Assembly: GCF_013266755.1 (NCBI RefSeq)
Contig: NZ_JABRWJ010000011.1
Span: 62,001 to 126,000 of the forward strand
Reading direction: 5' to 3'
DNA length: 64,000 nt
Origin: Pseudaquabacterium terrae
Lineage (GTDB): Bacteria > Pseudomonadota > Gammaproteobacteria > Burkholderiales > Burkholderiaceae_C
Under the pieces are notes generated by a model that saw only the letters and a program-made list of their open reading frames with translations, ran no database searches and was not told where the DNA came from. Position numbers and translations under genes: made by a program. Positions 1-64,000 of the stretch are shown in pieces. How positions within the stretch are numbered: the stretch's first letter is position 1; the number at the start of each line of letters is the position of its first letter.

Positions 1-237
1 CAGCGCCACGTCCCATCCTCGATCACGACTTTGCGGCCGCTTATCGCCGCAGCCTTGCTCAAGACGCTGGCCCGATGTCCGTGTTGCCTACGCGCAAACG
101 CAAGGCGACTCTTTTGACAGTAAGACTAGCTTTGGGGAGACGCCTTTGCCGGCGGGCCTGCGTCTCGCCGAAGGCGAATGAGACGATCCATTCGAAGGTT
201 GCCGTATCAAGGCTGAACGGTGCGCGATGGCGAGCCT
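1..237. other. Window edge, no recognisable gene
   Basis: I recognise no gene, RNA or repeat in this leading stretch. Short open frames exist on both strands but have no family-like motifs and no convincing ribosome binding site. It lies downstream of the flavin reductase gene, so it may be a 3' intergenic region. Confidence 0.4.
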
Positions 238-810
238 TCAGGTCTTGCGCGGCAGCACGGTCAGCACACGCACGATGAAGGCGTGCAGCTCTGTCATGTA
301 GGTCTGCAAGAACTTCTTCGTGCCTTCGTCGGTGACCTCGCCGTCGGGGGTGATGAGCTCGGGCTTGAACTGGATGTACGCCTCGACCTGATTCATCAGC
401 GGCGAATTGCAGAAGCACAGCACGCCGCGCAGGCTCTGCTGCGCCACGGCGGTGCCGATGGCACCCGGCGAAGTACCGATCACGGCCGAAGGCTTCTGCG
501 CGAAGGAGTTCTTGCCCCAGGGCCGGCTCGCCCAGTCGATGGCATTCTTCAATCCACCGGGGATCGAGCGGTTGAATTCGGGCGTCACGAAGAGGACCGC
601 GTCGACGTCGGCAATGGCCTGCTTGAAGGCGCGGGCCACCGGGGGGTAGTCGGAGTCGTAGTCCTGGCTGTACAGCGGCAGATCCTTGATCGCGATCTCG
701 CTCAAAACCAGTTCGGGCGGCGCCAGCTTCACGAGCGCCTTGGCTAGCAGACGGTTGATTGACGTCGAGGACAGGCTCCCGACGAAATATCCGACCTTGT
801 AGGTGGCCAT
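238..810 (-). CDS. NADPH-dependent FMN reductase family protein
   Basis: A 190-residue flavodoxin-fold reductase that probably uses NAD(P)H and FMN to reduce quinones, azo compounds or chromate in the cytoplasm. The N-terminus carries a GSLSSTSINR segment (phosphate-binding loop of the family). A PEFNRSIPGGLKNAIDW segment near residues 78-94 is the family hallmark. The ATG at 810 is chosen because AGGAG precedes it; in-frame codons further upstream lack a site. It is the last gene of a minus-strand redox cluster that begins at the F420-type reductase at 4051. The exact substrate cannot be told from sequence. Confidence 0.88.
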   Translation of the reverse strand: MATYKVGYFVGSLSSTSINRLLAKALVKLAPPELVLSEIAIKDLPLYSQDYDSDYPPVARAFKQAIADVDAVLFVTPEFNRSIPGGLKNAIDWASRPWGKNSFAQKPSAVIGTSPGAIGTAVAQQSLRGVLCFCNSPLMNQVEAYIQFKPELITPDGEVTDEGTKKFLQTYMTELHAFIVRVLTVLPRKT

Positions 811-874
811 GCGTGGCTCCTGGACAGTGTGAAGGGGCGCTGGTTGTACGCCCGCGCCGGCCACTCCACAAGGC

Positions 875-1413
875 TTACCGCGGCTCGACGAAGACGATGG
901 AGGTGTAGCCGCGGTGATGCATGAATTCGCGCACCACGAGCAAGGTTGCAGCTGCCTCGCGCCAGGAGGGCAGGCCTTGCATCGCAGCGGGCTGGCCCAG
1001 CGAAGCCGAGGCCAGCCGCTGGAACCATTGCTCGATGGTCTCGATCGTCATCGCCGGGCCGGACACAGAGGCCCAAGCCTGCAATGCGGGAGAGGTGCTC
1101 CACAGCGTGGTGTCGACCAGGCCGCCTTGCCCAGCCGCATGATCTCGTCCTCGGTGAAGTCGATGGCGCGCTCGATTTCTTGTGAGGTCGGCGGGTCGTG
1201 CCGAAAGTAGTCTCGGGCGATGCGTGGTGGGCCGAGATCGAGCTGTTGCACGGTCTCGGGCTTACCACCATGCCCGGTCAGTACGACGAGGTGCTCGTCC
1301 CCGATGTGCAGCAGCGTTGTGAACGCAGTGGGCTGGGAATCGCGCCTGGCGGCCACTCGAGCGACCGCGACGAAGTCGGATTCGAGTTGCGCGGGCGAGC
1401 GGTTGTTGGACAT
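875..1413 (-). pseudogene. Conserved-looking hypothetical protein, frameshifted
   Basis: Two adjacent minus-strand frames read as one protein of about 178 residues if one shift is allowed near 1113-1122. The first part starts with MSNNRSPAQLESDF and runs to EDEIMRLGKAA. The second continues LVDTTLWSTSPALQAW and ends REFMHHRGYTSIVFVEPR. The junction lies in a GC-rich ggcggcc run, so it could be a true mutation or a sequencing error. I do not recognise the family and assign no function. It sits in the same orientation as its redox neighbours, between the esterase and the flavin reductase. Confidence 0.6.
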
Positions 1414-1437
1414 GTCGGCCTAGGGATGTGGCGTTGG

Positions 1438-2067
1438 TCAGATCGGCGCAGGCACCGCATCGGTCAGCCTGCGGACGATGGCATCGACCACACGTCCGTC
1501 CACCCCGTGGCCCAGCCCCGGGAAACGGTCGAGCGTCGCGATGGCCCCCAGGTCCTGCAGTCGTGCCAGCGCATCGACGGCCCCTTGCACAGGCATCACG
1601 GTGTCGTCGTCGCCATGCAGCAGGTGCGTGCGGACCGATCCGTGGGCGATGCGCGGCGGCCGTGCGAAACGGCCCGACAGCGCGATCACACGGGCAGCAG
1701 GCGGGTTGTCAAGCTGGGTCGATTCGAGCGCCATGATCGCGCCCTGCGAGAAGCCGACCAGCGTCGTTGCTGCCGTCCCAACGCCGCAGTCCTGTTGCCA
1801 ATGCATGACTGCCCGCACGAAGCCCGGCATAGCGGCCGTGACGCGCGCCGGTCGGTTCGCCTCGGTGACGGCTTGGACGGAAAACCACTGCCAGCCGCGC
1901 CCCGAGGCCTCGGGCGCTTGCACACTGACGATCGCATCCGGCAGGTGCGGCGCCAGGGCCTCGCCCAGCGGCGCCAGGTCACGCGCGCTCGAGCCGACAC
2001 CGTGGAACAGCAGCACCAATTGGCTCGGCTTCGCCGGCCGCTGGACGAACAGGTCTTGGGTGTGCAT
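1438..2067 (-). CDS. Alpha/beta hydrolase, phospholipase/carboxylesterase family (YpfH-like)
   Basis: A 209-residue serine hydrolase. LFHGVGSSARDLAPL near residues 20-34 forms the oxyanion-hole region. GFSQGAIMAL carries the nucleophilic serine in the G-x-S-x-G context. LLHGDDDTVMP provides the likely acidic residue, and GLGHGVDGRVVDA the catalytic histidine. The length and HGDxDxxVP pattern match the small carboxylesterase/thioesterase group that includes E. coli YpfH. The start at 2067 gives MHTQDLFVQRP; the LigB-type dioxygenase ends only 14 bases upstream, so the two are probably co-transcribed. Substrate unknown. Confidence 0.87.
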   Translation of the reverse strand: MHTQDLFVQRPAKPSQLVLLFHGVGSSARDLAPLGEALAPHLPDAIVSVQAPEASGRGWQWFSVQAVTEANRPARVTAAMPGFVRAVMHWQQDCGVGTAATTLVGFSQGAIMALESTQLDNPPAARVIALSGRFARPPRIAHGSVRTHLLHGDDDTVMPVQGAVDALARLQDLGAIATLDRFPGLGHGVDGRVVDAIVRRLTDAVPAPI

Positions 2068-2081
2068 GGGGTCCTCGTCGA

Positions 2082-2888
2082 TCAAGTCGCGTCGCTGCCC
2101 AGCGGTCCGGCAGCGCCAAAAATGAATGCATCCATCGACAGCACGCCATGCGTGATGCCGCCCTCGATCACCGTGGTCGGCAGCGGCGAGGCGGCTGCGC
2201 CCGCAGCCACCAGCAGCGGCCAGAAGTGCTCGGTGGTGGGGTGCGCGCGCCGCGCGTGCGGCGCCTGCGCCAGCGTCTGACGCAGTTGGGCACTGTCCCC
2301 ACGAACGACGGCATCGCGCACCCAACTCGCGAACTCGGCGGCATAGGGCTCGTCGCTGCCCGCGCCGGAGCGGAACTCCGTCAGGTTGTGGGTCAGGCTT
2401 CCGGAGCCCACGATCAGCACGCCTTCGTCGGTCAGCGGCGCGAGTGCCGCGCCGAAGGCCCAGGCGCTGTCGCCGTCCAGCCGCGCCGGCAGCGAGACCT
2501 GGAAGGCGGGCACATCGGCCGCCGGGTACAGGTGACGCAGCGGCACCCAGGCGCCATGGTCGAGGCCGCGACGCTTGTCGGGCTGCGGTGCCCAACCGGC
2601 GTCGCGCAGCAATTCCAACGCGCGTTGCGCCAGTGCCGGGTGGCCGTCGACCGGGTAGGTGATCTCGTAGAGCGCCGGGTCGAAACCGCCGAAGTCGTGG
2701 ATCGTCTGCGGACGGGTCACCAGGCCCACTCGCGGACTCGGCGTCATCCAGTGCGGCGACACCACCAGCACGGCACGCGGCCGGGGCAGCGCCCGGCCCA
2801 GCGCGGTCAGCTTCGGCCCGGCGAGGCCGGGCTCGATCGCGAAGGTCGGTGCGCCGTGCGAGACGAACAGGCTGGGCAGGCGGGTCAT
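2082..2888 (-). CDS. ygiD: LigB-family extradiol dioxygenase (4,5-DOPA dioxygenase-like)
   Basis: A 268-residue class III extradiol dioxygenase, expected to bind a divalent metal and open catechol-type rings. Metal-ligand motifs are visible: VSHGAP at residues 8-13, SPHW near 49, HDFGGF near 66, LDHGAWVPL near 116, and GSGSLTHN around 175. The length matches bacterial YgiD/DODA proteins (about 260-270 residues). The start at 2888 yields MTRLPSLFVSHGAP, the normal family N-terminus; codons upstream encode an arginine-rich stretch unlike the family. It lies in the operon-like run between DoxX and the esterase. DoxX-dioxygenase-reductase sets are commonly linked to electrophile or quinone handling, which is an inference here. 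Confidence 0.9.
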   Translation of the reverse strand: MTRLPSLFVSHGAPTFAIEPGLAGPKLTALGRALPRPRAVLVVSPHWMTPSPRVGLVTRPQTIHDFGGFDPALYEITYPVDGHPALAQRALELLRDAGWAPQPDKRRGLDHGAWVPLRHLYPAADVPAFQVSLPARLDGDSAWAFGAALAPLTDEGVLIVGSGSLTHNLTEFRSGAGSDEPYAAEFASWVRDAVVRGDSAQLRQTLAQAPHARRAHPTTEHFWPLLVAAGAAASPLPTTVIEGGITHGVLSMDAFIFGAAGPLGSDAT

Positions 2889-2931
2889 GGTGACGATGCT
2901 CCTGGCTGAACGTGGCTGATGCTTGCGGCGT

Positions 2932-3384
2932 TCACCGCGCTCCGGCCCCCTCGGCAAGCGCCGCGTCCACAGACAGCCGGCCGGCACCGCTGATCAGCAG
3001 CGAGACCGACGCGGCGAGCAGCGCCAGGCCGAACTCGTAGCCGTTCTTGTCCATGAACAGGCCGTTGCCGATGTGCACCGAGAAGATCGCCACGAGCATT
3101 GCGAAGGCCAGCGCCGCGGCGGCCGGCCGCACGAGAACGCCGAACAGCAGCGCCAGGCCGCCGAAGAACTCGGCACTGCCGGCCAGCAAGGCCATAAGGT
3201 AGCCGGGCGTCAGGCCCAGCGAGGACATGAACTGGCCCGTGCCTTCCAGACCATAGCCACCGAAGGCGCCGAACAGCTTCTGCGCGCCGTGCGCGACAAA
3301 GATGATGCCGATGGGGATGCGCACGGCCAGTGGCGCCCAGCCGGCGTTGGTGGCCAAGACGCGGCCGAGTAGACGGTTGCTCAT
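2932..3384 (-). CDS. DoxX family membrane protein
   Basis: A 150-residue inner-membrane protein with four hydrophobic segments (about residues 16-36, 58-82, 86-106 and 118-140). The GIIFVAHGAQKLFGAFGG stretch and the GSAEFFGGLALL segment are typical of the DoxX/DoxD family, whose members act with thiosulfate or quinone redox enzymes. The start at 3384 gives MSNRLLGRVLATNAG. A GGAGC site lies upstream. Neighbours on the same strand are the F420-type reductase upstream and the dioxygenase downstream, with 34 and 43 bases between them. Its specific electron donor or partner is not known. Confidence 0.88.
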   Translation of the reverse strand: MSNRLLGRVLATNAGWAPLAVRIPIGIIFVAHGAQKLFGAFGGYGLEGTGQFMSSLGLTPGYLMALLAGSAEFFGGLALLFGVLVRPAAAALAFAMLVAIFSVHIGNGLFMDKNGYEFGLALLAASVSLLISGAGRLSVDAALAEGAGAR

Positions 3385-3418
3385 TTGGATGCTCCTTGAT
3401 CGTTGGACGTTGTACGGC

Positions 3419-4051
3419 TCAGGCCTTGCGGATCCAGGTCGGCGCGATGGCCGTGCCGAGACCGGCGCCGTAGCCAAGATAGATGTTCAAGCCGGCCAGT
3501 GGCTCGAGATAACGCGCGTTCTTCAGTCCGCCGGCATCGACCACCCCGAAGCCGATGCTCTCGGCGATGGCGACCGCGGTCTGCTTCGCGCGCTCGCTGT
3601 CGCTGGCGACGAACACCTCGACTTTGCGGCCGTTTCCAAAGTCGGGGCCTTCGGCCAGCACTTGCGCGAAGACCGTGTTGAACGCCTTGACGACCTCGGC
3701 GCCCGGGATAGCCTTGGCGATCTCTTCGGCCGCCGACGTGCTGTGGCCGATCGTCAGGCCCATGTAGTCGGCCGTCAGCGGGTTGGTGATGTCGATGACC
3801 ACCTTGCCCTTGAGGTCGCCGACTGCCTGCAGAGCGTTGACGGCATCGGCGAAGCCGGTGGCGAGGATGACGGCATCGGCGCCCCTTGCGGCGCCGGAGA
3901 TGCCCACGGCGCTGGTGCCGGTGTTGGCCGCTGCCACCTGAGCGGCCTTGGCACCGTTGCGTGCAGTCACGCTGACCTGGTGGCCTGCGCGGACCAGTTG
4001 ACTGACGAATGCCGAGCCCATGTTGCCGGCGCCGATGACGGTGATCTTCAT
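3419..4051 (-). CDS. NADPH-dependent F420 reductase-like protein
   Basis: A 210-residue Rossmann-fold oxidoreductase. The N-terminal MKITVIGAGNMGSAFVSQL contains the GxGxxG dinucleotide-binding loop, followed by VSVTARNG, typical of NADP binding. ADAVILATGFADAV and VVIDITNPLT match the NADP oxidoreductase coenzyme F420-dependent family. Bacteria of this type usually lack F420, so it probably acts as an NADP-linked reductase on another substrate. It is the first gene of the minus-strand cluster and diverges from the LysR gene at 4180. The palindrome at 4149-4167 lies in the shared promoter region, so the LysR protein probably controls it. Confidence 0.87.
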   Translation of the reverse strand: MKITVIGAGNMGSAFVSQLVRAGHQVSVTARNGAKAAQVAAANTGTSAVGISGAARGADAVILATGFADAVNALQAVGDLKGKVVIDITNPLTADYMGLTIGHSTSAAEEIAKAIPGAEVVKAFNTVFAQVLAEGPDFGNGRKVEVFVASDSERAKQTAVAIAESIGFGVVDAGGLKNARYLEPLAGLNIYLGYGAGLGTAIAPTWIRKA

Positions 4052-4148
4052 GACTTGCTTCCTCTGGTGGGTGCAGCGCGATTGGCTGCGATGTGTTGGA
4101 CTTTAGAAGTGCAAGGGCGAGAGATAAACTGGCCAAGCCTGGTCGAAC

Positions 4149-4167
4149 TGTCTCGGTATGCGAGACA
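4149..4167. promoter_or_regulatory. Perfect inverted repeat, probable LysR operator
   Basis: TGTCTCGGTATGCGAGACA is a perfect 7-5-7 dyad in the 128-base divergent region between the F420-type reductase (start 4051) and the LysR gene (start 4180). It ends 12 bases before the LysR start codon, which fits autoregulation plus control of the divergent cluster, as is usual for LysR proteins. Binding has not been shown; this is from symmetry and position. Confidence 0.75.
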
Positions 4168-4179
4168 ATCCCGCCCGAG

Positions 4180-5079
4180 ATGGACAAGTTCATCGAAATG
4201 CAGGCCTTCGTTGCCGTGGTCGATGCAGGCAGCTTCGTCAAAGCTGCGGAGGCGCTGGACGTGTCGAAGGCGGCGGTCTCGCGCTACGTGGCGGAGTTGG
4301 AGTCGCGGCTCGGGGTGCGGCTGCTGCATCGCACCACACGCAAGCTTTCATTGACGCCGGAAGGCGAGGTCTTCCAGGCGCGCTGTCGCGAATTGCTGGG
4401 CGGTGTCGACGAGGCCGAAGCAGAGATCACCTCAAGGAGCGGCGAGGCCAGCGGCCTGTTGCGTATCAACGTGCCGTTCTCCTTCGGCCTGCTGCACCTC
4501 GCGCCGCTGTGGGCCGAGTTCATGGCGCAGAACCCAAAGGTGGTGCTGGACGTGACCTTGGCCGACCGCGTGGTCGACCTCGTGGAGGAGGGGTTCGACA
4601 TGGCGGTGCGCATCGCGCGGCTGCCCAACTCGTCACTGATCAGTCGACTGCTCACTTCGACGCGCATGGTGTTGTGCGCGTCGCCGGCCTATCTCCAGGC
4701 ACGCGGCCACCCCAGCCACCCGTCCGAACTGGCCAGCCACGATGTGCTGGCCTACAGCCTGTTCTCGATGGGCGACCAGTGGGTGTTCACCGGGCCGGAG
4801 GGCGCTGCCTCCGTCAAGGTGACGCCGCGAATGCGCACCAACAGCGGAGACACCTGCCGCGTGGCCGCGCTCCGCCATCAGGGCATCGTGCTACAGCCAA
4901 GCTTCCTGATCGGGTCCGACCTGCTTGCCGGCACGCTGATGGAAGTGATGCCCGGGTGGCGCTCGATCGAACTGGGCGTCTACGCGGTGTACCCCTCGCG
5001 CAAGTTCGTCTCGCCAAAGGTCCGACTGCTGATCGAATTCCTCGTCAATGCCTTCAGGATGCGCGCCTGGACGACGTGA
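4180..5079 (+). CDS. LysR family transcriptional regulator
   Basis: A 299-residue LysR-type regulator. The winged-helix domain spans residues 1-60 (MDKFIEMQAFVAVVDAGSF, then AAEALDVSKAAVSRYVAEL, then LGVRLLHRTTRKLSLT). The rest is the effector-binding domain, with FDMAVRIARLPNSSLI and the family-typical QPSFLIGSDLLAGTL. The start at 4180 gives the standard N-terminus. It diverges from the redox cluster and carries a palindromic operator just upstream of its own start. It most resembles the large DhcR/CrgA-like subgroup that controls a neighbouring oxidoreductase. A diverged copy of its 3' third appears at 6057-6330. Confidence 0.92.
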   Translation: MDKFIEMQAFVAVVDAGSFVKAAEALDVSKAAVSRYVAELESRLGVRLLHRTTRKLSLTPEGEVFQARCRELLGGVDEAEAEITSRSGEASGLLRINVPFSFGLLHLAPLWAEFMAQNPKVVLDVTLADRVVDLVEEGFDMAVRIARLPNSSLISRLLTSTRMVLCASPAYLQARGHPSHPSELASHDVLAYSLFSMGDQWVFTGPEGAASVKVTPRMRTNSGDTCRVAALRHQGIVLQPSFLIGSDLLAGTLMEVMPGWRSIELGVYAVYPSRKFVSPKVRLLIEFLVNAFRMRAWTT

Positions 5080-5089
5080 TTGGGCGTAG

Positions 5090-5137
5090 ACCGTGATGCC
5101 AGCACCCTGAGTGCGCCCACGGACCAGGCATCACGGT
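5090..5137. repeat. Long inverted repeat after the LysR gene
   Basis: accgtgatgcc at 5090-5100 pairs perfectly with ggcatcacggt at 5127-5137 across a 26-base loop. It begins 11 bases after the LysR stop codon. It could be a transcription terminator, but there is no T-rich tail, so a protein-binding or recombination-related dyad is equally possible. The following bases to 5395 show no gene. Confidence 0.5.
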
Positions 5138-5395
5138 GGCCGCATAGCCGACTGCATGGGCGTCGTAAGGCATCCGACCTGGCCGCGGGGTTGAATGTGG
5201 GTTCGCCGACGTAGCGCTCAAGAACGGCTGCCACGGCGTGCAGATTCCGGGGCGACTGCGATGGTGTTGTCGCCGCTCGGCTATGTTGCTCGGAACCTGT
5301 AGTTAGTCGATATCAGCAGTTGGCCCACTGACGACATCCGCCAGAGTCCGCAATCGAAACCAAGCCCGGGGCACACCCGCATCGGAGGCTCGACG

Positions 5396-6056
5396 ATGAC
5401 AACCGTCCGTCCCATCATTGCCGCAACGGATTTCTCCGCGCCGGCGAAGCACGCAGCTTGGCGAGCAGCCCTGCTTGCAGAGGAAATGGGTGCAGGGTTA
5501 ACGCTGGCTTACACGCTGGGCGGGACCGCACTCGACGACATGCGATGATGGCTCGATGACGCCACGGCCGACGTGATCCAGGATGAAGCGCGTCAGCGTC
5601 TGGCGGCGCTGGCCGCGGAACTCGCGCAGCGTCAATCTGCCGCCGTCCGGACCCATTTGGCGTCGGACATCCCGTCCAAGCGCTCACTCGCTATGCGGAT
5701 GAAGTGGACGCGAGCTTGATGGTGACGGGTACACGCGGTGCGAGCTTCTTTCGGGGTGTGGTCTTCGGCTCCACCGCCGAACGCATTGCCAAGCGATCAT
5801 CGCGTCCCGTGCTCATGGTGCGTCAGATCCCGCACGCAGCGTACCGACGGGTCCTGGTACCTGTCGACTTTTCTGAATGGAGCCGATCGTCCATCGACCT
5901 GGCGCAGAAAGTGGCACCGCAGGCGACGCTGGTCCTGACGCATGCGGTTGAGATTCCCTACGAAGGGAGGCTCCGCCTGTCCGGGGTCGCCGAAAGCGTT
6001 CTTGCCCGGTATCGACAGGCCGCGGTATTGGAGGCACGGGCGCGCCTGCAGGGCGT
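5396..6056 (+). pseudogene. Universal stress protein, broken (in-frame stop and frameshift)
   Basis: The start MTTVRPIIAATDFSAPAKHA is a clear first UspA domain. An in-frame TGA follows ALDDMR, after which the same frame resumes WLDDATADVIQDEARQRL. One frame change near 5665 is then needed to reach VQALTRYADEVDASLMV. The nucleotide-binding motif GTRGASFFRGVVFGST and the second-domain start YRRVLVPVDFSEWSRSS are intact. The second domain stops at about residue EARARLQG, where sequence homologous to a LysR C-terminus begins. It is a tandem Usp gene inactivated by a stop, a shift and a 3' replacement. Confidence 0.85.
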
Positions 6057-6330
6057 CGCCTCGGTGAAGGTGACTCCGCGCCTGCGCACGAACAGTGGCG
6101 ACACCTGCCGGGTGGCCGCACTGCACGACCAGGGCATCGGCCTGCAACCCAGCTTCCTGATCGGGCCGGACCTGCTGGCCGGCACGCTGGTGGAGGTGAT
6201 GCCGGCCTGGCGTTCGATCGACCTGGGCGTCTACGCGGTCTGCCCCTCGCGCAAGTTCGTCGCGCCAAGGTCCGGCTGATGATCGAGTTCCTGGTGGACG
6301 CCTTCAGGGTGTGTGCGTGGCCGGCGTGTG
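6057..6330 (+). pseudogene. Diverged duplicate of a LysR gene 3' end
   Basis: This segment repeats the C-terminal effector domain of the LysR gene at 4180-5079: about 73 of 88 aligned residues agree by eye (for example TNSGDTCRVAAL and QPSFLIG-DLLAGTL). It continues in frame from the broken universal stress gene, making a chimeric 191-residue open frame ending at 6279. One base is missing in the ccaaggtcc stretch compared with ccaaaggtcc in the intact gene, so the last part (MIEFLVDAFRVCAW) is out of frame. There is no N-terminal DNA-binding domain here. Confidence 0.85.
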
Positions 6331-6378
6331 CGTCTTTGGCACGCCGAGTTTCAGGATCTGGCAGGAGTAGGCGACATC

Positions 6379-7047
6379 ATGGCGAACACCATTCCCTGGA
6401 CTCTGTCCCACACTCAGATCGCCGTCGAAGTGGTCGCCACGATCGCTTTTGCCCTGTCTGGCGTGATCGAGGGGGCACGCAAGCGACTGGATGCCGTGGG
6501 CATCTGCGTGGTGGCCGGGCTGGCCGCGTTCGGAGGCGGAACCGTGCGCGACATCCTGCTCGATCGTCGTCCGCTGTTCTGGGTGCAGCATGCGGATTGG
6601 GTCTGGGCGCTGCTGGCCTTGTGCATCGGCGCGATGTTGTTCATGCGTGCGCGCCACCTCGAGCCGACCGAACGTGCCATGCAGTGGCCCGATGCGCTGG
6701 GCCTCGGCCTTTTCACGGCCCTTGGCACGCAGATCGCCATCGACGCGGGCATGCCGTCGATCATCGCGGTGATCCTGGGCATGGTCACCGCGGTCTTCGG
6801 CGGCGTGCTGCGCGACGTGGTCTGCAACGAGATCCCGCGCGCGTTCAGCGACCATCGGCCTTACGCCATCTGCTCGTTCGTCGGCGGCTGGGTCATGGTG
6901 CTGGCGCACGCGGCAGACATGCCCCAGTGGGGCGCCCTGGTGGCCGCGGCCGCCACCGCGACCGCACTGCGCGCCGCATCCGTGGCAATGGACTGGCGCC
7001 TGCCTGCCTGGCGGGCCGGCGGGACGGGCAGTGATGATGTGCCCTGA
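6379..7047 (+). CDS. TRIC-type cation channel family protein (UPF0126/YadS)
   Basis: A 222-residue inner-membrane protein with about seven hydrophobic helices and the two glycine-rich repeats of the family: FGGGTVRDILL near residue 55 and FGGVLRDVV near 140. Bacterial members of this family form trimeric potassium-permeable channels related to animal TRIC proteins. The start at 6379 (MANTIPWTLSHTQ) is supported by an upstream caggag. The 3' end overlaps, on the opposite strand, the tail of the universal stress gene at 6861-8009. No operon partner is evident. Confidence 0.9.
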   Translation: MANTIPWTLSHTQIAVEVVATIAFALSGVIEGARKRLDAVGICVVAGLAAFGGGTVRDILLDRRPLFWVQHADWVWALLALCIGAMLFMRARHLEPTERAMQWPDALGLGLFTALGTQIAIDAGMPSIIAVILGMVTAVFGGVLRDVVCNEIPRAFSDHRPYAICSFVGGWVMVLAHAADMPQWGALVAAAATATALRAASVAMDWRLPAWRAGGTGSDDVP

Positions 7048-8009
7048 CCCCGCAAGCATGGGTGCAATTCATGCCGCCCTTCAACTGCAGTCATGGACTT
7101 CCCTTCTGCATTCGCTGAACTCGATCCGCTGGGCGAGCGTGATGTCTTGGGAACGACCAGCAGATCCGTGTCCGCCTCGGACAACAGGCGCTGAGCCGTG
7201 CTGCCCAGCAGGAGGTCTCCGAGCAACGACCGACCGGACTTGCCGACGACGATCAGATCGGCAGCGGCTTCGCGGCTCTTCTGCAGCGTCAGCACCGCAG
7301 GCAGGCCCTCTGCCACAGTCGTGTGAGTTCGGCGTGCCGGGAGAGTCGCCGCCAAGTGCCAGAGGCGATGCTGGCTGACCGTTTTCGCCCGTTGAACGGT
7401 GGAACGCACCAACTCGTCCGAACAGTCGGCCATGCGCAGCCGGCTCGCCATCGGAACGGACAATGCGTGCAGCAAATGCAAGGATGCCTGCGGCGCGACG
7501 CGGGCCGCCCATCCGACGGCCGGGAAGGTGGCGTCAGCCAAGTCGACAGGCAGCAGTGCGCGTCTATAGGGCGCAGATGGCAGTGACGGCGGACGCTTCA
7601 CGACAAGCACCGGCCGGCGCGAGAGGCGCACCAGGCGCTCGGTCGTGGTTCCAAACAGAAGCGAGCGCAGCGAGCAGTCGGACCCACCGCCGAGCACCAC
7701 CAGGTCCGCGTCGTCTGCCGCACGCAGGATCTGCTCGATGGCATCGACCTCCCGTGGCACTGCGATCCAGCGCACTTCGTGACCGGCGCGCAGCTCGCGA
7801 CCCAGCCGATTCAGCATCCGGCGGACACGCCGCTCAGCCAGATGCGCGTCGTAGAGTGAGCGACGGGCACCGCACGACTTGCCGGGCCCGGCGGTCAGAA
7901 TGGTCAGGCGGGCCTCGTTCTCGGCGGCAAGAAGGACCGCGCGCTGAAGTGCAGGCAATGCGGCTTCGGTGAGGTCGGTGACATGAAGAATCGAATTGAT
8001 GCTAGCCAT
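6861..8009 (-). CDS. Tandem universal stress protein with extended tail
   Basis: Two UspA domains span about residues 1-145 and 150-287. The second carries the canonical ATP-binding pattern GKSGRSLLGDLLLGST; the first has GGGSDCSLRSLLFGTTTE. The start at 8009 (MASINSILHVTDL) has GGGAGAG upstream. The recognisable protein ends near VVPKTSRS, about nucleotide 7140, but no stop occurs until 6861. The resulting extra 95 residues are low complexity and read antisense through 187 bases of the TRIC gene, so the tail is probably not a real domain. The Rnk-like gene lies 12 bases upstream on the same strand, suggesting co-expression. Confidence 0.85.
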   Translation of the reverse strand: MASINSILHVTDLTEAALPALQRAVLLAAENEARLTILTAGPGKSCGARRSLYDAHLAERRVRRMLNRLGRELRAGHEVRWIAVPREVDAIEQILRAADDADLVVLGGGSDCSLRSLLFGTTTERLVRLSRRPVLVVKRPPSLPSAPYRRALLPVDLADATFPAVGWAARVAPQASLHLLHALSVPMASRLRMADCSDELVRSTVQRAKTVSQHRLWHLAATLPARRTHTTVAEGLPAVLTLQKSREAAADLIVVGKSGRSLLGDLLLGSTAQRLLSEADTDLLVVPKTSRSPSGSSSANAEGKSMTAVEGRHELHPCLRGQGTSSLPVPPARQAGRRQSIATDAARSAVAVAAAATRAPHWGMSAACASTMTQPPTNEQMA

Positions 8010-8021
8010 GGTGCTCTCCCG

Positions 8022-8444
8022 CTACAGCACGAAGTCGCCGCTGGCTTCAGGCTGGAAGAGGATGGCCGATACGCGAGCCTGCACCTCGTCTCCTGCAGGC
8101 GTCTGCCAGACTGCCAGCGAACCGACGCGTAGGCCCAGCAAGGCGGAACCCACTGGCGACAGCACGGAGACGAACCCTGCCGCCGGTTCAGCGTCTTCGG
8201 GGTAGCACGGCGTCAGCACCTGGTGTTGGTTCTTGGTGGATTCGACCAATAGGACGCGCGAATACATGGTCACCACGTCCGGTGGGATCGCGCGCGAAGG
8301 CGCCAGGTCGGCGTTGTCCAGCGCCGCGCGCAGCGCGGCGCTCGTGGCTTGGCCCGGGCCGGCAGGGGTGCCGGCAAGCAGTCGCTTCAGGCGAGCGTGG
8401 TCGAGGTCCGTGAGCGTGCGCTCGGTGAGTAGCAACGTGTCCAT
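8022..8444 (-). CDS. rnk: Rnk-like nucleoside diphosphate kinase regulator (GreA/GreB family), copy 1
   Basis: A 140-residue protein matching Rnk in length and motifs: DVVTMYSRVLL near residue 60, SPVGSALLGLRVG near 95, and the C-terminal LFQPEASGDFVL. Rnk binds RNA polymerase through a GreA/GreB-type C-terminal domain; E. coli Rnk affects nucleotide pools. The start at 8444 (MDTLLLTERTLTDLDHARLKRL) is supported by an AAGGAC site. It precedes the universal stress gene by 12 bases. A conserved inverted-repeat leader lies upstream at 8496-8544, shared with the two other Rnk-like genes in this window. Confidence 0.88.
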   Translation of the reverse strand: MDTLLLTERTLTDLDHARLKRLLAGTPAGPGQATSAALRAALDNADLAPSRAIPPDVVTMYSRVLLVESTKNQHQVLTPCYPEDAEPAAGFVSVLSPVGSALLGLRVGSLAVWQTPAGDEVQARVSAILFQPEASGDFVL

Positions 8445-8495
8445 CGTGCAGTCCTTTCGGTCGCGAGGGCGACCATTGATCAGCGCGGGCAGTGG

Positions 8496-8544
8496 GCCCG
8501 GCGATCGAAGGTGTGCGCGAGAAGGGACAGTCGAATCGCCGGGC
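8496..8544 (-). promoter_or_regulatory. Conserved inverted-repeat leader of Rnk-like copy 1
   Basis: Perfect 10-base arms GCCCGGCGAT (8496-8505) and ATCGCCGGGC (8535-8544) enclose 29 bases that contain a conserved GCGCACACCTT in the gene direction. The gene-proximal arm is 51 bases from the start codon at 8444. The same arms and internal motif occur upstream of the Rnk-like genes at 15818 and 23860. It could be an operator or a structured leader RNA. Confidence 0.7.
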
Positions 8545-8773
8545 TCAGGAAAGTGCGGTCTGCAGCCCGAAGGGCTCGCCGACCGCCACACCAGACCGGA
8601 CGCGCGCGATCCCCGCTAGCGTGGGACGTGCGCACCCCAGCGCAATGCGCGGAGCGGCATGGCGATGGTTGGGGCGAAGGTGGAAGGACACATGCGCATC
8701 GTAGCGGTTGCGCACCGGACGCTGAAGAGACGCGTCCAGTAGCCATGCACCCATTGCCGACTCTCGCGACGAA

Positions 8774-9115
8774 TCATTCCATTCGTGCCAGCGGCCTCGA
8801 CACGCTCTCGCCTGCGCGGCGCTGCCTGAACAGTGCGGCGCGCGCGAGCACGATGGTCGTGACCGGCGCGGTGATCGACAGCACGATGACCACCAGCCAC
8901 GTGTGCAGCGCCAGCGAGCCTTCAGAGCCGGTGAAGTGGATGATCGAGGCCAGCGCGACGATCCAGGCCGCAAGCGTCGATGCCAGTGCGGGCGCATGCA
9001 TGCGCGTGAAGAAGTCGGCCAGGCGCACCAGGCCGAGCGCCGCGACGAACACGGTTGTGCCACTGGCGAGCAGTAGGCCAGCGACGATCCACTCGGTCCA
9101 GTTCGCGGCAATCAT
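8774..9115 (-). CDS. mnhG: Monovalent cation/proton antiporter subunit G
   Basis: A 113-residue subunit of the Mrp/Mnh/Pha-type multisubunit Na+(K+)/H+ antiporter in the inner membrane. Three hydrophobic helices are visible (about 8-30, 43-63 and 68-92), with the family motif GLVRLADFFTRMHAPA. It is the last gene of the operon; its ATG overlaps the stop of mnhF by four bases (ATGA at 9112-9115), indicating translational coupling. The complex as a whole exports Na+ or K+ in exchange for protons and supports pH and salt tolerance. Confidence 0.93.
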   Translation of the reverse strand: MIAANWTEWIVAGLLLASGTTVFVAALGLVRLADFFTRMHAPALASTLAAWIVALASIIHFTGSEGSLALHTWLVVIVLSITAPVTTIVLARAALFRQRRAGESVSRPLARME

Positions 9116-9390
9116 TCGATCACCTCGCCACGCAGCAGAAACTTGGCCATTGCCATCGATCCAACGAAGCCGAACAGCGCCATCAGCAGAGCGCCTTCAA
9201 AGTACATCTGGCTGTCGTAGCGAATGGCCAGCACCAACATCATGAGCATGCCGACGACGAAGACGAAGTCGGATGCGAGCGCGCGATCCTGAGCCCGCGG
9301 TCCGCCTAGCAGCCGCACCAGCGCCAAGACCATCGCAACGGCGTACAGCAGCAGCGTGACCGTCGTCGCGATCGAGAGCAGGGCACTCAT
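9112..9390 (-). CDS. mnhF: Monovalent cation/proton antiporter subunit F
   Basis: A 92-residue membrane subunit of the antiporter. Three hydrophobic segments and the motif RLLGGPRAQDRALASDF, typical of MrpF/PhaF, are visible. The start at 9390 (MSALLSIATTVTLLLYAV) overlaps the mnhE stop by four bases, and its own stop overlaps mnhG by four bases. A longer in-frame extension upstream exists but lies inside mnhE and has no family similarity. Confidence 0.93.
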   Translation of the reverse strand: MSALLSIATTVTLLLYAVAMVLALVRLLGGPRAQDRALASDFVFVVGMLMMLVLAIRYDSQMYFEGALLMALFGFVGSMAMAKFLLRGEVIE

Positions 9391-9878
9391 TGGAAGATCT
9401 CCAGCAGCGGCCGCTCGTAGCGGGCCTTGAAGTGGGCGGCGAACTCGGCGTCGTCGGTGTCGACGTCGAAGACGTGCAGCAGCAGCGCCGAGCGGTCGGG
9501 CGCCAGCTCCGCCCAGACCGTCCCCGGAACAACCGTCGTGATGACGGCCAGCGCCGCAAGGCCGTGCAGGTCGCGCAATTCCAGCGGGATGAGCACGAAG
9601 CGCGCGCGCGGTTCCCGGCGATGCGCGGTGAGGACGCCGCGCCCCACCTGCAGTGCCGAGACGACCACATCCGCACCAACGCGCAGCACCAGCCGCAGCA
9701 CGACCATCGGTCGGCGCATCGGGCCGGGCGTGGGCCGCAGGGGCGACAGCAGCAGCGGCAGGACCAGGCCCAGCAGCACGGCCAGCAGCACGTGCCCCAT
9801 GCTGACGCTGCGGTTCAGCGCCAGCCACATCACGGCCAGGGCGGCGGACAGCAGCGGGGACTGCACCCAGCGTCTCAT
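9387..9878 (-). CDS. mnhE: Monovalent cation/proton antiporter subunit E
   Basis: A 163-residue subunit with two or three N-terminal hydrophobic helices (residues 8-48) and a soluble C-terminal half containing TVVPGTVWAELAPDRSALLLHVFDV, cut here as TVVPGTVWAEL and LLLHVFDV. This is the hallmark of MnhE/PhaE. It overlaps mnhD and mnhF by four bases on either side (ATGA in both cases), so the subunits are probably made in matched amounts. Part of the complete antiporter operon. Confidence 0.93.
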   Translation of the reverse strand: MRRWVQSPLLSAALAVMWLALNRSVSMGHVLLAVLLGLVLPLLLSPLRPTPGPMRRPMVVLRLVLRVGADVVVSALQVGRGVLTAHRREPRARFVLIPLELRDLHGLAALAVITTVVPGTVWAELAPDRSALLLHVFDVDTDDAEFAAHFKARYERPLLEIFQ

Positions 9879-11527
9879 CGGGGCCCTCCTTGCCCACGCA
9901 GGCTCACCGGCCGGGCGGACAGAACGGCTTCGATGTACTGGTCGGGCGCATGCAGCCCCTGCGCCGTCAAGCGCATGTAGTGCAGCACCGGCTCACCCTG
10001 GATCGCCAGCATCACCAGGGCTGCGAGCAGCAATGCGACCGGTGTCCCTTCGACGATGCGCAGCCGGGGTGACGGCCGCTCCTGCGGCAGCCAGAAGTGG
10101 CGCGCGCCCACCCGCAGCAGCGAGGTCGCGACCAGCAAGCCCGAGAAGATCAGCAGCCCGAACAGCGTCCAGGCGGCCGGGCGCGCGGCATCCAGCAGCG
10201 CAGCGAGCATGGCCACCTTGCCGACGAAGCCCGACAGCGGCGGCAGCCCGGCCACCACCATCGCGCAGAGCGTGAAGCCGACACCCAGGAAAGCCACCGC
10301 CGCCGGCAGCGCGCGGCCGATCAGCGCTTGCTCGTCATCGTCGAGGTTGGCGGGCTCGGCCGCGGCGGCGTCCACGAAGTCCGGCAGCGTTTCGCCCTGG
10401 GGCTGGCTCTGCGGGGGCGCGAACTCGACGTCGCGCCGGCGCTCGAGCAGCTCGACCATCAAGAACAGCGTGCAGCCGGCCAGGGTCGAGCTGGCCAGGT
10501 AGAACAGCGCACCTGCGCTCAGCGCCTCACGGTCGAAGCCGATGGCGGCCATCAGCGTGCCGGCCGAGACGATGATGCTGTAGCTGGCCAGGCGATTGGG
10601 CTCCTGCGTCGCCATCATGCCGATCGAGCCGAAGACCAGCGTGCACATGCCTGTCCAGATCAGAATCTCGGCACCGAACAGCGCCGAGTCACCCGCGGAC
10701 GCGGGAAAGCACAGCGTCCACAGGCGCAGCACGGCGTACACGCCCACCTTCGTCAGCACCGCGAACAGCGCCGCAACCGGCGCACCCGCGGACCCATAGG
10801 CCTGCGGCAGCCAGAAGTTCAGTGGCCACTGGCCGGCCTTGGCCAGGAAGGCCGTGGCGAGAAGCGCTGCCCCGGCGTGCAGCAGCCCCCGGTCGCTCGG
10901 CGGAACCAGGGGCAGCTTGCGCGCGATATCGGCCATGTTGAGCGTCCCGGTGACGCCGTACAGCAGCGCGACGCCGATCAGGAACAGCATGGATGCGACG
11001 AGGTTGATGGCGATGTAGTGCAGGCCGGCCCGCACGCGCTGGCTGCCGCCGCCATGCAACAGCAAGCCGTAGGAGGCGGCCAGCAGGACCTCGAAGAACA
11101 CGAACAGGTCGAACAGGTCGGCGGTCAGGAACACGCCCTGCAGCCCCATCAGCTGCAGCTGAAACAGTGGGTGGAAGTGCACGCCGGCGCGCTGCCAGCG
11201 CGGCAGCGCGAACAACAGCGCGGCCAGCCCGCAGGCCGACGTCAGCACCATCATCAGCGCGGACAGTCGATCGACCACCAGCACGATGCCGAAGGGCACC
11301 GGCCAGTTGCCCGGCAGGTAGACGCCGAAGCTGCCGGGTGCGTCCTGCGTGTGCACCCACGCCAGCAGTGCAATCGCGAGCGTGAGGCCTGAGGCCGTCG
11401 ACACCAAGGCCAGCGCCGCGTTGAGCTGGCGGCGCTTCTCGCCGGCCAGCAGGATCAGCGCCGCCGTGGCCATCGGCAGCAGCACCGGCAGGACGATCAG
11501 ATCGCTCATCGCTTCGAAGGCGATCAC
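9875..11527 (-). CDS. mnhD: Monovalent cation/proton antiporter subunit D
   Basis: About 550 residues, related to the proton-pumping NuoN/NuoM subunits of complex I. It has about 14 hydrophobic helices; motifs include FVFFEVLLAASYGLLLHG, a lysine in FLAKAGQWPLNFWLPQAYG, and MMATQEPNRLASYSI. I chose GTG at 11527: GAGGAGG stands about seven bases upstream and GTGA overlaps the mnhC stop by four bases, like other junctions in the operon. The alternative ATG at 11509 (MSDLIVLPVLLPM) has only a weak site. An acidic insert near the C-terminus (EPANLDDDEQALIG) is longer than usual. Confidence 0.92.
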   Translation of the reverse strand: MIAFEAMSDLIVLPVLLPMATAALILLAGEKRRQLNAALALVSTASGLTLAIALLAWVHTQDAPGSFGVYLPGNWPVPFGIVLVVDRLSALMMVLTSACGLAALLFALPRWQRAGVHFHPLFQLQLMGLQGVFLTADLFDLFVFFEVLLAASYGLLLHGGGSQRVRAGLHYIAINLVASMLFLIGVALLYGVTGTLNMADIARKLPLVPPSDRGLLHAGAALLATAFLAKAGQWPLNFWLPQAYGSAGAPVAALFAVLTKVGVYAVLRLWTLCFPASAGDSALFGAEILIWTGMCTLVFGSIGMMATQEPNRLASYSIIVSAGTLMAAIGFDREALSAGALFYLASSTLAGCTLFLMVELLERRRDVEFAPPQSQPQGETLPDFVDAAAAEPANLDDDEQALIGRALPAAVAFLGVGFTLCAMVVAGLPPLSGFVGKVAMLAALLDAARPAAWTLFGLLIFSGLLVATSLLRVGARHFWLPQERPSPRLRIVEGTPVALLLAALVMLAIQGEPVLHYMRLTAQGLHAPDQYIEAVLSARPVSLRGQGGPR

Positions 11528-11867
11528 GGCCGCTCCTCCTCGCCATCCACGTGGTCGCTGCCGCTCAGACCGCGCAGCGCCATCAACACCACGAGGAAGA
11601 GCGCCGTGGTGGCGAACCCGATCACGATGGCCGTCAGCACCAGTGACTGCGGCAGCGGATCCGAATAGTTGTCGAGCGTCGGTAACGCGCCGACCCGCAC
11701 GATGGGCTCCTGGTCCAGCGTCAGGCTGCCGACGCTGAAGATGAAGAGGTTGACCGCGTACGACAGGAGCGCGAGCCCGATCAGCACCTGGAATGTTCGC
11801 GGGCGCAGGATCAGCCACACGCCCGCGCTGCCGAGTACGCCGATGGCCATGGACAGCACGACCTCCA

Positions 11868-11868
<1 letters not shown>
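11524..11868 (-). CDS. mnhC: Monovalent cation/proton antiporter subunit C
   Basis: A 114-residue NuoK-like membrane subunit with three helices. The motif GLALLSYAVNLFIFSVG and the segment DPLPQSLVLTAIVIGFATTAL are characteristic of MnhC/PhaC. The start at 11868 overlaps the last base of the mnhA stop codon (TGATG arrangement), and its stop overlaps the GTG of mnhD. It is a standard member of the seven-subunit operon. Confidence 0.94.
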
Positions 11869-14780
<2,912 letters not shown>

Positions 14781-14815
14781 TGGCGCGGCTCCTGGTCAGC
14801 GTGTCGACGCCGGGC

Positions 14816-15340
14816 TCAGGCCGCCGTGCCCGCGGCAGCATGGGTCTTGCGATAGGCATCGACCGCGGCTTGGCGGATGCGGCGGTGGCCACCTTCCGAC
14901 CGGGTCACGACGCCCAGCTTGCCCTGGTCACAGAGCATGGACACGTGCGGGCGGCTCATGCCCAGCTGCGCCGCCGCCTCGGCAGTCGTCAGCAGCGTCT
15001 CGCCGCTGGCGTCGGTGGGGCGTTCCTTGCGCAGGCCCTGCGAGGCCTCGATGCGCGCAAGCGTGGTGATGAGCTCCATGCGCATGCGCGTGCCGGCGGG
15101 CGACGGATCGGTCAGCGCCGTCGCGAGACCGAAGCAGGCGACCTCGGCAAGCCGCTTCGACAGCTCGACCGCAAAGTCGTCGATGTCGCCCGACAAGGGC
15201 CGCACGGAAACGTCCAGATCGGCCAGCTTCAGGGCTACACCGCCGCGCCGCGCATGCGGTTCGGTGTGATGCATGAACGCGTGCTCGAGGGCGAGCAGAA
15301 CGTCGTCCATCGGAGGGAGCGGCTGTGCCCACGAGCGCAT
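14816..15340 (-). CDS. Excisionase/MerR-type helix-turn-helix protein
   Basis: A 174-residue protein with an excisionase-family DNA-binding domain at about residues 115-165: LLTTAEAAAQLGMSRPHVSML then EGGHRRIRQAAVDAYRK (winged-helix wing). The N-terminal half is helical and unassigned. Such proteins are often antitoxins paired with PIN-domain toxins, but no toxin gene follows; the antiporter operon begins 35 bases downstream on the same strand, so it may regulate that operon. Start at 15340 or the internal ATG at 15310 (MDDVLLALEHAF); neither has a strong ribosome site. Confidence 0.78.
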   Translation of the reverse strand: MRSWAQPLPPMDDVLLALEHAFMHHTEPHARRGGVALKLADLDVSVRPLSGDIDDFAVELSKRLAEVACFGLATALTDPSPAGTRMRMELITTLARIEASQGLRKERPTDASGETLLTTAEAAAQLGMSRPHVSMLCDQGKLGVVTRSEGGHRRIRQAAVDAYRKTHAAAGTAA

Positions 15341-15702
15341 GATGTTTCGGATTTATCGGTACGAATCAAGTTTACTCGACAAATACGAAACAGCTGGATT
15401 GGAGGCTCATTCGTCGGTGATCCCGCACCAGGGTCGCGCGATGATCATGGTTTCAGCTCGACGTGGAGCGCACCCATGCCGCGCGATTTCGCGTTTGCCG
15501 GAAATCGGCAATTGAAGCAAGGTCTATGGAGCGACTTCCCGGAATGAATGTTGAACAGGGCTACCATGGCTCGCATGAGTCTCCATGTCATGAGGTCGAC
15601 AGCGGCGGTCGCCGCGTCGTGCTACGGCACGACGGGTTGGTCCCCGCAGGCGTCGTCCTCTTGGCTACGACGCCGACTCATTCAGCCTGCTACACATTCC
15701 TG
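15341..15702. other. Intergenic stretch, no gene seen
   Basis: About 360 bases between the excisionase-type gene and the Rnk-like leader. The first 60 bases are AT-richer (ttatcggtacgaatcaag region) and probably hold the promoter of the minus-strand gene at 15340. Beyond that I find only short open frames without family motifs or ribosome binding sites. Confidence 0.5.
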
Positions 15703-15753
15703 AGCCCGGCGATCCACCTCCGCTTCTTCGCGCAAACTTTCGATCACCGGGCT
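15703..15753 (+). promoter_or_regulatory. Conserved inverted-repeat leader of Rnk-like copy 2
   Basis: AGCCCGGCGATC (15703-15714) and GATCACCGGGCT (15742-15753) form 12-base arms with one mismatch around 27 bases that include GCGCAAACTTTC. The gene-proximal arm is 64 bases from the start codon at 15818. The element matches those at 8496-8544 and 23929-23977 in arms, spacing and internal motif. Confidence 0.7.
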
Positions 15754-15817
15754 CCTCGCTCAGCGCTGCGGCGCACTCGCATCCGCGAGTGACCTTCGCC
15801 TTCGACGGGACTGCTCG

Positions 15818-16231
15818 ATGCAATTCGCGACACACGATGAGCGCACGCTCACGGAACTGGATCATGTTCGCCTGGAAAGGCTCATTCGCGATCCAGCTCA
15901 TGCTTCGCAAACCTTGTCAATCAGCGCGGCTCTTGATTCCGCCGAGCGGGTACCAAGCCAAAAGGTCCAACCCGGCGTGGTGACCATGTGCTCGCAGATC
16001 CTGCTGGCCGATCTGGACAGCCGCGCGACCTTCGCACTGACGCTTTGCTATCCGCCAGAGGCAAACGCGAGCGCCGGCTTCGTTTCCGTGCTGTCACCGC
16101 TTGGCGCCAGCTTGATCGGTCTGCGAATTGGCGACATCGCTCGCTGGCGCACTCCTCACGGTCAAACGGGAGCGGCAGTAGTGGCAGCAGTGCTCTTTCA
16201 GCCGGAAGCCAGCGGCCTGTACACGCTCTAA
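15818..16231 (+). CDS. rnk: Rnk-like nucleoside diphosphate kinase regulator, copy 2
   Basis: A 137-residue Rnk-like protein: ERTLTELDHVRLERL at residues 8-22, GVVTMCSQILLADL near 55, SPLGASLIGLRIGD near 93, and LFQPEASGLYTL at the C-terminus. It shares the QPEASG ending and the GLRxG core with the two other copies but is clearly diverged from them, so these are old paralogues, not recent duplicates. It is on the plus strand and is followed after 45 bases by a histidine kinase gene, with which it may be co-transcribed. Confidence 0.88.
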   Translation: MQFATHDERTLTELDHVRLERLIRDPAHASQTLSISAALDSAERVPSQKVQPGVVTMCSQILLADLDSRATFALTLCYPPEANASAGFVSVLSPLGASLIGLRIGDIARWRTPHGQTGAAVVAAVLFQPEASGLYTL

Positions 16232-16276
16232 CCTTGCCGCGTCCTACCCATCCTTCTATTGCCAAGGAGAACGTGC

Positions 16277-17152
16277 ATGCTCATCAGCTCGAACTTGCCT
16301 GCGGGCGGTTACGTGAACGCGACGGAGACGAAGATGCACGACAGGCTCCTGACACGGAAAGACGCGGACGGCGTGGACCCAGATGGATCCGCTGGCGGTT
16401 ATCAACGGCGCTGGCTCGGGAGCGATGCCCGCCCGCGTGTCGAGCCCGCGCAGCGTCTCGCTGAAGAGGCGGTTGCATTGGTCAGCCACGAACTGCGCTC
16501 GCCACTTGCGGCCGTCGCCAATTGGGCGCAGGTGCTGCAGCGCTCGCCGGAAGACCGGCACACGGTTCTTCGCGCCGCTGTCGCGATAGAGCGGTGCGTG
16601 CGCCTGCAGGCCGCGCTTGTCGATGACCTGCTCGACATGACCCGAATCGGCGCCGGCAAGTTGGAACTGACGCAGGCCGAGCTGGAGCTCGACGGAGTCA
16701 TTCAGGCAAGCCTGGCAATGGTCGAGCACGCCGCCGAAGCAAAGCGAATCAGCCTTCGCCGCGAAGCCTCAGAACCACTGCGGTTTCGGGCGGATGCCCG
16801 GCGGCTGCAGCAGGTGCTGGTCAACCTGTTGACAAACGCGATCAAATTCACGCCGGAAGGGGGGCAAGTGTGCATTCGATCCTTCGAGCAGGGCTCGCAC
16901 GCCTTCATCCACGTGGCGGACAGCGGTGAAGGCATCGAAGCCGCACTGCTGCCTTTCATTTTCGAGCGGTTCCAGCAAGCACGAACAGCCGAAGAGCGTC
17001 GAGGTGGTATCGGGCTGGGTCTGCACCTCGCCAAGCGCCTCGTTGAACTGCATGGGGGCAGCATCCACGCCAAGAGCGCTGGGCCCGGTCTCGGGGCCGA
17101 ATTCACAGTCCGACTGCCCTGCATGGGGGCTCCCGAAGCGAATCGCGCATGA
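16277..17152 (+). CDS. Soluble sensor histidine kinase without a sensor domain
   Basis: A 291-residue kinase. The HisKA H-box VSHELRSPLAAVANW places the phosphorylated histidine at residue 71. The ATPase domain follows: NLLTNAIKFTPEGG (N box), DSGEGIEAALLPFIFERF (G1/F) and GGIGLGLHLAKRLVELHGG (G2). There is no transmembrane segment and no PAS, GAF or receiver domain in the 60-residue N-terminus, so its input is unclear. I start at 16277, with AAGGAGA seven bases upstream, rather than the in-frame codon at 16259. No response regulator is adjacent; the PAS protein at 17928 is a possible partner by proximity only. Confidence 0.88.
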   Translation: MLISSNLPAGGYVNATETKMHDRLLTRKDADGVDPDGSAGGYQRRWLGSDARPRVEPAQRLAEEAVALVSHELRSPLAAVANWAQVLQRSPEDRHTVLRAAVAIERCVRLQAALVDDLLDMTRIGAGKLELTQAELELDGVIQASLAMVEHAAEAKRISLRREASEPLRFRADARRLQQVLVNLLTNAIKFTPEGGQVCIRSFEQGSHAFIHVADSGEGIEAALLPFIFERFQQARTAEERRGGIGLGLHLAKRLVELHGGSIHAKSAGPGLGAEFTVRLPCMGAPEANRA

Positions 17153-17438
17153 AGACTTCCATCGGCGTGCAGGGTACGTCGCCAACGGTTGGCGACCGGC
17201 GGGCTGCAACTCGTTGTTGACAGTCGGCATCCCGAACCGGGCGTCTCAACGCTGTCGTTGGGGATCGGGTGTTGAGCTGGGCGTGAAGTGAGCCATCGCG
17301 CAAACGTCCCGTTGAGCTGCCGATTCTTGCCGTGGGCCGTCCCCCGTGCCATGGTGTCGAGCGTTGCATCACAGCCACCGCAGGCCGGGCACGGGATGCG
17401 GTCAACCTGCAATCGAGCGCTTGCGGCGCAATGAGGTC

Positions 17439-17453
17439 TATCACGGTATGATA
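17439..17453. promoter_or_regulatory. Probable MarR operator (imperfect copy)
   Basis: TATCACGGTATGATA is an imperfect dyad (outer TATCA/TGATA arms match) 29 bases before the MarR start codon at 17483. It aligns with the perfect TATCACGACGTGATA at 36219-36233 upstream of the paralogous MarR gene. Likely autoregulatory site or -10 overlap; inferred from similarity and position. Confidence 0.6.
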
Positions 17454-17482
17454 TGCAGTCGTGCATGGAGGAGTGTGTGCGG

Positions 17483-17902
17483 ATGTCCGCTCGCAAGATG
17501 TCTAAGGCCGATTTCGAGACGTTGGCCAACTTTCGCTACCAGCTGCGCCGCTTCTTGCGTTTCAGCGAAGAGGTGACGCACGAAAACGGCGTCAGGCCAC
17601 TGCAGTATTTGCTGCTGCTGCAGCTGAAGGGCTTTCCCGGCCGTGAGTGGGCCACGCTCACGGAGCTTGCCGAGCGCCTGCAGGCGAAGCACCACGGAGT
17701 GGTGGCGCTCGTGTCGAGGTGTGAGGCGGCGGGATGGGTGCAACGCAAGACAAGCCGTGGCGACCAGCGCAGTGTCGAGGTACACCTTACGCCTGCGGGC
17801 GAGGCGCGCGTCGAGGAACTGGCTCGCCTGCACAGGGACGAACTTCAATCGGTGAAGTTCGGGTTCGCCGTGCCCGGTATGACACAGCGCGGCGAGTCAT
17901 AG
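17483..17902 (+). CDS. MarR family transcriptional regulator, copy 1
   Basis: A 139-residue winged-helix regulator. Residues LTELAERLQAKHHGVVALVSRCEAAG, seen here as LTELAERLQAKHHG and ALVSRCEAAGWV, form the helix-turn-helix; the wing is RGDQRSVEVHLTPAG. The start at 17483 (MSARKMSKADFETL) is decided by GGAGGAG at 17467-17473. It is paralogous to the MarR gene at 36244: both share FRxxLRRFLR, the FPGREW segment and LHRDEL near the end. The PAS protein gene starts 25 bases downstream. Ligand unknown. Confidence 0.88.
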   Translation: MSARKMSKADFETLANFRYQLRRFLRFSEEVTHENGVRPLQYLLLLQLKGFPGREWATLTELAERLQAKHHGVVALVSRCEAAGWVQRKTSRGDQRSVEVHLTPAGEARVEELARLHRDELQSVKFGFAVPGMTQRGES

Positions 17903-17927
17903 GCGCCGCCGGGGAAAGGGATTCCAA

Positions 17928-18437
17928 ATGCCGGCGATTCAACCCCTCGATCCCGAGCACAGCGCGCCTTTTCGTCACATCGTCGATCAGACACCGGATG
18001 CCGTCATCTTTGCCGACTCTGACGGAGTCATTCGGGTGTGGAACGGCGGTGCCGAGGCCGTGTTCGGATTCTCCGCTGCCGAGGCCGTTGGCAGCAGCCT
18101 GGACATCATCATCGCTGAGCGTTTCCGCCGCGCGCACTGGGAGGGCTATCACAGAGCCATGGCTAACGGGCACACCCGCCATGGCGCGCAGGTGCGAACC
18201 ACACGAGCGATCCACAAGGACGGTCGCAAGCTGTACGTCGAACTCAGTTTCGGTGTGGTCGTTGACGAGGAGGGTGCGGCCCTGGGGTCCGTGGCCGTGG
18301 GACGCGATGGCACCGCCCGCCACGTTTCCGAAGGAGCGCTTCGCGCCCGGCTCGCCGAGTTGGGAGAAAAGACGGAGAGCGGCGCCACCTGTCCGGTCGC
18401 AGGATCAGGAACTGCGCCGACGGCCAGGAGGGGCTGA
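17928..18437 (+). CDS. Single PAS-domain protein
   Basis: A 169-residue protein consisting of one PAS domain (about residues 12-130): DQTPDAVIFADSDGVIRVWN, then AEAVFGFSAAEAVG, then TRAIHKDGRKLYVELSFGVV. No kinase, cyclase or other output domain follows; the last 40 residues are disordered-looking. PAS domains bind small ligands, flavin or haem, but no haem-ligand signature can be asserted. It lies directly after the MarR gene and near the sensorless kinase at 16277, so it could supply sensing in trans; this is speculation from proximity. Confidence 0.82.
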   Translation: MPAIQPLDPEHSAPFRHIVDQTPDAVIFADSDGVIRVWNGGAEAVFGFSAAEAVGSSLDIIIAERFRRAHWEGYHRAMANGHTRHGAQVRTTRAIHKDGRKLYVELSFGVVVDEEGAALGSVAVGRDGTARHVSEGALRARLAELGEKTESGATCPVAGSGTAPTARRG

Positions 18438-18736
18438 GCCCTTCGCCGCTGGGTCAGGTGCGTGCATCTTACGGATGTCCTCATGATCTCCCATGGGCAA
18501 GCCACTGATCCATCTGCTGGTCTGGATGCGGGTGCCGGTATCGCGCGCACTCACCAGCCGCGGGGCTGGTTCGCTGCCGCGTTCGTCGGCATGTTCGGGC
18601 CGGGCGACGTCTTCGGCACTTGCGGCGACCTGTGGCAGGTGCGGCTCGGCAAGTTGGCGCCCGGCGCTGTGCAAGGCGCCATCGACTGTGCTGCTCCAGG
18701 GGCGCCTGTTGCGGTCGAGCGGGCGAGGGCGCGGAC
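18438..18736. other. Region between PAS and ferredoxin genes, no gene recognised
   Basis: A 92-residue plus-strand open frame (18462-18740) covers this region but shows no family motif and overlaps the ferredoxin start out of frame. I see no convincing gene, although a decayed one is possible. Confidence 0.35.
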
Positions 18737-19060
18737 ATGACCTTCGTCGTCACCGGGGCTTGCATCCGCTGCAAGTACACCGACTGCGTTGACGTCTGCC
18801 CGGTCGATGCCTTCCGTGAAGGGCCGAACTTTCTTGTCATCGATCCTGATGACTGCATCGACTGTGCGTTGTGCGTGCCGGAGTGCCCGGTCTCCGCGAT
18901 CTTCGCCGAAGAAGACGTACCCGGTGATCAGCAGGACTTCACGCCGCTCAACGCGGAGTTGGCGCAGGTTTGGAAGCCAATCACCAGGACCAAGGCGGGG
19001 CTGCCGGACGCTGACGAGTGGGCGCAGGTCGTGGGCAAGCGCGCTGAACTCCAGCGCTGA
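18737..19060 (+). CDS. fdxA: 7Fe ferredoxin (FdxA/FdI type)
   Basis: A 107-residue cytoplasmic electron carrier. The ligands match Azotobacter ferredoxin I: Cys9, Cys17 and Cys50 for the 3Fe-4S cluster; Cys21, Cys40, Cys43 and Cys46 for the 4Fe-4S cluster. Visible motifs are [14 protein letters not shown] and [12 protein letters not shown]. The residue equivalent to the free Cys24 of FdI is Ala25 here. The long C-terminal extension ending in [10 protein letters not shown] is normal for the family. The start at 18737 gives [12 protein letters not shown]. It is followed by a fragment of sdhB and converges with aconitase. Confidence 0.93.
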
Positions 19061-19077
19061 AGGCGCGGGCGCGCCGC

Positions 19078-19197
19078 ATCCGCGACGCGTTCCGCTGTCG
19101 ATCCATCCTGAACTGTGTTGACGTCGGCCCCAAGGGATTGCTCCCCGCATCGGCCATCATGAAGATCAAGGACATGATGGTGCGACGCTGCGTGTGA
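19078..19197 (+). pseudogene. sdhB: Remnant of succinate dehydrogenase iron-sulfur subunit C-terminus
   Basis: The plus frame reads IRDAFRCRSILNCVDVGPKG and then LLPASAIMKIKDMMVRRCV before a stop at 19195-19197. This matches the end of SdhB (RCHTIMNC..CPKGLNP..AI..IK.MMVRR). The cysteine before PKG is replaced by glycine and RCHT is reduced, so the cluster ligands are damaged. No upstream SdhB sequence is present; only about 40 residues remain, between fdxA and acnA. Recognition is from memory of the family ending. Confidence 0.72.
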
Positions 19198-19213
19198 GAG
19201 AGCACGAACACGC

Positions 19214-19228
19214 GGGAGGGCGCCTCCC
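19214..19228. terminator. Short hairpin between convergent genes
   Basis: GGGAGG (19214-19219), loop GCG, CCTCCC (19223-19228): a perfect six-pair GC hairpin between the plus-strand fdxA/sdhB remnant and the minus-strand aconitase stop at 19252. Position suits a bidirectional terminator, but no T-run flanks it on either side. Confidence 0.35.
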
Positions 19229-19251
19229 AACCTCGAGGGCTCAGGTCGTGC

Positions 19252-21968
<2,717 letters not shown>

Positions 21969-21972
<4 letters not shown>

Positions 21973-22235
21973 GAGATGTTTCCTTCGTGACGGCGGCCGC
22001 GAGCGCGCGGCACTGTCGATGCCGGTGCAACCGACGCTGCCGAGCGTCGCTTGCCGTGGAACTCCAGCGGATTCAGACGTTGCTCCGACGGGTGCAGACA
22101 GCACTGCGTCAGCGCTTGCGGATCGGACAGAAGTTCGGCATCGATGCACTTCGCCACGACTTCGGTGACCTGGCAGTAGACCCACATCTGCTCGAGCACT
22201 GCATCGACCCATGGATTGCTGAAGCTGGATTTCAT
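21969..22235 (-). CDS. Small hypothetical protein coupled to acnA
   Basis: An 88-residue protein of unknown family. The N-terminal 60 residues look structured (MKSSFSNPWVDAVLEQMWVY, with four cysteines overall); the last 25 are basic and low complexity (KRRSAASVAPASTVPRARGR). Its ATG at 22235 overlaps the universal stress gene stop by four bases (ATGA) and its stop overlaps the acnA start by four bases. An AGGA site precedes it. The tight coupling on both sides is the best evidence that it is translated. Function unknown. Confidence 0.65.
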
Positions 22236-23296
22236 GCGTCAGTCCTGCTGTACTGACCAAGGCCCTGCCGGGCACGAGTCGCTGGCGCCGGCACCTGCGG
22301 GCCGGTCAGAGCGCCCGCCATCGCTGCGGCGCCCCGGGCAAGACGCACTGTGTCGGGGGCTGTGTCGTGGCCCGGTGACCGCACCAGCGCCAAAGGTCGA
22401 CGGGGCACCGGCTTGCTGACCGGGCGCGGAATGATCAACATGTCGCAGTGGGAGCCGGCCAGCAGGCGGTTGCTGACGCTGCCCAGAAAGAAGGTCGCCA
22501 TGGTCGAACGCCCCCGCTTACCGGCGACGATCAGATCGGCACCGAGCGTCTGCGCCTTGTGCAATGCTGAATGGGCGGCCAGCCCGCGGCCCAGCGTGAA
22601 GCTCATGCGTCGGCTGTCCAGGCCGAGTCTGGCAACGCTGCGGCGCATGCGGGCGATGACGCCGGCCTCTTCTCTGGCTCGGGACTCGCGGATGACGGCT
22701 TCGGGCACGTCGGCTTCGCGCAGCACCGCCTCGCGCGCCGAACTGATGGCATGAAAGACCTGGATGCAGGCGTCAGGCGCCAGAAAGGCAGCGGCGCCGA
22801 CCGCCGCGTCAGAGCTCGGCGTGAAATCGACCGGCACCAGAACGCGCCGATACGGAGCATCAGCCGATTGCTTCACGATGAGCAGAGGGCGGCGGCACGT
22901 TCTGAGCAGGCGGTCAGCGGTCTTGCCGACCACCAGATCCCTGAAGGGGTTGCTGCCGCGCTGTCCGAGCACCACCAGTTCTGCGCGTTCCGATGCGCGC
23001 AAGATTTCCTCGAGAGGGTCGCCTACCCGCAGATCGATGTTCACCACCACGTCGTGCCGGCCGACGATCTCGGCCGCGAATCGGCGCAGTGTCGCTCGCG
23101 CCTGTGCGGACTTGAGGCCGATGTCGATCGAAGGCGAGAACCACTCGCGCAGGGGTTTGCATCCGGCCGGTTTCACAACGTGCAGCATGCTCAGTCGTGC
23201 GTCATGCTCCCGGGCCAGAAGCGCGGCCCGGAGTACGGCATTGTTTCCGTCCACCGAAAAGTCGGTGGCCACCAGGATCGATCTGAATTGGGTCAT
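22232..23296 (-). CDS. Tandem universal stress protein
   Basis: A 354-residue protein with two UspA domains (about 1-145 and 150-297) and a proline/alanine-rich tail. The first begins FRSILVATDFSVDGNNAVL and has GQRGSNPFRDLVVGKTADR (GK in place of the usual GS). The second begins YRRVLVPVDFTPSSDAAVG and has the canonical GKRGRSTMATFFLGSVSNRL. The start at 23296 has GAGGAGA upstream. It is the first gene of a coupled set with the small protein and acnA. The Rnk-like copy 3 lies 141 bases upstream on the same strand. Confidence 0.9.
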   Translation of the reverse strand: MTQFRSILVATDFSVDGNNAVLRAALLAREHDARLSMLHVVKPAGCKPLREWFSPSIDIGLKSAQARATLRRFAAEIVGRHDVVVNIDLRVGDPLEEILRASERAELVVLGQRGSNPFRDLVVGKTADRLLRTCRRPLLIVKQSADAPYRRVLVPVDFTPSSDAAVGAAAFLAPDACIQVFHAISSAREAVLREADVPEAVIRESRAREEAGVIARMRRSVARLGLDSRRMSFTLGRGLAAHSALHKAQTLGADLIVAGKRGRSTMATFFLGSVSNRLLAGSHCDMLIIPRPVSKPVPRRPLALVRSPGHDTAPDTVRLARGAAAMAGALTGPQVPAPATRARQGLGQYSRTDA

Positions 23297-23437
23297 TACG
23301 GTTTCTCCTCATGACCTGGGTCGTCGAATGGGCGTCGGACCCTGTGTGCAGGCGGGTTTGCACCCGGGAGTTGCCCGCGAAGGTCCGTCGTCAACGGTGT
23401 GCAGTTCGGGGAGCGCGAAGTGCGCTCCGGGCGGCAA

Positions 23438-23860
23438 CTACATCGAGTAGTCGCCGCTTGCCTCCGGCTGGAAGAGGATGGCCAGGATCTCGGCCACTCT
23501 CTCATCCCCCGCCGGGGTCAGCCAGCGCGCCACACACCCGACGCGCAGACCGAGCAGGCTCCATCCCACCGGCGACAGGACGGAGACGAACCCTGCGCCA
23601 GGTTCTGCATCCGCCGGATAGCACAACGTCAGCTGGCTGCGCTGGCCGGTCGCAGGGTCCACCAGCAGGACCTGCGAGTACATCGTCACCACGTCAGGCG
23701 ACACCTGGCGCGAAGGCACGATGGCGGCTGCGTCGAGGTCGTCCCCGATGTGCAGAGCGCGTGAGGAAAACGATCCGTCGCGGCTATCGCGATGGACGAG
23801 ATTCGTCAGTCGGACGTGGTCCAGTTCCGTGAGCGTACGCTCGAGCGCCAAGACTTCCAT
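23438..23860 (-). CDS. rnk: Rnk-like nucleoside diphosphate kinase regulator, copy 3
   Basis: A 140-residue Rnk-like protein: ERTLTELDHVRLTNLVH near the N-terminus, DVVTMYSQVLLVDP near residue 62, SPVGWSLLGLRVG near 97, and LFQPEASGDYSM at the end. The ATG at 23860 gives MEVLALERTLTELDH; an upstream in-frame codon at 23914 would add 18 unrelated residues. It precedes the universal stress/aconitase set on the same strand and carries the best-formed copy of the conserved leader at 23929-23977. Confidence 0.88.
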   Translation of the reverse strand: MEVLALERTLTELDHVRLTNLVHRDSRDGSFSSRALHIGDDLDAAAIVPSRQVSPDVVTMYSQVLLVDPATGQRSQLTLCYPADAEPGAGFVSVLSPVGWSLLGLRVGCVARWLTPAGDERVAEILAILFQPEASGDYSM

Positions 23861-23928
23861 GGGGCACACCTTCAGATGTCGGGTGCTTGTCTGCGGCCTG
23901 CAGACCCACACCATCGCGCGGGCTTGGG

Positions 23929-23977
23929 GCCCGGCGATCTGAGGTTTGCGCAGTAGGGGTGGAAGTGATCGCCGGGC
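23929..23977 (-). promoter_or_regulatory. Conserved inverted-repeat leader of Rnk-like copy 3
   Basis: Perfect 11-base arms GCCCGGCGATC (23929-23939) and GATCGCCGGGC (23967-23977) flank 27 bases holding TGCGCAAACCTC in the gene direction. The proximal arm lies 68 bases from the start codon at 23860. Matches the elements at 8496-8544 and 15703-15753; the CACATCTCTGAG just outside the distal arm is also partly shared. Confidence 0.72.
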
Positions 23978-24203
23978 TCAGAGATGTGCGGCCGGCAGAC
24001 GGGGTGGATTCCCCGTCCCGGCCGACAAGCCAGGCGCACGCGAGCAGCCAGCTGCCGTGGAGGCAACTTGGCAGGGCGCGCCGCGATGCACGGCAGTGGA
24101 GGGGATGATGCACATGGGGCCGACCATATCGGCGTTGTCGAAATAGGGCAAGCAACCGCCGACAATTCCGCACCCCGTGTGAGCGTATCGCTGCGCTCGC
24201 GCA

Positions 24204-24437
24204 TCACTGCCGCTTCAGCCGCAACCCGCTCGCCGCGACCCGCAACACGCCGTCATGCTCCAGTTCGAGGTGCTCGCCACTCGCGAGCTTGTATTCCGCA
24301 ACCCCCGTGGGCTCCCACTGCTGGAACCCGGCCGATATTGGCGCGTGGACAAGGTGTTCGTAGCCGAAGACCTTGTACGACGCGCCTTGGTCGTCCTGTG
24401 CGACGAAGGCTTCGAGAAGATGAAGCTTTCGATCCAT
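24204..24437 (-). CDS. Small conserved-looking hypothetical protein
   Basis: A 77-residue acidic protein beginning MDRKLHLLEAFVAQDDQGAS, with YKVFGYEHLVHAP and WEPTGVAEYKLASGEHLEL. The pattern suggests a small all-beta fold, but I do not recognise a named family. The ATG at 24437 is chosen because AGGAGA precedes it; the reading frame stays open upstream without a site. It lies 53 bases before the ABC transporter gene cluster's last gene in map order but is transcribed in the same direction as livF, downstream of it. Confidence 0.65.
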   Translation of the reverse strand: MDRKLHLLEAFVAQDDQGASYKVFGYEHLVHAPISAGFQQWEPTGVAEYKLASGEHLELEHDGVLRVAASGLRLKRQ

Positions 24438-24490
24438 GTTGACTCTCCTGCTGGATGAGTGGTGCCGCGGGAAAGCCCCCAATCGCCGCG

Positions 24491-25261
24491 TCACAGGGCG
24501 AGGTACTGCTGGCGCAGGTCCTTGTTGTCGATCACGTCGCGCGCGCTGCCGTCGAATACGATCTGTCCCATGTCGAGAATGAGCGCGCGGTCGGACAGGT
24601 GCAGCGCAGCGATCGCGTTCTGCTCGACGATGATCGTCGTGAAGCGCAGCGACTTGATCTCCTCGAGGATCTGCTCGATGTCGCGAACGATCACCGGCGC
24701 AAGTCCTTCGTAGGGCTCGTCCAGCAGCAGCAGCTTCACGTCGCGAGCCAGCGCGCGCGCCACTGCCAGCATCTGCTGCTCGCCGCCCGACAGCGTGACC
24801 GCGTCCTGCCGGCGCCGCTCGGCCAGGCGTGGAAAGTGTTCGTACAAGCGCTCGATCGACCAACCGCGTGGGGGCTCGATCTGGGCCAGTTGCAAGTTCT
24901 CCTCGACCGTCAGGCCGGCGATGATGCGCCGGTCCTCGGGCACCAGCCCGACGCCGTTGCGCGCGGCCTGCCAGGCCGACATCCGGTGCAGCGGTTTGCC
25001 GGCGAGCCAGATCTCGCCGTTCTTCAACTGCGGGTCTGCAAGCCGCGCGATCGTGCGCAAGGTCGAGGTCTTGCCAGCGCCGTTGCGACCGAGCAGCGCG
25101 ACGATCTCGCCTTCACGCACGGCGAAGCCGACGCCCTGCACGATGTAGCTTTCGCCGTAGTAGGCGTGCAGGTCGTGGCACGAGAACCAGGTCGACGGCG
25201 AAGCCACCGATGCAGGCTCGGACGAGACCTGCGGCCTCAACGGTACGAGTGTTGCATTCAC
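24491..25261 (-). CDS. livF: ABC transporter ATP-binding protein, LivF type
   Basis: A 256-residue ATPase of a branched-chain amino acid/amide-type importer. Walker A is LLGRNGAGKTST near residue 57; the signature is LSGGEQQMLAVARAL; Walker B is LLLLDEPYEGLAP. The GTG start at 25261 overlaps the livG stop by four bases (GTGA). The N-terminal 25 residues are longer than usual. It is the last gene of the five-gene set (binding protein, livH, livM, livG, livF). Confidence 0.93.
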   Translation of the reverse strand: MNATLVPLRPQVSSEPASVASPSTWFSCHDLHAYYGESYIVQGVGFAVREGEIVALLGRNGAGKTSTLRTIARLADPQLKNGEIWLAGKPLHRMSAWQAARNGVGLVPEDRRIIAGLTVEENLQLAQIEPPRGWSIERLYEHFPRLAERRRQDAVTLSGGEQQMLAVARALARDVKLLLLDEPYEGLAPVIVRDIEQILEEIKSLRFTTIIVEQNAIAALHLSDRALILDMGQIVFDGSARDVIDNKDLRQQYLAL

Positions 25262-26013
25262 AGGCGCGCCCCTCCTAGGTAGGCTTGCTGCACTCGTTCA
25301 TCGCGCTTTATCGAGCTCGGGTCGCCCTCCGCGATCACGCTGCCCTGTGCCAGCACGCTGATGCGGCTGGCCAGCGAGAACACCACGTGCATGTCGTGCT
25401 CGATGATCACCTTGGTGACCTTGCCGTCGCCAACGCGCTGCAAGAGATCGATGGTGTTGTTGGTGTCCGCGCGGGACATGCCGGCGGTCGGCTCGTCCAG
25501 GAGCAGCAGTGTCGGGTCCTGCACCAGACACATTGCCAGTCCGAGCCGGCGTTTGTCGCCGCGAGACAGGCTGTTCGCAATGACGTGCCGCACGCTGGCG
25601 AGGCCGACGTCTTCGAGCATGTGCTCGGCCCGATCCCGCACCTCGGCCTGGGCGTCGGTGCGCGACCACAGCTTGAGCGCGAATGCGGCGTCGCGCCGTG
25701 CCAGCGCGGGGATCATCACGTTGTCGAGCAGGCTCAGGTCGCCGAAGATCTCGGGCGTCTGGAACATGCGAGCGATGCCCGCCTGGTTGATCTGGTGCGG
25801 ATGCAAGCCGATCAGCGAGCGGCCGCCGAAGCTCACCGAGCCGCTGTCCGGCGCGACCCTGCCGACGAAGCAGTTGAGCAAGGTCGACTTGCCGGCGCCG
25901 TTCGGACCGATGATCGCGTGCACGCTGCCTTCATCGATGCTGAGATTGACGTCGTTCAGCGCCCTCAGTCCGTCGAAGCTCTTGCTGACACCCATCACGT
26001 GCAGGATCGACAT
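25258..26013 (-). CDS. livG: ABC transporter ATP-binding protein, LivG type
   Basis: A 251-residue ATPase. Walker A is IIGPNGAGKSTLLNC near residue 36, the signature region is LSRGDKRRLGLAMCL (SRGDKR in place of SGGxQR), and Walker B is LLLLDEPTAGMSR. The LSRGDKR form occurs in urea/amide-type LivG proteins. The start at 26013 gives MSILHVMGVSKSFDGLRAL. It overlaps livF by four bases and follows livM after 11 bases. Confidence 0.92.
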   Translation of the reverse strand: MSILHVMGVSKSFDGLRALNDVNLSIDEGSVHAIIGPNGAGKSTLLNCFVGRVAPDSGSVSFGGRSLIGLHPHQINQAGIARMFQTPEIFGDLSLLDNVMIPALARRDAAFALKLWSRTDAQAEVRDRAEHMLEDVGLASVRHVIANSLSRGDKRRLGLAMCLVQDPTLLLLDEPTAGMSRADTNNTIDLLQRVGDGKVTKVIIEHDMHVVFSLASRISVLAQGSVIAEGDPSSIKRDERVQQAYLGGARL

Positions 26014-26024
26014 GGCGCGTGTTC

Positions 26025-27170
26025 CTACGCGGCGCTGCGCGACGGAGCCGACGCGACGCGGGCTTCGCGTCGGCGGGCACGGCGCCTGAAAGCAGCGGCC
26101 AGGCGCCGGGTGCCTTCCATCACGCCGCCCGGCAGGAAGGTCACGACGATCATGAACAGCGCGCCGAGCGTCAGCTGCCAACCTTCGCCGACGAACAACC
26201 CGGCGAAGGGCACCACGGCGTTTTCGAGCGGATCGGGCAGCACGGCGAAGAATCCGTGCAAGGTCTGGGCGTTGAAGGCGGAGAAGATGTTCTCGAAGTA
26301 CTTGATGATCACCGCGCCGACCACCGGTCCGAGCAGGGTGCCAACGCCGCCGAGGATGGTCATCAGGACCACTTCGCCCGAGGCGGTCCACTGCATGCGC
26401 TCGGCGCCCGCCAGCGGGTCGGTCGCGGCAAGCAGCGCGCCGGCCAGACCGGCGTACAGGCCCGAGATCACGAACGCGGCGAGCGCATAGGGCCGTGTGC
26501 TGACGCCGGTGTAGCTGAGCCGGTTCTGGTTCGACTTGATCGCTTGCAGCATCGTGCCGAACGGCGAACGGGTGATGCGCATCGCGACATAGAACGCCAC
26601 AATCAGCAGTGCCGCGCAGAAGTAGAAGCCGCTGTAGCCGCTCATCGAGATGCCGAAGAGGTGGGTCGACGGGATGCTGCTGCTCGGACCGGAGAGCCAG
26701 GTGTCGATCAGGCGCAGGTCGGTGCGCCTGATCTGCAGGCCGGTCTCGCCGTTGGTGAGCGGCGTGAGCACCGAGTAAGCGAGGTTGTAGGACATCTGTG
26801 CAAACGCGAGAGTCAGGATCGCGAAATAGATGCCGGAGCGGCGCAGGCACACGTAGCCTATGACGAGCGCGAACAGACCGCCGACGAGCGTTCCGAACAG
26901 CACGGCCGGAATCACGTTCACCGTCAGCAACTTGAAGCACCACACGGCGGCGTAGGAACCGGCGCCCAGGAACGCGGCGTGACCGAAGGACAAGTAGCCC
27001 GTCAGGCCGAACAGGATGTTGAAACCGATCGCGAAAATGCCGTAGATCGCGAACCGCTGCAGCAGATCGGGGTAACCGGCGCCGAGCGGCGCCATCCACA
27101 GCGGCATCGCGAGCACCCCGAATGCGAATGCGCCGAACAGCACGAGATCCTTGCGGGCAGCGGTCATCAT
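26025..27170 (-). CDS. livM: ABC transporter permease, LivM type
   Basis: A 381-residue inner-membrane permease with eight to ten helices. [19 protein letters not shown] near residue 55 is the conserved BPD_transp_2 loop; [16 protein letters not shown] near 285 is the second signature. The C-terminus is basic ([17 protein letters not shown]). The start at 27170 ([15 protein letters not shown]) has GAGGAC upstream. Works with LivH to form the transport channel. Confidence 0.93.
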
Positions 27171-27183
27171 GGCGCGTCCGTCC

Positions 27184-28200
27184 TCATGTTTCCATCAGAC
27201 CCTTGCGACCGAGCAGGCCGCGCGGGCGCACCAGCAGGATCACGACGGCGACCAGGTAGATGATGATCTGGTCGATGCCTGGAATCAGGCTCTTGACCTG
27301 GTTCATCGATGCGAGCGACTGCAGGATGCCGAGCATGAATCCGGCCGTCACGGCGCCGCCCAGAGAACCCATGCCGCCGACGACCACGACGACGAATGAC
27401 AGCACCAGGAATTCCATGCCCATGTGGTAGTCCGGCGCCAGGATCGGCGTGTACATCGCGCCGGCCACGCCGGCGACGAGCACGGCGATGCCGAACACGA
27501 TCGTGAAGCGACGCTCGATGTCGATGCCGAACAGCGCCACGGTTTCGCGGTCGCGCATGCCGGCGCGCACCACCATGCCGAAGGTGGTGTATTTCAGGAA
27601 GGCGAACACCGCCCCGATCACGAGCAGCGAGAAGCCGAAGTAGATCAGCCGCCACCACGGGTAGCTCAGCGCATCGCCGAGGCCCAGCCAGGCGCCGATG
27701 CTGGCTGTGCCGGAGTAGGCATCGGGCGCCGGAGCGGGAATCGCATTGGCGCCGAAATACGCCTTGATGATCTCCTGCAGCACGATCGCCAAGCCGAAGG
27801 TCACCAGAATCTGGTCGGCATGCGCTCGCCGGTAGAAGTGGCGGATCAGGCCGCGCTCGATGGCCACACCGATCAGCAGCATCACCGGTATGGCGAGCAA
27901 AATCGACAGCGGCACCGCGTAGTCGATCAGGCGCTCGCCGGCCTCGCCAAACCAGATCTTCAGGTACGGGACTTCCTTGTACGAGTCGAAGAAGGTGACA
28001 CTCTCATCCTTGACCTGCTTGGAGATCGTGAGCAGCCGGTTCAAGGCCACGGCGCAGAACGCACCGAGCATGAAGAGGGCGCCGTGCGCGAAGTTGACGA
28101 CGCCGAGGGTGCCGAAGATCAGAGTCAGGCCGAGCGCGATCAGCGCATAGGCGCCGCCCTTGTCGAGGCCGTTCAGCAGTTGCAGCAGCAGCGCGTCCAT
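27184..28200 (-). CDS. livH: ABC transporter permease, LivH type
   Basis: A 338-residue permease with about eight helices. [20 protein letters not shown] near residue 26 and [20 protein letters not shown] near 280 are the family signatures. An unusual hydrophilic insert follows the second helix ([19 protein letters not shown]), giving a longer periplasmic or cytoplasmic loop than LivH normally has; this insert is seen in amide/urea-type homologues. The ribosome site is weak. It follows the binding-protein gene by 63 bases. Confidence 0.92.
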
Positions 28201-28263
28201 GGTGGCTGGGGCTGGTCTGACAAGGATCTGCGACGACGATCGTGGGGCGCGCGTGTAGCGGGG

Positions 28264-29592
28264 TCAGGCCGTGTAGGGACCCAGCTCGCCGCCGCCCATC
28301 CTCGGGTCGTACTCGACCTGCTTGCGTGGCACGACCTTGACAACTTCGAGCAGCCCGAAGCGGTTCGTCGGCTTCTCGGCCCCGCGCATCACCAGCACAT
28401 CCTTGAAGCACTGGTGGTCGCCGGCGCGGTATTCGGTCGGCCCGTTGCCCAGCCCGTCGAACTGGAAGCCTTCGAGCGCCTTGATGACTTCAGGCGGGTA
28501 GAAGGTGCCGGCCGTCTCGACCGCGTTGGCATACAGCAAGGTCTGCACGTAGCAGGTGTGGGCGGCTTGCGACGGCGGTTCGCCGTACTCCTGGCCGAAC
28601 GACTTGGTGAACACCCTGGTCGCCTCGTCCTGCAATGTCCAGTGCCAGTTGGCCGTGCCGAGAATGCCTTTCACAGCGTCGCCGGCGCCTTGCGCCATCA
28701 GCCGCGAGTACAGCGGCACGACGATCTCGAACTGCTTGCCGTTGACCATCTTGTCGCGCAGGCCGAACTGGACTGCCTGGCGCAGCGAATTCACCATGTC
28801 CTTGCCGTAGTGGTTCAGGATCAGCACGTCCGCGCCGGAGTTCAGCACCGGCGTGATGTACTGAGAGAAGTCGCCCGCTCCGAGCGGCGTGCGCACTGCC
28901 TTGGTGGTCTTCCAGCCGAGCGCCTCGGTGGCGTTCTTCAACGACTCTTCCTGCGTCCAGCCCCAGGTGTAGTCGGCCGTCAGGTGGTAGGCACGCCGGC
29001 CCTTGCCCATCTCCTGCGCGAGGATCGGTGCCAAGGCCTGGCCCGACATGTAGGCGTTGAAGAAGTGGCGAAAGCCGTAGCGGCGTCGGTCCTTCATCGT
29101 GGTGTCGTTGGAGTGGCTCAAACCGACCATGAAGAGGATGCCCATTTCCTGCGCCAGCGACTGGGTGGCCACCGCGACCGCCGACGACGAGCCGCCCGAG
29201 AACATGATCACGCCGTCCTTTTCGATCATGCGTTTCGCCGAGGCGCGTGCGGCGTCGGCCTTGGTCTGGGTATCCCCGGTGACGTACGCGACCTTCTTGC
29301 CGAGGATTCCGTTGCCCTTCAGCGACGAAGGCTTGAACGTCTTAGTCATGCCGCCGTCACCTTCGCCGTTCAGGTGCTTGGCGGCGAGCTTGAATGCCTT
29401 CAGTTCGTCGGCGCCCTCGTCGGCATAGGGGCCGCTCTGCGGCACGTTGAAACCGAGCGTGACGGTCTTCGCACTGCCTGGGTTGTTGCGGAAGTCCGCG
29501 GCCCATGCATTGAGCATGTAGAAACTCGGTGCCGCGATTCCCCCGCCGATGGCACCCATGCCCTTGAGCACCTTGCGTCGAACGTCTTGCAT
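28264..29592 (-). CDS. ABC transporter substrate-binding protein (LivK/amide type)
   Basis: A 442-residue periplasmic binding protein. The N-terminus MQDVRRKVLKGMGAIGGG suggests a Tat-type signal, with cleavage after LNAWA. The mature part has the Peripla_BP_6 fold: LGFNVPQSGPYADEGADEL, then FSGGSSSAVAVATQSLA. The substrate is probably a branched-chain amino acid, amide or short organic acid; it cannot be fixed from sequence. The start at 29592 has GGAGATC upstream. First gene of the liv set, divergent from the LysR gene at 29754, with the shared element at 29674-29730 between them. Confidence 0.9.
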   Translation of the reverse strand: MQDVRRKVLKGMGAIGGGIAAPSFYMLNAWAADFRNNPGSAKTVTLGFNVPQSGPYADEGADELKAFKLAAKHLNGEGDGGMTKTFKPSSLKGNGILGKKVAYVTGDTQTKADAARASAKRMIEKDGVIMFSGGSSSAVAVATQSLAQEMGILFMVGLSHSNDTTMKDRRRYGFRHFFNAYMSGQALAPILAQEMGKGRRAYHLTADYTWGWTQEESLKNATEALGWKTTKAVRTPLGAGDFSQYITPVLNSGADVLILNHYGKDMVNSLRQAVQFGLRDKMVNGKQFEIVVPLYSRLMAQGAGDAVKGILGTANWHWTLQDEATRVFTKSFGQEYGEPPSQAAHTCYVQTLLYANAVETAGTFYPPEVIKALEGFQFDGLGNGPTEYRAGDHQCFKDVLVMRGAEKPTNRFGLLEVVKVVPRKQVEYDPRMGGGELGPYTA

Positions 29593-29673
29593 GTTGATCT
29601 CCGTGGGTGAGGTGTGAAGAAGTGGGGCGTTGGCGGACGGTTTGCCGTATCGAGATATTCGTTCCCCTCGAAC

Positions 29674-29730
29674 CACAAGTAAAACGAGTTCCATTGCCGG
29701 TTCAGTGCAATACTTGTGTTGTCAATATCG
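29674..29730. promoter_or_regulatory. 57-base upstream element shared with the acs locus (copy at liv)
   Basis: By eye 42 of 57 ungapped positions match 49130-49186 upstream of acs, with the core TGCAATAnnTGTGTTGT. It lies between the transporter binding protein (start 29592) and the LysR gene (start 29754). A CAATA-N4-TGTTG half-symmetry inside the core could be a LysR-type site. Read on the minus strand, the segment nearest the transporter resembles a weak promoter. Confidence 0.6.
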
Positions 29731-29753
29731 CCCCCGCCGAGCATCCAATCACC

Positions 29754-30671
29754 ATGGACATCACTCTCGCCCGGACCTTTCTCGAGATCGTGGCGAGCGG
29801 CAGTTTTCTACGTGCCGCAGAGCGCTTGCACGTGACGCAGACAGCCGTCAGCGCGCGCGTACGGACGCTCGAAGAGTTGCTCGGACGCCAGCTCTTCCGG
29901 CGCAACAAGTCAGGGGCGTCGCTGACGTCTGCTGGCGAGCATTTCATGCGCTATGCGCCGACCTTGATCCAGGTCTGGGAGAGGGCGCGCCACCAGGTCG
30001 CCGTGCCGGCGGGCCGGCGTGCGGTGGTCACGGTCGGATGCGAAATCAGCTTGTGGGATCCGCTGCTCCTCGACTGGCTGCTCTGGATGCGCCGCGCTGC
30101 GCCGCACCTCGCACTGCGCACGGAGGTCGGTGCCCCGGAGAGCCTGATCTCGCAGGTGTCCGAAGGCATCCTCGACATCGCGATCGTCTATGCCCCGCAG
30201 CAAAGGCCCGGCCTGCGCATCGAGTTGCTGATCGAGGAGAAGCTCGTGCTCGTCACCACGCTGCGGCGTGGCGGCGCCCCGCGCCCGGCCGACTATGTCT
30301 TCGTCGACTGGGGCCCCGAGTTCGCGGCGCAACACAACCTGGCGTTTCCCGAACTCTCCGGTGCCGGCGTGTTCACGGGCCTCGGCCCGTTGGGGCGGGC
30401 CTACCTGCTGGAAGCGGGCGGTTCCGGGTACTTTCGCTTGAGTGCGGTGCGCGCCGAACTGGAGAGCGGCCGCCTGCGCCGTGTGGCTGGCGCCCCGGAG
30501 TTCCTCTATCCCGCTTACGCCGTCTATTCCGACAGCGCCGACCTGAAGGTCGTGACGCCGGCACTGGCCGGCCTGAGGCACGTGTCCGGCGCGGAGGCCC
30601 AAACACCGCCGGGCGCGAAGGCACGCAAGCGCAGCATGTCGGCCAAGCGCGTCAGTGGGGCGTCTTCATGA
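29754..30671 (+). CDS. LysR family transcriptional regulator
   Basis: A 305-residue LysR protein. The DNA-binding domain is MDITLARTFLEIVASGSFL, then AAERLHVTQTAVSARVRTL, then LGRQLFRRNKSGASLT. The effector domain includes ILDIAIVYAPQQRPGL. The start at 29754 follows the family N-terminus; codons upstream lack similarity. Divergent orientation from the transporter implies it controls the liv genes. Its last codons overlap the start of the patatin gene by four bases (ATGA), so the two proteins are translationally coupled. The C-terminus is basic and disordered (GAKARKRSMSAKRVSG). Confidence 0.9.
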   Translation: MDITLARTFLEIVASGSFLRAAERLHVTQTAVSARVRTLEELLGRQLFRRNKSGASLTSAGEHFMRYAPTLIQVWERARHQVAVPAGRRAVVTVGCEISLWDPLLLDWLLWMRRAAPHLALRTEVGAPESLISQVSEGILDIAIVYAPQQRPGLRIELLIEEKLVLVTTLRRGGAPRPADYVFVDWGPEFAAQHNLAFPELSGAGVFTGLGPLGRAYLLEAGGSGYFRLSAVRAELESGRLRRVAGAPEFLYPAYAVYSDSADLKVVTPALAGLRHVSGAEAQTPPGAKARKRSMSAKRVSGASS

Positions 30672-31825
30672 CCGCAGGACGTCGATCCGGTGCTGCCACC
30701 AGAGCCGCGAGCATGCGCGCGCGTGGCTCATCGCCACGCGCTGCCCTGCCTGGCCAGGTCGTGCTGGTGCTGCAAGGCGGGGGTGCACTCGGTGCCTATC
30801 AGGCCGGCGTGTACCAGGCCTTGCATGACTGCGGCATCGCGCCGAACTGGGTCATCGGGACGTCGATCGGTGCGGTCAATGGCGCCTTGATCGCAGGCAA
30901 CCGCCCTGAGCACCGGCTCGCGCGCCTGCACGATTTCTGGCATCGCGTCGAGAAGACGCGACCGATCGCGGCACTGGGCCTGGGGCCGGTGGCGCAAAAC
31001 TTCTTCGGCAACCTGGATACCCTGCTGGGTGGCGTCGCGGGCTTGTTCGAACCGAACGTGCAGGCCTGGCTCGGCGCGCATGCCCGTGTCGGCATCGAGG
31101 CGGCGTCCTGGTACAGCACGGCACCGTTGCATGCCAGCTTGAGAGAACTGACCGATCTCGAGGCCCTCGCCGATCATTCGACCCGCTTTACCGTTGGCGC
31201 GGTCAACGTGCGCACCGGTCGCATGCGCTACTTTGACAGCCGCGACGAGCGGCTCGGTGTCGACCATGTGATGGCCTCGAGCGCGCTGCCGCCTGCCTTT
31301 CCGGCCATTCGCATCGATGGCGAGCCCTACTGGGACGGCGGAATCTACTCGAACACACCGATCGAAGCGGTGCTCGACGACAGGCCGCGGCGCGACTCGG
31401 TGATCTTCGCGGTCAACGTTTGGCAGCCGGATGGCGAGGAGCCGCAGTCGCTCTGGGAGGTGATGGGGCGGCAGAAGGAGATCCAGTACGCCAGCCGCGC
31501 CGACAGCCACATCGCGCGCCAGCAGCAGATCCACCATCTGCGCCATGTCGTTCGTGAACTCGCGCGCCACTTGCCCGCCAAACAGCGTGAGTCGGCGGCG
31601 GTCAAGGAACTGGCCTCATGGGGATGCGGCACCGTGATGCACGTGATCCCGTTGCTGGCGTCGCGCCTGGACGGAGAGGACCAGACCAAGGACATCGACT
31701 TTTCGGCAGCCCGCGTGCACGCTCGCTGGCAAGCTGGCCTGAACGACACGCTGCAGGTCATCGAACGCGCGCCGTGGACGGCTGCGGTCGATCCGATCGA
31801 AGGCGTCATCGTTCATCGCGCCTGA
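30668..31825 (+). CDS. Patatin-like phospholipase
   Basis: A 385-residue lipid acyl hydrolase. The oxyanion loop is QGGGALGAYQAGVYQAL near residue 37; the nucleophile elbow GTSIGAVNG gives the catalytic serine near residue 66; the aspartate is in YWDGGIYSNTP near residue 220. This Ser-Asp dyad is complete. The C-terminal third (WEVMGRQKEIQYASRAD onward) matches the DUF3734 type that accompanies patatins linked to PHB metabolism in some proteobacteria. The ATG overlaps the LysR stop. A hairpin follows 16 bases after the stop. Confidence 0.9.
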   Translation: MTAGRRSGAATRAASMRARGSSPRAALPGQVVLVLQGGGALGAYQAGVYQALHDCGIAPNWVIGTSIGAVNGALIAGNRPEHRLARLHDFWHRVEKTRPIAALGLGPVAQNFFGNLDTLLGGVAGLFEPNVQAWLGAHARVGIEAASWYSTAPLHASLRELTDLEALADHSTRFTVGAVNVRTGRMRYFDSRDERLGVDHVMASSALPPAFPAIRIDGEPYWDGGIYSNTPIEAVLDDRPRRDSVIFAVNVWQPDGEEPQSLWEVMGRQKEIQYASRADSHIARQQQIHHLRHVVRELARHLPAKQRESAAVKELASWGCGTVMHVIPLLASRLDGEDQTKDIDFSAARVHARWQAGLNDTLQVIERAPWTAAVDPIEGVIVHRA

Positions 31826-31841
31826 CCCGGCACCCGTCTTA

Positions 31842-31859
31842 CCGGAAGGTGCCTTCCGG
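31842..31859. terminator. Hairpin between convergent patatin and cytochrome c genes
   Basis: CCGGAAG (31842-31848), loop GTGC, CTTCCGG (31853-31859): a perfect seven-pair stem between the patatin stop at 31825 and the cytochrome c stop at 31874. Position suits a bidirectional terminator; no clear T-run. Confidence 0.5.
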
Positions 31860-31873
31860 CGATGAACGCTGCG

Positions 31874-32257
31874 CTACTTGCCGCATTCCGGCGTCCGGTT
31901 GGCCCGCTTCAGGTAGACGATCAGATCCGCCCGCTCCGTCGGTTCGGAGACGCCGTCGTAGGTCATCGTGCTGCCGGGAACCATGGCCAGCGGCTTGGCA
32001 AGGAAGCGGTCGAGCGTTTTCTCGTCCCAGGTGATCTTCGAGTTCTTCATCGCTGTCGAGTACTCGAAGCCCGGCACGCTGCCGGCCAGCCGGCCGAACA
32101 GGCCGCAATGCCGTGGACCGACGCGGTCGTAGGCCAGCGCGTGGCAGGCCAGGCAGCGGGTGTAGAGTTGCTCGCCGCGCCGCACGTCCGGCGCTGCCCC
32201 TGCCGGCGCGACCGCGCACAGCGCGAGCACACCGGCAAGCGCCGCGCGAATCGTCAC
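31874..32257 (-). CDS. Small class I c-type cytochrome
   Basis: A 127-residue secreted monohaem cytochrome. A signal peptide (ALAGVLALCAVAPAGA) precedes the haem site CLACH near residue 35; the distal methionine is likely in LAMVPGSTMTYDG. The pattern GPRHCGLFGRLAG resembles cytochrome c2/c556-like proteins with the KTLDRFLAKP segment. The start is a GTG at 32257 overlapping the stop of the ferritin-like gene (GTGA). It probably receives electrons in the periplasm; its partner is unknown. Third gene after the ECF sigma factor. Confidence 0.9.
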   Translation of the reverse strand: MTIRAALAGVLALCAVAPAGAAPDVRRGEQLYTRCLACHALAYDRVGPRHCGLFGRLAGSVPGFEYSTAMKNSKITWDEKTLDRFLAKPLAMVPGSTMTYDGVSEPTERADLIVYLKRANRTPECGK

Positions 32258-32823
32258 GACACGTAGGCCGACGGTACCGGCACTTCACCCAGCGCCTGGC
32301 GCAGGATGGCCCAGTGCATCGCTTCGTCGCCGAGGATGCTGGCGGCGGCTTTCGCCAGGTCGCGGTTTCCGAACAGCGGCACAGCGCCGAGATAGGCGCT
32401 GACGGCGCCCTGTTCGAGCCTCGCCGCAAACTTCAGCACGTCGGCCTGCGTCTTCAGCTGCGCGACCGGGAAGTTGTATTTCGCCTTGGCTGCCACCGGC
32501 TTGCCGCCGAGCTTCTCCACCGTCTTGGCGAGCAGGTCGGCATGCTCCTTGTGATGACCCTGGAAGGTCAGTGCGAGGTCGAGCGTGGGCTTTTGCAGCA
32601 GCTTGCTTTCGGCGCCGAGCTGGTAGGCCGCAATCGCTTCGAGTTCGGCGCCGAGTGCGGTGTTGAGAATCTGCGCGTCGGCCGCGGTGGCTTCACCGGC
32701 ATTGGCGGCCAGCGCATGCTTGCCGGCAAGCAGTGCAACCGCTGCGCCGGAAAGGACCAGTCCGGACTGGCCGAGGAACAGGCGGCGAGCAGTGATCGGG
32801 TCGGGCATCAGCAGGAAGGACAT
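32254..32823 (-). CDS. Secreted ferritin-like (DUF4439-type) protein
   Basis: A 189-residue protein with a twin-arginine signal (ITARRLFLGQSGLVLSGAAV) and a four-helix ferritin-like domain. Putative metal ligands lie in ELEAIAAYQLG, FQGHHKEHADLL and GDEAMHWAILRQAL (E..., E/H pairs). It begins MSFLLMPDPITARR at 32823, with TGGAG upstream; the internal ATG six codons later is an alternative. It overlaps the cytochrome c gene by four bases and follows the sigma factor gene by 28 bases. Likely a periplasmic diiron or stress protein. Confidence 0.85.
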   Translation of the reverse strand: MSFLLMPDPITARRLFLGQSGLVLSGAAVALLAGKHALAANAGEATAADAQILNTALGAELEAIAAYQLGAESKLLQKPTLDLALTFQGHHKEHADLLAKTVEKLGGKPVAAKAKYNFPVAQLKTQADVLKFAARLEQGAVSAYLGAVPLFGNRDLAKAAASILGDEAMHWAILRQALGEVPVPSAYVS

Positions 32824-32851
32824 GGTCAACTCCAGTGGGGTGGGTCGTGGA

Positions 32852-33580
32852 TCAGGATCGGGGGATGGCTCGGTTCTCGGGGAGCCTGGCCAGCACAGCG
32901 GCGACGATGCGGTCGCAGCGCGCACCGTCGAACGAGAAAGCCTCGCTGATGGCGAGGTCGACGTCGCGCGACAAGCCCTCGCGCAGCAGGCCGCGGGCGC
33001 GGAAGTAGCGCGTGCGCACCGTGGCTTCAGGAAGCTGCAGCGCCGTGGACACCTCCTCGACGCTCAACTCCTCGACCGCGCGCAGCATGAAGACGGTCCG
33101 GAACGCTTCAGGCAACCGGTCGATACGGGCTTCGATCAGTCGACGGATTTGCGTACGCATCGCGACGTGCTCGGGCCGTTGGGCGGGGTCGTCCTGCATC
33201 GATTGCTGCGTGTCGGGATCGGCCGATTCCATGGCGGTATCCAGGGGAATGACTTGCGCGCTTGACCGCCGGCGCAGCCGCCCCAAGGCCTCGTTGATGA
33301 CGATGCGCACCAGCCAGGTCGAGAGCTTCGACTCGCAGCGATACGTCGCCAGTGCCCGCCACGCGCGCAGGTAGGCCTCCTGCAATGCGTCTTCGGCCTC
33401 GGCGTCGTTCTTCAGAATGCTGCGCGCGGTGCGAAACAGCAGCCTGTTGTGGCGCCGCATGATGGATTCGAAGGCGAAGTCATCGCCGCTGGCGGCGCGC
33501 TGGACGAGTTCGATGTCGGTCGTCGCGGCTGACATGGCCGGCTGTTGTGACGTGCGTACGGAGGTCTGTGCTGTTTGCAT
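32852..33580 (-). CDS. ECF-type RNA polymerase sigma factor
   Basis: A 242-residue sigma-70 family regulator. Region 2 is ESIMRRHNRLLFRTARSIL with DAEDALQEAYLRAW-like sequence (seen as AEDALQEAYLRAWRAL) and TYRCESKLSTWLVRI. Region 4 is LPEAFRTVFMLRAVEELS, then ALQLPEATVRTRYFRARGLL. A 40-residue linker (SADPDTQQSMQDDP) separates them. No anti-sigma gene adjoins it; instead it leads a ferritin-like and a cytochrome c gene. The start at 33580 is likely, with MSAATTDIEL at 33535 as the alternative. Confidence 0.9.
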   Translation of the reverse strand: MQTAQTSVRTSQQPAMSAATTDIELVQRAASGDDFAFESIMRRHNRLLFRTARSILKNDAEAEDALQEAYLRAWRALATYRCESKLSTWLVRIVINEALGRLRRRSSAQVIPLDTAMESADPDTQQSMQDDPAQRPEHVAMRTQIRRLIEARIDRLPEAFRTVFMLRAVEELSVEEVSTALQLPEATVRTRYFRARGLLREGLSRDVDLAISEAFSFDGARCDRIVAAVLARLPENRAIPRS

Positions 33581-33632
33581 GGTGTCGGCTCTTAGTCATA
33601 GGATGGAACGGTGGCGCGCTGCGTTCCCGCAC

Positions 33633-34355
33633 TCAATAGCCGTAGAACTCTTCGCTGCGGATATCGTCGTCATCAATCCTGGCGTCGTTCAGGGTCTGTC
33701 GCATCGCTTCGACCATGCCGGGCGGGCCTGCGAGGTAGTAGATGGGCTTGATCAGCGCATCGGTTGCGCGTTTCACGAGTGCCGCGTCGATCAGGCCCTG
33801 CGAGCCGGTCCATGGTTGGCTCGAACTGCTCATCAGCGTCATCGTTGCGATCAATCTGAAGTCCGCGTTGTGTCGTTCGAGCTCTTGCAACTCGGCAAGG
33901 TAGGCCGCGTCCTCCGGTCGACGGTTGGAATAGAGCAGTACGAGTTGCTGGTGCAGCCGATCATGGGCTGCTTGTCGCACGATGCTCATGAACGGCGTGA
34001 TGCCGATGCCCCCTGCGATGAACACGGCCGGCCGCGCGCGGTCGTTGTGCAAGGTGAGCGAGCCGGACGGGCCTTCGATCGCGATGCGCGCGCCGACCGG
34101 CAAGGCCCCGAGCGTGCGCTTGAACGCGCTGTCGCGCATCCGCGTGGCGATCGCGAGTTGGTTCTCGAAGGGCGCGCTGACGATCGAGAAGGTGTGGCGT
34201 GCGTTCTGCGCGTCGCCCGCCGGCGACTCGAGGAGCACGACGTCGATCGCCTGGCCGGGTTTGAACTGGAAACCGGCGGGCTTGTCGAGATGGAATGCCA
34301 TCGTGCCGTGCGCGACTTGCTCGCGTCCCCGAAGCTTGGAGGCATGCATGGCCAT
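33633..34355 (-). CDS. Ferredoxin reductase-type FAD/NAD(P)H oxidoreductase
   Basis: A 240-residue FNR-like enzyme. The FAD-binding region has RHTFSIVSAPFE (RxYS-type motif as RHTFS). The NAD(P) site shows FIAGGIGITPFMSIVRQA, and the C-terminus YYLAGPPGMVEAMRQTL plus SEEFYGY. It lacks a 2Fe-2S domain, so it probably passes electrons to a separate partner. The start at 34355 has AGGAGA upstream. It lies 46 bases downstream of the nitronate monooxygenase gene on the same strand and 52 bases upstream of the sigma gene. Confidence 0.88.
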   Translation of the reverse strand: MAMHASKLRGREQVAHGTMAFHLDKPAGFQFKPGQAIDVVLLESPAGDAQNARHTFSIVSAPFENQLAIATRMRDSAFKRTLGALPVGARIAIEGPSGSLTLHNDRARPAVFIAGGIGITPFMSIVRQAAHDRLHQQLVLLYSNRRPEDAAYLAELQELERHNADFRLIATMTLMSSSSQPWTGSQGLIDAALVKRATDALIKPIYYLAGPPGMVEAMRQTLNDARIDDDDIRSEEFYGY

Positions 34356-34401
34356 GTTGCGTCTCCTGTCGATTGAGGTCCTACGCCGTTGGATGTGGCG
34401 A

Positions 34402-35400
34402 TCATGTGTCGCATTCCCGCGTTGATCCGCCGGAGCGACCTTGCGCGAGGTTTGCGCCCATGGTCAGTTGCCGCTCTGCCTGCGCACCAATGCGCCGCAC
34501 GAGCGTCGCCGCGCTCTCCACGCTCACGATCAGGTCGACGGCTTCGCCGGCCCACACCACCGCGGTGTCGAGGTCACCCTCTCGCGTGGCCGCCTGGTAA
34601 GGCCCGCGCTCGGCGTCCAGCGCCGCCGACAGTTCGCGCTCACGACCGTGCCAGCGTTCCATGAAGCGATTGCGCAGCCCACGCCCCGTGTACGGGGCTG
34701 GCCAGGCCATATCCCGCACGGTGTCAAACACGGTCGTGCGCGCGGTCTGTTCACCGTGTGCAGCAACGATGCATCGCTTGGCCAGGCCATGGCCGAGTGC
34801 CTCATCGCTGGCATAGAAGCGCGTGCCGATCAGCGCGCCGTGGGCGCCAAGCATCAGTGCCGCCGCCAGTCCGCGGCCATCGGCGATACCGCCGGCGGCC
34901 ACCACCGGTATCGGGGCCACCACATCGGCCACCGCTGGCACCAGTGGCAGCGTCGAGCGCCCGCCGCCATGGCCACCGGCCTCGGTGCCCTGTGCCACGA
35001 TGATGTCCGCTCCCGCCTCGACGGCCAGTTGCGCTCCGGCCAGGTCCTGCACTTGGCAGATCAGCTTGCATCCGGCCGCTTTGATGACCGCCCCGTGAGG
35101 CCTCGGGTCGCCGAACGACAGCATCACCGCGTGCGGTCGGTGGCCGAGCACCGACTCGACGAGGCCAGTGTCAACTGACCAGGTGATCAAGCCGACGCCC
35201 CAAGGTCTGGAGGTCTCTCCCTTGACCCGCGACAACTCCGTGCGCAGCCACGCAGGATCGCCATAGCCTCCGCCGACCAGACCCAATCCACCGGCGTTGG
35301 AAACCGCCGCAGCCAGGCGCCCACCAGAAACGCCCCCCATCGGCGCCAGCACAATGGGGTGCTCCAGTCGGAACATCTTGGTCAGTGCGGTGGTGATCAT
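34402..35400 (-). CDS. Nitronate monooxygenase family protein
   Basis: A 332-residue FMN-dependent TIM-barrel enzyme (2-nitropropane dioxygenase-like). N-terminal HPIVLAPMGGVSGGRLAAAV, the AGADIIVAQGTEAGGHGG flavin loop and the VVAAGGIADGRGLAAALMLG phosphate loop are all clear, followed by GTRFYASDEA. Such enzymes oxidise alkyl nitronates; some members reduce quinones. The start at 35400 (MITTALTKMFRLEHP) has GAGGAAAG upstream. It follows the phosphoesterase gene by 25 bases on the same strand. Confidence 0.92.
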   Translation of the reverse strand: MITTALTKMFRLEHPIVLAPMGGVSGGRLAAAVSNAGGLGLVGGGYGDPAWLRTELSRVKGETSRPWGVGLITWSVDTGLVESVLGHRPHAVMLSFGDPRPHGAVIKAAGCKLICQVQDLAGAQLAVEAGADIIVAQGTEAGGHGGGRSTLPLVPAVADVVAPIPVVAAGGIADGRGLAAALMLGAHGALIGTRFYASDEALGHGLAKRCIVAAHGEQTARTTVFDTVRDMAWPAPYTGRGLRNRFMERWHGRERELSAALDAERGPYQAATREGDLDTAVVWAGEAVDLIVSVESAATLVRRIGAQAERQLTMGANLAQGRSGGSTRECDT

Positions 35401-35425
35401 CGTTCTTTCCTCGTCAGGGTGTTGC

Positions 35426-36187
35426 TCAGACTTCGATCGTGAAATCCGGGTCGAACCGTGCGTTCTCGTTGACGCCGGCCTTCGCATACCCGCGCGGGTT
35501 GCAGATCACGCGGGTGCCGTTCAGTACGTAGTCGAAACTGTCGTGCGTGTGGCCGTGGATCCACCACTGCGCTCGATCGGCGCCGACAAGGTGCTCGAGG
35601 TCCGAGACGAAGCAGGCGTTCAGCAGCGATCCGGCAAACCTCGGGTGGATGCTCCGAAGTGACGGTGCGTGATGGGTGACGACGACCGTCGGCCCGGCAT
35701 GCGGTGTATCGAGGCGTCGATCGAGCCACTTGGCGTTGCGCTCGAACAGGGCAACCGAATCGGCAGGGGTGAACAACGCACTCGGCCCGTCGTTGATCCG
35801 GATGCGGCTGAAGTCGCGCATCCGGCATTGCGCTTCCGCGATGGCAGCCGCTCGCTCGGCGCCGTCGCCGAACAGCATGAAGTCGGTCCACAAAGTGGTA
35901 CCGAGAAAGCGCACACCACCAATGACGACTTCATCGTTGTCCAGCACATGGACTTGCGTGCCGTCACAGAGTCTTTTCAGTTCGCCAACAGCAGCCTCAA
36001 GGCTACTGCCGTAGAACTCGTGATTGCCGAGCACGTAGATGACGGGCTTGGTCAGCCGCATGGCCCACTGCGCCGCCTGCCGCGGCGGTGCGACGTCACC
36101 CGCCAGAACGATCACGTCGGCGTCGTTCAGCGGCGTGTCGAGCGAACTGTATCCAATGTGCAGGTCGGACAGGATATTGAGCTTCAT
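35426..36187 (-). CDS. Calcineurin-type metallophosphoesterase
   Basis: A 253-residue phosphoesterase with the full metal-binding set: LSDLHIGY (DxH) at residues 6-13, VLAGDVAPP (GDx), VLGNHEFYG (GNHE), VTHHAPS near 172, and WIHGHTHDS (GHxH) near 212. The substrate could be a nucleotide, nucleic acid or phosphoester; it is not fixed by sequence. The ATG at 36187 diverges from the MarR gene at 36244, and the palindrome at 36219-36233 lies between them, so MarR may also control this gene. Confidence 0.9.
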   Translation of the reverse strand: MKLNILSDLHIGYSSLDTPLNDADVIVLAGDVAPPRQAAQWAMRLTKPVIYVLGNHEFYGSSLEAAVGELKRLCDGTQVHVLDNDEVVIGGVRFLGTTLWTDFMLFGDGAERAAAIAEAQCRMRDFSRIRINDGPSALFTPADSVALFERNAKWLDRRLDTPHAGPTVVVTHHAPSLRSIHPRFAGSLLNACFVSDLEHLVGADRAQWWIHGHTHDSFDYVLNGTRVICNPRGYAKAGVNENARFDPDFTIEV

Positions 36188-36218
36188 GGAAGGGTGATTG
36201 CTTGGTTCTGCCCGACAC

Positions 36219-36233
36219 TATCACGACGTGATA
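36219..36233. promoter_or_regulatory. Perfect palindrome, probable MarR operator
   Basis: TATCACGACGTGATA is a perfect 7-1-7 dyad, ending 10 bases before the MarR start at 36244 and 32 bases from the divergent phosphoesterase start. A related imperfect site (17439-17453) precedes the paralogous MarR gene. Probable autoregulatory operator. Confidence 0.72.
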
Positions 36234-36243
36234 TAAGGGCATC

Positions 36244-36672
36244 ATGAAGGGTCAATCTCGGATGCCGGGCCGCAAACTATCAAAGGCAGACCTCGTGGCC
36301 CTTGCGCGCTTTCGCTGCTGGCTGCGCCGGTTCCTCAGGTTGACCAGGGAGGTGCCGCGCCGCAACGGGGTCACTGCGCTGCAGTACCGGTTGTTGCTCC
36401 AGATCGATGCCTTCCCAGGCCGCGAGTGGTCGACCGTGCCGGAGCTTGCCGAGCGCCTGCAAATCAAGCATCACAGCGTCGAGGCACTCATCTCGCGCTG
36501 CGAGACGGCGGGTCTGGTGAGCTACAGCGCGACTCGAGGCGACGAGCGTCGCGTGGAGGTGCGCCTGACGCCGTCAGGCAAGCGGTGCCTGGAGTGCGCG
36601 GGACGGCTGCATCGGGACGAGCTTGTGGAGGCGAGCCGTTTCTTCGTGCCCGGCTTCGGCCAAGACGCGTGA
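36244..36672 (+). CDS. MarR family transcriptional regulator, copy 2
   Basis: A 142-residue winged-helix regulator paralogous to the one at 17483. VPELAERLQIKHHSVEALIS holds the helix-turn-helix; the wing is RGDERRVEVRLTPSG. Shared blocks with copy 1 are LRRFLRL, LLLQIDAFPGREW and LHRDEL. The start at 36244 lies 10 bases after its palindromic operator, which leaves little room for a Shine-Dalgarno site (AAGGGC is present at 36235-36240). The bdhA gene follows after 69 bases on the same strand. Confidence 0.88.
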   Translation: MKGQSRMPGRKLSKADLVALARFRCWLRRFLRLTREVPRRNGVTALQYRLLLQIDAFPGREWSTVPELAERLQIKHHSVEALISRCETAGLVSYSATRGDERRVEVRLTPSGKRCLECAGRLHRDELVEASRFFVPGFGQDA

Positions 36673-36741
36673 TGCCTGCTTCGCTCAGTCGATGCGTATC
36701 GTCCAGTTGACAGCAACTCAATCAACGTACAGGAGCAAACT

Positions 36742-37527
36742 ATGAACAGACTCGAAGGCAAAGTGGCCGTCGTCACGGGTGCGGCCAGCGGCATCGGCAG
36801 GGCAATTGCGCAGACGCTGTCGGTTGAAGGCGCAACCGTTGCCATTGCCGATCTCAAGCTCGACGCGGCGAATGCGGTCGCACGGGAGATCACGGCGCAA
36901 GGCGGTCGGGCGATCGGCGTTGCGATGGACGTGACGGTCGAGGCCGAGGTCGATCACGGCATCGATGCGGTGGTCGCGCAGTTCGGCAGCATCGACATCC
37001 TGGTGTCGAATGCGGGCATCCAGATCGTCAATCCGATCGAGCAGTACGCCTTCGCGGACTGGAAGAAGATGCTCGCCATCCACCTCGACGGCGCGTTCCT
37101 GACCACACGCGCGGCTGTGCGACACATGTACAAGGGCAGCCGAGGCGGTGTCGTCATCTACACCGGCTCGGTGCATTCGCACGAGGCCTCACCACTCAAG
37201 TCGGCCTACGTCACCGCCAAGCACGGCCTGCTGGGACTGGCTCGCGTGCTGGCCAAAGAAGGTGCCCAGCACCATGTGCGTTCGCACGTGGTGTGTCCGG
37301 GCTTCGTGCGCACGCCCCTTGTGGACAAGCAGATTCCAGAGCAGGCCAAGGAACTCTGCATCAGCGAAGACGAGGTCGTCAAGAAGGTCATGCTCGGCGA
37401 CACGGTGGATGGCGAGTTCACGACCGTGGAGGATGTTGCGCAGACCGTGCTATTTCTCAGCGCATTCCCCTCCGCTGCGTTCACGGGTCAGTCGTTCGTG
37501 GTGAGTCACGGCTGGTTCATGCAATGA
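36742..37527 (+). CDS. bdhA: D-3-hydroxybutyrate dehydrogenase (short-chain dehydrogenase)
   Basis: A 261-residue SDR enzyme interconverting 3-hydroxybutyrate and acetoacetate, used in PHB breakdown. The NAD site is [18 protein letters not shown] is the NAG motif; the catalytic set is Ser ([12 protein letters not shown]), Tyr and Lys ([12 protein letters not shown]). [18 protein letters not shown] and the C-terminal [11 protein letters not shown] are characteristic of proteobacterial BdhA. AGGAGC precedes the ATG. The stop overlaps the hemerythrin gene start by four bases (ATGA), suggesting a stress-linked operon. Confidence 0.9.
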
Positions 37528-38144
37528 CGAAGTTCGAGCGGGCTTCAGGTCGCGCCAGCAGGTCGCCCAAGGGGCAGGCCAGCGTGCCAGGCATGACGGT
37601 CGATGTGCCAGGCCATTCGGCCCCGGCCGCCGGATTCGAGGTGCCGCTCGCAATGCTGTCGGCGTGCCATTCGCGCATCGAACGTCAGTGTTCGACCTTG
37701 CGGCGCCTTGTGCCGCACTTGACGACCCGCGGCGCGGACGCCGAGGCGCGCACCGCGGCAGCCAACGTGATGCGCTACTTCGATACGTCGGCGCGGCATC
37801 ATCATGCAGACGAGGAACAAGACCTCTTCCCCGCGCTCATCGAATCGATGGCCGGCTCGGATGCCGTGTGCCTGCGCGAATTGACCGAAAGCCTTGCGGC
37901 CGAGCACCACGAGCTCGAAGTGCGCTGGCAACTCGTGCGTGCGGTGCTCGAGCGGGTCGTCGCCGGCGAGCGCGTCTCACTCGAGTCCGAAGATGTCGAG
38001 GCGCTGGTCGGTTTTCACGAGCGGCACATCGAGCGCGAAGAACGGGAGTTGCTGCCGATGGCGGCGCGGCTGTTGAGCGACGAAGAGCTCGACCGCGTCG
38101 GTCGCGCGATGCGCGAGCGGCGGGGGGTGACCGAACATGACTAA
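37524..38144 (+). CDS. Hemerythrin-like (HHE domain) protein
   Basis: A 206-residue cytoplasmic protein with one hemerythrin HHE cation-binding domain. Candidate diiron ligands: [39 protein letters not shown], and [15 protein letters not shown]. The first 35 residues are disordered and basic. Family members bind oxygen, nitric oxide or act in redox stress sensing. The ATG at 37524 overlaps the bdhA stop; the stop overlaps the DUF2945 gene by eight bases. Confidence 0.9.
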
Positions 38145-38349
38145 AACAATCAAGGTCGGCGATCACGTCCGATCGAATTCTGAAGCCGGGCAGGTGAGCG
38201 GCAAGGTCATCAAGGTGAACCTAGAAGATTTCCACTACAGGGGGTACACCCACCATGCCAGCAAGGACGAGCCGCAATACGAGATCAAGAGCGACAAGTC
38301 CGAGCACATCGCCGCGCACAAGGGCACGGCCCTTCACGCAATCGATTGA
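38137..38349 (+). CDS. DUF2945 (hypervirulence-associated TUDOR-type) small protein
   Basis: A 70-residue SH3-like/TUDOR-type protein: KVGDHVRSNSEAGQVSGKVI, then DEPQYEIKSDKSEHIAAHKG, the latter the hallmark of DUF2945. The function in bacteria is unknown; homologues often sit in stress operons. It overlaps the hemerythrin gene by eight bases, with a G-rich site upstream of the ATG at 38137, and precedes a CBS-domain gene by 20 bases. Confidence 0.88.
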   Translation: MTKTIKVGDHVRSNSEAGQVSGKVIKVNLEDFHYRGYTHHASKDEPQYEIKSDKSEHIAAHKGTALHAID

Positions 38350-38369
38350 AAGGCTCACGGAGAGACGCC

Positions 38370-38825
38370 ATGACGAATACGAAGCTTGTCAGCAGCATAG
38401 ATGCCGTCGCACGTTCGCGACTGGAGACGATAGACCTCGGCGCGTCGCTCGTGGATGTCGCGAAACGGCTTTCGGACACCCAGATCGCTCTCGTCGTCGT
38501 CTGCGATCCCGATGGGACGATGGTGGGTGTCATCACTGAGACAGATGTCGTCCGGCAGATCGGTCGTTGCGGGGAGAGCGCCTGCACGACCGCCGCCGCT
38601 GACGTGATGACCCGGAATGTCACCTCCTGCCGCCCGACCGACTCCCTGCTCGATGTCTTGTCGATGATGGAGAAGCGCGGCCTCGTACACGTCCCCGTCA
38701 TCGACGAAGGGTCCAGACCATCGGGCGTTGTCAATGCGCGCGATGCGCTGCGGGCTCTGATGGCAGAGGAAAAGTACGAAGCGTCGCTTCTGCGGGACTA
38801 CGTGATGGGCATCGGCTACCGGTGA
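38370..38825 (+). CDS. CBS-domain pair protein
   Basis: A 151-residue protein with two CBS motifs: TIDLGASLVDVAKRLSDTQI through GVITETDVVRQI, and ADVMTRNVTSCRPTDSLLD through GVVNARDALRAL. CBS pairs bind adenosyl ligands such as ATP or AMP and regulate other proteins. The C-terminus EASLLRDYVMGIGYR is unassigned. The start at 38370 is set by GGAGAG upstream; an earlier in-frame codon at 38346 lacks a site. In the bdhA operon; the large fusion gene starts 10 bases later. Confidence 0.88.
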   Translation: MTNTKLVSSIDAVARSRLETIDLGASLVDVAKRLSDTQIALVVVCDPDGTMVGVITETDVVRQIGRCGESACTTAAADVMTRNVTSCRPTDSLLDVLSMMEKRGLVHVPVIDEGSRPSGVVNARDALRALMAEEKYEASLLRDYVMGIGYR

Positions 38826-38835
38826 GATTGCCGCG

Positions 38836-41319
38836 ATGACGGATTCAGACCGCAGGCCGATCGTCCTCATCACTGGTGCGACCGGCAACCTCGGCCGTTC
38901 GCTCGCCGAGGCGCTCGGTCGCGACTACCGGATAGTCGGGCTCGACCTCAAGGCACAGGGCACCGACTTCCCGGTGTTCGAGGCCGACTTCAGCGCCGAC
39001 GCCTCGGTCGAGCTGGCACTGCACAGGTTGCGCGACTCGTTCGGCTCGCGCATCGCCAGCGTCATCCACTTGGTCGCGTACTTCGACTTCACCGGGGAGG
39101 ACAACCGGCTTTACCAAACCGTCAATATCGATGGCACGCGGCGGCTCTTGCGCGGGCTGCAGCACTTCGAAATCGAACAGTTCATTTATGCGAGCACGAT
39201 GCTGGTGCACGCGCCTTGCCGTCCCGGCGAGAGGATCGACGAGCAACAGCCGATCGATCCGCGATGGGCTTATCCGCAATCGAAGGCGGCCGCCGAAGCG
39301 CAAATCAAGGCTGAACACAAGCACATTCCTTACGTCGTCCTGCGACTGGCCGGGGTCTACGACGAGCACTCGATGGTGCCGACGATGGCCCGGCAAATGG
39401 CACGCATCTACGAACGTGATTTCCAGAGCTACTTCTACTCGGGCAGCACCTTGGTCGGTCAGGCGATGCTTCACCGCGACGACATGCTCGAAGCGTTCCG
39501 CCGTACCGTCGATCGCCGCGATGTGCTGCCGCCCGAAACCGAGATCCTGATCGGCGAGCCCGACGCGATCGGCTATGACGCGCTGCAGGATCAGCTCGGC
39601 TATCTCATTCAGGGCGTGGAGGACTGGCAGACGCTGCGTGTGCCGAAGCCGATCGCCGCCGCAGGGGCGTGGGCGCAGGGCAAGCTCGAGCCGGTCGTCC
39701 CCGACGCCATCGACGCGGGCGAGGCGCCGTTCATCAAACCCTTCATGGTCGCGATGGCAGACGACCACTACGCGCTGGACATCCGGCGCGCCCGCGATCT
39801 GCTCGGCTGGGAGCCTCGGCACCGATTGGAAGACGAACTGCCGCAGCTCGTCGCGGCTTTGAAGAACGACCCGGCCGCCTGGTACGAAACCAATCGCATA
39901 ACGCCGCCAACCTGGATAAGCAGGGCAGACGACCTCGGCCATGACCCTGAGCAACTGCGCGTCCGCCATGAGGCGCAGGTCAAGGCCGAACACGGCGCCA
40001 ACCGCTGGGCGCACTTCGTCAACATGGGCCTGGCCACCTGGCTCGTCACGCAGCCGCTGCTGATCAACGTCGAGGAATCGCTGCTGCGCGGGAGCGAGAT
40101 GGTTCTCGGCGCCATGCTCCTCGTCTGCGCCGCGCTGGCGTTGTCGTGGCGCGCGCATTGGGCGCGTTGGCTGTGTGCCGGTATCGGCGCGCTGGTGATG
40201 GGCGTGCCGTTCATTTTCTCGACCGCGAACGCGGCAGCCTATCTTTCCGACACGCTGGTCGGGGCGTTGATCTTCGCACTTGCGGTCTGCACCAAGCCCG
40301 AGCCCGGCCCGTCGGCGATCGCCGCAGTCACCGGGCCCGTGGTGCCGCCGGACTGGAGCTACAACCCGTCCGGCTGGACGCAGCGCTTGCCGATCATCGT
40401 GCTGGCGATCATTGGCCTGTACGTGTCGCGATACCTCGCCGCCTACCAGCTTGGCCATATTCCCGATGTCTGGGATCCGTTCTTCACCGGCTCGCCGCTG
40501 GATCCACAGAACGGTACCGAGGAGATCATCACCTCGTCGGTTTCGAGAGCGTGGCCGGTCTCCGATGCCGCCGTCGGCGGCTACACCTATCTGCTGGAGA
40601 TCCTCACCGGCATCGTCGGCTCGCGCATGCGCTGGCGCACGATGCCGTGGCTGGTGGTGCTGTTCGGGCTGATGATCGCGCCGCTCGGCATCACCTCGAT
40701 CTTCTTCATCATCATCCAGCCGGTCGTGCTCGGCACGTGGAGCACCATTGCGCTGATCGGTGCGGCGGCGGTGCTGTTGCAGATCCCGTATTCGCTCGAC
40801 GAGCTGCTCGCGGCGCTGCAGTTCCTGCGCCGTCGCGCGAAGGCCGGCCAGAACTGGCTGCGCGTGCTGTTTGTCGGCGGAACCGACGAAGTGCCGACGC
40901 CGGCAAATGCAGAGCCCATCGGAGACGAGTTCGACCGGTCGCCCGGCGCCGTGATCAGGCACATGCTCGGCGGCGGCGTCAGCCTGCCGTGGAACCTGGC
41001 TCTCGCTGCACTCATCGGCCTGTCGCTGCTGTTCACGCGCATGACCTTGAGCGTCGATGGCAGCCTGGCGAATGCCCACCACGTGATCGGCTCGCTGGTC
41101 TTGACCGTCGTTTCGATCGCCGCGGCTGAAGTCGCGCGGCCGGTGCGATACCTCAACGTTCCACTCGGAGCCTTCTTGATGGCTGTGCCCTTCATGTTCG
41201 GCGCAAGCATGGTGGCGACCGGCGTCAGCGTGGCGTTGGGCGCTGCACTGGTGTTGCTCAGCATCCGCCGCGGTCCGATTCGGGAGCGCTACGGCGACTG
41301 GAATCGCTTGATGATTTAG
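38836..41319 (+). CDS. NAD-dependent epimerase fused to VKOR-like and SPW-type membrane domains
   Basis: An 827-residue multidomain protein. Residues 1-310 are an extended SDR domain (ITGATGNLGRSL at 12-23; YPQSK at 146-150). A repeat pair of SPW-like helices follows (residues 395-480), then a soluble-loop membrane domain resembling a vitamin K epoxide reductase: YLAAYQLGHIPDVWDPFF, then GGYTYLLEILTG, then TMPWLVVLFG. Where VKOR proteins carry the redox CxxC (WCTLC in homologues I recall), this protein reads WSTIA at 635-639, so the catalytic cysteines are missing. A last helical block (RPVRYLNVPLGAFLMAVPF) ends the protein. Start codon ATG, 10 bases after the CBS gene. Confidence 0.82.
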   Translation: MTDSDRRPIVLITGATGNLGRSLAEALGRDYRIVGLDLKAQGTDFPVFEADFSADASVELALHRLRDSFGSRIASVIHLVAYFDFTGEDNRLYQTVNIDGTRRLLRGLQHFEIEQFIYASTMLVHAPCRPGERIDEQQPIDPRWAYPQSKAAAEAQIKAEHKHIPYVVLRLAGVYDEHSMVPTMARQMARIYERDFQSYFYSGSTLVGQAMLHRDDMLEAFRRTVDRRDVLPPETEILIGEPDAIGYDALQDQLGYLIQGVEDWQTLRVPKPIAAAGAWAQGKLEPVVPDAIDAGEAPFIKPFMVAMADDHYALDIRRARDLLGWEPRHRLEDELPQLVAALKNDPAAWYETNRITPPTWISRADDLGHDPEQLRVRHEAQVKAEHGANRWAHFVNMGLATWLVTQPLLINVEESLLRGSEMVLGAMLLVCAALALSWRAHWARWLCAGIGALVMGVPFIFSTANAAAYLSDTLVGALIFALAVCTKPEPGPSAIAAVTGPVVPPDWSYNPSGWTQRLPIIVLAIIGLYVSRYLAAYQLGHIPDVWDPFFTGSPLDPQNGTEEIITSSVSRAWPVSDAAVGGYTYLLEILTGIVGSRMRWRTMPWLVVLFGLMIAPLGITSIFFIIIQPVVLGTWSTIALIGAAAVLLQIPYSLDELLAALQFLRRRAKAGQNWLRVLFVGGTDEVPTPANAEPIGDEFDRSPGAVIRHMLGGGVSLPWNLALAALIGLSLLFTRMTLSVDGSLANAHHVIGSLVLTVVSIAAAEVARPVRYLNVPLGAFLMAVPFMFGASMVATGVSVALGAALVLLSIRRGPIRERYGDWNRLMI

Positions 41320-41326
41320 CCTGATC

Positions 41327-41959
41327 GTGAAACCGCAGCCGATTGACATCGCCGTGAGCGCGCGCATCGAAGTTCACCCCGCGCTCGACCGCTTGCTCGA
41401 GGCGGTGCGGGCCTGCCGCGCGTGCGATGCGCATCTGCCGCACGGCCCGCGCCCGGTGTTGCAGGCGGGCGCGACGGCAAGGATCCTCATCGTCGGCCAG
41501 GCGCCGGGCGCGAAGGTCCACGCGAGCGGTGTGCCGTGGGACGACCGCAGCGGCGAGCGTCTGCGCGACTGGATGGGCATCGGTGCCGAGACCTTCTACG
41601 ACAGCGCCTGCGTGGCGATCGTGCCGATGGGCTACTGCTACCCGGGCCGCGGGGCCAGCGGCGACCTGCCGCCACGGCGCGAATGCGCGCAGCTGTGGCT
41701 CGATCGGCTGCTCGCCCAGATGCCGAGGATCGAGCTCACGCTGCTCGTCGGCCGCTACGCGCAAGCTCACTTCCTTCGCGGCGCCGGCTACACGTCGGTG
41801 ACGGCGACGACCCGGGGCTGGCGAGACCATGCTCCTCGCTTCATCCCGCTGCCGCACCCTTCGCCGCGCAACGTCGCCTGGTTCAAGGCCAATCCCTGGT
41901 TCGATGATGACCTCCTGCCTGTGTTGCGGCGCTGCGTCCGCAAGCTCGTCGGCGGCTGA
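41327..41959 (+). CDS. Uracil-DNA glycosylase superfamily protein
   Basis: A 210-residue protein of the UDG superfamily. Motif A is LIVGQAPGAKVHASGVPWDD (catalytic-water region differs from the GEAPG-E-D form of family 4); motif B is PLPHPSPRNVAWF. CRACDAH near residue 30 resembles part of an iron-sulfur site but the other cysteines are not convincing. Activity on uracil in DNA is probable, not certain. The start is GTG at 41327, eight bases after the previous stop. The 3' end overlaps the DUF488 frame. Confidence 0.8.
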   Translation: MKPQPIDIAVSARIEVHPALDRLLEAVRACRACDAHLPHGPRPVLQAGATARILIVGQAPGAKVHASGVPWDDRSGERLRDWMGIGAETFYDSACVAIVPMGYCYPGRGASGDLPPRRECAQLWLDRLLAQMPRIELTLLVGRYAQAHFLRGAGYTSVTATTRGWRDHAPRFIPLPHPSPRNVAWFKANPWFDDDLLPVLRRCVRKLVGG

Positions 41960-42599
41960 AACGCCGCGGCGACGGTCCACGCCGGCCAAGGCCGCGCGGC
42001 GCGAGGCCGCCGGGCCCGATGCGCCGCTGCGCGAAGACTGCGGCGCGTTCAGCGTGTTGACGGTCGGCCATTCGACCCGGCCGATCGAGGCGTTCGTGGC
42101 ACTGCTTCGCGTTCATCGCGTCACGCAGTTGATCGACGTGCGCACGGTGCCGCGCTCGCGGCACAACCCACAGTTCAACCCCGACGCGCTGCCCGTATCG
42201 CTCGCCGCCGCGAGCATCGGCTATGAGCGCGCGCCCGGCCTCGGCGGCTTTCGGCGCACGACGCCGGATTCTCCGAACGCCGGCTGGCGCAACCTGTCGT
42301 TTCGTGGCTATGCCGACTACATGCAGACGGCTGACTTCGCGGGCAACCTCGCGCGGCTGATCGAACTGGCACGGGGGGACCGGCTCGCGCTGATGTGTGC
42401 GGAAGCGGTGCCGTGGCGGTGCCACCGCTCGCTGATCGCCGACGCGCTCGTCGTGCATGGCATTGCGACATGCGAGATCGTCAGTCCGACGAGGCTGCAG
42501 CCGCACAGGCTGACGCCTTTCGCGCGCGTGTGCGGCCAGGAGATCACCTACCCGTCCGACTCTCTGGGCACACCGATTGCGGGCGACGGCAGTGGTTGA
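41904..42599 (+). CDS. DUF488 family protein
   Basis: A DUF488 protein whose recognisable domain starts at LTVGHSTRPIEAFVALLR and includes IDVRTVPRSRHNPQFN, YERAPGLGGFRR and ALMCAEAVPWRCHRSLIAD with the conserved cysteines. The function of the family is unknown. The start is uncertain: I give the ATG at 41904, inside the UDG-like gene, but a GTG at about 42053 directly before LTVGHST is equally plausible. The region between is low complexity. Confidence 0.72.
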   Translation: MMTSCLCCGAASASSSAAETPRRRSTPAKAARREAAGPDAPLREDCGAFSVLTVGHSTRPIEAFVALLRVHRVTQLIDVRTVPRSRHNPQFNPDALPVSLAAASIGYERAPGLGGFRRTTPDSPNAGWRNLSFRGYADYMQTADFAGNLARLIELARGDRLALMCAEAVPWRCHRSLIADALVVHGIATCEIVSPTRLQPHRLTPFARVCGQEITYPSDSLGTPIAGDGSG

Positions 42600-42842
42600 C
42601 CACGACACCGGTTCATGGTCGAGTTTCTGCCGGGACTGGTGCGGGAACGCTCGATGTCGCAGCTGCATCTAACCCGTTACCGACTTGGCGCTGCGAACTT
42701 CGGACGGCACGCCAGTGCCACATCGAAACCTCGCTCGAAACCGCAAAGCGCGTCCTCGTGAGTGCACCACAGCACGGACGGCGGCGTGTCGGCATCGATC
42801 ATGTTTGGACGGACCTCGAGTGGCATTGCAATGGAGTACACC

Positions 42843-43217
42843 ATGGAACCCGCATCGATTCTTCTTACTTCGACAGTCTTGTTGGCCATCGCAGCAGCGG
42901 GTGGGCTGCTCATGGCAGGCATCCGATTCGCAGGCAATCGGTCGCCGCCCGCAGCGCTGGCCATGTTGCACGGTTTCCTGGCTGCCGCCGCAGTCACCTT
43001 GCTGCTGTACGCCGCTGCGACGGTCGGGCTGCCGGCCATGGCACTCGTCGCGCTCGCGCTCTTTCTTGCCGCTGCCGGCGGCGGCGCGATCCTGAACCTG
43101 AACTATCACTGGAAGCAGTTGCCACTGCCCAAATGGCTCATCGTCGTCCACGCCAGCGCCGCGGTCGCGGGCTTCGCGTTGCTGCTTGCAGCGACCTGGG
43201 CGACACGCGCGGCATAG
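42843..43217 (+). CDS. Small four-helix membrane protein
   Basis: A 124-residue inner-membrane protein with four predicted helices (about 6-26, 37-58, 62-82 and 98-120). It contains GGGAILNLNYHWKQLPLPKW between helices 3 and 4. No known family is recognised with certainty. The ATG at 42843 is chosen because TGGAG lies six bases upstream. It precedes the 6-phosphogluconate dehydrogenase gene by 51 bases and has the same orientation. Confidence 0.65.
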   Translation: MEPASILLTSTVLLAIAAAGGLLMAGIRFAGNRSPPAALAMLHGFLAAAAVTLLLYAAATVGLPAMALVALALFLAAAGGGAILNLNYHWKQLPLPKWLIVVHASAAVAGFALLLAATWATRAA

Positions 43218-43268
43218 CCGATGCGAGTTGGCAAAACAAGCGCTCGACCCGACCACCGGAGACGTCGA

Positions 43269-44294
43269 ATGCAACTCGGCATGATTGGATTGGGTCGGAT
43301 GGGCTCGAGCATGGTTCGGCGCCTGCTAAGAAGAGGCCATGAGTGCGTCGTCTATGCCAGGCGCGCTGCGGCAGTCGCCAGTCTGCAGAAAGACGGCGCC
43401 ATCGGCGCCGCGTCGCTGCAGGAAATGGTCTCGCGCATGCCCAAGCCGTGCGCGATCTGGCTGATGCTGCCGGCCGCGAGCGTGGACCAGGTGCTCGGCG
43501 ATCTCGCTGCGCTGCTCGACGCCGGCGACATCGTCATCGATGGCGGTAATTCGCACTACCGCGACGACATTCGGCGCGGCACCGAGTTGCGGGCGCGCGG
43601 CATTCACTATCTCGATGTCGGAACCAGCGGCGGCGTCGCCGGCCTCGAGCGCGGCTACTGCTTGATGATCGGCGGCGAGAACGACATCTTCGAGCACTTG
43701 CGGCCGATCTTTTCCGCCCTCGCCCCCGGCGTCGCGGCGGCAACACGAACCCCCGGCCGAAAGGCCGGTGCCGGCAGCGCCGAAGAAGGCTTCCTGCACT
43801 GCGGCCCACACGGTGCCGGCCACTTCGTCAAGATGGTCCACAACGGCATCGAGTACGGCGTCATGGCGGCGTACGCCGAGGGCTTGAACATCCTGCGCAA
43901 CGCCAACGTCGGCAAGCGCACGCACGAGCACGATGCCGAGACCACACCGCTGCGCGACCCCGAGTGCTACCAGTACGAAATGGACCTTCCCGAGATCACT
44001 GAAGTCTGGCGCCGCGGCAGCGTGATCGGCTCTTGGCTGCTCGACCTGACCGCGCAGGCCTTGCAGCAGGATCCCGAACTCGCAACTTACGGCGGCCGCG
44101 TCTCCGATTCGGGCGAAGGCCGCTGGACGATCCAGGCGGCGATCGACGAAGCTGTCCCGGTGCATGTTCTCAGCGCCGCGCTGTACGAACGCTTCACGTC
44201 GCGCGGCCAAGCCGACTTCTCCAACCAGGTTCTGTCGGCGATGCGGCACGAGTTTGGCGGCCACGTCGAAAAGACAGGCGAGGGACTGAAATGA
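43269..44294 (+). CDS. gnd: 6-phosphogluconate dehydrogenase, decarboxylating (short YqeC type)
   Basis: A 341-residue enzyme of the short, NAD-preferring 6PGDH group; it converts 6-phosphogluconate to ribulose 5-phosphate. Motifs: GMIGLGRMGSSMVRRLLRRG at the N-terminus, VIDGGNSHYRDD, YLDVGTSGGVAGLERGYCLM, HCGPHGAGHFVKMVHNGIEYG with the catalytic lysine, and SDSGEGRWTIQAAID. The start at 43269 follows the family N-terminus. Its stop overlaps the start of a truncated transaldolase gene (ATGA). Confidence 0.93.
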   Translation: MQLGMIGLGRMGSSMVRRLLRRGHECVVYARRAAAVASLQKDGAIGAASLQEMVSRMPKPCAIWLMLPAASVDQVLGDLAALLDAGDIVIDGGNSHYRDDIRRGTELRARGIHYLDVGTSGGVAGLERGYCLMIGGENDIFEHLRPIFSALAPGVAAATRTPGRKAGAGSAEEGFLHCGPHGAGHFVKMVHNGIEYGVMAAYAEGLNILRNANVGKRTHEHDAETTPLRDPECYQYEMDLPEITEVWRRGSVIGSWLLDLTAQALQQDPELATYGGRVSDSGEGRWTIQAAIDEAVPVHVLSAALYERFTSRGQADFSNQVLSAMRHEFGGHVEKTGEGLK

Positions 44295-44566
44295 GTGCAA
44301 GAGAAACAATGAACCCTAACACCCGAAAGCTCCGCGACCTGGGGCAGCGTCTCTGGCTCGACAACATTACCCGGGAGCTGCTGACGAGCGGCACGATGGC
44401 GCGCTACATCCGCGAGCTGTCGGTGACCGGGCTGACCTCGAACCCGACGATCTTCGAGCATGCGATCGGCAGCGGCACCGACTACGACGACGCGATTCGA
44501 AAGCTGGCCACTGCGGGCCTGTCGGGCGAGGATCTGTTCTTCGACTACCCCGTCGCCCGATCGCAC
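44291..44566 (+). pseudogene. tal: Transaldolase, truncated after about 85 residues
   Basis: The frame from ATG 44291 reads KLRDLGQRLWLDNITRELL, VTGLTSNPTIFEHAI and DYDDAIRKLATAGLSGEDLFF, a clear transaldolase N-terminus. Homology stops at about 44548-44566, after which the frame runs antisense into the SemiSWEET gene and stops at 44728. The catalytic lysine region and the rest of the barrel (about 280 residues) are missing, so no active enzyme is expected. Its coupling to gnd (ATGA overlap) shows it belonged to a pentose phosphate operon that lost its 3' end. Confidence 0.86.
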
Positions 44567-44587
44567 ACGTGCTGGTGCCGATCCGCC

Positions 44588-44899
44588 TCAGCGGTTGACG
44601 ATGACGCCGATGACGATCGCCGCGTCGAGCACGATCCACCCGATGCAGGCCAGGTAGATCGTCTTGTCGCGTTTGCGGAACCCGTACACGAACCACAGAC
44701 AGGCGGAGAACAGATACGCCCCCCATGACAGCAGCGAGACGCCGCCTGCATCACGGCCGACCCAGACGGCAAGAACCTGCGGCACCGTCATCAGCATCGT
44801 GACGACGGAGAGGAATCGCAGGAACTTCTCCAGCCCGCTCGCCGGTGGTGTTCCTGGCGCCGCCGTCACGGCAGCACAGTCGGCGGGCAGCATAGTCAT
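44588..44899 (-). CDS. SemiSWEET (MtN3-type) sugar transporter
   Basis: A 103-residue protein with one three-helix MtN3 unit: LRFLSVVTMLMTVPQVLAVW, then GGVSLLSWGAYLFSACLWF, then TIYLACIGWIVLDAAIVIG. The PQ motif in TVPQ and the length fit SemiSWEET proteins, which dimerise to export or import sugars. The ATG at 44899 has AAGGATC upstream. It is transcribed opposite to gnd and lies only about 20 bases from the broken end of the transaldolase gene. Confidence 0.87.
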   Translation of the reverse strand: MTMLPADCAAVTAAPGTPPASGLEKFLRFLSVVTMLMTVPQVLAVWVGRDAGGVSLLSWGAYLFSACLWFVYGFRKRDKTIYLACIGWIVLDAAIVIGVIVNR

Positions 44900-44941
44900 C
44901 GTTGATCCTTCACACGTCGATGCAGCGTCCCGTGGCGCCCG

Positions 44942-45640
44942 TCAGATCATCGGCTGCCAGGCGACGCCTGGCATGCGATCGTCCTCGACGCCGCGCACTC
45001 CGGGCACGTTCTCCGCCGCGACGCGTGCAGCCTGTCGCTCAGCGTCGCTGCGAGTCAGGCCGCGGTAGTGCACGACGCCATCGCGCACGTCCAGCGCCGA
45101 CCAGTCGGGCCGCCACCAGCGCTGCCGCTCCAGTTCGCGCAACAGTCCAACCCGGATCGCCTCGTCGCTCTGCGCACGCGGCGCTTCGAGATCACGCATT
45201 GCCAGCGCAAGCGCCCGGATCAGATCGGCGCGGGTCACGATGCCGACCAACTGCCTGTCGCGCAGCACCGGGATGCGCCTGATGTGGCGCGCCTCAAAGA
45301 TCGAGGCGATGTGCCTGGCCGGTGCGTCCTCCGTCACCGAGGCCACCTGCCGGCTCATGATGTCCTTCGCCTTGCGCGCATGCGACTTCACGTAGTCGGC
45401 GGCGATCTGGTCGCGCTCGATGAATCGCGCCCACCACGAGCGCTCGCGTGTGTCGCTGTCGGTGCCGATCTCGTGCCTGCGCAGGAGGTCGCCTTCGTTG
45501 ACCATGCCGACAACCTCGCCGCCGGCGACCACCGGGACGCCGCTGATGCGCCGCTCGAGCAGCAGCTCGGCGATCTCGTGCACCGGGGTGTCCGGCGTGA
45601 TCGTGACGACGGGTGCTGTCATGATGTCTTTCGAGTTCAT
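44942..45640 (-). CDS. CBS-CBS-BON domain protein, copy 1
   Basis: A 232-residue protein: CBS 1 (DIMTAPVVTITPDTPVHEIA to GMVNEGDLLRR), CBS 2 (DIMSRQVASVTEDAPARHIA to GIVTRADLIRAL), then a BON domain (VHYRGLTRSDAERQAARVAA to VPGVRGVEDD). Likely an adenylate-sensing stress protein. AGGAG precedes the ATG at 45640. It is a tandem paralogue of the gene at 45714, and both share the AGGAGTTGA ribosome-site context, so the upstream signal was duplicated with the gene. Confidence 0.92.
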   Translation of the reverse strand: MNSKDIMTAPVVTITPDTPVHEIAELLLERRISGVPVVAGGEVVGMVNEGDLLRRHEIGTDSDTRERSWWARFIERDQIAADYVKSHARKAKDIMSRQVASVTEDAPARHIASIFEARHIRRIPVLRDRQLVGIVTRADLIRALALAMRDLEAPRAQSDEAIRVGLLRELERQRWWRPDWSALDVRDGVVHYRGLTRSDAERQAARVAAENVPGVRGVEDDRMPGVAWQPMI

Positions 45641-45713
45641 CGCTCAACTCCTGGGTTGCACGAGGTGTTCGGGTAAGGCTCGGTCGCGCGAGGACCTCGC
45701 GCACCGCGAAGAC

Positions 45714-46412
45714 TCAATACATCGACTGCCAAGCGCCCCACAGCGTGCGGGTGTCTTCGACGCCACGCACGCCGGGCACGTTTTCCGCCGCGACGCGTGC
45801 CGCCTGCTGCTCGTCCTCGTTTTCGATCAGACCCTGGTAGTGAACAACGCCTTCGCGCACGAACGCCGTCGACTGGCTGGGCCGCCACCAAGGCTGCCCC
45901 ACCAGTTCCGCGAGCAGGCGCAAGCGGATCGCCTCGTCGCTCTGCACGCGAGGCGACGGCTTTGCCTGTGACGTCAGGGCCAGCGCCTGGACCAGGTTGG
46001 CTCGAGTGACGATGCCGACCAGTTCTTGCCCGCGCAAGACGACGACGCGCCGGACGGAACGCGCGGCGAAGATCGACGCGACCTTCTGCACGGGTGTGTC
46101 TTCGGTCACCGTGATCACCTGCCGGGTCATGAAGTCCTTCGCTTGCCGCGCGTGCGACTTGACGTACTCGATCGGCCGTGGATCGCGCTCGATGAGTTGC
46201 GTCCACCACGACCTCTCCGGCGCGCTGCTTTCGGTGCCGATTTCGTGGCGCCGCAGTAGCTCGAACTCGTTGACCAGCCCGACCACGCGGCCGTTCTCGA
46301 CCACCGGCACGCCGCTGATGTGGTGCTTGAGCAGCAGGGCCGCGATCTCGTGCACCGGCGTATCGAGGGTGATGGTGACGACGGGCGCCGTCATGATGTC
46401 ACTGACCTTCAT
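45714..46412 (-). CDS. CBS-CBS-BON domain protein, copy 2
   Basis: A 232-residue paralogue of the preceding protein, same length and architecture: CBS 1 (DIMTAPVVTITLDTPVHEIA to GLVNEFELLRR), CBS 2 (DFMTRQVITVTEDTPVQKVA to GIVTRANLVQAL), BON (VHYQGLIENEDEQQAARVAA to VPGVRGVEDT). The linkers ERSWWTQLIERD and QSDEAIRLRLLAEL are also shared. GAGGAG precedes the ATG at 46412. It follows the DUF488 gene by only three bases, suggesting one transcript from acs downwards. Confidence 0.92.
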   Translation of the reverse strand: MKVSDIMTAPVVTITLDTPVHEIAALLLKHHISGVPVVENGRVVGLVNEFELLRRHEIGTESSAPERSWWTQLIERDPRPIEYVKSHARQAKDFMTRQVITVTEDTPVQKVASIFAARSVRRVVVLRGQELVGIVTRANLVQALALTSQAKPSPRVQSDEAIRLRLLAELVGQPWWRPSQSTAFVREGVVHYQGLIENEDEQQAARVAAENVPGVRGVEDTRTLWGAWQSMY

Positions 46413-46415
46413 GGT

Positions 46416-46865
46416 TCAACTCCTCTGGATTCGTGGGTCGGAAAAGCGCCGCTCGCTGAGCACCTGGTGCGGAACGACGGCCTGGTTGTGCTGTGCATCG
46501 CTGGCGTGGTAGAGCAGCGTCAGCCGACCACTGCGCCGCAGATCGTCGAGCAAGCGCAGAAGGTCGGGCCGCTGTTCGAGCTCGGTGCGGTACTTCTGGA
46601 CGAAGACCGCCCAGCGACTCGGCTCATGGGCGTACCAGCGCCGCAGCGCGTCGCTGGGCGCCACGTCGCGCAGCCACAGGTCGGCCGCCACCTGCTCCTT
46701 GGTCAGGCCGCGCGGCCAGAGCCGGTCGACGAGGACACGCATGCCATCGTCGATCGAAGCGGCTTCTCGAGCGCGTTTCACGGCTACCGCGTGGCGCGTC
46801 CCGCCCGCGGCCATTCGCTTTGCAGCGCCGGGACCTGCAAGCGGTTCGGTGTTTGGCCTTTGCAT
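46416..46865 (-). CDS. DUF488 family protein (YeaO type)
   Basis: A 149-residue protein with the YeaO/DUF488 signature: GMRVLVDRLWPRGLTKEQV, LWLRDVAPSDALRRWYAHEP, FVQKYRTELEQRPDLL and TLLYHASDAQHNQAV. The function is unknown. The ATG at 46865 lacks a clear ribosome site; MAAGGTRHAV at 46814 is the alternative and would give a normal-length protein of 132 residues. It lies 14 bases downstream of the acs stop. Confidence 0.83.
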   Translation of the reverse strand: MQRPNTEPLAGPGAAKRMAAGGTRHAVAVKRAREAASIDDGMRVLVDRLWPRGLTKEQVAADLWLRDVAPSDALRRWYAHEPSRWAVFVQKYRTELEQRPDLLRLLDDLRRSGRLTLLYHASDAQHNQAVVPHQVLSERRFSDPRIQRS

Positions 46866-46879
46866 GACGGTGTGCGCGG

Positions 46880-48844
46880 CTACGGCGTCACCGCGGCGAT
46901 GGTGCGCCGACCGTCGATCAGGCTTTCGACCATCGTCGCGTCGGCCAGGGTCGAGGTGTCGCCGAGGTCGGTGGTGTCGCCGGCGGCAATCTTGCGCAGC
47001 ACGCGGCGCATGATCTTCCCGGAGCGCGTCTTGGGCAGGCTGGAGGCCCACTGGATCTGGTCGGGCGCGGCAATCGGGCCGATTTCTTTGCGCACCCATT
47101 GCCCGAGCGCATTCCGCAGTTCATCGCTCGGCTGGGTGTTCGCCTTCAGGGTGACGTAGGCGTAAATGCCTTGGCCCTTGACCGGATGCGGGTAGCCGAC
47201 GACCGCCGCTTCGGCGACCTCGGGGTGCGCGACCAGCGCGCTCTCGACTTCGGCCGTTCCCAGCCGGTGTCCGGAGACGTTGATCACGTCATCGACGCGG
47301 CCGGTGATCCAGAAGTAGCCGTCCTTGTCGCGCCGCGCGCCATCGCCGGTGAAATACAGGCCTGGACAGGCGCTGAAATAGGTTTGCACGAAGCGATCGT
47401 GATCGCGATAGAGCGTACGCAACATGCCCGGCCCGCCGTCGCGCAGGCACAGGCGCCCCTCGCATTCGCCTTCGAGAACCCGGCCGTCTTCGTCGACGAT
47501 GACCGGCTCGACGCCAAAGAATGGCAGCGTCGCCGAACCGGGTTTGGTGGCAATGGCGCCCGGCAGAGGGGCGATGACGCTGGCGCCCGTCTCGGTCTGC
47601 CACCAGGTGTCTACGATCGGGCAGCGCTGCTCGCCGACGACGTTGTAGTACCACAGCCAGGCCTCGGGGTTGATCGGCTCGCCGACCGAGCCCAGCAGGC
47701 GCAGCGACTTGCGGCTGGTAGCTCGCACCGGGGCATCGCCCTGGCGGATCAAGGCCCGGATCGCCGTCGGTGCGGTGTAGAAGATGCTGACGCGGTGTTT
47801 GTCGATCACCTGCCAGAAGCGCGATGCGTCTGGCCAGGTCGGCACGCCTTCGAACATCACGGTCGTGGCGCCGTTGGCCAGCGGACCGTAGACGATGTAG
47901 CTGTGCCCGGTGACCCAGCCGATGTCTGCAGTGCACCAGAACACATCCTCGTCGTGGTAGTCAAGCACATAGCGGTGCGTCAGCGACGCCGCGAGCAGGT
48001 AGCCAGCGGTGGTGTGCAGCACACCTTTGGGCTTGCCGGTTGAACCCGAGGTATAGAGGACGAACAGCGGGTCTTCGGCGTTCATCGTCTCGGGCTCACA
48101 GTTCGAAGCCTGATGGTCGACGAGTTCGTGGTACCAGCGATCGCGGCCGTCGAGCCAAGCGACCTCGCCACCGGTTCGGCGCAACACGACGCAGGCCTGA
48201 ACCGATGGACAACGCTTCAAGGCTTCATCGGCGTTGGCTTTCAGCGCAAAACGACGCCCTCCGCGCATGCCTTCGTCGGCGGTGATTAGGAGCTTGGCGT
48301 CGCAGTCGCGGATGCGCCCGGCGAGCGACTCGGCCGAGAAACCAGCGAAGACCACCGAATGCATTGCACCGATGCGCGCGCAGGCGAGCATCGCCACCGC
48401 CGCCTCCGGCACCATCGGCAGGTACACCGTCACCCGGTCGCCCTTGCAGATGCCGAGCGACTTCAGGCCGTTGGCCAAGCGGCAGACCTCGGCGTGCAAC
48501 TCGGCGTAGCTGAGCGTGCGGCTCTCGGCCGGATCGTCGCCCTCCCATACGATGGCGGCTTTCCGTGCGCGCTCGAGCAGATGCCGGTCGAGGCAGTTCA
48601 CGCTGGCATTGAGCACGCCGTCTTCGAACCATCGGATGTGAATGTCCTCCGGGCCGTAGGAAACGTCGCGAATCCTGGTGGGGTGGTGGAACCAGTCGAG
48701 GTGCTCAGCCTGTTCGGCCCAGAACCTCTGTGGGTCGTGCATCGAGCGCTGGTAGTCGCGGCGGTAGGCCGCGTTGTCGAACCAGGCTCGACGCTGCCAC
48801 GACGCGGGCACAGGAAAAATGGCATCGCTGCTTGGCGCTGACAT
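46880..48844 (-). CDS. acs: Acetyl-CoA synthetase
   Basis: A 654-residue AMP-forming enzyme that activates acetate. Motifs: [19 protein letters not shown] (P-loop), [47 protein letters not shown] and the C-terminal [17 protein letters not shown] with the lysine that is acetylated in other Acs proteins. The start at 48844 ([16 protein letters not shown]) has CGGAG upstream. The upstream region carries the 57-base element shared with the liv locus. Probably heads a unit with DUF488 and the CBS-BON genes. Confidence 0.95.
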
Positions 48845-48928
48845 GGTCTGCTCCGGTTCGAATGGAGAACTCAAGCGGGCAGCGGTGCCGCAACCCGGTC
48901 GGCTCGCGTAGTTGCTTGCGCCGCGCGC

Positions 48929-49077
48929 CCGCTGGACGCGTTGGAAAACTGGCCTTGGCAGCTCCCGGTTGAACAAGTTGTCTCCGTCCACGATGCGTGT
49001 CGGCGTTGGCCTTCGTCGCGATCTCGAGCGCGCGCCAGTCCGTCGGCGTAGGGAAGGTTTGGAAGTTCGACCGGCAT
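48929..49077 (-). pseudogene. Short unidentified coding remnant upstream of acs
   Basis: From the ATG at 49077 (CGGAG upstream) the frame reads [20 protein letters not shown], which looks like the start of a real protein. A one-base change of frame further on gives [14 protein letters not shown], which also looks coding. Neither frame continues as a known family. I interpret it as a decayed gene between the shared upstream element and acs; the family is not recognised. Confidence 0.3.
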
Positions 49078-49129
49078 AGGTGGCTCCGGTGACAACGGTT
49101 GGTAATGGCAATGTTCGGTTTGCGCTGGA

Positions 49130-49186
49130 CAGAAGTACAACGAATGTTATTGCCAGATCAATGCAATATATGTGTTGTGAAGTGCG
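49130..49186. promoter_or_regulatory. 57-base upstream element shared with the liv locus (copy at acs)
   Basis: Ungapped match at 42 of 57 positions to 29674-29730, with the core TGCAATAnnTGTGTTGT. It lies upstream of the remnant at 49077 and of acs (start 48844). The minus-strand part nearest acs resembles a weak promoter (TTGATC, 17 bases, GTACTT). See the liv copy. Confidence 0.6.
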
Positions 49187-49301
49187 TCGGCATTGCAGAC
49201 GCTCTTGCTCGCGGAAGGCTCCTCGGCCAGCGCCTTCTTCTTTGCCGTCCAGTCGTGCCCGTAGCGGGTGACCAACTAAATCATCGGCAATGGAAATTAT
49301 G

Positions 49302-49509
49302 TTAAGTCATGAGCCGGGCGCTACCTCCGACCACGGGTGCCCAGCCGGCGGCCCGGCTACAGTGCGAGGCGACGGCGGAACTTTCGTCGCGTGCCGCGTA
49401 GTCTTCCATCGCGGTGACCGCGTGCTGCATTCGCCGCAACTGGCCGATGGTCGCCGTGCGATTGTTCGTGCAAGTCGACGTAGGTGGGGGAGACGTAGAT
49501 TTTCGACAC
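49302..49509 (-). pseudogene. DUF4062 N-terminal remnant
   Basis: A GTG at 49509, preceded by a full GGAGGTGATC ribosome site, opens a frame reading SKIYVSPTYVDLHEQ. After a frame change near 49450 the text continues IGQLRRMQHAVTAMEDYAA, then RDESSA. This is the start of a DUF4062 domain (K-x-Y/F-V-S-S-T-Y-x-D-L ... AMEDY-x-A-x-D). Only about 60 residues remain. DUF4062 heads large nucleotide-binding proteins in other bacteria. Family assignment is from memory of its N-terminal motif. Confidence 0.68.
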
Positions 49510-49701
49510 GAGGGATCACCTCCAAAGTTGTCGGTTCCGGATGGCCCGCGACCCTGCTCCAACCGCAGGTTACTCCGGCGGCGGCCCTCCAGGCGTCGTC
49601 GGTCCTCCGCACATCTGGGGAGCTTGCGCCCCCCTTCCAGCTTGTGGTCCCACGGCCATCGCCTATAGACGATGGAAGGCCAACCGTGGGAGGACACCCC
49701 G

Positions 49702-52515
49702 ATGCAATCCAGGCAAGGCTTCGCCCGCCGGCTGCTGGTGGTGCTCGCGTGCGCGGGCCTCGCCGGCTGTGCGTACATTTCGAAGGTTAGCCCGCGCTCT
49801 GGCCTTCCCGGCACGGTGGTGCAGATCGACGGGGCCGGGTTCTCGCCGCAGTGGCACGAAAACCAGGTCACCATCGGCGGCGCCGCGGCCCGGGTGATCG
49901 AGGGCAGTGCCAGCCGGCTGCGCGTGGTGGTGCTGCGCGACCTGGTCAGCGGCACGGTGCAGGTGACCACGCCCGCGCGCACCATCGTCAGCAGCGACGT
50001 GTTCGAGCGCCGCGGCGACACGCTGGGGCCGACGCCCGAGCGTGATGCCGATGCCAAGCTGGTGGTGGGCCGCGACTTCCCGCCCGACCGGCGCTACGAC
50101 ATGCAGGCCAAAGGTGCCAGCCAGAAGGTGCTGGTGGTGCTGGCCCGGCCGACCGACATCGACCCCGAAGCCGCCATCCCGGGCTGGGCCGCGGCCGAAG
50201 TGGGTCCGTTTGCCAACGCCAAGGAGTTCGTGCAGCGCCTGGTGTCGCACCCCGAGCGCGGCGTCAGCCGCTACTTCAGCGATGCCACCTACGGCCAGCT
50301 GGGCGGCGACTTCCTGGTCACCGACTGGCAGCCGCTGAGCCAGCCCTGGGACTTCTACGCTTGGGGCCCCGCCGACGTCACGCGGGCGCAGACCAGCGTG
50401 GCCGGCGCGCAGACCGACCTGGACACCGTGCTGGCCAACCCGGCCTCCACCCAGGCCGACATCGACGCCGCCCAGGCGCGCCTGGACGCTAAGAAGCAGG
50501 CGCTCAAGCAGGCTCAGGACTCGCAGGGTTTCCTGCAGCAGGCCGACTTCGCGTTCGCCGAGGCGCTGATCGGTGCCAAGGCCGCGCTGGGTGCGGCTGT
50601 GTTCGACCAGTACGCCGACCACTTCCTGGTGCTGGCCGGGCCGTGGATGCGCGGCTCGTGCTGCTGGGTGGGTACCGGTTTCCATGCCGAGTCGGCCAAC
50701 CCGGCGCTGCCACTGGGGCCTTTCGACATCGGATTCCCGGCGCCGCGCGGCGGCACCTGGATGGCCGAGGACGGCAAGCCCGGGCGCATGGCGCACGAGC
50801 TGTCGCACTTCTTCGCCAGCGGCGACCTGTACGACGGTCCGGCGGGCGCCTTCGACCTGATGGGCTTCCACGACAGCCTGCCCCTGTACAGCGGCTACAA
50901 CCAGCATCTGCGCGGCGACTGGCTGGACCAGGGCGCCTCGGGCAACGTGCTGAAGCTGCAGTGGGGCACGCCCGCCGACCTGGACCAGACCATCGAGCTC
51001 GTGGCCCACGGCAAGACGCAGGACCCCACGGGCGACAGCGTGCGGCAGGTGATCCGGCTGCGCGTGACCGACGGGCTGTTCTATTTCGTCGAGGTGCGGC
51101 AGCGGCCCGATGCAGCTGCCGGCGCGGCGCAGGACTTCGCCTTCGACAAGAGCGTGCCCGGCGGCGAGGCCGGCGTGCAGGCCGGCGTGCTGATCACCAA
51201 GGCGCTGGAGAGCAACAACCAGAGCAACAACCGCGAGCCGATGATCTCGCTGGTGCCACCGGAGATCTCGCCCAGCCCGCGGCTGATGGTCGTGGGCGAG
51301 GTCTTCACCGACCCGGCGCGCACCATCCGCATCTCGGTGGTGTCGCGCACGCAGGACCGCCCGGCGCGCTATCGCGTGCGGGTGGAATGGGGCCACCTGC
51401 CTGCCGCCGACCCGAACGGCCAGTTCGACCTGCGCATCACGCCGTGGGCATCGCCACCGTGGGAGACGGAGGACATCTGGGCCAACAGCGTCAAGAACGA
51501 CGAGACCTCGCCGCCGCGCATGCTGTTCCAGAACCATGAGCCCGGCGACGAGACCAAGCCCATCGGCAACGGCGACCCGCCCTGGGTAGGCCACGACAAC
51601 ACACTGTTCGCGCGCATCAGCAACCAGGGCGTGGTGCAGACGCCGGACGACGTGCGCGTGACTTTCTACGTCAACACGCCGCCCGGCGTGGGCGATAACG
51701 GCACCTGGACGCCCTTCGACACCGTGGTGGTGGGCAGGCTGAATCCGGGCGAGACGCGCGTGGTCGAGGCCGCGCGCAAGTGGCGCCCCAGCGTGGGCGA
51801 ACACACCTGTGTGAAGGTGCTGATCGAACGGATGAACGGCGAGGTCAGCTTCGACAACAACGAGGCGCAGGAGAACTTCAGTGACTTCGAGGCCGAAGGC
51901 GCCAGCCCCTACCGTGCGGTGGAGCTGGACGTGCTGGCACGCAACCCATACGACCAGGGTATCGCGATGGAGCTGATGGCGCGCGGCGTGCCGCGCGACT
52001 GGTTCGTCGCCTTCGACCATGGCGCGGTGTGGCTGCCGCCCAAGGGCGAGAAGCGCATCCATGCGGTGATGTGGACCGACCGCGTACCCGAGTGGATGCA
52101 GGACCGGCCGAAGGACCAGGGCCCGCCCAAGGCCATGATCAGCCTCGAAGGCTGGGTCGGGCGGCCCTTCGACCGCATCATTCCGGTGGGCGGGGTCACC
52201 GCCTTCGTCAAGGCCGTGCGGCAGGTGGTCGTGCAAGCCGAACCGCGCCAGAAGGAAGCGCGCAGTGGCGAGAAGCTGGGCGTGCTGGGCCGGGTGACGC
52301 CTGCCATGGGAGGTGTGCCCGTCGCCATCCACGTCATCGACCCAAACGGCAAGACCGCCGTCGAGCGAGTGGCAACGCAGCCAGACGGCCGCTTCGACCA
52401 CGTGATGAGCGTGCCGCTGGGCCAGCCGGGCGACCACCGGCTGCAGGCCTTTGTGCTCGGCGGCAGCCCGGCGGCGCAGGCCGAGTCACCGCCGGTGCGC
52501 GTACGCGTGAACTGA
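49702..52515 (+). CDS. Secreted lipoprotein with IPT/TIG-like domain and M6-like metalloprotease motif
   Basis: A 937-residue envelope lipoprotein. Lipobox LAGC at the end of LLVVLACAGLAGC; an IPT/TIG-like beta domain follows (VSPRSGLPGTVVQIDGAGF). A coiled-coil-like insert occupies about residues 225-280 (DVTRAQTSVAGAQTDL, AAQARLDAKKQALKQ). A zinc-site motif AHELSHFF puts the HExxH at 365-369, with FDLMGFHD at 384-391 downstream, as in M6-type immune-inhibitor-A peptidases. The C-terminal half is beta-rich (NPGETRVVEAARKW, a CARDB-like pattern). The ATG at 49702 has GGGAGGA upstream. Protease activity is inferred from the motif. Confidence 0.8.
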   Translation: MQSRQGFARRLLVVLACAGLAGCAYISKVSPRSGLPGTVVQIDGAGFSPQWHENQVTIGGAAARVIEGSASRLRVVVLRDLVSGTVQVTTPARTIVSSDVFERRGDTLGPTPERDADAKLVVGRDFPPDRRYDMQAKGASQKVLVVLARPTDIDPEAAIPGWAAAEVGPFANAKEFVQRLVSHPERGVSRYFSDATYGQLGGDFLVTDWQPLSQPWDFYAWGPADVTRAQTSVAGAQTDLDTVLANPASTQADIDAAQARLDAKKQALKQAQDSQGFLQQADFAFAEALIGAKAALGAAVFDQYADHFLVLAGPWMRGSCCWVGTGFHAESANPALPLGPFDIGFPAPRGGTWMAEDGKPGRMAHELSHFFASGDLYDGPAGAFDLMGFHDSLPLYSGYNQHLRGDWLDQGASGNVLKLQWGTPADLDQTIELVAHGKTQDPTGDSVRQVIRLRVTDGLFYFVEVRQRPDAAAGAAQDFAFDKSVPGGEAGVQAGVLITKALESNNQSNNREPMISLVPPEISPSPRLMVVGEVFTDPARTIRISVVSRTQDRPARYRVRVEWGHLPAADPNGQFDLRITPWASPPWETEDIWANSVKNDETSPPRMLFQNHEPGDETKPIGNGDPPWVGHDNTLFARISNQGVVQTPDDVRVTFYVNTPPGVGDNGTWTPFDTVVVGRLNPGETRVVEAARKWRPSVGEHTCVKVLIERMNGEVSFDNNEAQENFSDFEAEGASPYRAVELDVLARNPYDQGIAMELMARGVPRDWFVAFDHGAVWLPPKGEKRIHAVMWTDRVPEWMQDRPKDQGPPKAMISLEGWVGRPFDRIIPVGGVTAFVKAVRQVVVQAEPRQKEARSGEKLGVLGRVTPAMGGVPVAIHVIDPNGKTAVERVATQPDGRFDHVMSVPLGQPGDHRLQAFVLGGSPAAQAESPPVRVRVN

Positions 52516-52747
52516 ACTGCCACCCAGCGGACAACCATGGACTGCCTCAAACACAGCAACTGTGACGTTCGCGCAGTTCAGCAACGCCGACTTCAACGCA
52601 GGCCCGCTTGGCCATCACGGTCGACGGCAGCACGTTGGTCGAGATCGAGCGCGCGGGCTCCGCTGATCGAATTCGGAAGTGCTTCGAGAATGAATCCTAT
52701 CCCCTCTGCGGCGTGATCCAAGTTCATTGGAGCCGGACCACTAGTGT

Positions 52748-53077
52748 ATGGGTCGCATATCGATATTCGTCCGTGAAGATGGTGCGAGTGCCCTTCATGA
52801 GACGGGTTTTTCTTGGTTTGCCGCCGTCGCGCCTTCTGCGTGGGCTCTCCACCGGCGGATGCCCAGAACGTTTTTCTTGGTCTGCCTTTGCCACCCACTC
52901 ATTACGAGGATCGCTATGGATCTGCTTGCCTGGGTGGACGACAAGACAGTCTACGGAGCCCTATTACTCCTTTGGTTGATCGTGGCGGCGATGGCTTTCG
53001 GCTGGCTAGCAAATCGATGGCATCTGTACGTGCTGCACCGCAACAAGTATGCACTGGCCCTGCGTGAGGGGAACTAG
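52748..53077 (+). CDS. Small membrane protein, DUF2628-like
   Basis: A 109-residue protein. GFSWFAAVAPSAWALHRRMP resembles the DUF2628 pattern of an F/W-rich stretch before a membrane helix. Hydrophobic segments lie at about 41-55 and 70-90 (YGALLLLWLIVAAMAFGWLA). The C-terminus is WHLYVLHRNKYALALREGN. The ATG at 52748 has only a weak site, so a short N-terminal error is possible. It stands alone between the lipoprotein and the lower-GC membrane protein gene. Confidence 0.55.
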   Translation: MGRISIFVREDGASALHETGFSWFAAVAPSAWALHRRMPRTFFLVCLCHPLITRIAMDLLAWVDDKTVYGALLLLWLIVAAMAFGWLANRWHLYVLHRNKYALALREGN

Positions 53078-53259
53078 CCGCTTGCGCGAGGGCGCAAGAC
53101 AGCATGCGAGCTTGACTGCAATCGGATTGTGCGCGGCCAATCCTGCGCCGGCCGGCACACTACAGCCCGGATGCCGACCATCAAGTGCACTACTCGGATC
53201 TTATCGCATCGACGGCGAGCCCTGAATGTAGCCACGGCTAACAGAAGTCGAGGGGTGCA

Positions 53260-54795
53260 ATGATTAACGAGTGCTTGGTTCAAATTGCGAGTGGGGTAGA
53301 GATATACGACGGACTCGTCCCTCGCGAGATGCTTGCGGGCATCCTTCTGTTCTCAATAGTGGCGGCGGTAGTGGTGGCGCCGCTTGTCTCTGCTGCGTAC
53401 GGTCGGCGAGTATCACGCCTAATGGCGTCCAAGCTTGTCTTGCCAGAAAGAGTGCGCCCCCAGTTGTCCGCCAATGCGAGCGCCACTTGTCGCGTTTCAC
53501 TCCAGGAGATTCAAAACGCAAGCAGGTGCCGAAAAACTCGCATCAGGACCGCCACTGTTGTTGCGCTACTCATCTATATCAGTGGAGCAATCCTCATCGC
53601 GGCCGGACTCTACAGTTCCCCTATTACGCTCGATATGTTGTCCGTCTCACTCTTGGCCGCAGGCGCGGCCTACTCCAATTTGACCCCTTTGCGGGGAACG
53701 CGGGGATCGGTTTGTCTGGTTGTTCTCGCAACTGGTTTCGTCCTCCTCCTCGCGTTGTCTGAGAAGGATGGAGATCTCGCTTTTGAAGCGCTCTTGGCAT
53801 TCGCGTTCATCGCGGGAGCATTCAGTCGAAAGTGCCGGGCTCTCTTGGCGCCCCTGGTGTGTATCGCGTTCATCTTCTTGCTGACCCTGTTCGCCACGTT
53901 CTTTGCACTGACGCCAGGCACCTGCGCAAATGTGTTGGACGCTATCGAAGCAGGTGGCGTCAGCCCCGTGATTGTCAGCACTTCCATGGTCGCGATCGCA
54001 ATTCCATTCTACGCCGCCACGCGCGTACCGAAAATTGTCTTGTGCGCATATCGGGCGGGCATCATTAGTGACATATCACTTATGGCAGCGCTAGGAGTCT
54101 CGCTTGCGACATTCTTGATTGTGCTGGCAGCGGATGGACCGAAGCGGCCGTTATGGCACTTGGTCTTGGTATGGTTGGCTTGGGTCGCGGCAATCATCGG
54201 CGGATATGTGACGACATTGGGGCGTATCGCTAAACCGGCTGCAACAAGAACACTACTCATGCTCCGGGTGTTCTCTTCCACCACAAGGCAAAGAGATTTG
54301 CTCGAGAACTTGCAAACGCAGTGGCGCTATTTTGGGCCGATTCTCGAAATCGGCGGACCAGATCTGGCGACGCTTAACGTTGACGCTCGGAAGGTCGTCC
54401 AGTATCTTGCAGGAACTGGCCATGAGGAGTTTTTAAGAGGCGGTACTCTTCTCCTTGGAGCGGACAGGGAAGGGCGATTCCATGTAAATGAAGTCTTTTG
54501 CTTGCAATCCAATTGGCAAGCGACCGTGGGATCGCTTATGGAGATCTCTGATGTCATACTTATGGATCTTCGAGGATTTAAGTCCGGCCGCTCTGGGGTA
54601 GAGTTTGAGCTGGAACTCTTGATAAAGACAAGTGCGATAGATCGGGCAGTTTTAGTCGGGGACAAGGAGACGCAATGGTTGGCTGTTGGTGATATTGTTG
54701 GCCCCAGAGCTGGGGCACGAATCTGTGAAGACACGGATGTGTTCGCTGCGTGCATGGACGCACTGCAAGCCAAGTCGGTGCGGGACAGAAGTTAA
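53260..54795 (+). CDS. Multi-pass membrane protein with C-terminal TIR-like domain
   Basis: A 511-residue protein of no named family. Residues 20-320 hold about eight to nine membrane helices. Residues 330-505 form a soluble alpha/beta domain: LLMLRVFSSTTRQRDLLENL, GPILEIGGPD, SLMEISDVILMDLRGF (about 424-440) and SGVEFELELL with Glu448. The order LRxF, GPI-x-IGxP, a second hydrophobic strand ending in DLRGF, and a final E-x-x-L helix resembles TIR/SEFIR-like Rossmann domains attached to membrane regions in other bacteria. The gene is visibly less GC-rich than its neighbours. GAGGGG precedes the ATG. Its 3' end abuts an IS3 remnant. Function not known. Confidence 0.72.
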   Translation: MINECLVQIASGVEIYDGLVPREMLAGILLFSIVAAVVVAPLVSAAYGRRVSRLMASKLVLPERVRPQLSANASATCRVSLQEIQNASRCRKTRIRTATVVALLIYISGAILIAAGLYSSPITLDMLSVSLLAAGAAYSNLTPLRGTRGSVCLVVLATGFVLLLALSEKDGDLAFEALLAFAFIAGAFSRKCRALLAPLVCIAFIFLLTLFATFFALTPGTCANVLDAIEAGGVSPVIVSTSMVAIAIPFYAATRVPKIVLCAYRAGIISDISLMAALGVSLATFLIVLAADGPKRPLWHLVLVWLAWVAAIIGGYVTTLGRIAKPAATRTLLMLRVFSSTTRQRDLLENLQTQWRYFGPILEIGGPDLATLNVDARKVVQYLAGTGHEEFLRGGTLLLGADREGRFHVNEVFCLQSNWQATVGSLMEISDVILMDLRGFKSGRSGVEFELELLIKTSAIDRAVLVGDKETQWLAVGDIVGPRAGARICEDTDVFAACMDALQAKSVRDRS

Positions 54796-54799
54796 GGTC

Positions 54800-55225
54800 C
54801 AAGCAAGCGGCCCCGTCGGCGTATCGGCGTCATGCGGCGGGCCAACGCGATCCCGCGCTGCTGCCCGAGCGAGCCCACGCGATGCTCAGCTGCTTCCCCA
54901 GGTGCAGCGGGTGTACGACCAGAACCTGCAGGTCTACGGCGCCGACAAGGTCTGGCGCCAGTTGCGGCGCGAAGGCACGGCCGTGGGCGCGCTGCACCGT
55001 CGAGCGGCTGATGCGGCTGCGCGGGCTGCGTGGTGCGCGCCGAGGCAAGGCGGTGCGCACCACCGTGCCGGATGCCAAGGCGGCGTGTCCGCTGGATCGG
55101 GTGAACCGGCAGGTCAAGGCGGCTCGCCCGAACAGCTGTGGGTGGCGGACTTCACCTCTGTCTCGACCTGGCAGGGCTTCGTCTACGTCGCCTTCGTCAT
55201 TGAGAACCCGGTCCTCCGCATCTGA
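54800..55225 (+). pseudogene. IS3-family transposase (OrfB) remnant
   Basis: Three frame-shifted segments together match an IS3 OrfB: QRVYDQNLQVYGADKVWRQL, then TVERLMRLRGLRGARRGKAV and CPLDRVNRQVKAARPN in a second frame, then LWVADFTSVSTWQGFVYVAF in the first frame again. The last segment includes the first Asp of the DDE triad, then stops at 55225 (ENPVLRI). The rest of the catalytic core and both IS ends are missing, so it cannot move by itself. It directly follows the membrane protein gene. Confidence 0.87.
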
Positions 55226-55512
55226 CCGAGGTGTCGGCACGCCGATTCCGTTGGGGCACTGGTCCTGACTTCGTTGCACGGACGGGTTGGGACCGAGGCT
55301 CCAGTCGGTTCGATGAGCTCAGCGCAGCGATATCCACCGGCGGCGCGGCGTGTGCCACGCAATTGGCCGATGGTAGGTGTCCCGTGTTCGGCGCGCGATG
55401 TCGGCGTGCCGCAGGTGGCCCGCTGCTTGCGTTCGAAGTCCGCAGGCGGGGTTTGACCGAGGCGGCGGGCGCCAGGGACTGACCGGCCCCCGGGGGCAGA
55501 ATCGCCGCGACG
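55226..55512. other. Intergenic stretch after the IS3 remnant, no gene seen
   Basis: About 290 bases without a recognisable gene or inverted repeat. The sequence gcaattggccgatggtaggtgtcc resembles debris but I cannot assign it. It separates the transposase fragment from the broken efflux genes. Confidence 0.35.
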
Positions 55513-56056
55513 ATGAACCCCCTTCCCGCTCACAAGGGTGGTGGCGCCGCGGCCTGCTGCTGCTGGCACTGATCGCCGCGCTGATCGCCGCGGTGTCGTG
55601 GTTCAGCCGCAGCAAGCCGGTCGCGGTGGTGGTAGCCGAGGTCACGCGCGGCAGGGTCGAATCGACCGTTGCCAATACGCGCGCCGGCAGCATCGAGGCC
55701 TGCCAGCGCACCAAGCTGTCGACCATCAGCGGCGGCCGCATCGAGCTGCTGGCGGTCAAGGAGGGTGACCGCGTCAAGAAGGGCCAGCTGCTGATGAAGC
55801 TGTGGAACGACGACCAGCAGGCGCAGCAGGCGCTGGCGCAGGCGCAGCTGGAAACCACGCGCCGGCGCGTGAGGACGCCGCGCGCAGCGAGGCCGACGCG
55901 CGCAGCGGCAGCTGTGCCGCCGCGCAGGCCGACGTGCGGCAGGCCCAGGCGCGGGTGGAGGTCACCCGCGTCGAGCAAAGCCGCACGCTGCTGCGGGCGT
56001 CGTTTGCCGGCACGGTGGCCAAGATCGTCGGCGAGGTCGGCGAGTACTCCACGCCT
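55513..56056 (+). pseudogene. Efflux membrane fusion protein (HlyD/MacA type), frameshifted and truncated
   Basis: The N-terminus has a membrane anchor (GLLLLALIAALIAAVSWF) and the biotinyl-lipoyl-like start SGGRIELLAVKEGDRVKKGQ, cut as VKEGDRVKKGQLLMKLWND. A frame change near 55870 is needed to continue QADVRQAQARVEVTRVEQSR and LLRASFAGTVAKIVGEVGEY. The protein then stops abruptly and the next frame is an ABC permease C-terminus. The C-terminal half of the fusion protein is lost. The start codon is also out of frame. Confidence 0.8.
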
Positions 56057-56267
56057 GTCGGTGGCCGGCGCGGTGCTCGGCTACGGCGTCGGCCACTTCG
56101 GCGCCTTCGTGATCCGCCAGCTCTACCCGGCCTTCCCGGCCTGGCCGCCGACCTGGGCGGTGCTCGCGGCGCTGGCCACCGCGCTGATCACCGGCATCCT
56201 GTTCGGCGTGCTGCCGGCGCAGCGCGCGGCCGCGCTCGACCCCGTGGCCGCGCTGGGGCGGCGTTAG
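56057..56267 (+). pseudogene. C-terminal fragment of a MacB/FtsX-type ABC permease
   Basis: Only the last 70 residues remain: VAGAVLGYGVGHFGAFVIRQ, then AVLAALATALITGILFGVLPAQRAAALDPV in pieces ending PVAALGRR. This is the typical final helix and P-A-x-x-A-A-x-L-x-P-x-x-A-L tail of MacB-like permeases. It is joined directly to the truncated fusion protein, so a deletion removed the fusion-protein end, probably an ATPase gene, and the permease front. Confidence 0.82.
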
Positions 56268-56282
56268 CAAGGGCGCGGGCCT

Positions 56283-57481
56283 ATGTGGCTGCAGGATGCG
56301 ATCGGCATGTCGTGGCGCGCGCTCAGCGCGCACCGGCTGCGCAGTTTTCTCACGCTGCTGGGCATCGCGGTGGGCATCGCCGCGGTGATCCTGCTGACCT
56401 CCATCGGCGAGGGGCTGCACCGCTTCGTGCTGGCCGAGTTCACGCAGTTCGGCACCAACGTCATCGGCATCACGCCGGGCAGGACCACCACCGGCGGCGC
56501 CAACCCGGGCTTTCCGTCGTCGGTGCGGCCGCTGACGCTGGCCGATGCGCAGGCGCTGCGCCGCGTGCCGCAGGTGCTGCAGGTCGCGCCCGGCGTGACC
56601 GGCAATGCCGAGGTCGAAGGCAACGGCCGGCTGCGCCGCGTGATGGTCTATGGCACCACGCCGACATTGATCGAGGCCTTCAAGCTGCGCATCCGCAGCG
56701 GCCGGTTCCTGCCGCCCGACGATGCCGACAGCGCGCGCAACTTCGTCGTGCTGGGCGCCAAGCTGCAGCGCGAGCTGTTCGGCGCGGACAGCCCGCTGGG
56801 CACGCGGCTGCGGGTGGGCAGCCTGCAGTTCCGCGTCATCGGCGTGCTGCAAGCGCGCGGCCAGTTCCTCGGCATCGACCTCGACGACGTGGCCTACATC
56901 CCGGCGGCGCGCGCGCTGGAACTCTTCAACCGCGACGGGCTGATGGAGATCAACCTGAGCTACGCCGAAGGCGCCAATGCGCACCAGGTGGCCAATGCCG
57001 CGAAAGCCGTGCTGGCGGCGCGCCACGGCCGCGAGGACTTCACGCTGGTGACGCAGGAAGACATGCTGCGCACGCTGTCGAACATCCTCGATGTGCTGAC
57101 GATGGCGGTGGCCGCGCTGGGCAGCATCTCGCTGCTGGTCGGCGGCGTCGGCATCGTCACGACATGACCATCGCGGTGGCCGAGCGCACCGCCGAGATCG
57201 GCCTGCTGGTGGCGCTGGGCGCGCGCCGCGCCACCGTGCTGCGCCTCTTCCTCGGCGAGGCCGTGGTGCTGTCCGCCGCCGGCGGGCTGCTCGGCCTGGC
57301 GATCGGCATCACGCTGGCGCAGGCGCTGCGGCTGGCGGTGCCGGCGCTGCCGGTGCAGACGCCCTTGCTGTTCATCGTGCTGGCCGAGGGCGTGGCCCTG
57401 GTGATCGGGCTGGCGGCGGGGGTACTGCCGGCGCGGCGGGCGGCGCGGCTGGATCCGGTGGAGGCGTTGCGGGCGGAATAG
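56283..57481 (+). pseudogene. MacB/FtsX-type ABC permease, frameshifted near its end
   Basis: The first 294 residues are intact: MSWRALSAHRLRSFLTLLGI, IAVGIAAVILLTSIGEG, a MacB periplasmic core (VMVYGTTPTLIEAF, VLGAKLQRELFG) and SISLLVGGVGIVTT. A one-base loss near 57162 then shifts the frame; MTIAVAERTAEIGLLVALGA and the P-A-x-x-A-A tail (PARRAARLDPVEALRAE) continue in another frame to 57481. If the shift is a sequencing error the gene would be a complete 399-residue permease. It sits directly after another permease fragment. Confidence 0.83.
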
Positions 57482-57694
57482 CGGCAGCAAACTGCACAGC
57501 TCGTCGATGTCGGCGACGGGCAGCCGGCGCGAGCACCACGCCCGATCGATGATCGGCGCGGGACGCCTGTGCGGCGGCGATGACTTTCAGGGGAAAGTCA
57601 TCGTTGCGGGATCGATCGCCCTACGGCCAGTGCAAACCCAAGGGGCGATTGAGCGATGGCTTCAGCCCCGAAGTCATCGCCCCGGCTCACGTCG

Positions 57695-58579
57695 TCACGA
57701 CGCAGCCTTGATCTGTCGCATCTCCTCAGCCAGCATCCACAGCGCACGGTTCAGGCTCACGCCGCGGTCGATGCTGCCGACCGGCCGGGTCTGGAGCCTG
57801 CGGCCCTGCACGCTGCGGCCCGGCTGCCCGCCACGCATCACGTTCTCCTGCACGCGCTGGAACGTGGTCCAGAGGTTGTGCCCGATGTCGTCGACGCGGC
57901 GCGCCTCATTGAGCTGTTCGGCAGTCACCGGCGCCGGCCGGTGTCCGCCCGTCTCTTCGACCGGGCGCTCGCCGAAGCGCAGTGCCAGCGCAGCCGTCGC
58001 GAAGGCGATCTCCTCGCGCGGCTCAAGCGGCAGGGCCTTCATCGCCTCGGTTTGCTGCTCCACCGCCTCGAACTCGTCGAGCACGCGGAAGGCTCCTTCG
58101 ATCACCTCACCCTGGATGTTGCCCTTGTGCGGGATGCGGATGTCCTCCACCACCTCGCCCACCACCAGGCCGTTGCAGCACACGAAGCGGAACATGCCCG
58201 CGAGCATTTGGTAGCTGCTGGCGCCGTCGTGGCTGTTGATCAGGATGATCTCGTTCGCCTCGGGCCGGGTCTGCACCTGCCCGGCATGCCGCATGCGGAT
58301 CATGTGCTTGGTGAACGCGGCCTTGCCTTCGATGCGGCTGGCGCCTTGCGCGACCATGAAGGGCTCGAATCCCTCCTTGCGCAGGCCGCGCAGCACATCG
58401 ATGGTGGGGATGTAGGTGTAGCGCTCGGAACGGCTCGCGTGCTTGCCCTCGGCAAATATGGACGGCGCCGCGGCGCGCATCTGGTCTTCGCTCAGGGGCT
58501 GGTCGCCACGCATCACGCGGGCGTTGGAGGCAAACCTTGTGGCCAAGGCCGGGGTGGCCAGTGTCGTGGTCGAGTACAT
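57695..58579 (-). CDS. DUF932 family protein
   Basis: A 294-residue protein of the DUF932 (phage/plasmid-like) family: SERYTYIPTIDVLRGLRKEG, HMIRMRHAGQVQ, EIILINSHDGASSYQMLAGM and FRFVCCNGLVVGEVVEDI. These proteins are common in integrative and conjugative elements and plasmids; a role in replication or host takeover is suspected but not proven. AAGGAAC precedes the ATG at 58579. Same strand and close to the SSB gene, the usual pairing on mobile elements. Confidence 0.9.
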   Translation of the reverse strand: MYSTTTLATPALATRFASNARVMRGDQPLSEDQMRAAAPSIFAEGKHASRSERYTYIPTIDVLRGLRKEGFEPFMVAQGASRIEGKAAFTKHMIRMRHAGQVQTRPEANEIILINSHDGASSYQMLAGMFRFVCCNGLVVGEVVEDIRIPHKGNIQGEVIEGAFRVLDEFEAVEQQTEAMKALPLEPREEIAFATAALALRFGERPVEETGGHRPAPVTAEQLNEARRVDDIGHNLWTTFQRVQENVMRGGQPGRSVQGRRLQTRPVGSIDRGVSLNRALWMLAEEMRQIKAAS

Positions 58580-58666
58580 GATGTTCCTTCGATCGTTGGG
58601 TCGGCTTCGAAGGGCGGGCGCGGCTCGGTGGCCTATTGACCAACCTGTCGCCCACCCGGTTCGGGT

Positions 58667-59128
58667 TCAGGCGTCGGCTTGCGCCGGCTGGCGCGCGTTG
58701 CGCGGCTTGCGGCTGTTCACGGCCGGTGCGGTGGGCCTCCCTCCGCTTGGCGCACCTTCATCGTCACGGTGGGTGCGGCGGGCTTCGCTCTCGGCGCGGC
58801 TGTCGAGGTAGTCGATCTCCTCGGCAGTGAATGCCATGCCGTAGACGGTCTCGCCGTCCTTCTCGTAGTTGTTGTTGCGCAGCCGGCCGGCGATGTTGAC
58901 GTGCGAGCCCTTGCGCAGGTACTCGGCGGCGTTCTCGGCCTGCTTGCCCCACAGCGTCCACTGGATCGCGGTCGATTCCTCTTCGCGCGTCTCGCCCGAT
59001 CCGCGCCGCGTATTGCTGATTGCGGTCACCACCGCCTTGGCGATCTTGCCCTCGCGACCGTTGACGAATTCGAGCTTGACGGCGCCCGCCAGGTGCGCGT
59101 GACGTTGAAACACTTGAACGTTGGCCAT
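58667..59128 (-). CDS. ssb: Single-stranded DNA-binding protein
   Basis: A 153-residue OB-fold protein: NVQVFQRHAHLAGAVKLEFV, AVVTAISNTRRG, WTLWGKQAENAAEYLRKGSH and VNIAGRLRNNNYEKDG. The C-terminus is basic and lacks the acidic DDDIPF-like tail of chromosomal SSB, a feature of element-encoded SSB proteins. The ATG at 59128 is chosen over 59134 because AGGAG stands eight bases before the former but only two or three before the latter. It precedes the DUF932 gene in the transcript by 87 bases. Confidence 0.87.
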   Translation of the reverse strand: MANVQVFQRHAHLAGAVKLEFVNGREGKIAKAVVTAISNTRRGSGETREEESTAIQWTLWGKQAENAAEYLRKGSHVNIAGRLRNNNYEKDGETVYGMAFTAEEIDYLDSRAESEARRTHRDDEGAPSGGRPTAPAVNSRKPRNARQPAQADA

Positions 59129-60029
59129 GGCCATATCTCCTGACGTGAGCGACCAGCCGGGCCCCGATCCGGGTTGCCCTCAAAACTGATCCTCTCGCTC
59201 GGACTTCCTCGCTCCCGCCCACGGGCGGGCGGGGGGTGGGCATGGTCCCTTCCCTCACGGGAAGGGGTTGGGGATGGGTGGGGTTCATCAGCAGCCGAAG
59301 CAGTGAGCCGGTTTCCCGGCCCACCGCTTTGAAGATCCCCCCACAAGTCCCCCTCACCCACGGATGGGGGCGCAGCTGGGGGGAGCGCGGTGGGACGACT
59401 GGCGCACGGGCTGCTCCCTCCCACGGTCGGCGCAGCGTCGCGGCTGATGTGCCAGCTTGCCTGGCTCAGCGGTTGCAGCGAAGATCGGCCTAACGCTCAC
59501 GAGCAGCGGCGCCCCTGCGGCCGACGTGCCACAAAGCAAAGCGACTGGCGCGGTGGTCGAGCTGCTGCGAGCACTTCTCGCACTCCCGACTTCAGCGGCC
59601 CGGCGTCGGGCGTGGCGGTGACCGGGGTGGCGATCTGGCTGGCGCGCACCGAGCGCAGCGACCTGCAAGCCGGTCAGTTCGCCAAGCGGGCCTCGTTCAC
59701 GCGCAGCGTGAAGGAATCAGGGCCCGCGATCCCCGGGCAAGGGAAGGGGCCGCGGCGTGCTTCAGCCGGCAGCGCCGGCCTGCTCGGATCTGCGTGAGGG
59801 ATGGCAGCCCGTCAAGGGGCGAGACGCTGAGCCTTTTGACAGCGGCTCGACGCGCAGCGCAACAGCCCGGCCCCGCGCAGCGGGGACACGTCCAGGCCCA
59901 CCGAGACCTGTAGGCAGACCTGGCCCCACCCGCGCCATCTGCGTCCCCACTTGTCTCGACGTAGTAGGCCAAGGAAACCTCGCCCGAAGGCCTTACGATG
60001 ACTTCGACAAGAACGGCAGGGACAAGACC
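59129..60029. other. Long non-coding stretch with G/C-rich repeats
   Basis: About 900 bases with no convincing gene. It holds the SSB promoter region, the hairpin at 59247-59266 and G-runs at 59230-59240 and 59370-59390 that resemble common Burkholderiales intergenic repeats (ccccttcccgtgagggaagggg type). Plus-strand frames at 59390-59797 show no family motif. Confidence 0.45.
59247..59266. repeat. Perfect hairpin, intergenic repeat type
   Basis: CCCTTCCC (59247-59254), loop TCAC, GGGAAGGG (59259-59266): eight-pair stem with a tetraloop, followed by a G-rich run. This form is typical of dispersed intergenic hairpins in beta-proteobacterial genomes. It lies 119 bases upstream of the ssb start. 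Confidence 0.6.
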
Positions 60030-60383
60030 TTGAACCCGAACGACCACGACGACAGCCGATCAGTCGCCCTGTATTGGGACTTCGAGAACCTGCACGCCGG
60101 CCTCATGGAGGCCAAGTACGGCGAAGGTGTCTACGCCAAGCAGGACAACCGCTTCAAGGTCCAGGAACCGCTCGTCGACGTGCAGGCCCTCGTCGAGCTG
60201 GGTGCCTCGTTCGGTCCCGTCGCCATCAACCGCGCCTACTGCAACTGGCAGTACTTCGGCCGCTACCGCGACGCCCTGCTGCAAAGCGCCGTCGAACTGA
60301 TCCAGCTCTTCCCTCCCGGCGCTTCCGCCAAGAACGGCGCCGACAAGAAGGGCGAGACCGACCACCTGCTGCGCGCCCGTTGA
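60030..60383 (+). pseudogene. NYN-domain (LabA/DUF88-like) protein, 3' truncated
   Basis: The frame reads SVALYWDFENLHAGLMEAKYG (the metal-binding D-x-E-N start of NYN nucleases, seen here as YWDFENLH), RAYCNWQYFGRYRDALLQSA and VELIQLFPPGASAKNGAD. The family normally continues with the second acidic motif (KNGADI-R-x-x-x-D). Here the text changes to KKGETDHLLRAR and stops at 60383, so about half the nuclease domain is missing. A TTG at 60030 is the likely start. Confidence 0.75.
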
Positions 60384-60434
60384 GGGCCTGACGCCCCCGA
60401 GTCCACCATCACGGGCCCAACGCCATTTGGACAA

Positions 60435-60644
60435 CTATTGATAGTCAGAATGCAGCGCCGGCGGCTGGGACAGGTCTCCATCGATGTTCAGCAGGACGCT
60501 GGCCAACTCGAGCTTGCGCCACAGGGACGGCGGCATCGCCATGATCCCTTCAGGAGTGCGCGCACGGGTGATCCAGGCGCCGATCTGGGCGTGCTGGTCG
60601 GTGGTCAGCAGCATGCGGTCCCGCATCTCGTCAAGCGTCTGCAT
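60435..60644 (-). CDS. Small hypothetical protein
   Basis: A 69-residue protein, MQTLDEMRDRMLLTTDQHAQ then WITRARTPEGIMAMPPSLWR and LELASVLLNIDGDLSQPP. The helical content and even composition look like a real protein. I recall similar small genes beside DUF932/ssb on elements, but no named family. GAGGAA lies upstream of the ATG at 60644; an earlier ATG at 60683 lacks a site. Confidence 0.6.
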   Translation of the reverse strand: MQTLDEMRDRMLLTTDQHAQIGAWITRARTPEGIMAMPPSLWRKLELASVLLNIDGDLSQPPALHSDYQ

Positions 60645-61014
60645 GGTTGTCGTTTCCTCGAGGAAGTCGTCGACTTGAAGCACGCAGGATGCCAGAGCCC
60701 GGCGCCACCTTCGTGACGGGCATCGCTACAGTGGAGTTGGCAGCGACGAGGCTCAGGCTTAGACGAGCCGAAAACGCGCCGGCGACGCCTTGTCGAAGGC
60801 CGTTGACCCTCCGAGTTCGTGGTCGCCGTCAGGATATGCCGATGCCGGCACCGAGCTAGACCCGTCTTGCCACCCACCTTGCTCGGCTCGCTGTTGACGT
60901 CTGTCGAGCGAGATGCCGGACTCGGGGCTCCTCGAGGACCCCGTCGACAGCATTGACGGCGCGCATGATGAAGCAGCTCGATTCATGGCCCGGCCGGGAG
61001 GCCGACAGGCGTAC
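60645..61014. other. Intergenic stretch, no gene seen
   Basis: About 370 bases between the small protein and the H-NS gene end. Open frames on both strands are short and show no motif. The promoter of the minus-strand small gene should lie near 60650-60720. Confidence 0.4.
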
Positions 61015-61524
61015 TTACGGCTTGATCAAGTACGGAGTCCGGTCCTCGACGCCGGCGATCCACAGCGGGGGCTTTCCGCGGCCGGTCCACGTCTTGCCCG
61101 TTGCCGCGTCGCGGTACTTGGGTTCGCCGACCGTTTTCGCGGCCGCCGCGCTGCGCCGGCCCCTGCCCTTCGCGACCACCGCCGGCTCCGCGCCGTTCGA
61201 CTTCGCCGAGGCGATCAGGAATGCGGAGCGGTCCTTGGCGCCGGCGATCCAGGCGGGCGGCTTGCCGCGGCCAGTCCATGTCTTGCCGGTTGCTGGATCG
61301 CGGTACTTGGCCACACCGAACTGCGGCGCCTGCGTCACCGCTGCGCCTCGTACTGCGCCGCCCTTTGCCGACTTGGACAGACCGAGGTCGTCCGCGGAAA
61401 TGCCGTACACGCTGATCGCCTCGCGGATGCGCCCGATGACACCGGCCTTCTCGGCATCGCGAAGCTTGTCTGCCTGGGCCTGAAGCCGGGCGATCTCAGC
61501 CGTCAAATTGCGGTATGTGCTCAT
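61015..61524 (-). CDS. H-NS family DNA-binding protein with duplicated C-terminal domain
   Basis: A 169-residue nucleoid protein. Residues 1-45 form the oligomerising coil (NLTAEIARLQAQADKLRDAE). Unusually it has two copies of the DNA-binding motif: KYRDPATGKTWTGRGKPPAW at 73-92 and KYRDAATGKTWTGRGKPPLW at 136-155, separated by a basic linker (AVVAKGRGRRSAAAAK). Beta-proteobacterial H-NS proteins normally have one such domain in about 100 residues. The ATG at 61524 has AAGGAC upstream. Likely silences or bridges AT-rich and element DNA. Confidence 0.9.
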   Translation of the reverse strand: MSTYRNLTAEIARLQAQADKLRDAEKAGVIGRIREAISVYGISADDLGLSKSAKGGAVRGAAVTQAPQFGVAKYRDPATGKTWTGRGKPPAWIAGAKDRSAFLIASAKSNGAEPAVVAKGRGRRSAAAAKTVGEPKYRDAATGKTWTGRGKPPLWIAGVEDRTPYLIKP

Positions 61525-61588
61525 TCCAAGTCCTTTGGTCAATGGGAGAAGGGCCGACGCCCTTCCCTCTTCTCAAGCCGCAGCTCGA

Positions 61589-62005
61589 TTACAGCGCGGC
61601 GTCCTTGAGCTTCTTCAGCGCTCGGGTCTTGATCTTCACCGTGGCAGGCTTCGCGGCGAACACGCGTTCCTGCTTGGTGAACGGGTCGATGCCTGTGCGC
61701 TTCTTCTTGGCCGGCACGTTGAGCACGGTGACCTTCAGCAGTCCGGGCAGCGTGAAAGCGCCCAAACCCTTCTTGTGCACCGACGCCAGCATCGTCGCTT
61801 CCAAGGTCGCGAACACCGCCTTGACGGCCTTGGGTTCGACGCCGGAGGCCGCTGCCACGTGCGCGATCAGTCCGGTCTTGTTGAGGGCCTCCTTGATCGG
61901 TTTCGAGGCCACAGGCGCTGTAGCCTTCTTTGCGGGGATCGGGCCCTTTGCGGCCGCGGCCTTCTTGGCTGTTGCCGTTGTCGTCTTCTTCGATGCAGTT
62001 GCCAT
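61589..62005 (-). CDS. HU-family protein with lysine/alanine-rich N-terminal tail
   Basis: A 138-residue protein. Residues 1-35 are a histone-H1-like tail (KKTTTATAKKAAAAKGPIPA). The rest is an HU/IHF-like fold: LNKTGLIAHVAAASGVEPKA, VFATLEATMLASVHKKG, FTLPGLLKVTVLNVPAKKKR. The GIDPFTKQERVFAAKPATVK segment replaces the canonical R-N-P-x-T-G-E-x-I arm. Similar HU-like proteins occur in Burkholderiales. It stands next to the H-NS gene on the same strand and may act with it. Confidence 0.87.
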   Translation of the reverse strand: MATASKKTTTATAKKAAAAKGPIPAKKATAPVASKPIKEALNKTGLIAHVAAASGVEPKAVKAVFATLEATMLASVHKKGLGAFTLPGLLKVTVLNVPAKKKRTGIDPFTKQERVFAAKPATVKIKTRALKKLKDAAL

Positions 62006-62098
62006 AGAACCTTATACCAACGATTGAGATGCGCCTGTCATGCAGGCGCGGCATTCTAAGTGCCTCAGGCGAAAGAGCCCAATGCGCGGTTCGGGCGA

Positions 62099-63058
62099 CT
62101 ACGCTGCGAGCCGATGCTCGTAGTAGGGTCGCTCCCGATCATCAAGGATTGCGTACAGATCACCGAGCCGCCTTGGATCCGGGTTCAACCACGCGTCGAT
62201 GTTCTCTGGCCGCAAGGGAATGATGCACCGGTCATGCCCCGCTGCAGACACCTCCGGCGGCGGCTCGTCGGTGATGGCCGCAAATGAGAGCAATTCAGGT
62301 TCCCCAGGAAGGATCGAGCGCGACCAAAGGCAGGCGACCAGCATGTCCTGTGTCGGTCGGGGCCTGAACTCGAGCACCGCATTCTGGACCTCCTCGCCTT
62401 CTGCCAGCTCACGCCCTTGCACCCGATGGAGGTTCACGTTCTCGTAGAACGCGTTGACCACCGTGATTCCATGTGAGTACCCGAAGATGCCCTTCCAGAA
62501 GCCCTGGAGGTTGTCTCGCCTGGCGTTGTACGTTCCCGGGTACTTTGTGTCATAGAACGCTGGCTTCCCGGCCGGGCGGCACTGGTAGCGCATCGGCTTG
62601 ACGACGCGGCGGCCGTTCTCGACCACCAGAACCGGCGCGTAGTAGCCGGGATAGATGCGGCAGTCGTCGTCGATCAGTTCGGTCCTGCGCATGTCGGCCA
62701 GCTTGCCCATCGCAGCTTCGATCTTGTTGATGGCGATGCGCAGGCTCTCCGCCGCGGCCTTCGTCGGCTTGCTCTGCAGGGCGCGCTCGGCGTCAGCCTT
62801 GCGCTTGCGCTGCTTGAAGAGGTCCTGCTCCCATCGAACGGTCTGGTCCGCGGCATGCTCCTCGATCAGCATCCTGATCATTCGCTGCTCTTCGTTTTGC
62901 GGATCGCTGAACGCCAGCTCCATCGCCTTCGGAACCTTCACCTTGGGATCGGTCCTGCGCCGCCAGAACAGATCGACGAACTCGCGCAGATCGATGTCGG
63001 CGCCGAACGTCCGCACGTAGCGGCGGTAGTCGTGGATGATTTGAGCGGAATAGCACAT
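62099..63058 (-). CDS. SRAP domain protein (SOS response-associated peptidase, YedK-like)
   Basis: A 319-residue SRAP protein. The start at 63058 gives MCYSAQIIHDYRRYV with the catalytic Cys2 exposed after Met removal. Other conserved parts: YPGYYAPVLVVENG, PMRYQCRPAGKPAFYDTKYP, FYENVNLHRVQGREL, LSFAAITDEPPPEV and GHDRCIIPLRPENIDAWLNP. It belongs to the longer MCYSAQ subgroup with a helical insert (residues 70-120). Such proteins crosslink to abasic sites in single-stranded DNA. Upstream codons before Met1 are unrelated. Confidence 0.9.
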   Translation of the reverse strand: MCYSAQIIHDYRRYVRTFGADIDLREFVDLFWRRRTDPKVKVPKAMELAFSDPQNEEQRMIRMLIEEHAADQTVRWEQDLFKQRKRKADAERALQSKPTKAAAESLRIAINKIEAAMGKLADMRRTELIDDDCRIYPGYYAPVLVVENGRRVVKPMRYQCRPAGKPAFYDTKYPGTYNARRDNLQGFWKGIFGYSHGITVVNAFYENVNLHRVQGRELAEGEEVQNAVLEFRPRPTQDMLVACLWSRSILPGEPELLSFAAITDEPPPEVSAAGHDRCIIPLRPENIDAWLNPDPRRLGDLYAILDDRERPYYEHRLAA

Positions 63059-63161
63059 GCGTTGTTGGAAACGAAGGACCGTGCTTCGAATTGTGCGCTG
63101 TACAGGCGCGCGCAAGCTTGCCCGATGCGCATCGTTTGCCTGGAATTGCTGCCGCGGCCGT

Positions 63162-63563
63162 GAGCTGCACGGCCAGAAGCTGGCCGGCCTGTAGGAGCTG
63201 GTACGGATCGCGAAGCCCGGAAAGCAGGAATCTTGGCTGCTCTTCAAGAAGCGCGACGCCTGGACGCGACCGCTGGCCGAGTACGACGTCGTGACGGCGC
63301 TGCCGGACAGCGTCGTCAAGAAGCCGCTCGGACCAGTCCGAGAGCGGGAGGCTCGATCAGCACCCGCGAGTAGCGATGACATCGGCCTGGCCGGGCCAAG
63401 GAGGCACCGCTTCCCGCCAAGTTGAGTCCACAGCTCGCGACCTTGCCAAGGCGCCGCCGACGATCGCTGAGTGGGTCTACGACATCAAGTCGACGGCCAC
63501 AGCATCCTGGCGCGAATCGAGAACGGCAAAGCACGCTTCACGACGCGCAACTGGGAAGCCTTA
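63162..63563 (+). pseudogene. ligD: ATP-dependent DNA ligase LigD remnant
   Basis: The frame reads LHGQKLAGL, a stop, then ELVRIAKPGKQESWLLFKKR and AEYDVVTALPDSVVKKPLG, matching the polymerase/phosphoesterase to ligase linker of LigD. Further pieces appear in changed frames: KLSPQLATL, then AKAPPTIAEWVYDIK, then DGHSILARIENGKARFTTRN (the KxDG ligase site is lost at the junction, reading DIKS/VDGH). At least one stop and two shifts are present and both ends are missing. Confidence 0.8.
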
Positions 63564-63961
63564 ACCAGCAGCACGAGGCAGCGCCTCCTCTCGGTCATCC
63601 ACGCACTGTGTCGGCGACCGAAGCCGGCCCCATCAAGGAGCACAATTTCGAGACTGCGTTCCAACACACGGAGGATCCACGGAGCACCTGCAGCGACCGT
63701 GACAGCTTGCCTGGCGCGATCGAAGCCGCTGCGCGGAGCAGCCCGCCCAACAGCATGAGCCCCGGCCCCGCAGCTGCGGGCGGCGTGACACCAAGCGCAG
63801 CGACTGGTGCGACGATCGAGGCCGGGCGATCTGAACAGCAGGCGCTCGAGCACCAGGCCGGGACACGCGCCTGCAACCAGGGCTCCAGACGCAGACCCAC
63901 GCGGTGTATTCTTTCCTAGCCGAGGTCACCCTCGCGCCGAGTCCCCGCAAAGGATCGAACC
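63564..63961. other. Intergenic stretch, no gene seen
   Basis: About 400 bases after the LigD remnant. It may contain more degraded coding sequence, but no frame shows recognisable motifs. The last 20 bases carry aaaggatcgaacc, a plausible ribosome site for the frame starting at 63962. Confidence 0.4.
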
Positions 63962-64000
63962 ATGTGGGTAGTGTTCGTCTCGTTCGCGACGCAGAACCTG
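63962..64000 (+). CDS. Start of an unidentified gene, cut by the window edge
   Basis: ATG at 63962 with AAAGGA about eight bases upstream opens MWVVFVSFATQNL and continues past the window. Thirteen codons are too few to assign a family. The hydrophobic start could be a signal or membrane segment. Confidence 0.3.
   Translation, partial: MWVVFVSFATQNL

Follow-up and report, generated by a model that had tools for sequence, protein, structure and literature searches.

RNA thermometers such as ROSE and fourU cover the ribosome-binding site (RBS). Like them, the element described here has a short run of pyrimidines (UUCCU) that faces AGGA in a stress-gene leader; unlike theirs, this strip precedes a GC-rich hairpin and is separated from the RBS by about 100 bases, instead of lying with it in one local hairpin. 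Leaders in front of rnk are known from Enterobacteria, Pseudomonas and Yersinia, and a 2010 study describes these rnk-leaders as attenuators with an antiterminator structure (PMC2965389). Our element is likewise a structured leader before rnk, but the three leaders in our window show no terminator, and usp, bactofilin-like and GNAT-like genes are preceded by the element as well. Burkholderiales-1, a candidate RNA from the same order, appears in a table of a second 2010 study with no Rfam accession given (PMC2864571); it may be identical to our element. Rfam 15 gave no match at gathering score in the window or in 16 element-bearing loci, and at a lax threshold copy 3 of the element gave five matches, each far below gathering score. 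The element was described nowhere in the open-access literature that we searched. Since there is neither a terminator in the three window leaders nor an Rfam match, we filed the element under no named family but as what looks like a new cis-acting leader RNA family.

The window (the whole stretch of 64,000 nucleotides that was analysed) carries three inverted repeats at 8496-8544, 15703-15753 and 23929-23977, exactly where the first-pass annotation had placed them, and an Rnk-like gene follows each one (Pfam PF01272, 58-63 bits). With 13-base arms, the distances from the end of the stem to the start codon are 49, 63 and 66 bases, in agreement with the 51-68 bases given earlier. The three Rnk-like proteins are 50-60% identical. 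Their best NCBIfam model is "nucleoside diphosphate kinase regulator", at 91-102 bits under a cut-off of 109. The window has a single instance of the perfect 11/11 arm pattern, and 100 dinucleotide shuffles have none; the inner end of the copy 1 stem is a T.G pair, and the copy 2 stem contains one C.A mismatch. The element exceeds the reported repeat, with a covariance-model match of 95-96 bases per window copy, and the three leaders fold better than their shuffles (z of -2.3, -2.5 and -2.8). Elsewhere in the window, positions 44948-46424 hold a sequence duplicated in tandem at 772-base spacing, its copies being 74-81% identical.

Copy 3 is the best match (23901-23995, minus strand; 92.1 bits, E = 2.9e-16) and forms the leader of the rnk-like gene at 23438-23860 on the same strand (PF01272, 62.7 bits). 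Its 5' strip, CCGCACAUCUCU, occupies 23980-23991 and is paired in the minimum free energy (MFE) fold: GCACAUCU of the strip is complementary to AGGUGUGC of the gene's own RBS over 8 bp, one of them U.G. Sequence and model match place stem arm A (GAGCCCGGCGAUC) at 23967-23979 and arm B (GAUCGCCGGGCCC) at 23927-23939, and between them lies a C/U-rich loop with GCGCAAAC (23940-23966). Further on come the conserved downstream box GCCCGCGCGAUGG, an imperfect copy of arm A that we call A' (23911-23923), a predicted local hairpin between box and RBS (GUCUGC-AGGCC-GCAGAC, 23889-23905), weakly supported as a class, and the RBS itself, GAAGGUGUGC, read from sequence and fold (23864-23873).

Copy 1 (8468-8562, minus strand; 73.0 bits, E = 1.6e-12) leads the rnk-like gene at 8022-8444 on that strand, behind which, again on the same strand, lies a tandem Usp gene (within 6861-8009). 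Its strip (CCGCACUUUCCU, 8547-8558) pairs with the RBS in short pieces in the MFE fold, its arms A and B read from the sequence at 8534-8546 and 8494-8506, and a local hairpin is predicted before the RBS (GGUCGC-CCUC-GCGACC, 8459-8474). Copy 2 (15686-15781, plus strand; 70.7 bits, E = 4.5e-12) leads the gene at 15818-16231 on the plus strand (PF01272, 58.5 bits); its strip (CUACACAUUCCU, 15690-15701) is unpaired in the MFE fold of the leader, which has no strip-RBS pairing, arm A (15702-15714) is read from the sequence and the mismatched arm B (15742-15754) also from the model match, and the fold places a local hairpin at 15774-15791 (CACUCGC-AUCC-GCGAGUG). Local hairpins between box and RBS are thus present in all three window leaders.

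For the family as a whole, the order of parts is a conserved 5' strip (GGCCGCACAUUCCU), an 11-bp stem, a C/U-rich and G-poor loop with GCGCA, and then the box CCCGCGCG. In gene orientation the strip reads [C]CGGCCGCA[C/G][A/U]U[U/C]CCU, and the arms read GCCCGGCGAUC (A) and GAUCGCCGGGC (B). The GCGC of the loop mostly stands 5-9 bases before arm B, and that of the box mostly 5-10 bases behind it. Our larger collection began with 185 elements, from which 24 rows and one duplicate were removed to leave 160; eight true elements were later restored for a set of 168. Because the 160 were filtered both on the loop (at least 60% pyrimidines) and on the strip, loop and strip features are quoted from alignment A2, whose 46 leaders remained after 11 of 57 rows (8 poor matches and 3 near-duplicates) had been removed before alignment, and on which the covariance model R1 was built. 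Strip positions G-10, C-9, A-8 and U-1, conserved at 95-99% in the strip-filtered 160, are invariant or nearly so in these 46 rows, which were unfiltered on the strip. In the same rows, selected on neither composition nor strip, the loop before GCGC is 51% C, 34% U, 11% A and 5% G; the upstream DNA of the larger element set has 33% G.

Covariation of the arms, which the first-pass annotation had named as a check, was found: stem pairs change between A-U and G-C, between U-A and C-G, and from G-C to A-U and C-G. Over the stem and the GCGC/GCGC pairs the covariation score was 0.119 as against 0.075 in shuffled alignments (0 of 500 shuffles as high), and sliding the partners by 1-3 columns left 23-40% of the cells paired, compared with 89% in register. 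Both sides have changed in 6 of the 13 stem pairs. On the rnk tree these changes come down to few independent events: the most variable position of the arms changes 8-10 times, and supported independent pairs are too few for a sign test. Comparing elements within genomes at stem positions 2-11, in pairs that are not independent, we counted 22 two-sided changes that keep Watson-Crick pairing, 17 one-sided changes confined to standard or G.U pairs, and 19 changes in which a mismatch is involved. The hairpin is stable, at a mean of -23.6 kcal/mol in 165 elements. One-sided changes gave G.U and A.C at 28:21 in the first set of 185, at 18:5 in the 160 (positions 2-10) and at 22:17 in the 168 (positions 2-11), the last becoming 19:6 without the loop-proximal pair. 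The excess of G.U over A.C is a mild bias at most, and we do not rest the case for an RNA on it.

A profile scan of related genomes placed the element before a definite set of genes and not at random intergenic positions. A dispersed repeat of the REP or MITE kind, the outcome that would have undone the original proposal, is refuted by the genome itself, whose four strong copies each stand before rnk. The fourth of them precedes a further rnk gene, with a protein 86% identical to the Rnk of copy 1; R1 gave these four matches at 70-92 bits, the next best scoring 23.6. Among 150 genomes of the family, a search for Rnk gave 70 matches in 57 genomes. The element is present at 48 of these 70 loci, one well-scoring gene (L026) has the strip with a degenerate stem, and the 21 loci at which it is absent are all relatives of at most 93.3 bits, element-bearing Rnk starting at 107 bits. 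When R1 was run on 200 genomes of the family, with the best 20 candidates per genome scored, it matched 82 times in 59 genomes: 64 matches were before rnk, 9 before usp, 6 before bactofilin-like genes and 1 before a GNAT-like gene, 80 in these classes altogether. Rnk loci already known accounted for 47 of them, and the other 35 stood before 17 rnk, 9 tandem Usp, 6 bactofilin-like and 1 GNAT-like gene, with 2 left unassigned. The placement before rnk genes that had been proposed therefore stands, but not as an exclusive one, as usp, bactofilin-like and GNAT-like genes are preceded too.

Beyond the family, R1 matched in 9 of 300 genomes of the order, 5 of them from families other than that of the window, and in 274 genomes of the class it matched only in the genome itself and in one of the same family. 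A pattern scan of named records, which demanded GCGC in the loop, returned at least 116 stretches. Among the matches listed, 89 of 116 lie in records that NCBI assigns to Burkholderiales, with the genera Variovorax, Acidovorax, Hydrogenophaga, Ramlibacter, Roseateles and Piscinibacter, as well as Polaromonas, Herbaspirillum, Zeimonas, Quisquiliibacterium and Pigmentiphaga. Seven of the 27 other listed stretches were taken into the element set: four metagenome records without an order, one Thiobacillus metagenome, one contig labelled Micrococcales but probably misbinned, in which the strip is complete, and a chance hit within the set of 160 (L229), which was excluded from the swapped-pseudoknot and loop-length tests. 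A further match (L137, 32 bits), before what looks by eye like a carbon-starvation gene, is probably due to chance. A betaproteobacterial record (L173) has the element before a bactofilin-like gene and failed the set filter.

Two large Variovorax plasmids (L277 and L278) hold partial element matches. On one plasmid the match separates an annotated usp gene from a small gene that has an IS1071 transposase behind it; on the other it lies in a region flanked on either side by transposase genes. At L008 (G012:C59, positions 1-435) an rnk-like frame starts behind the element, near a transposase frame labelled IS256-like from its translation, and this rnk copy appears to have been cut by an insertion.

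The genes behind the element form a coherent set, relative to which its placement and orientation are fixed. We assigned them by tblastn with ten query proteins: for the 160 unique elements the first recognised gene was rnk in 115 cases, bactofilin-like in 17, usp in 15 and GNAT-like in 3, leaving 10 without a class, several of them at contig ends. Behind rnk the next class found was usp in 36 of 115 cases, and behind bactofilin-like genes it was GNAT-like in 11 of 17. An uncharacterised bactofilin/FapA-like protein that starts with MEFTKQFLRAKNPCA or similar recurs after the element (L122, L117, L129 and others), often with a GNAT-like gene next; all matches of the bactofilin-like proteins to Bactofilin or FapA fall short of the Pfam cut-offs, and the protein of L117 has a weak match to YdhT. 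The label GNAT-like is itself a reading of the sequence, the one such protein that was tested (L114) having no Pfam or NCBIfam match. Single elements precede a gene resembling domain V of EF-G and a gene for a fusion of AdoMet decarboxylase and spermidine synthase, and in Ramlibacter monticola four elements lie within a single stretch of 8 kb, where the genes behind them are rnk, usp, bactofilin-like and EF-G-like. At L226 (7344-7934) a free-standing EF-G C-terminal domain protein (PF00679) stands directly behind the element, and by eye the second gene of L113 resembles it. The fusion gene belongs to Ramlibacter cellulosilyticus (L235, 6226-7614), where a second element faces the opposite direction before a bactofilin-like gene.

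In several folds the strip pairs with the Shine-Dalgarno region, and we therefore tested this pairing across the element genes. The motif GGA[AG]UG occurs in 49 of 105 GGA-bearing RBSs of rnk genes (out of 114 such genes directly behind the element) and in 11 of 27 GGA-bearing RBSs of unrelated element genes (out of 33). As controls, it occurs in 1 of 43 GGA-bearing RBSs of second genes in the same operons (out of 57) and in 13 of 404 other ORFs, among which are spurious ones. For the unrelated element genes against the control ORFs this gives p = 1e-8 (Fisher test), a value inflated, like the other p-values, by the relatedness of the genomes. None of 20 Rnk homologues without the element, 14 of them GGA-bearing, has the GGANUGC form. 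A strip-RBS helix of at least 6 bp is found for 62 of 148 element genes (42%), compared with 12% of second-gene RBSs and 14% of control RBSs. The strip is thus complementary to the RBS of the gene that follows, across the class, and this is our strongest functional clue.

What the pairing sets apart is the whole class of element genes; an anti-Shine-Dalgarno strip that is conserved and common to them would account for this but is not thereby proven. In 133 folded leaders the mean number of strip-RBS pairs was 3.41 with the own RBS and 2.51 with a swapped one (p = 0.0005); only 72 of the 133 exceeded their swapped mean, and more than two strip-RBS pairs were found in 58% of own leaders as against 68% of swapped means. 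Pairing of a strip with its own RBS was no better than that of pairs swapped between elements (-8.56 and -8.65 kcal/mol), and covariation between strip and RBS is weak, with a raw p of 0.015 at one position, none at another, and too few independent events on the tree.

That the non-coding element is under selection, as an operator or as a structured leader RNA, had been proposed from the three window copies, and the placement before a gene set and the both-sided stem changes support this. We favour the leader RNA because of the G depletion of the loop on the gene strand, the both-sided changes in the stem and the anti-Shine-Dalgarno strip; a strand-specific depletion of G would be expected if the loop is single-stranded RNA, not if it is a DNA spacer. 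We consider it likely that the element acts as RNA rather than as a DNA operator, and on balance we read it as the conserved core of a structured 5' leader RNA for translational control of stress genes in Burkholderiales, with the gating of translation itself an even bet.

Under the leader-RNA reading, transcription would start upstream of the strip GGCCGCACAUUCCU, which would be followed immediately by the GC-rich 11-bp hairpin, with the large C/U-rich, G-poor loop displaying GCGCA. The hairpin would position the strip so that its CAUUCCU part could fold back onto the AGGA(G/A)UG RBS, typically 50-60 bases behind the stem in rnk genes, and lower translation. Release might come from a factor that binds the loop, whose single-stranded C/U-rich stretch would be its likely contact, or from a condition that melts the short AU- and GU-containing strip-RBS helix, and the genes would then be switched on together. 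Transcription of the element, covering of the RBS by the strip in cells and the direction of regulation are predictions of this model. The set of Usp, Rnk-like and YdhT-like genes presumably points to stress or oxygen limitation as the signal.

The first of the competing explanations, a DNA operator, would make arms A and B the half-sites of a regulator and the strip a part of the promoter, with CACATT as the -10 and transcription beginning where the stem begins, at its first base; a putative promoter of this kind may leave the strip outside the RNA. The very strong sequence conservation of the arms and the A/T bases at strip positions A-8, T-5 and T-1 amid a GC-rich background agree with this, and half-sites too would show symmetric covariation. 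Against it, 167 loop lengths span 19-61 bases (24-38 from the 5th to the 95th percentile) with little helical concentration: at a period of 10.5 we obtained R = 0.19 (1 being a fixed phase), compared with a mean of 0.07 and a largest value of 0.21 in the jittered null. As a slight concentration does exist, we use phase only against a fixed-phase operator. The depletion of G is confined to one strand, no clearly conserved -35 or activator block appears upstream of -22 (there are weak signals near -34 to -38), the three window leaders lack a sigma-70 consensus promoter, and the strip-complementary RBS common to unrelated genes would be left unexplained. We regard an operator as unlikely.

A bolder version of the leader-RNA reading, which we also think unlikely, is a new class of switch RNA that would sense a signal, possibly the energy state or a limitation of oxygen, and couple a stress regulon translationally across Burkholderiales by toggling between two states. 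State one would combine the main stem with pairing of the loop GCGC to the box GCGC; in state two, arm B would pair with the downstream A' and the strip would cover the RBS. The pairing in state one would be an H-type pseudoknot, attractive through the conservation of both sites and a possibility only: GCGC is present at both in 140 of 160 elements, many of them chosen for GCGC in the loop, the pairing is no better within elements than between swapped ones, and A2 has one both-sided change, with a few variants that look compensated (L129, L055 and L053). As for state two, 86 elements have a GCGCG box, and the base after it varies with arm B (with T in arm B, A in 39 and G in 5; with C, G in 19 and A in 4); strong by count, this correlation reflects about three arm B changes when mapped on the rnk tree (50 rows). 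The hairpin between arm B and the box is not established: its own box makes it no more stable than swapped boxes do (p = 0.12; p = 0.03 against shuffled boxes), and it is weaker than the main stem in all 165 elements. The box-to-RBS hairpin has weak support across the class, its mean z of -1.01 (156 leaders) indicating only slightly greater stability than the -0.71 of 160 upstream DNA stretches. We saw no excess of base pairs between the strip and either the loop or the sequence downstream of the stem.

Somewhat less probable still is that the element serves as a 5' stabiliser, or as a landing site for a protein or sRNA at the C/U-rich loop, with the strip-RBS pairing having no role. The stability of the hairpin (mean -23.6 kcal/mol) and the strongly pyrimidine-rich loop would suit such a function; the strip and the shared RBS motif would have no explanation, and we hold it to be doubtful. 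Attenuation of transcription, whether as in the rnk-leaders of Enterobacteria and Pseudomonas or by Rho acting at the C-rich loop, is improbable. The genes greA/rnk rank high among attenuated gene families (PMC2965389), and the loop is C-rich and G-poor. Yet a terminator-like hairpin with a T run is found in none of the three window leaders, and the C-rich stretch, averaging 18 bases, is short for a Rho site.

If the reading as a translational leader RNA is true, this RNA links Rnk, Usp and bactofilin-like proteins in one post-transcriptional regulon, which would be present in many environmental Burkholderiales, including Variovorax, Acidovorax, Hydrogenophaga, Ramlibacter, Roseateles and Piscinibacter. 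The element provides a sequence handle with which further members of the regulon may be found, and the pairing of strip and RBS offers a simple, testable model for genes whose control is little understood.
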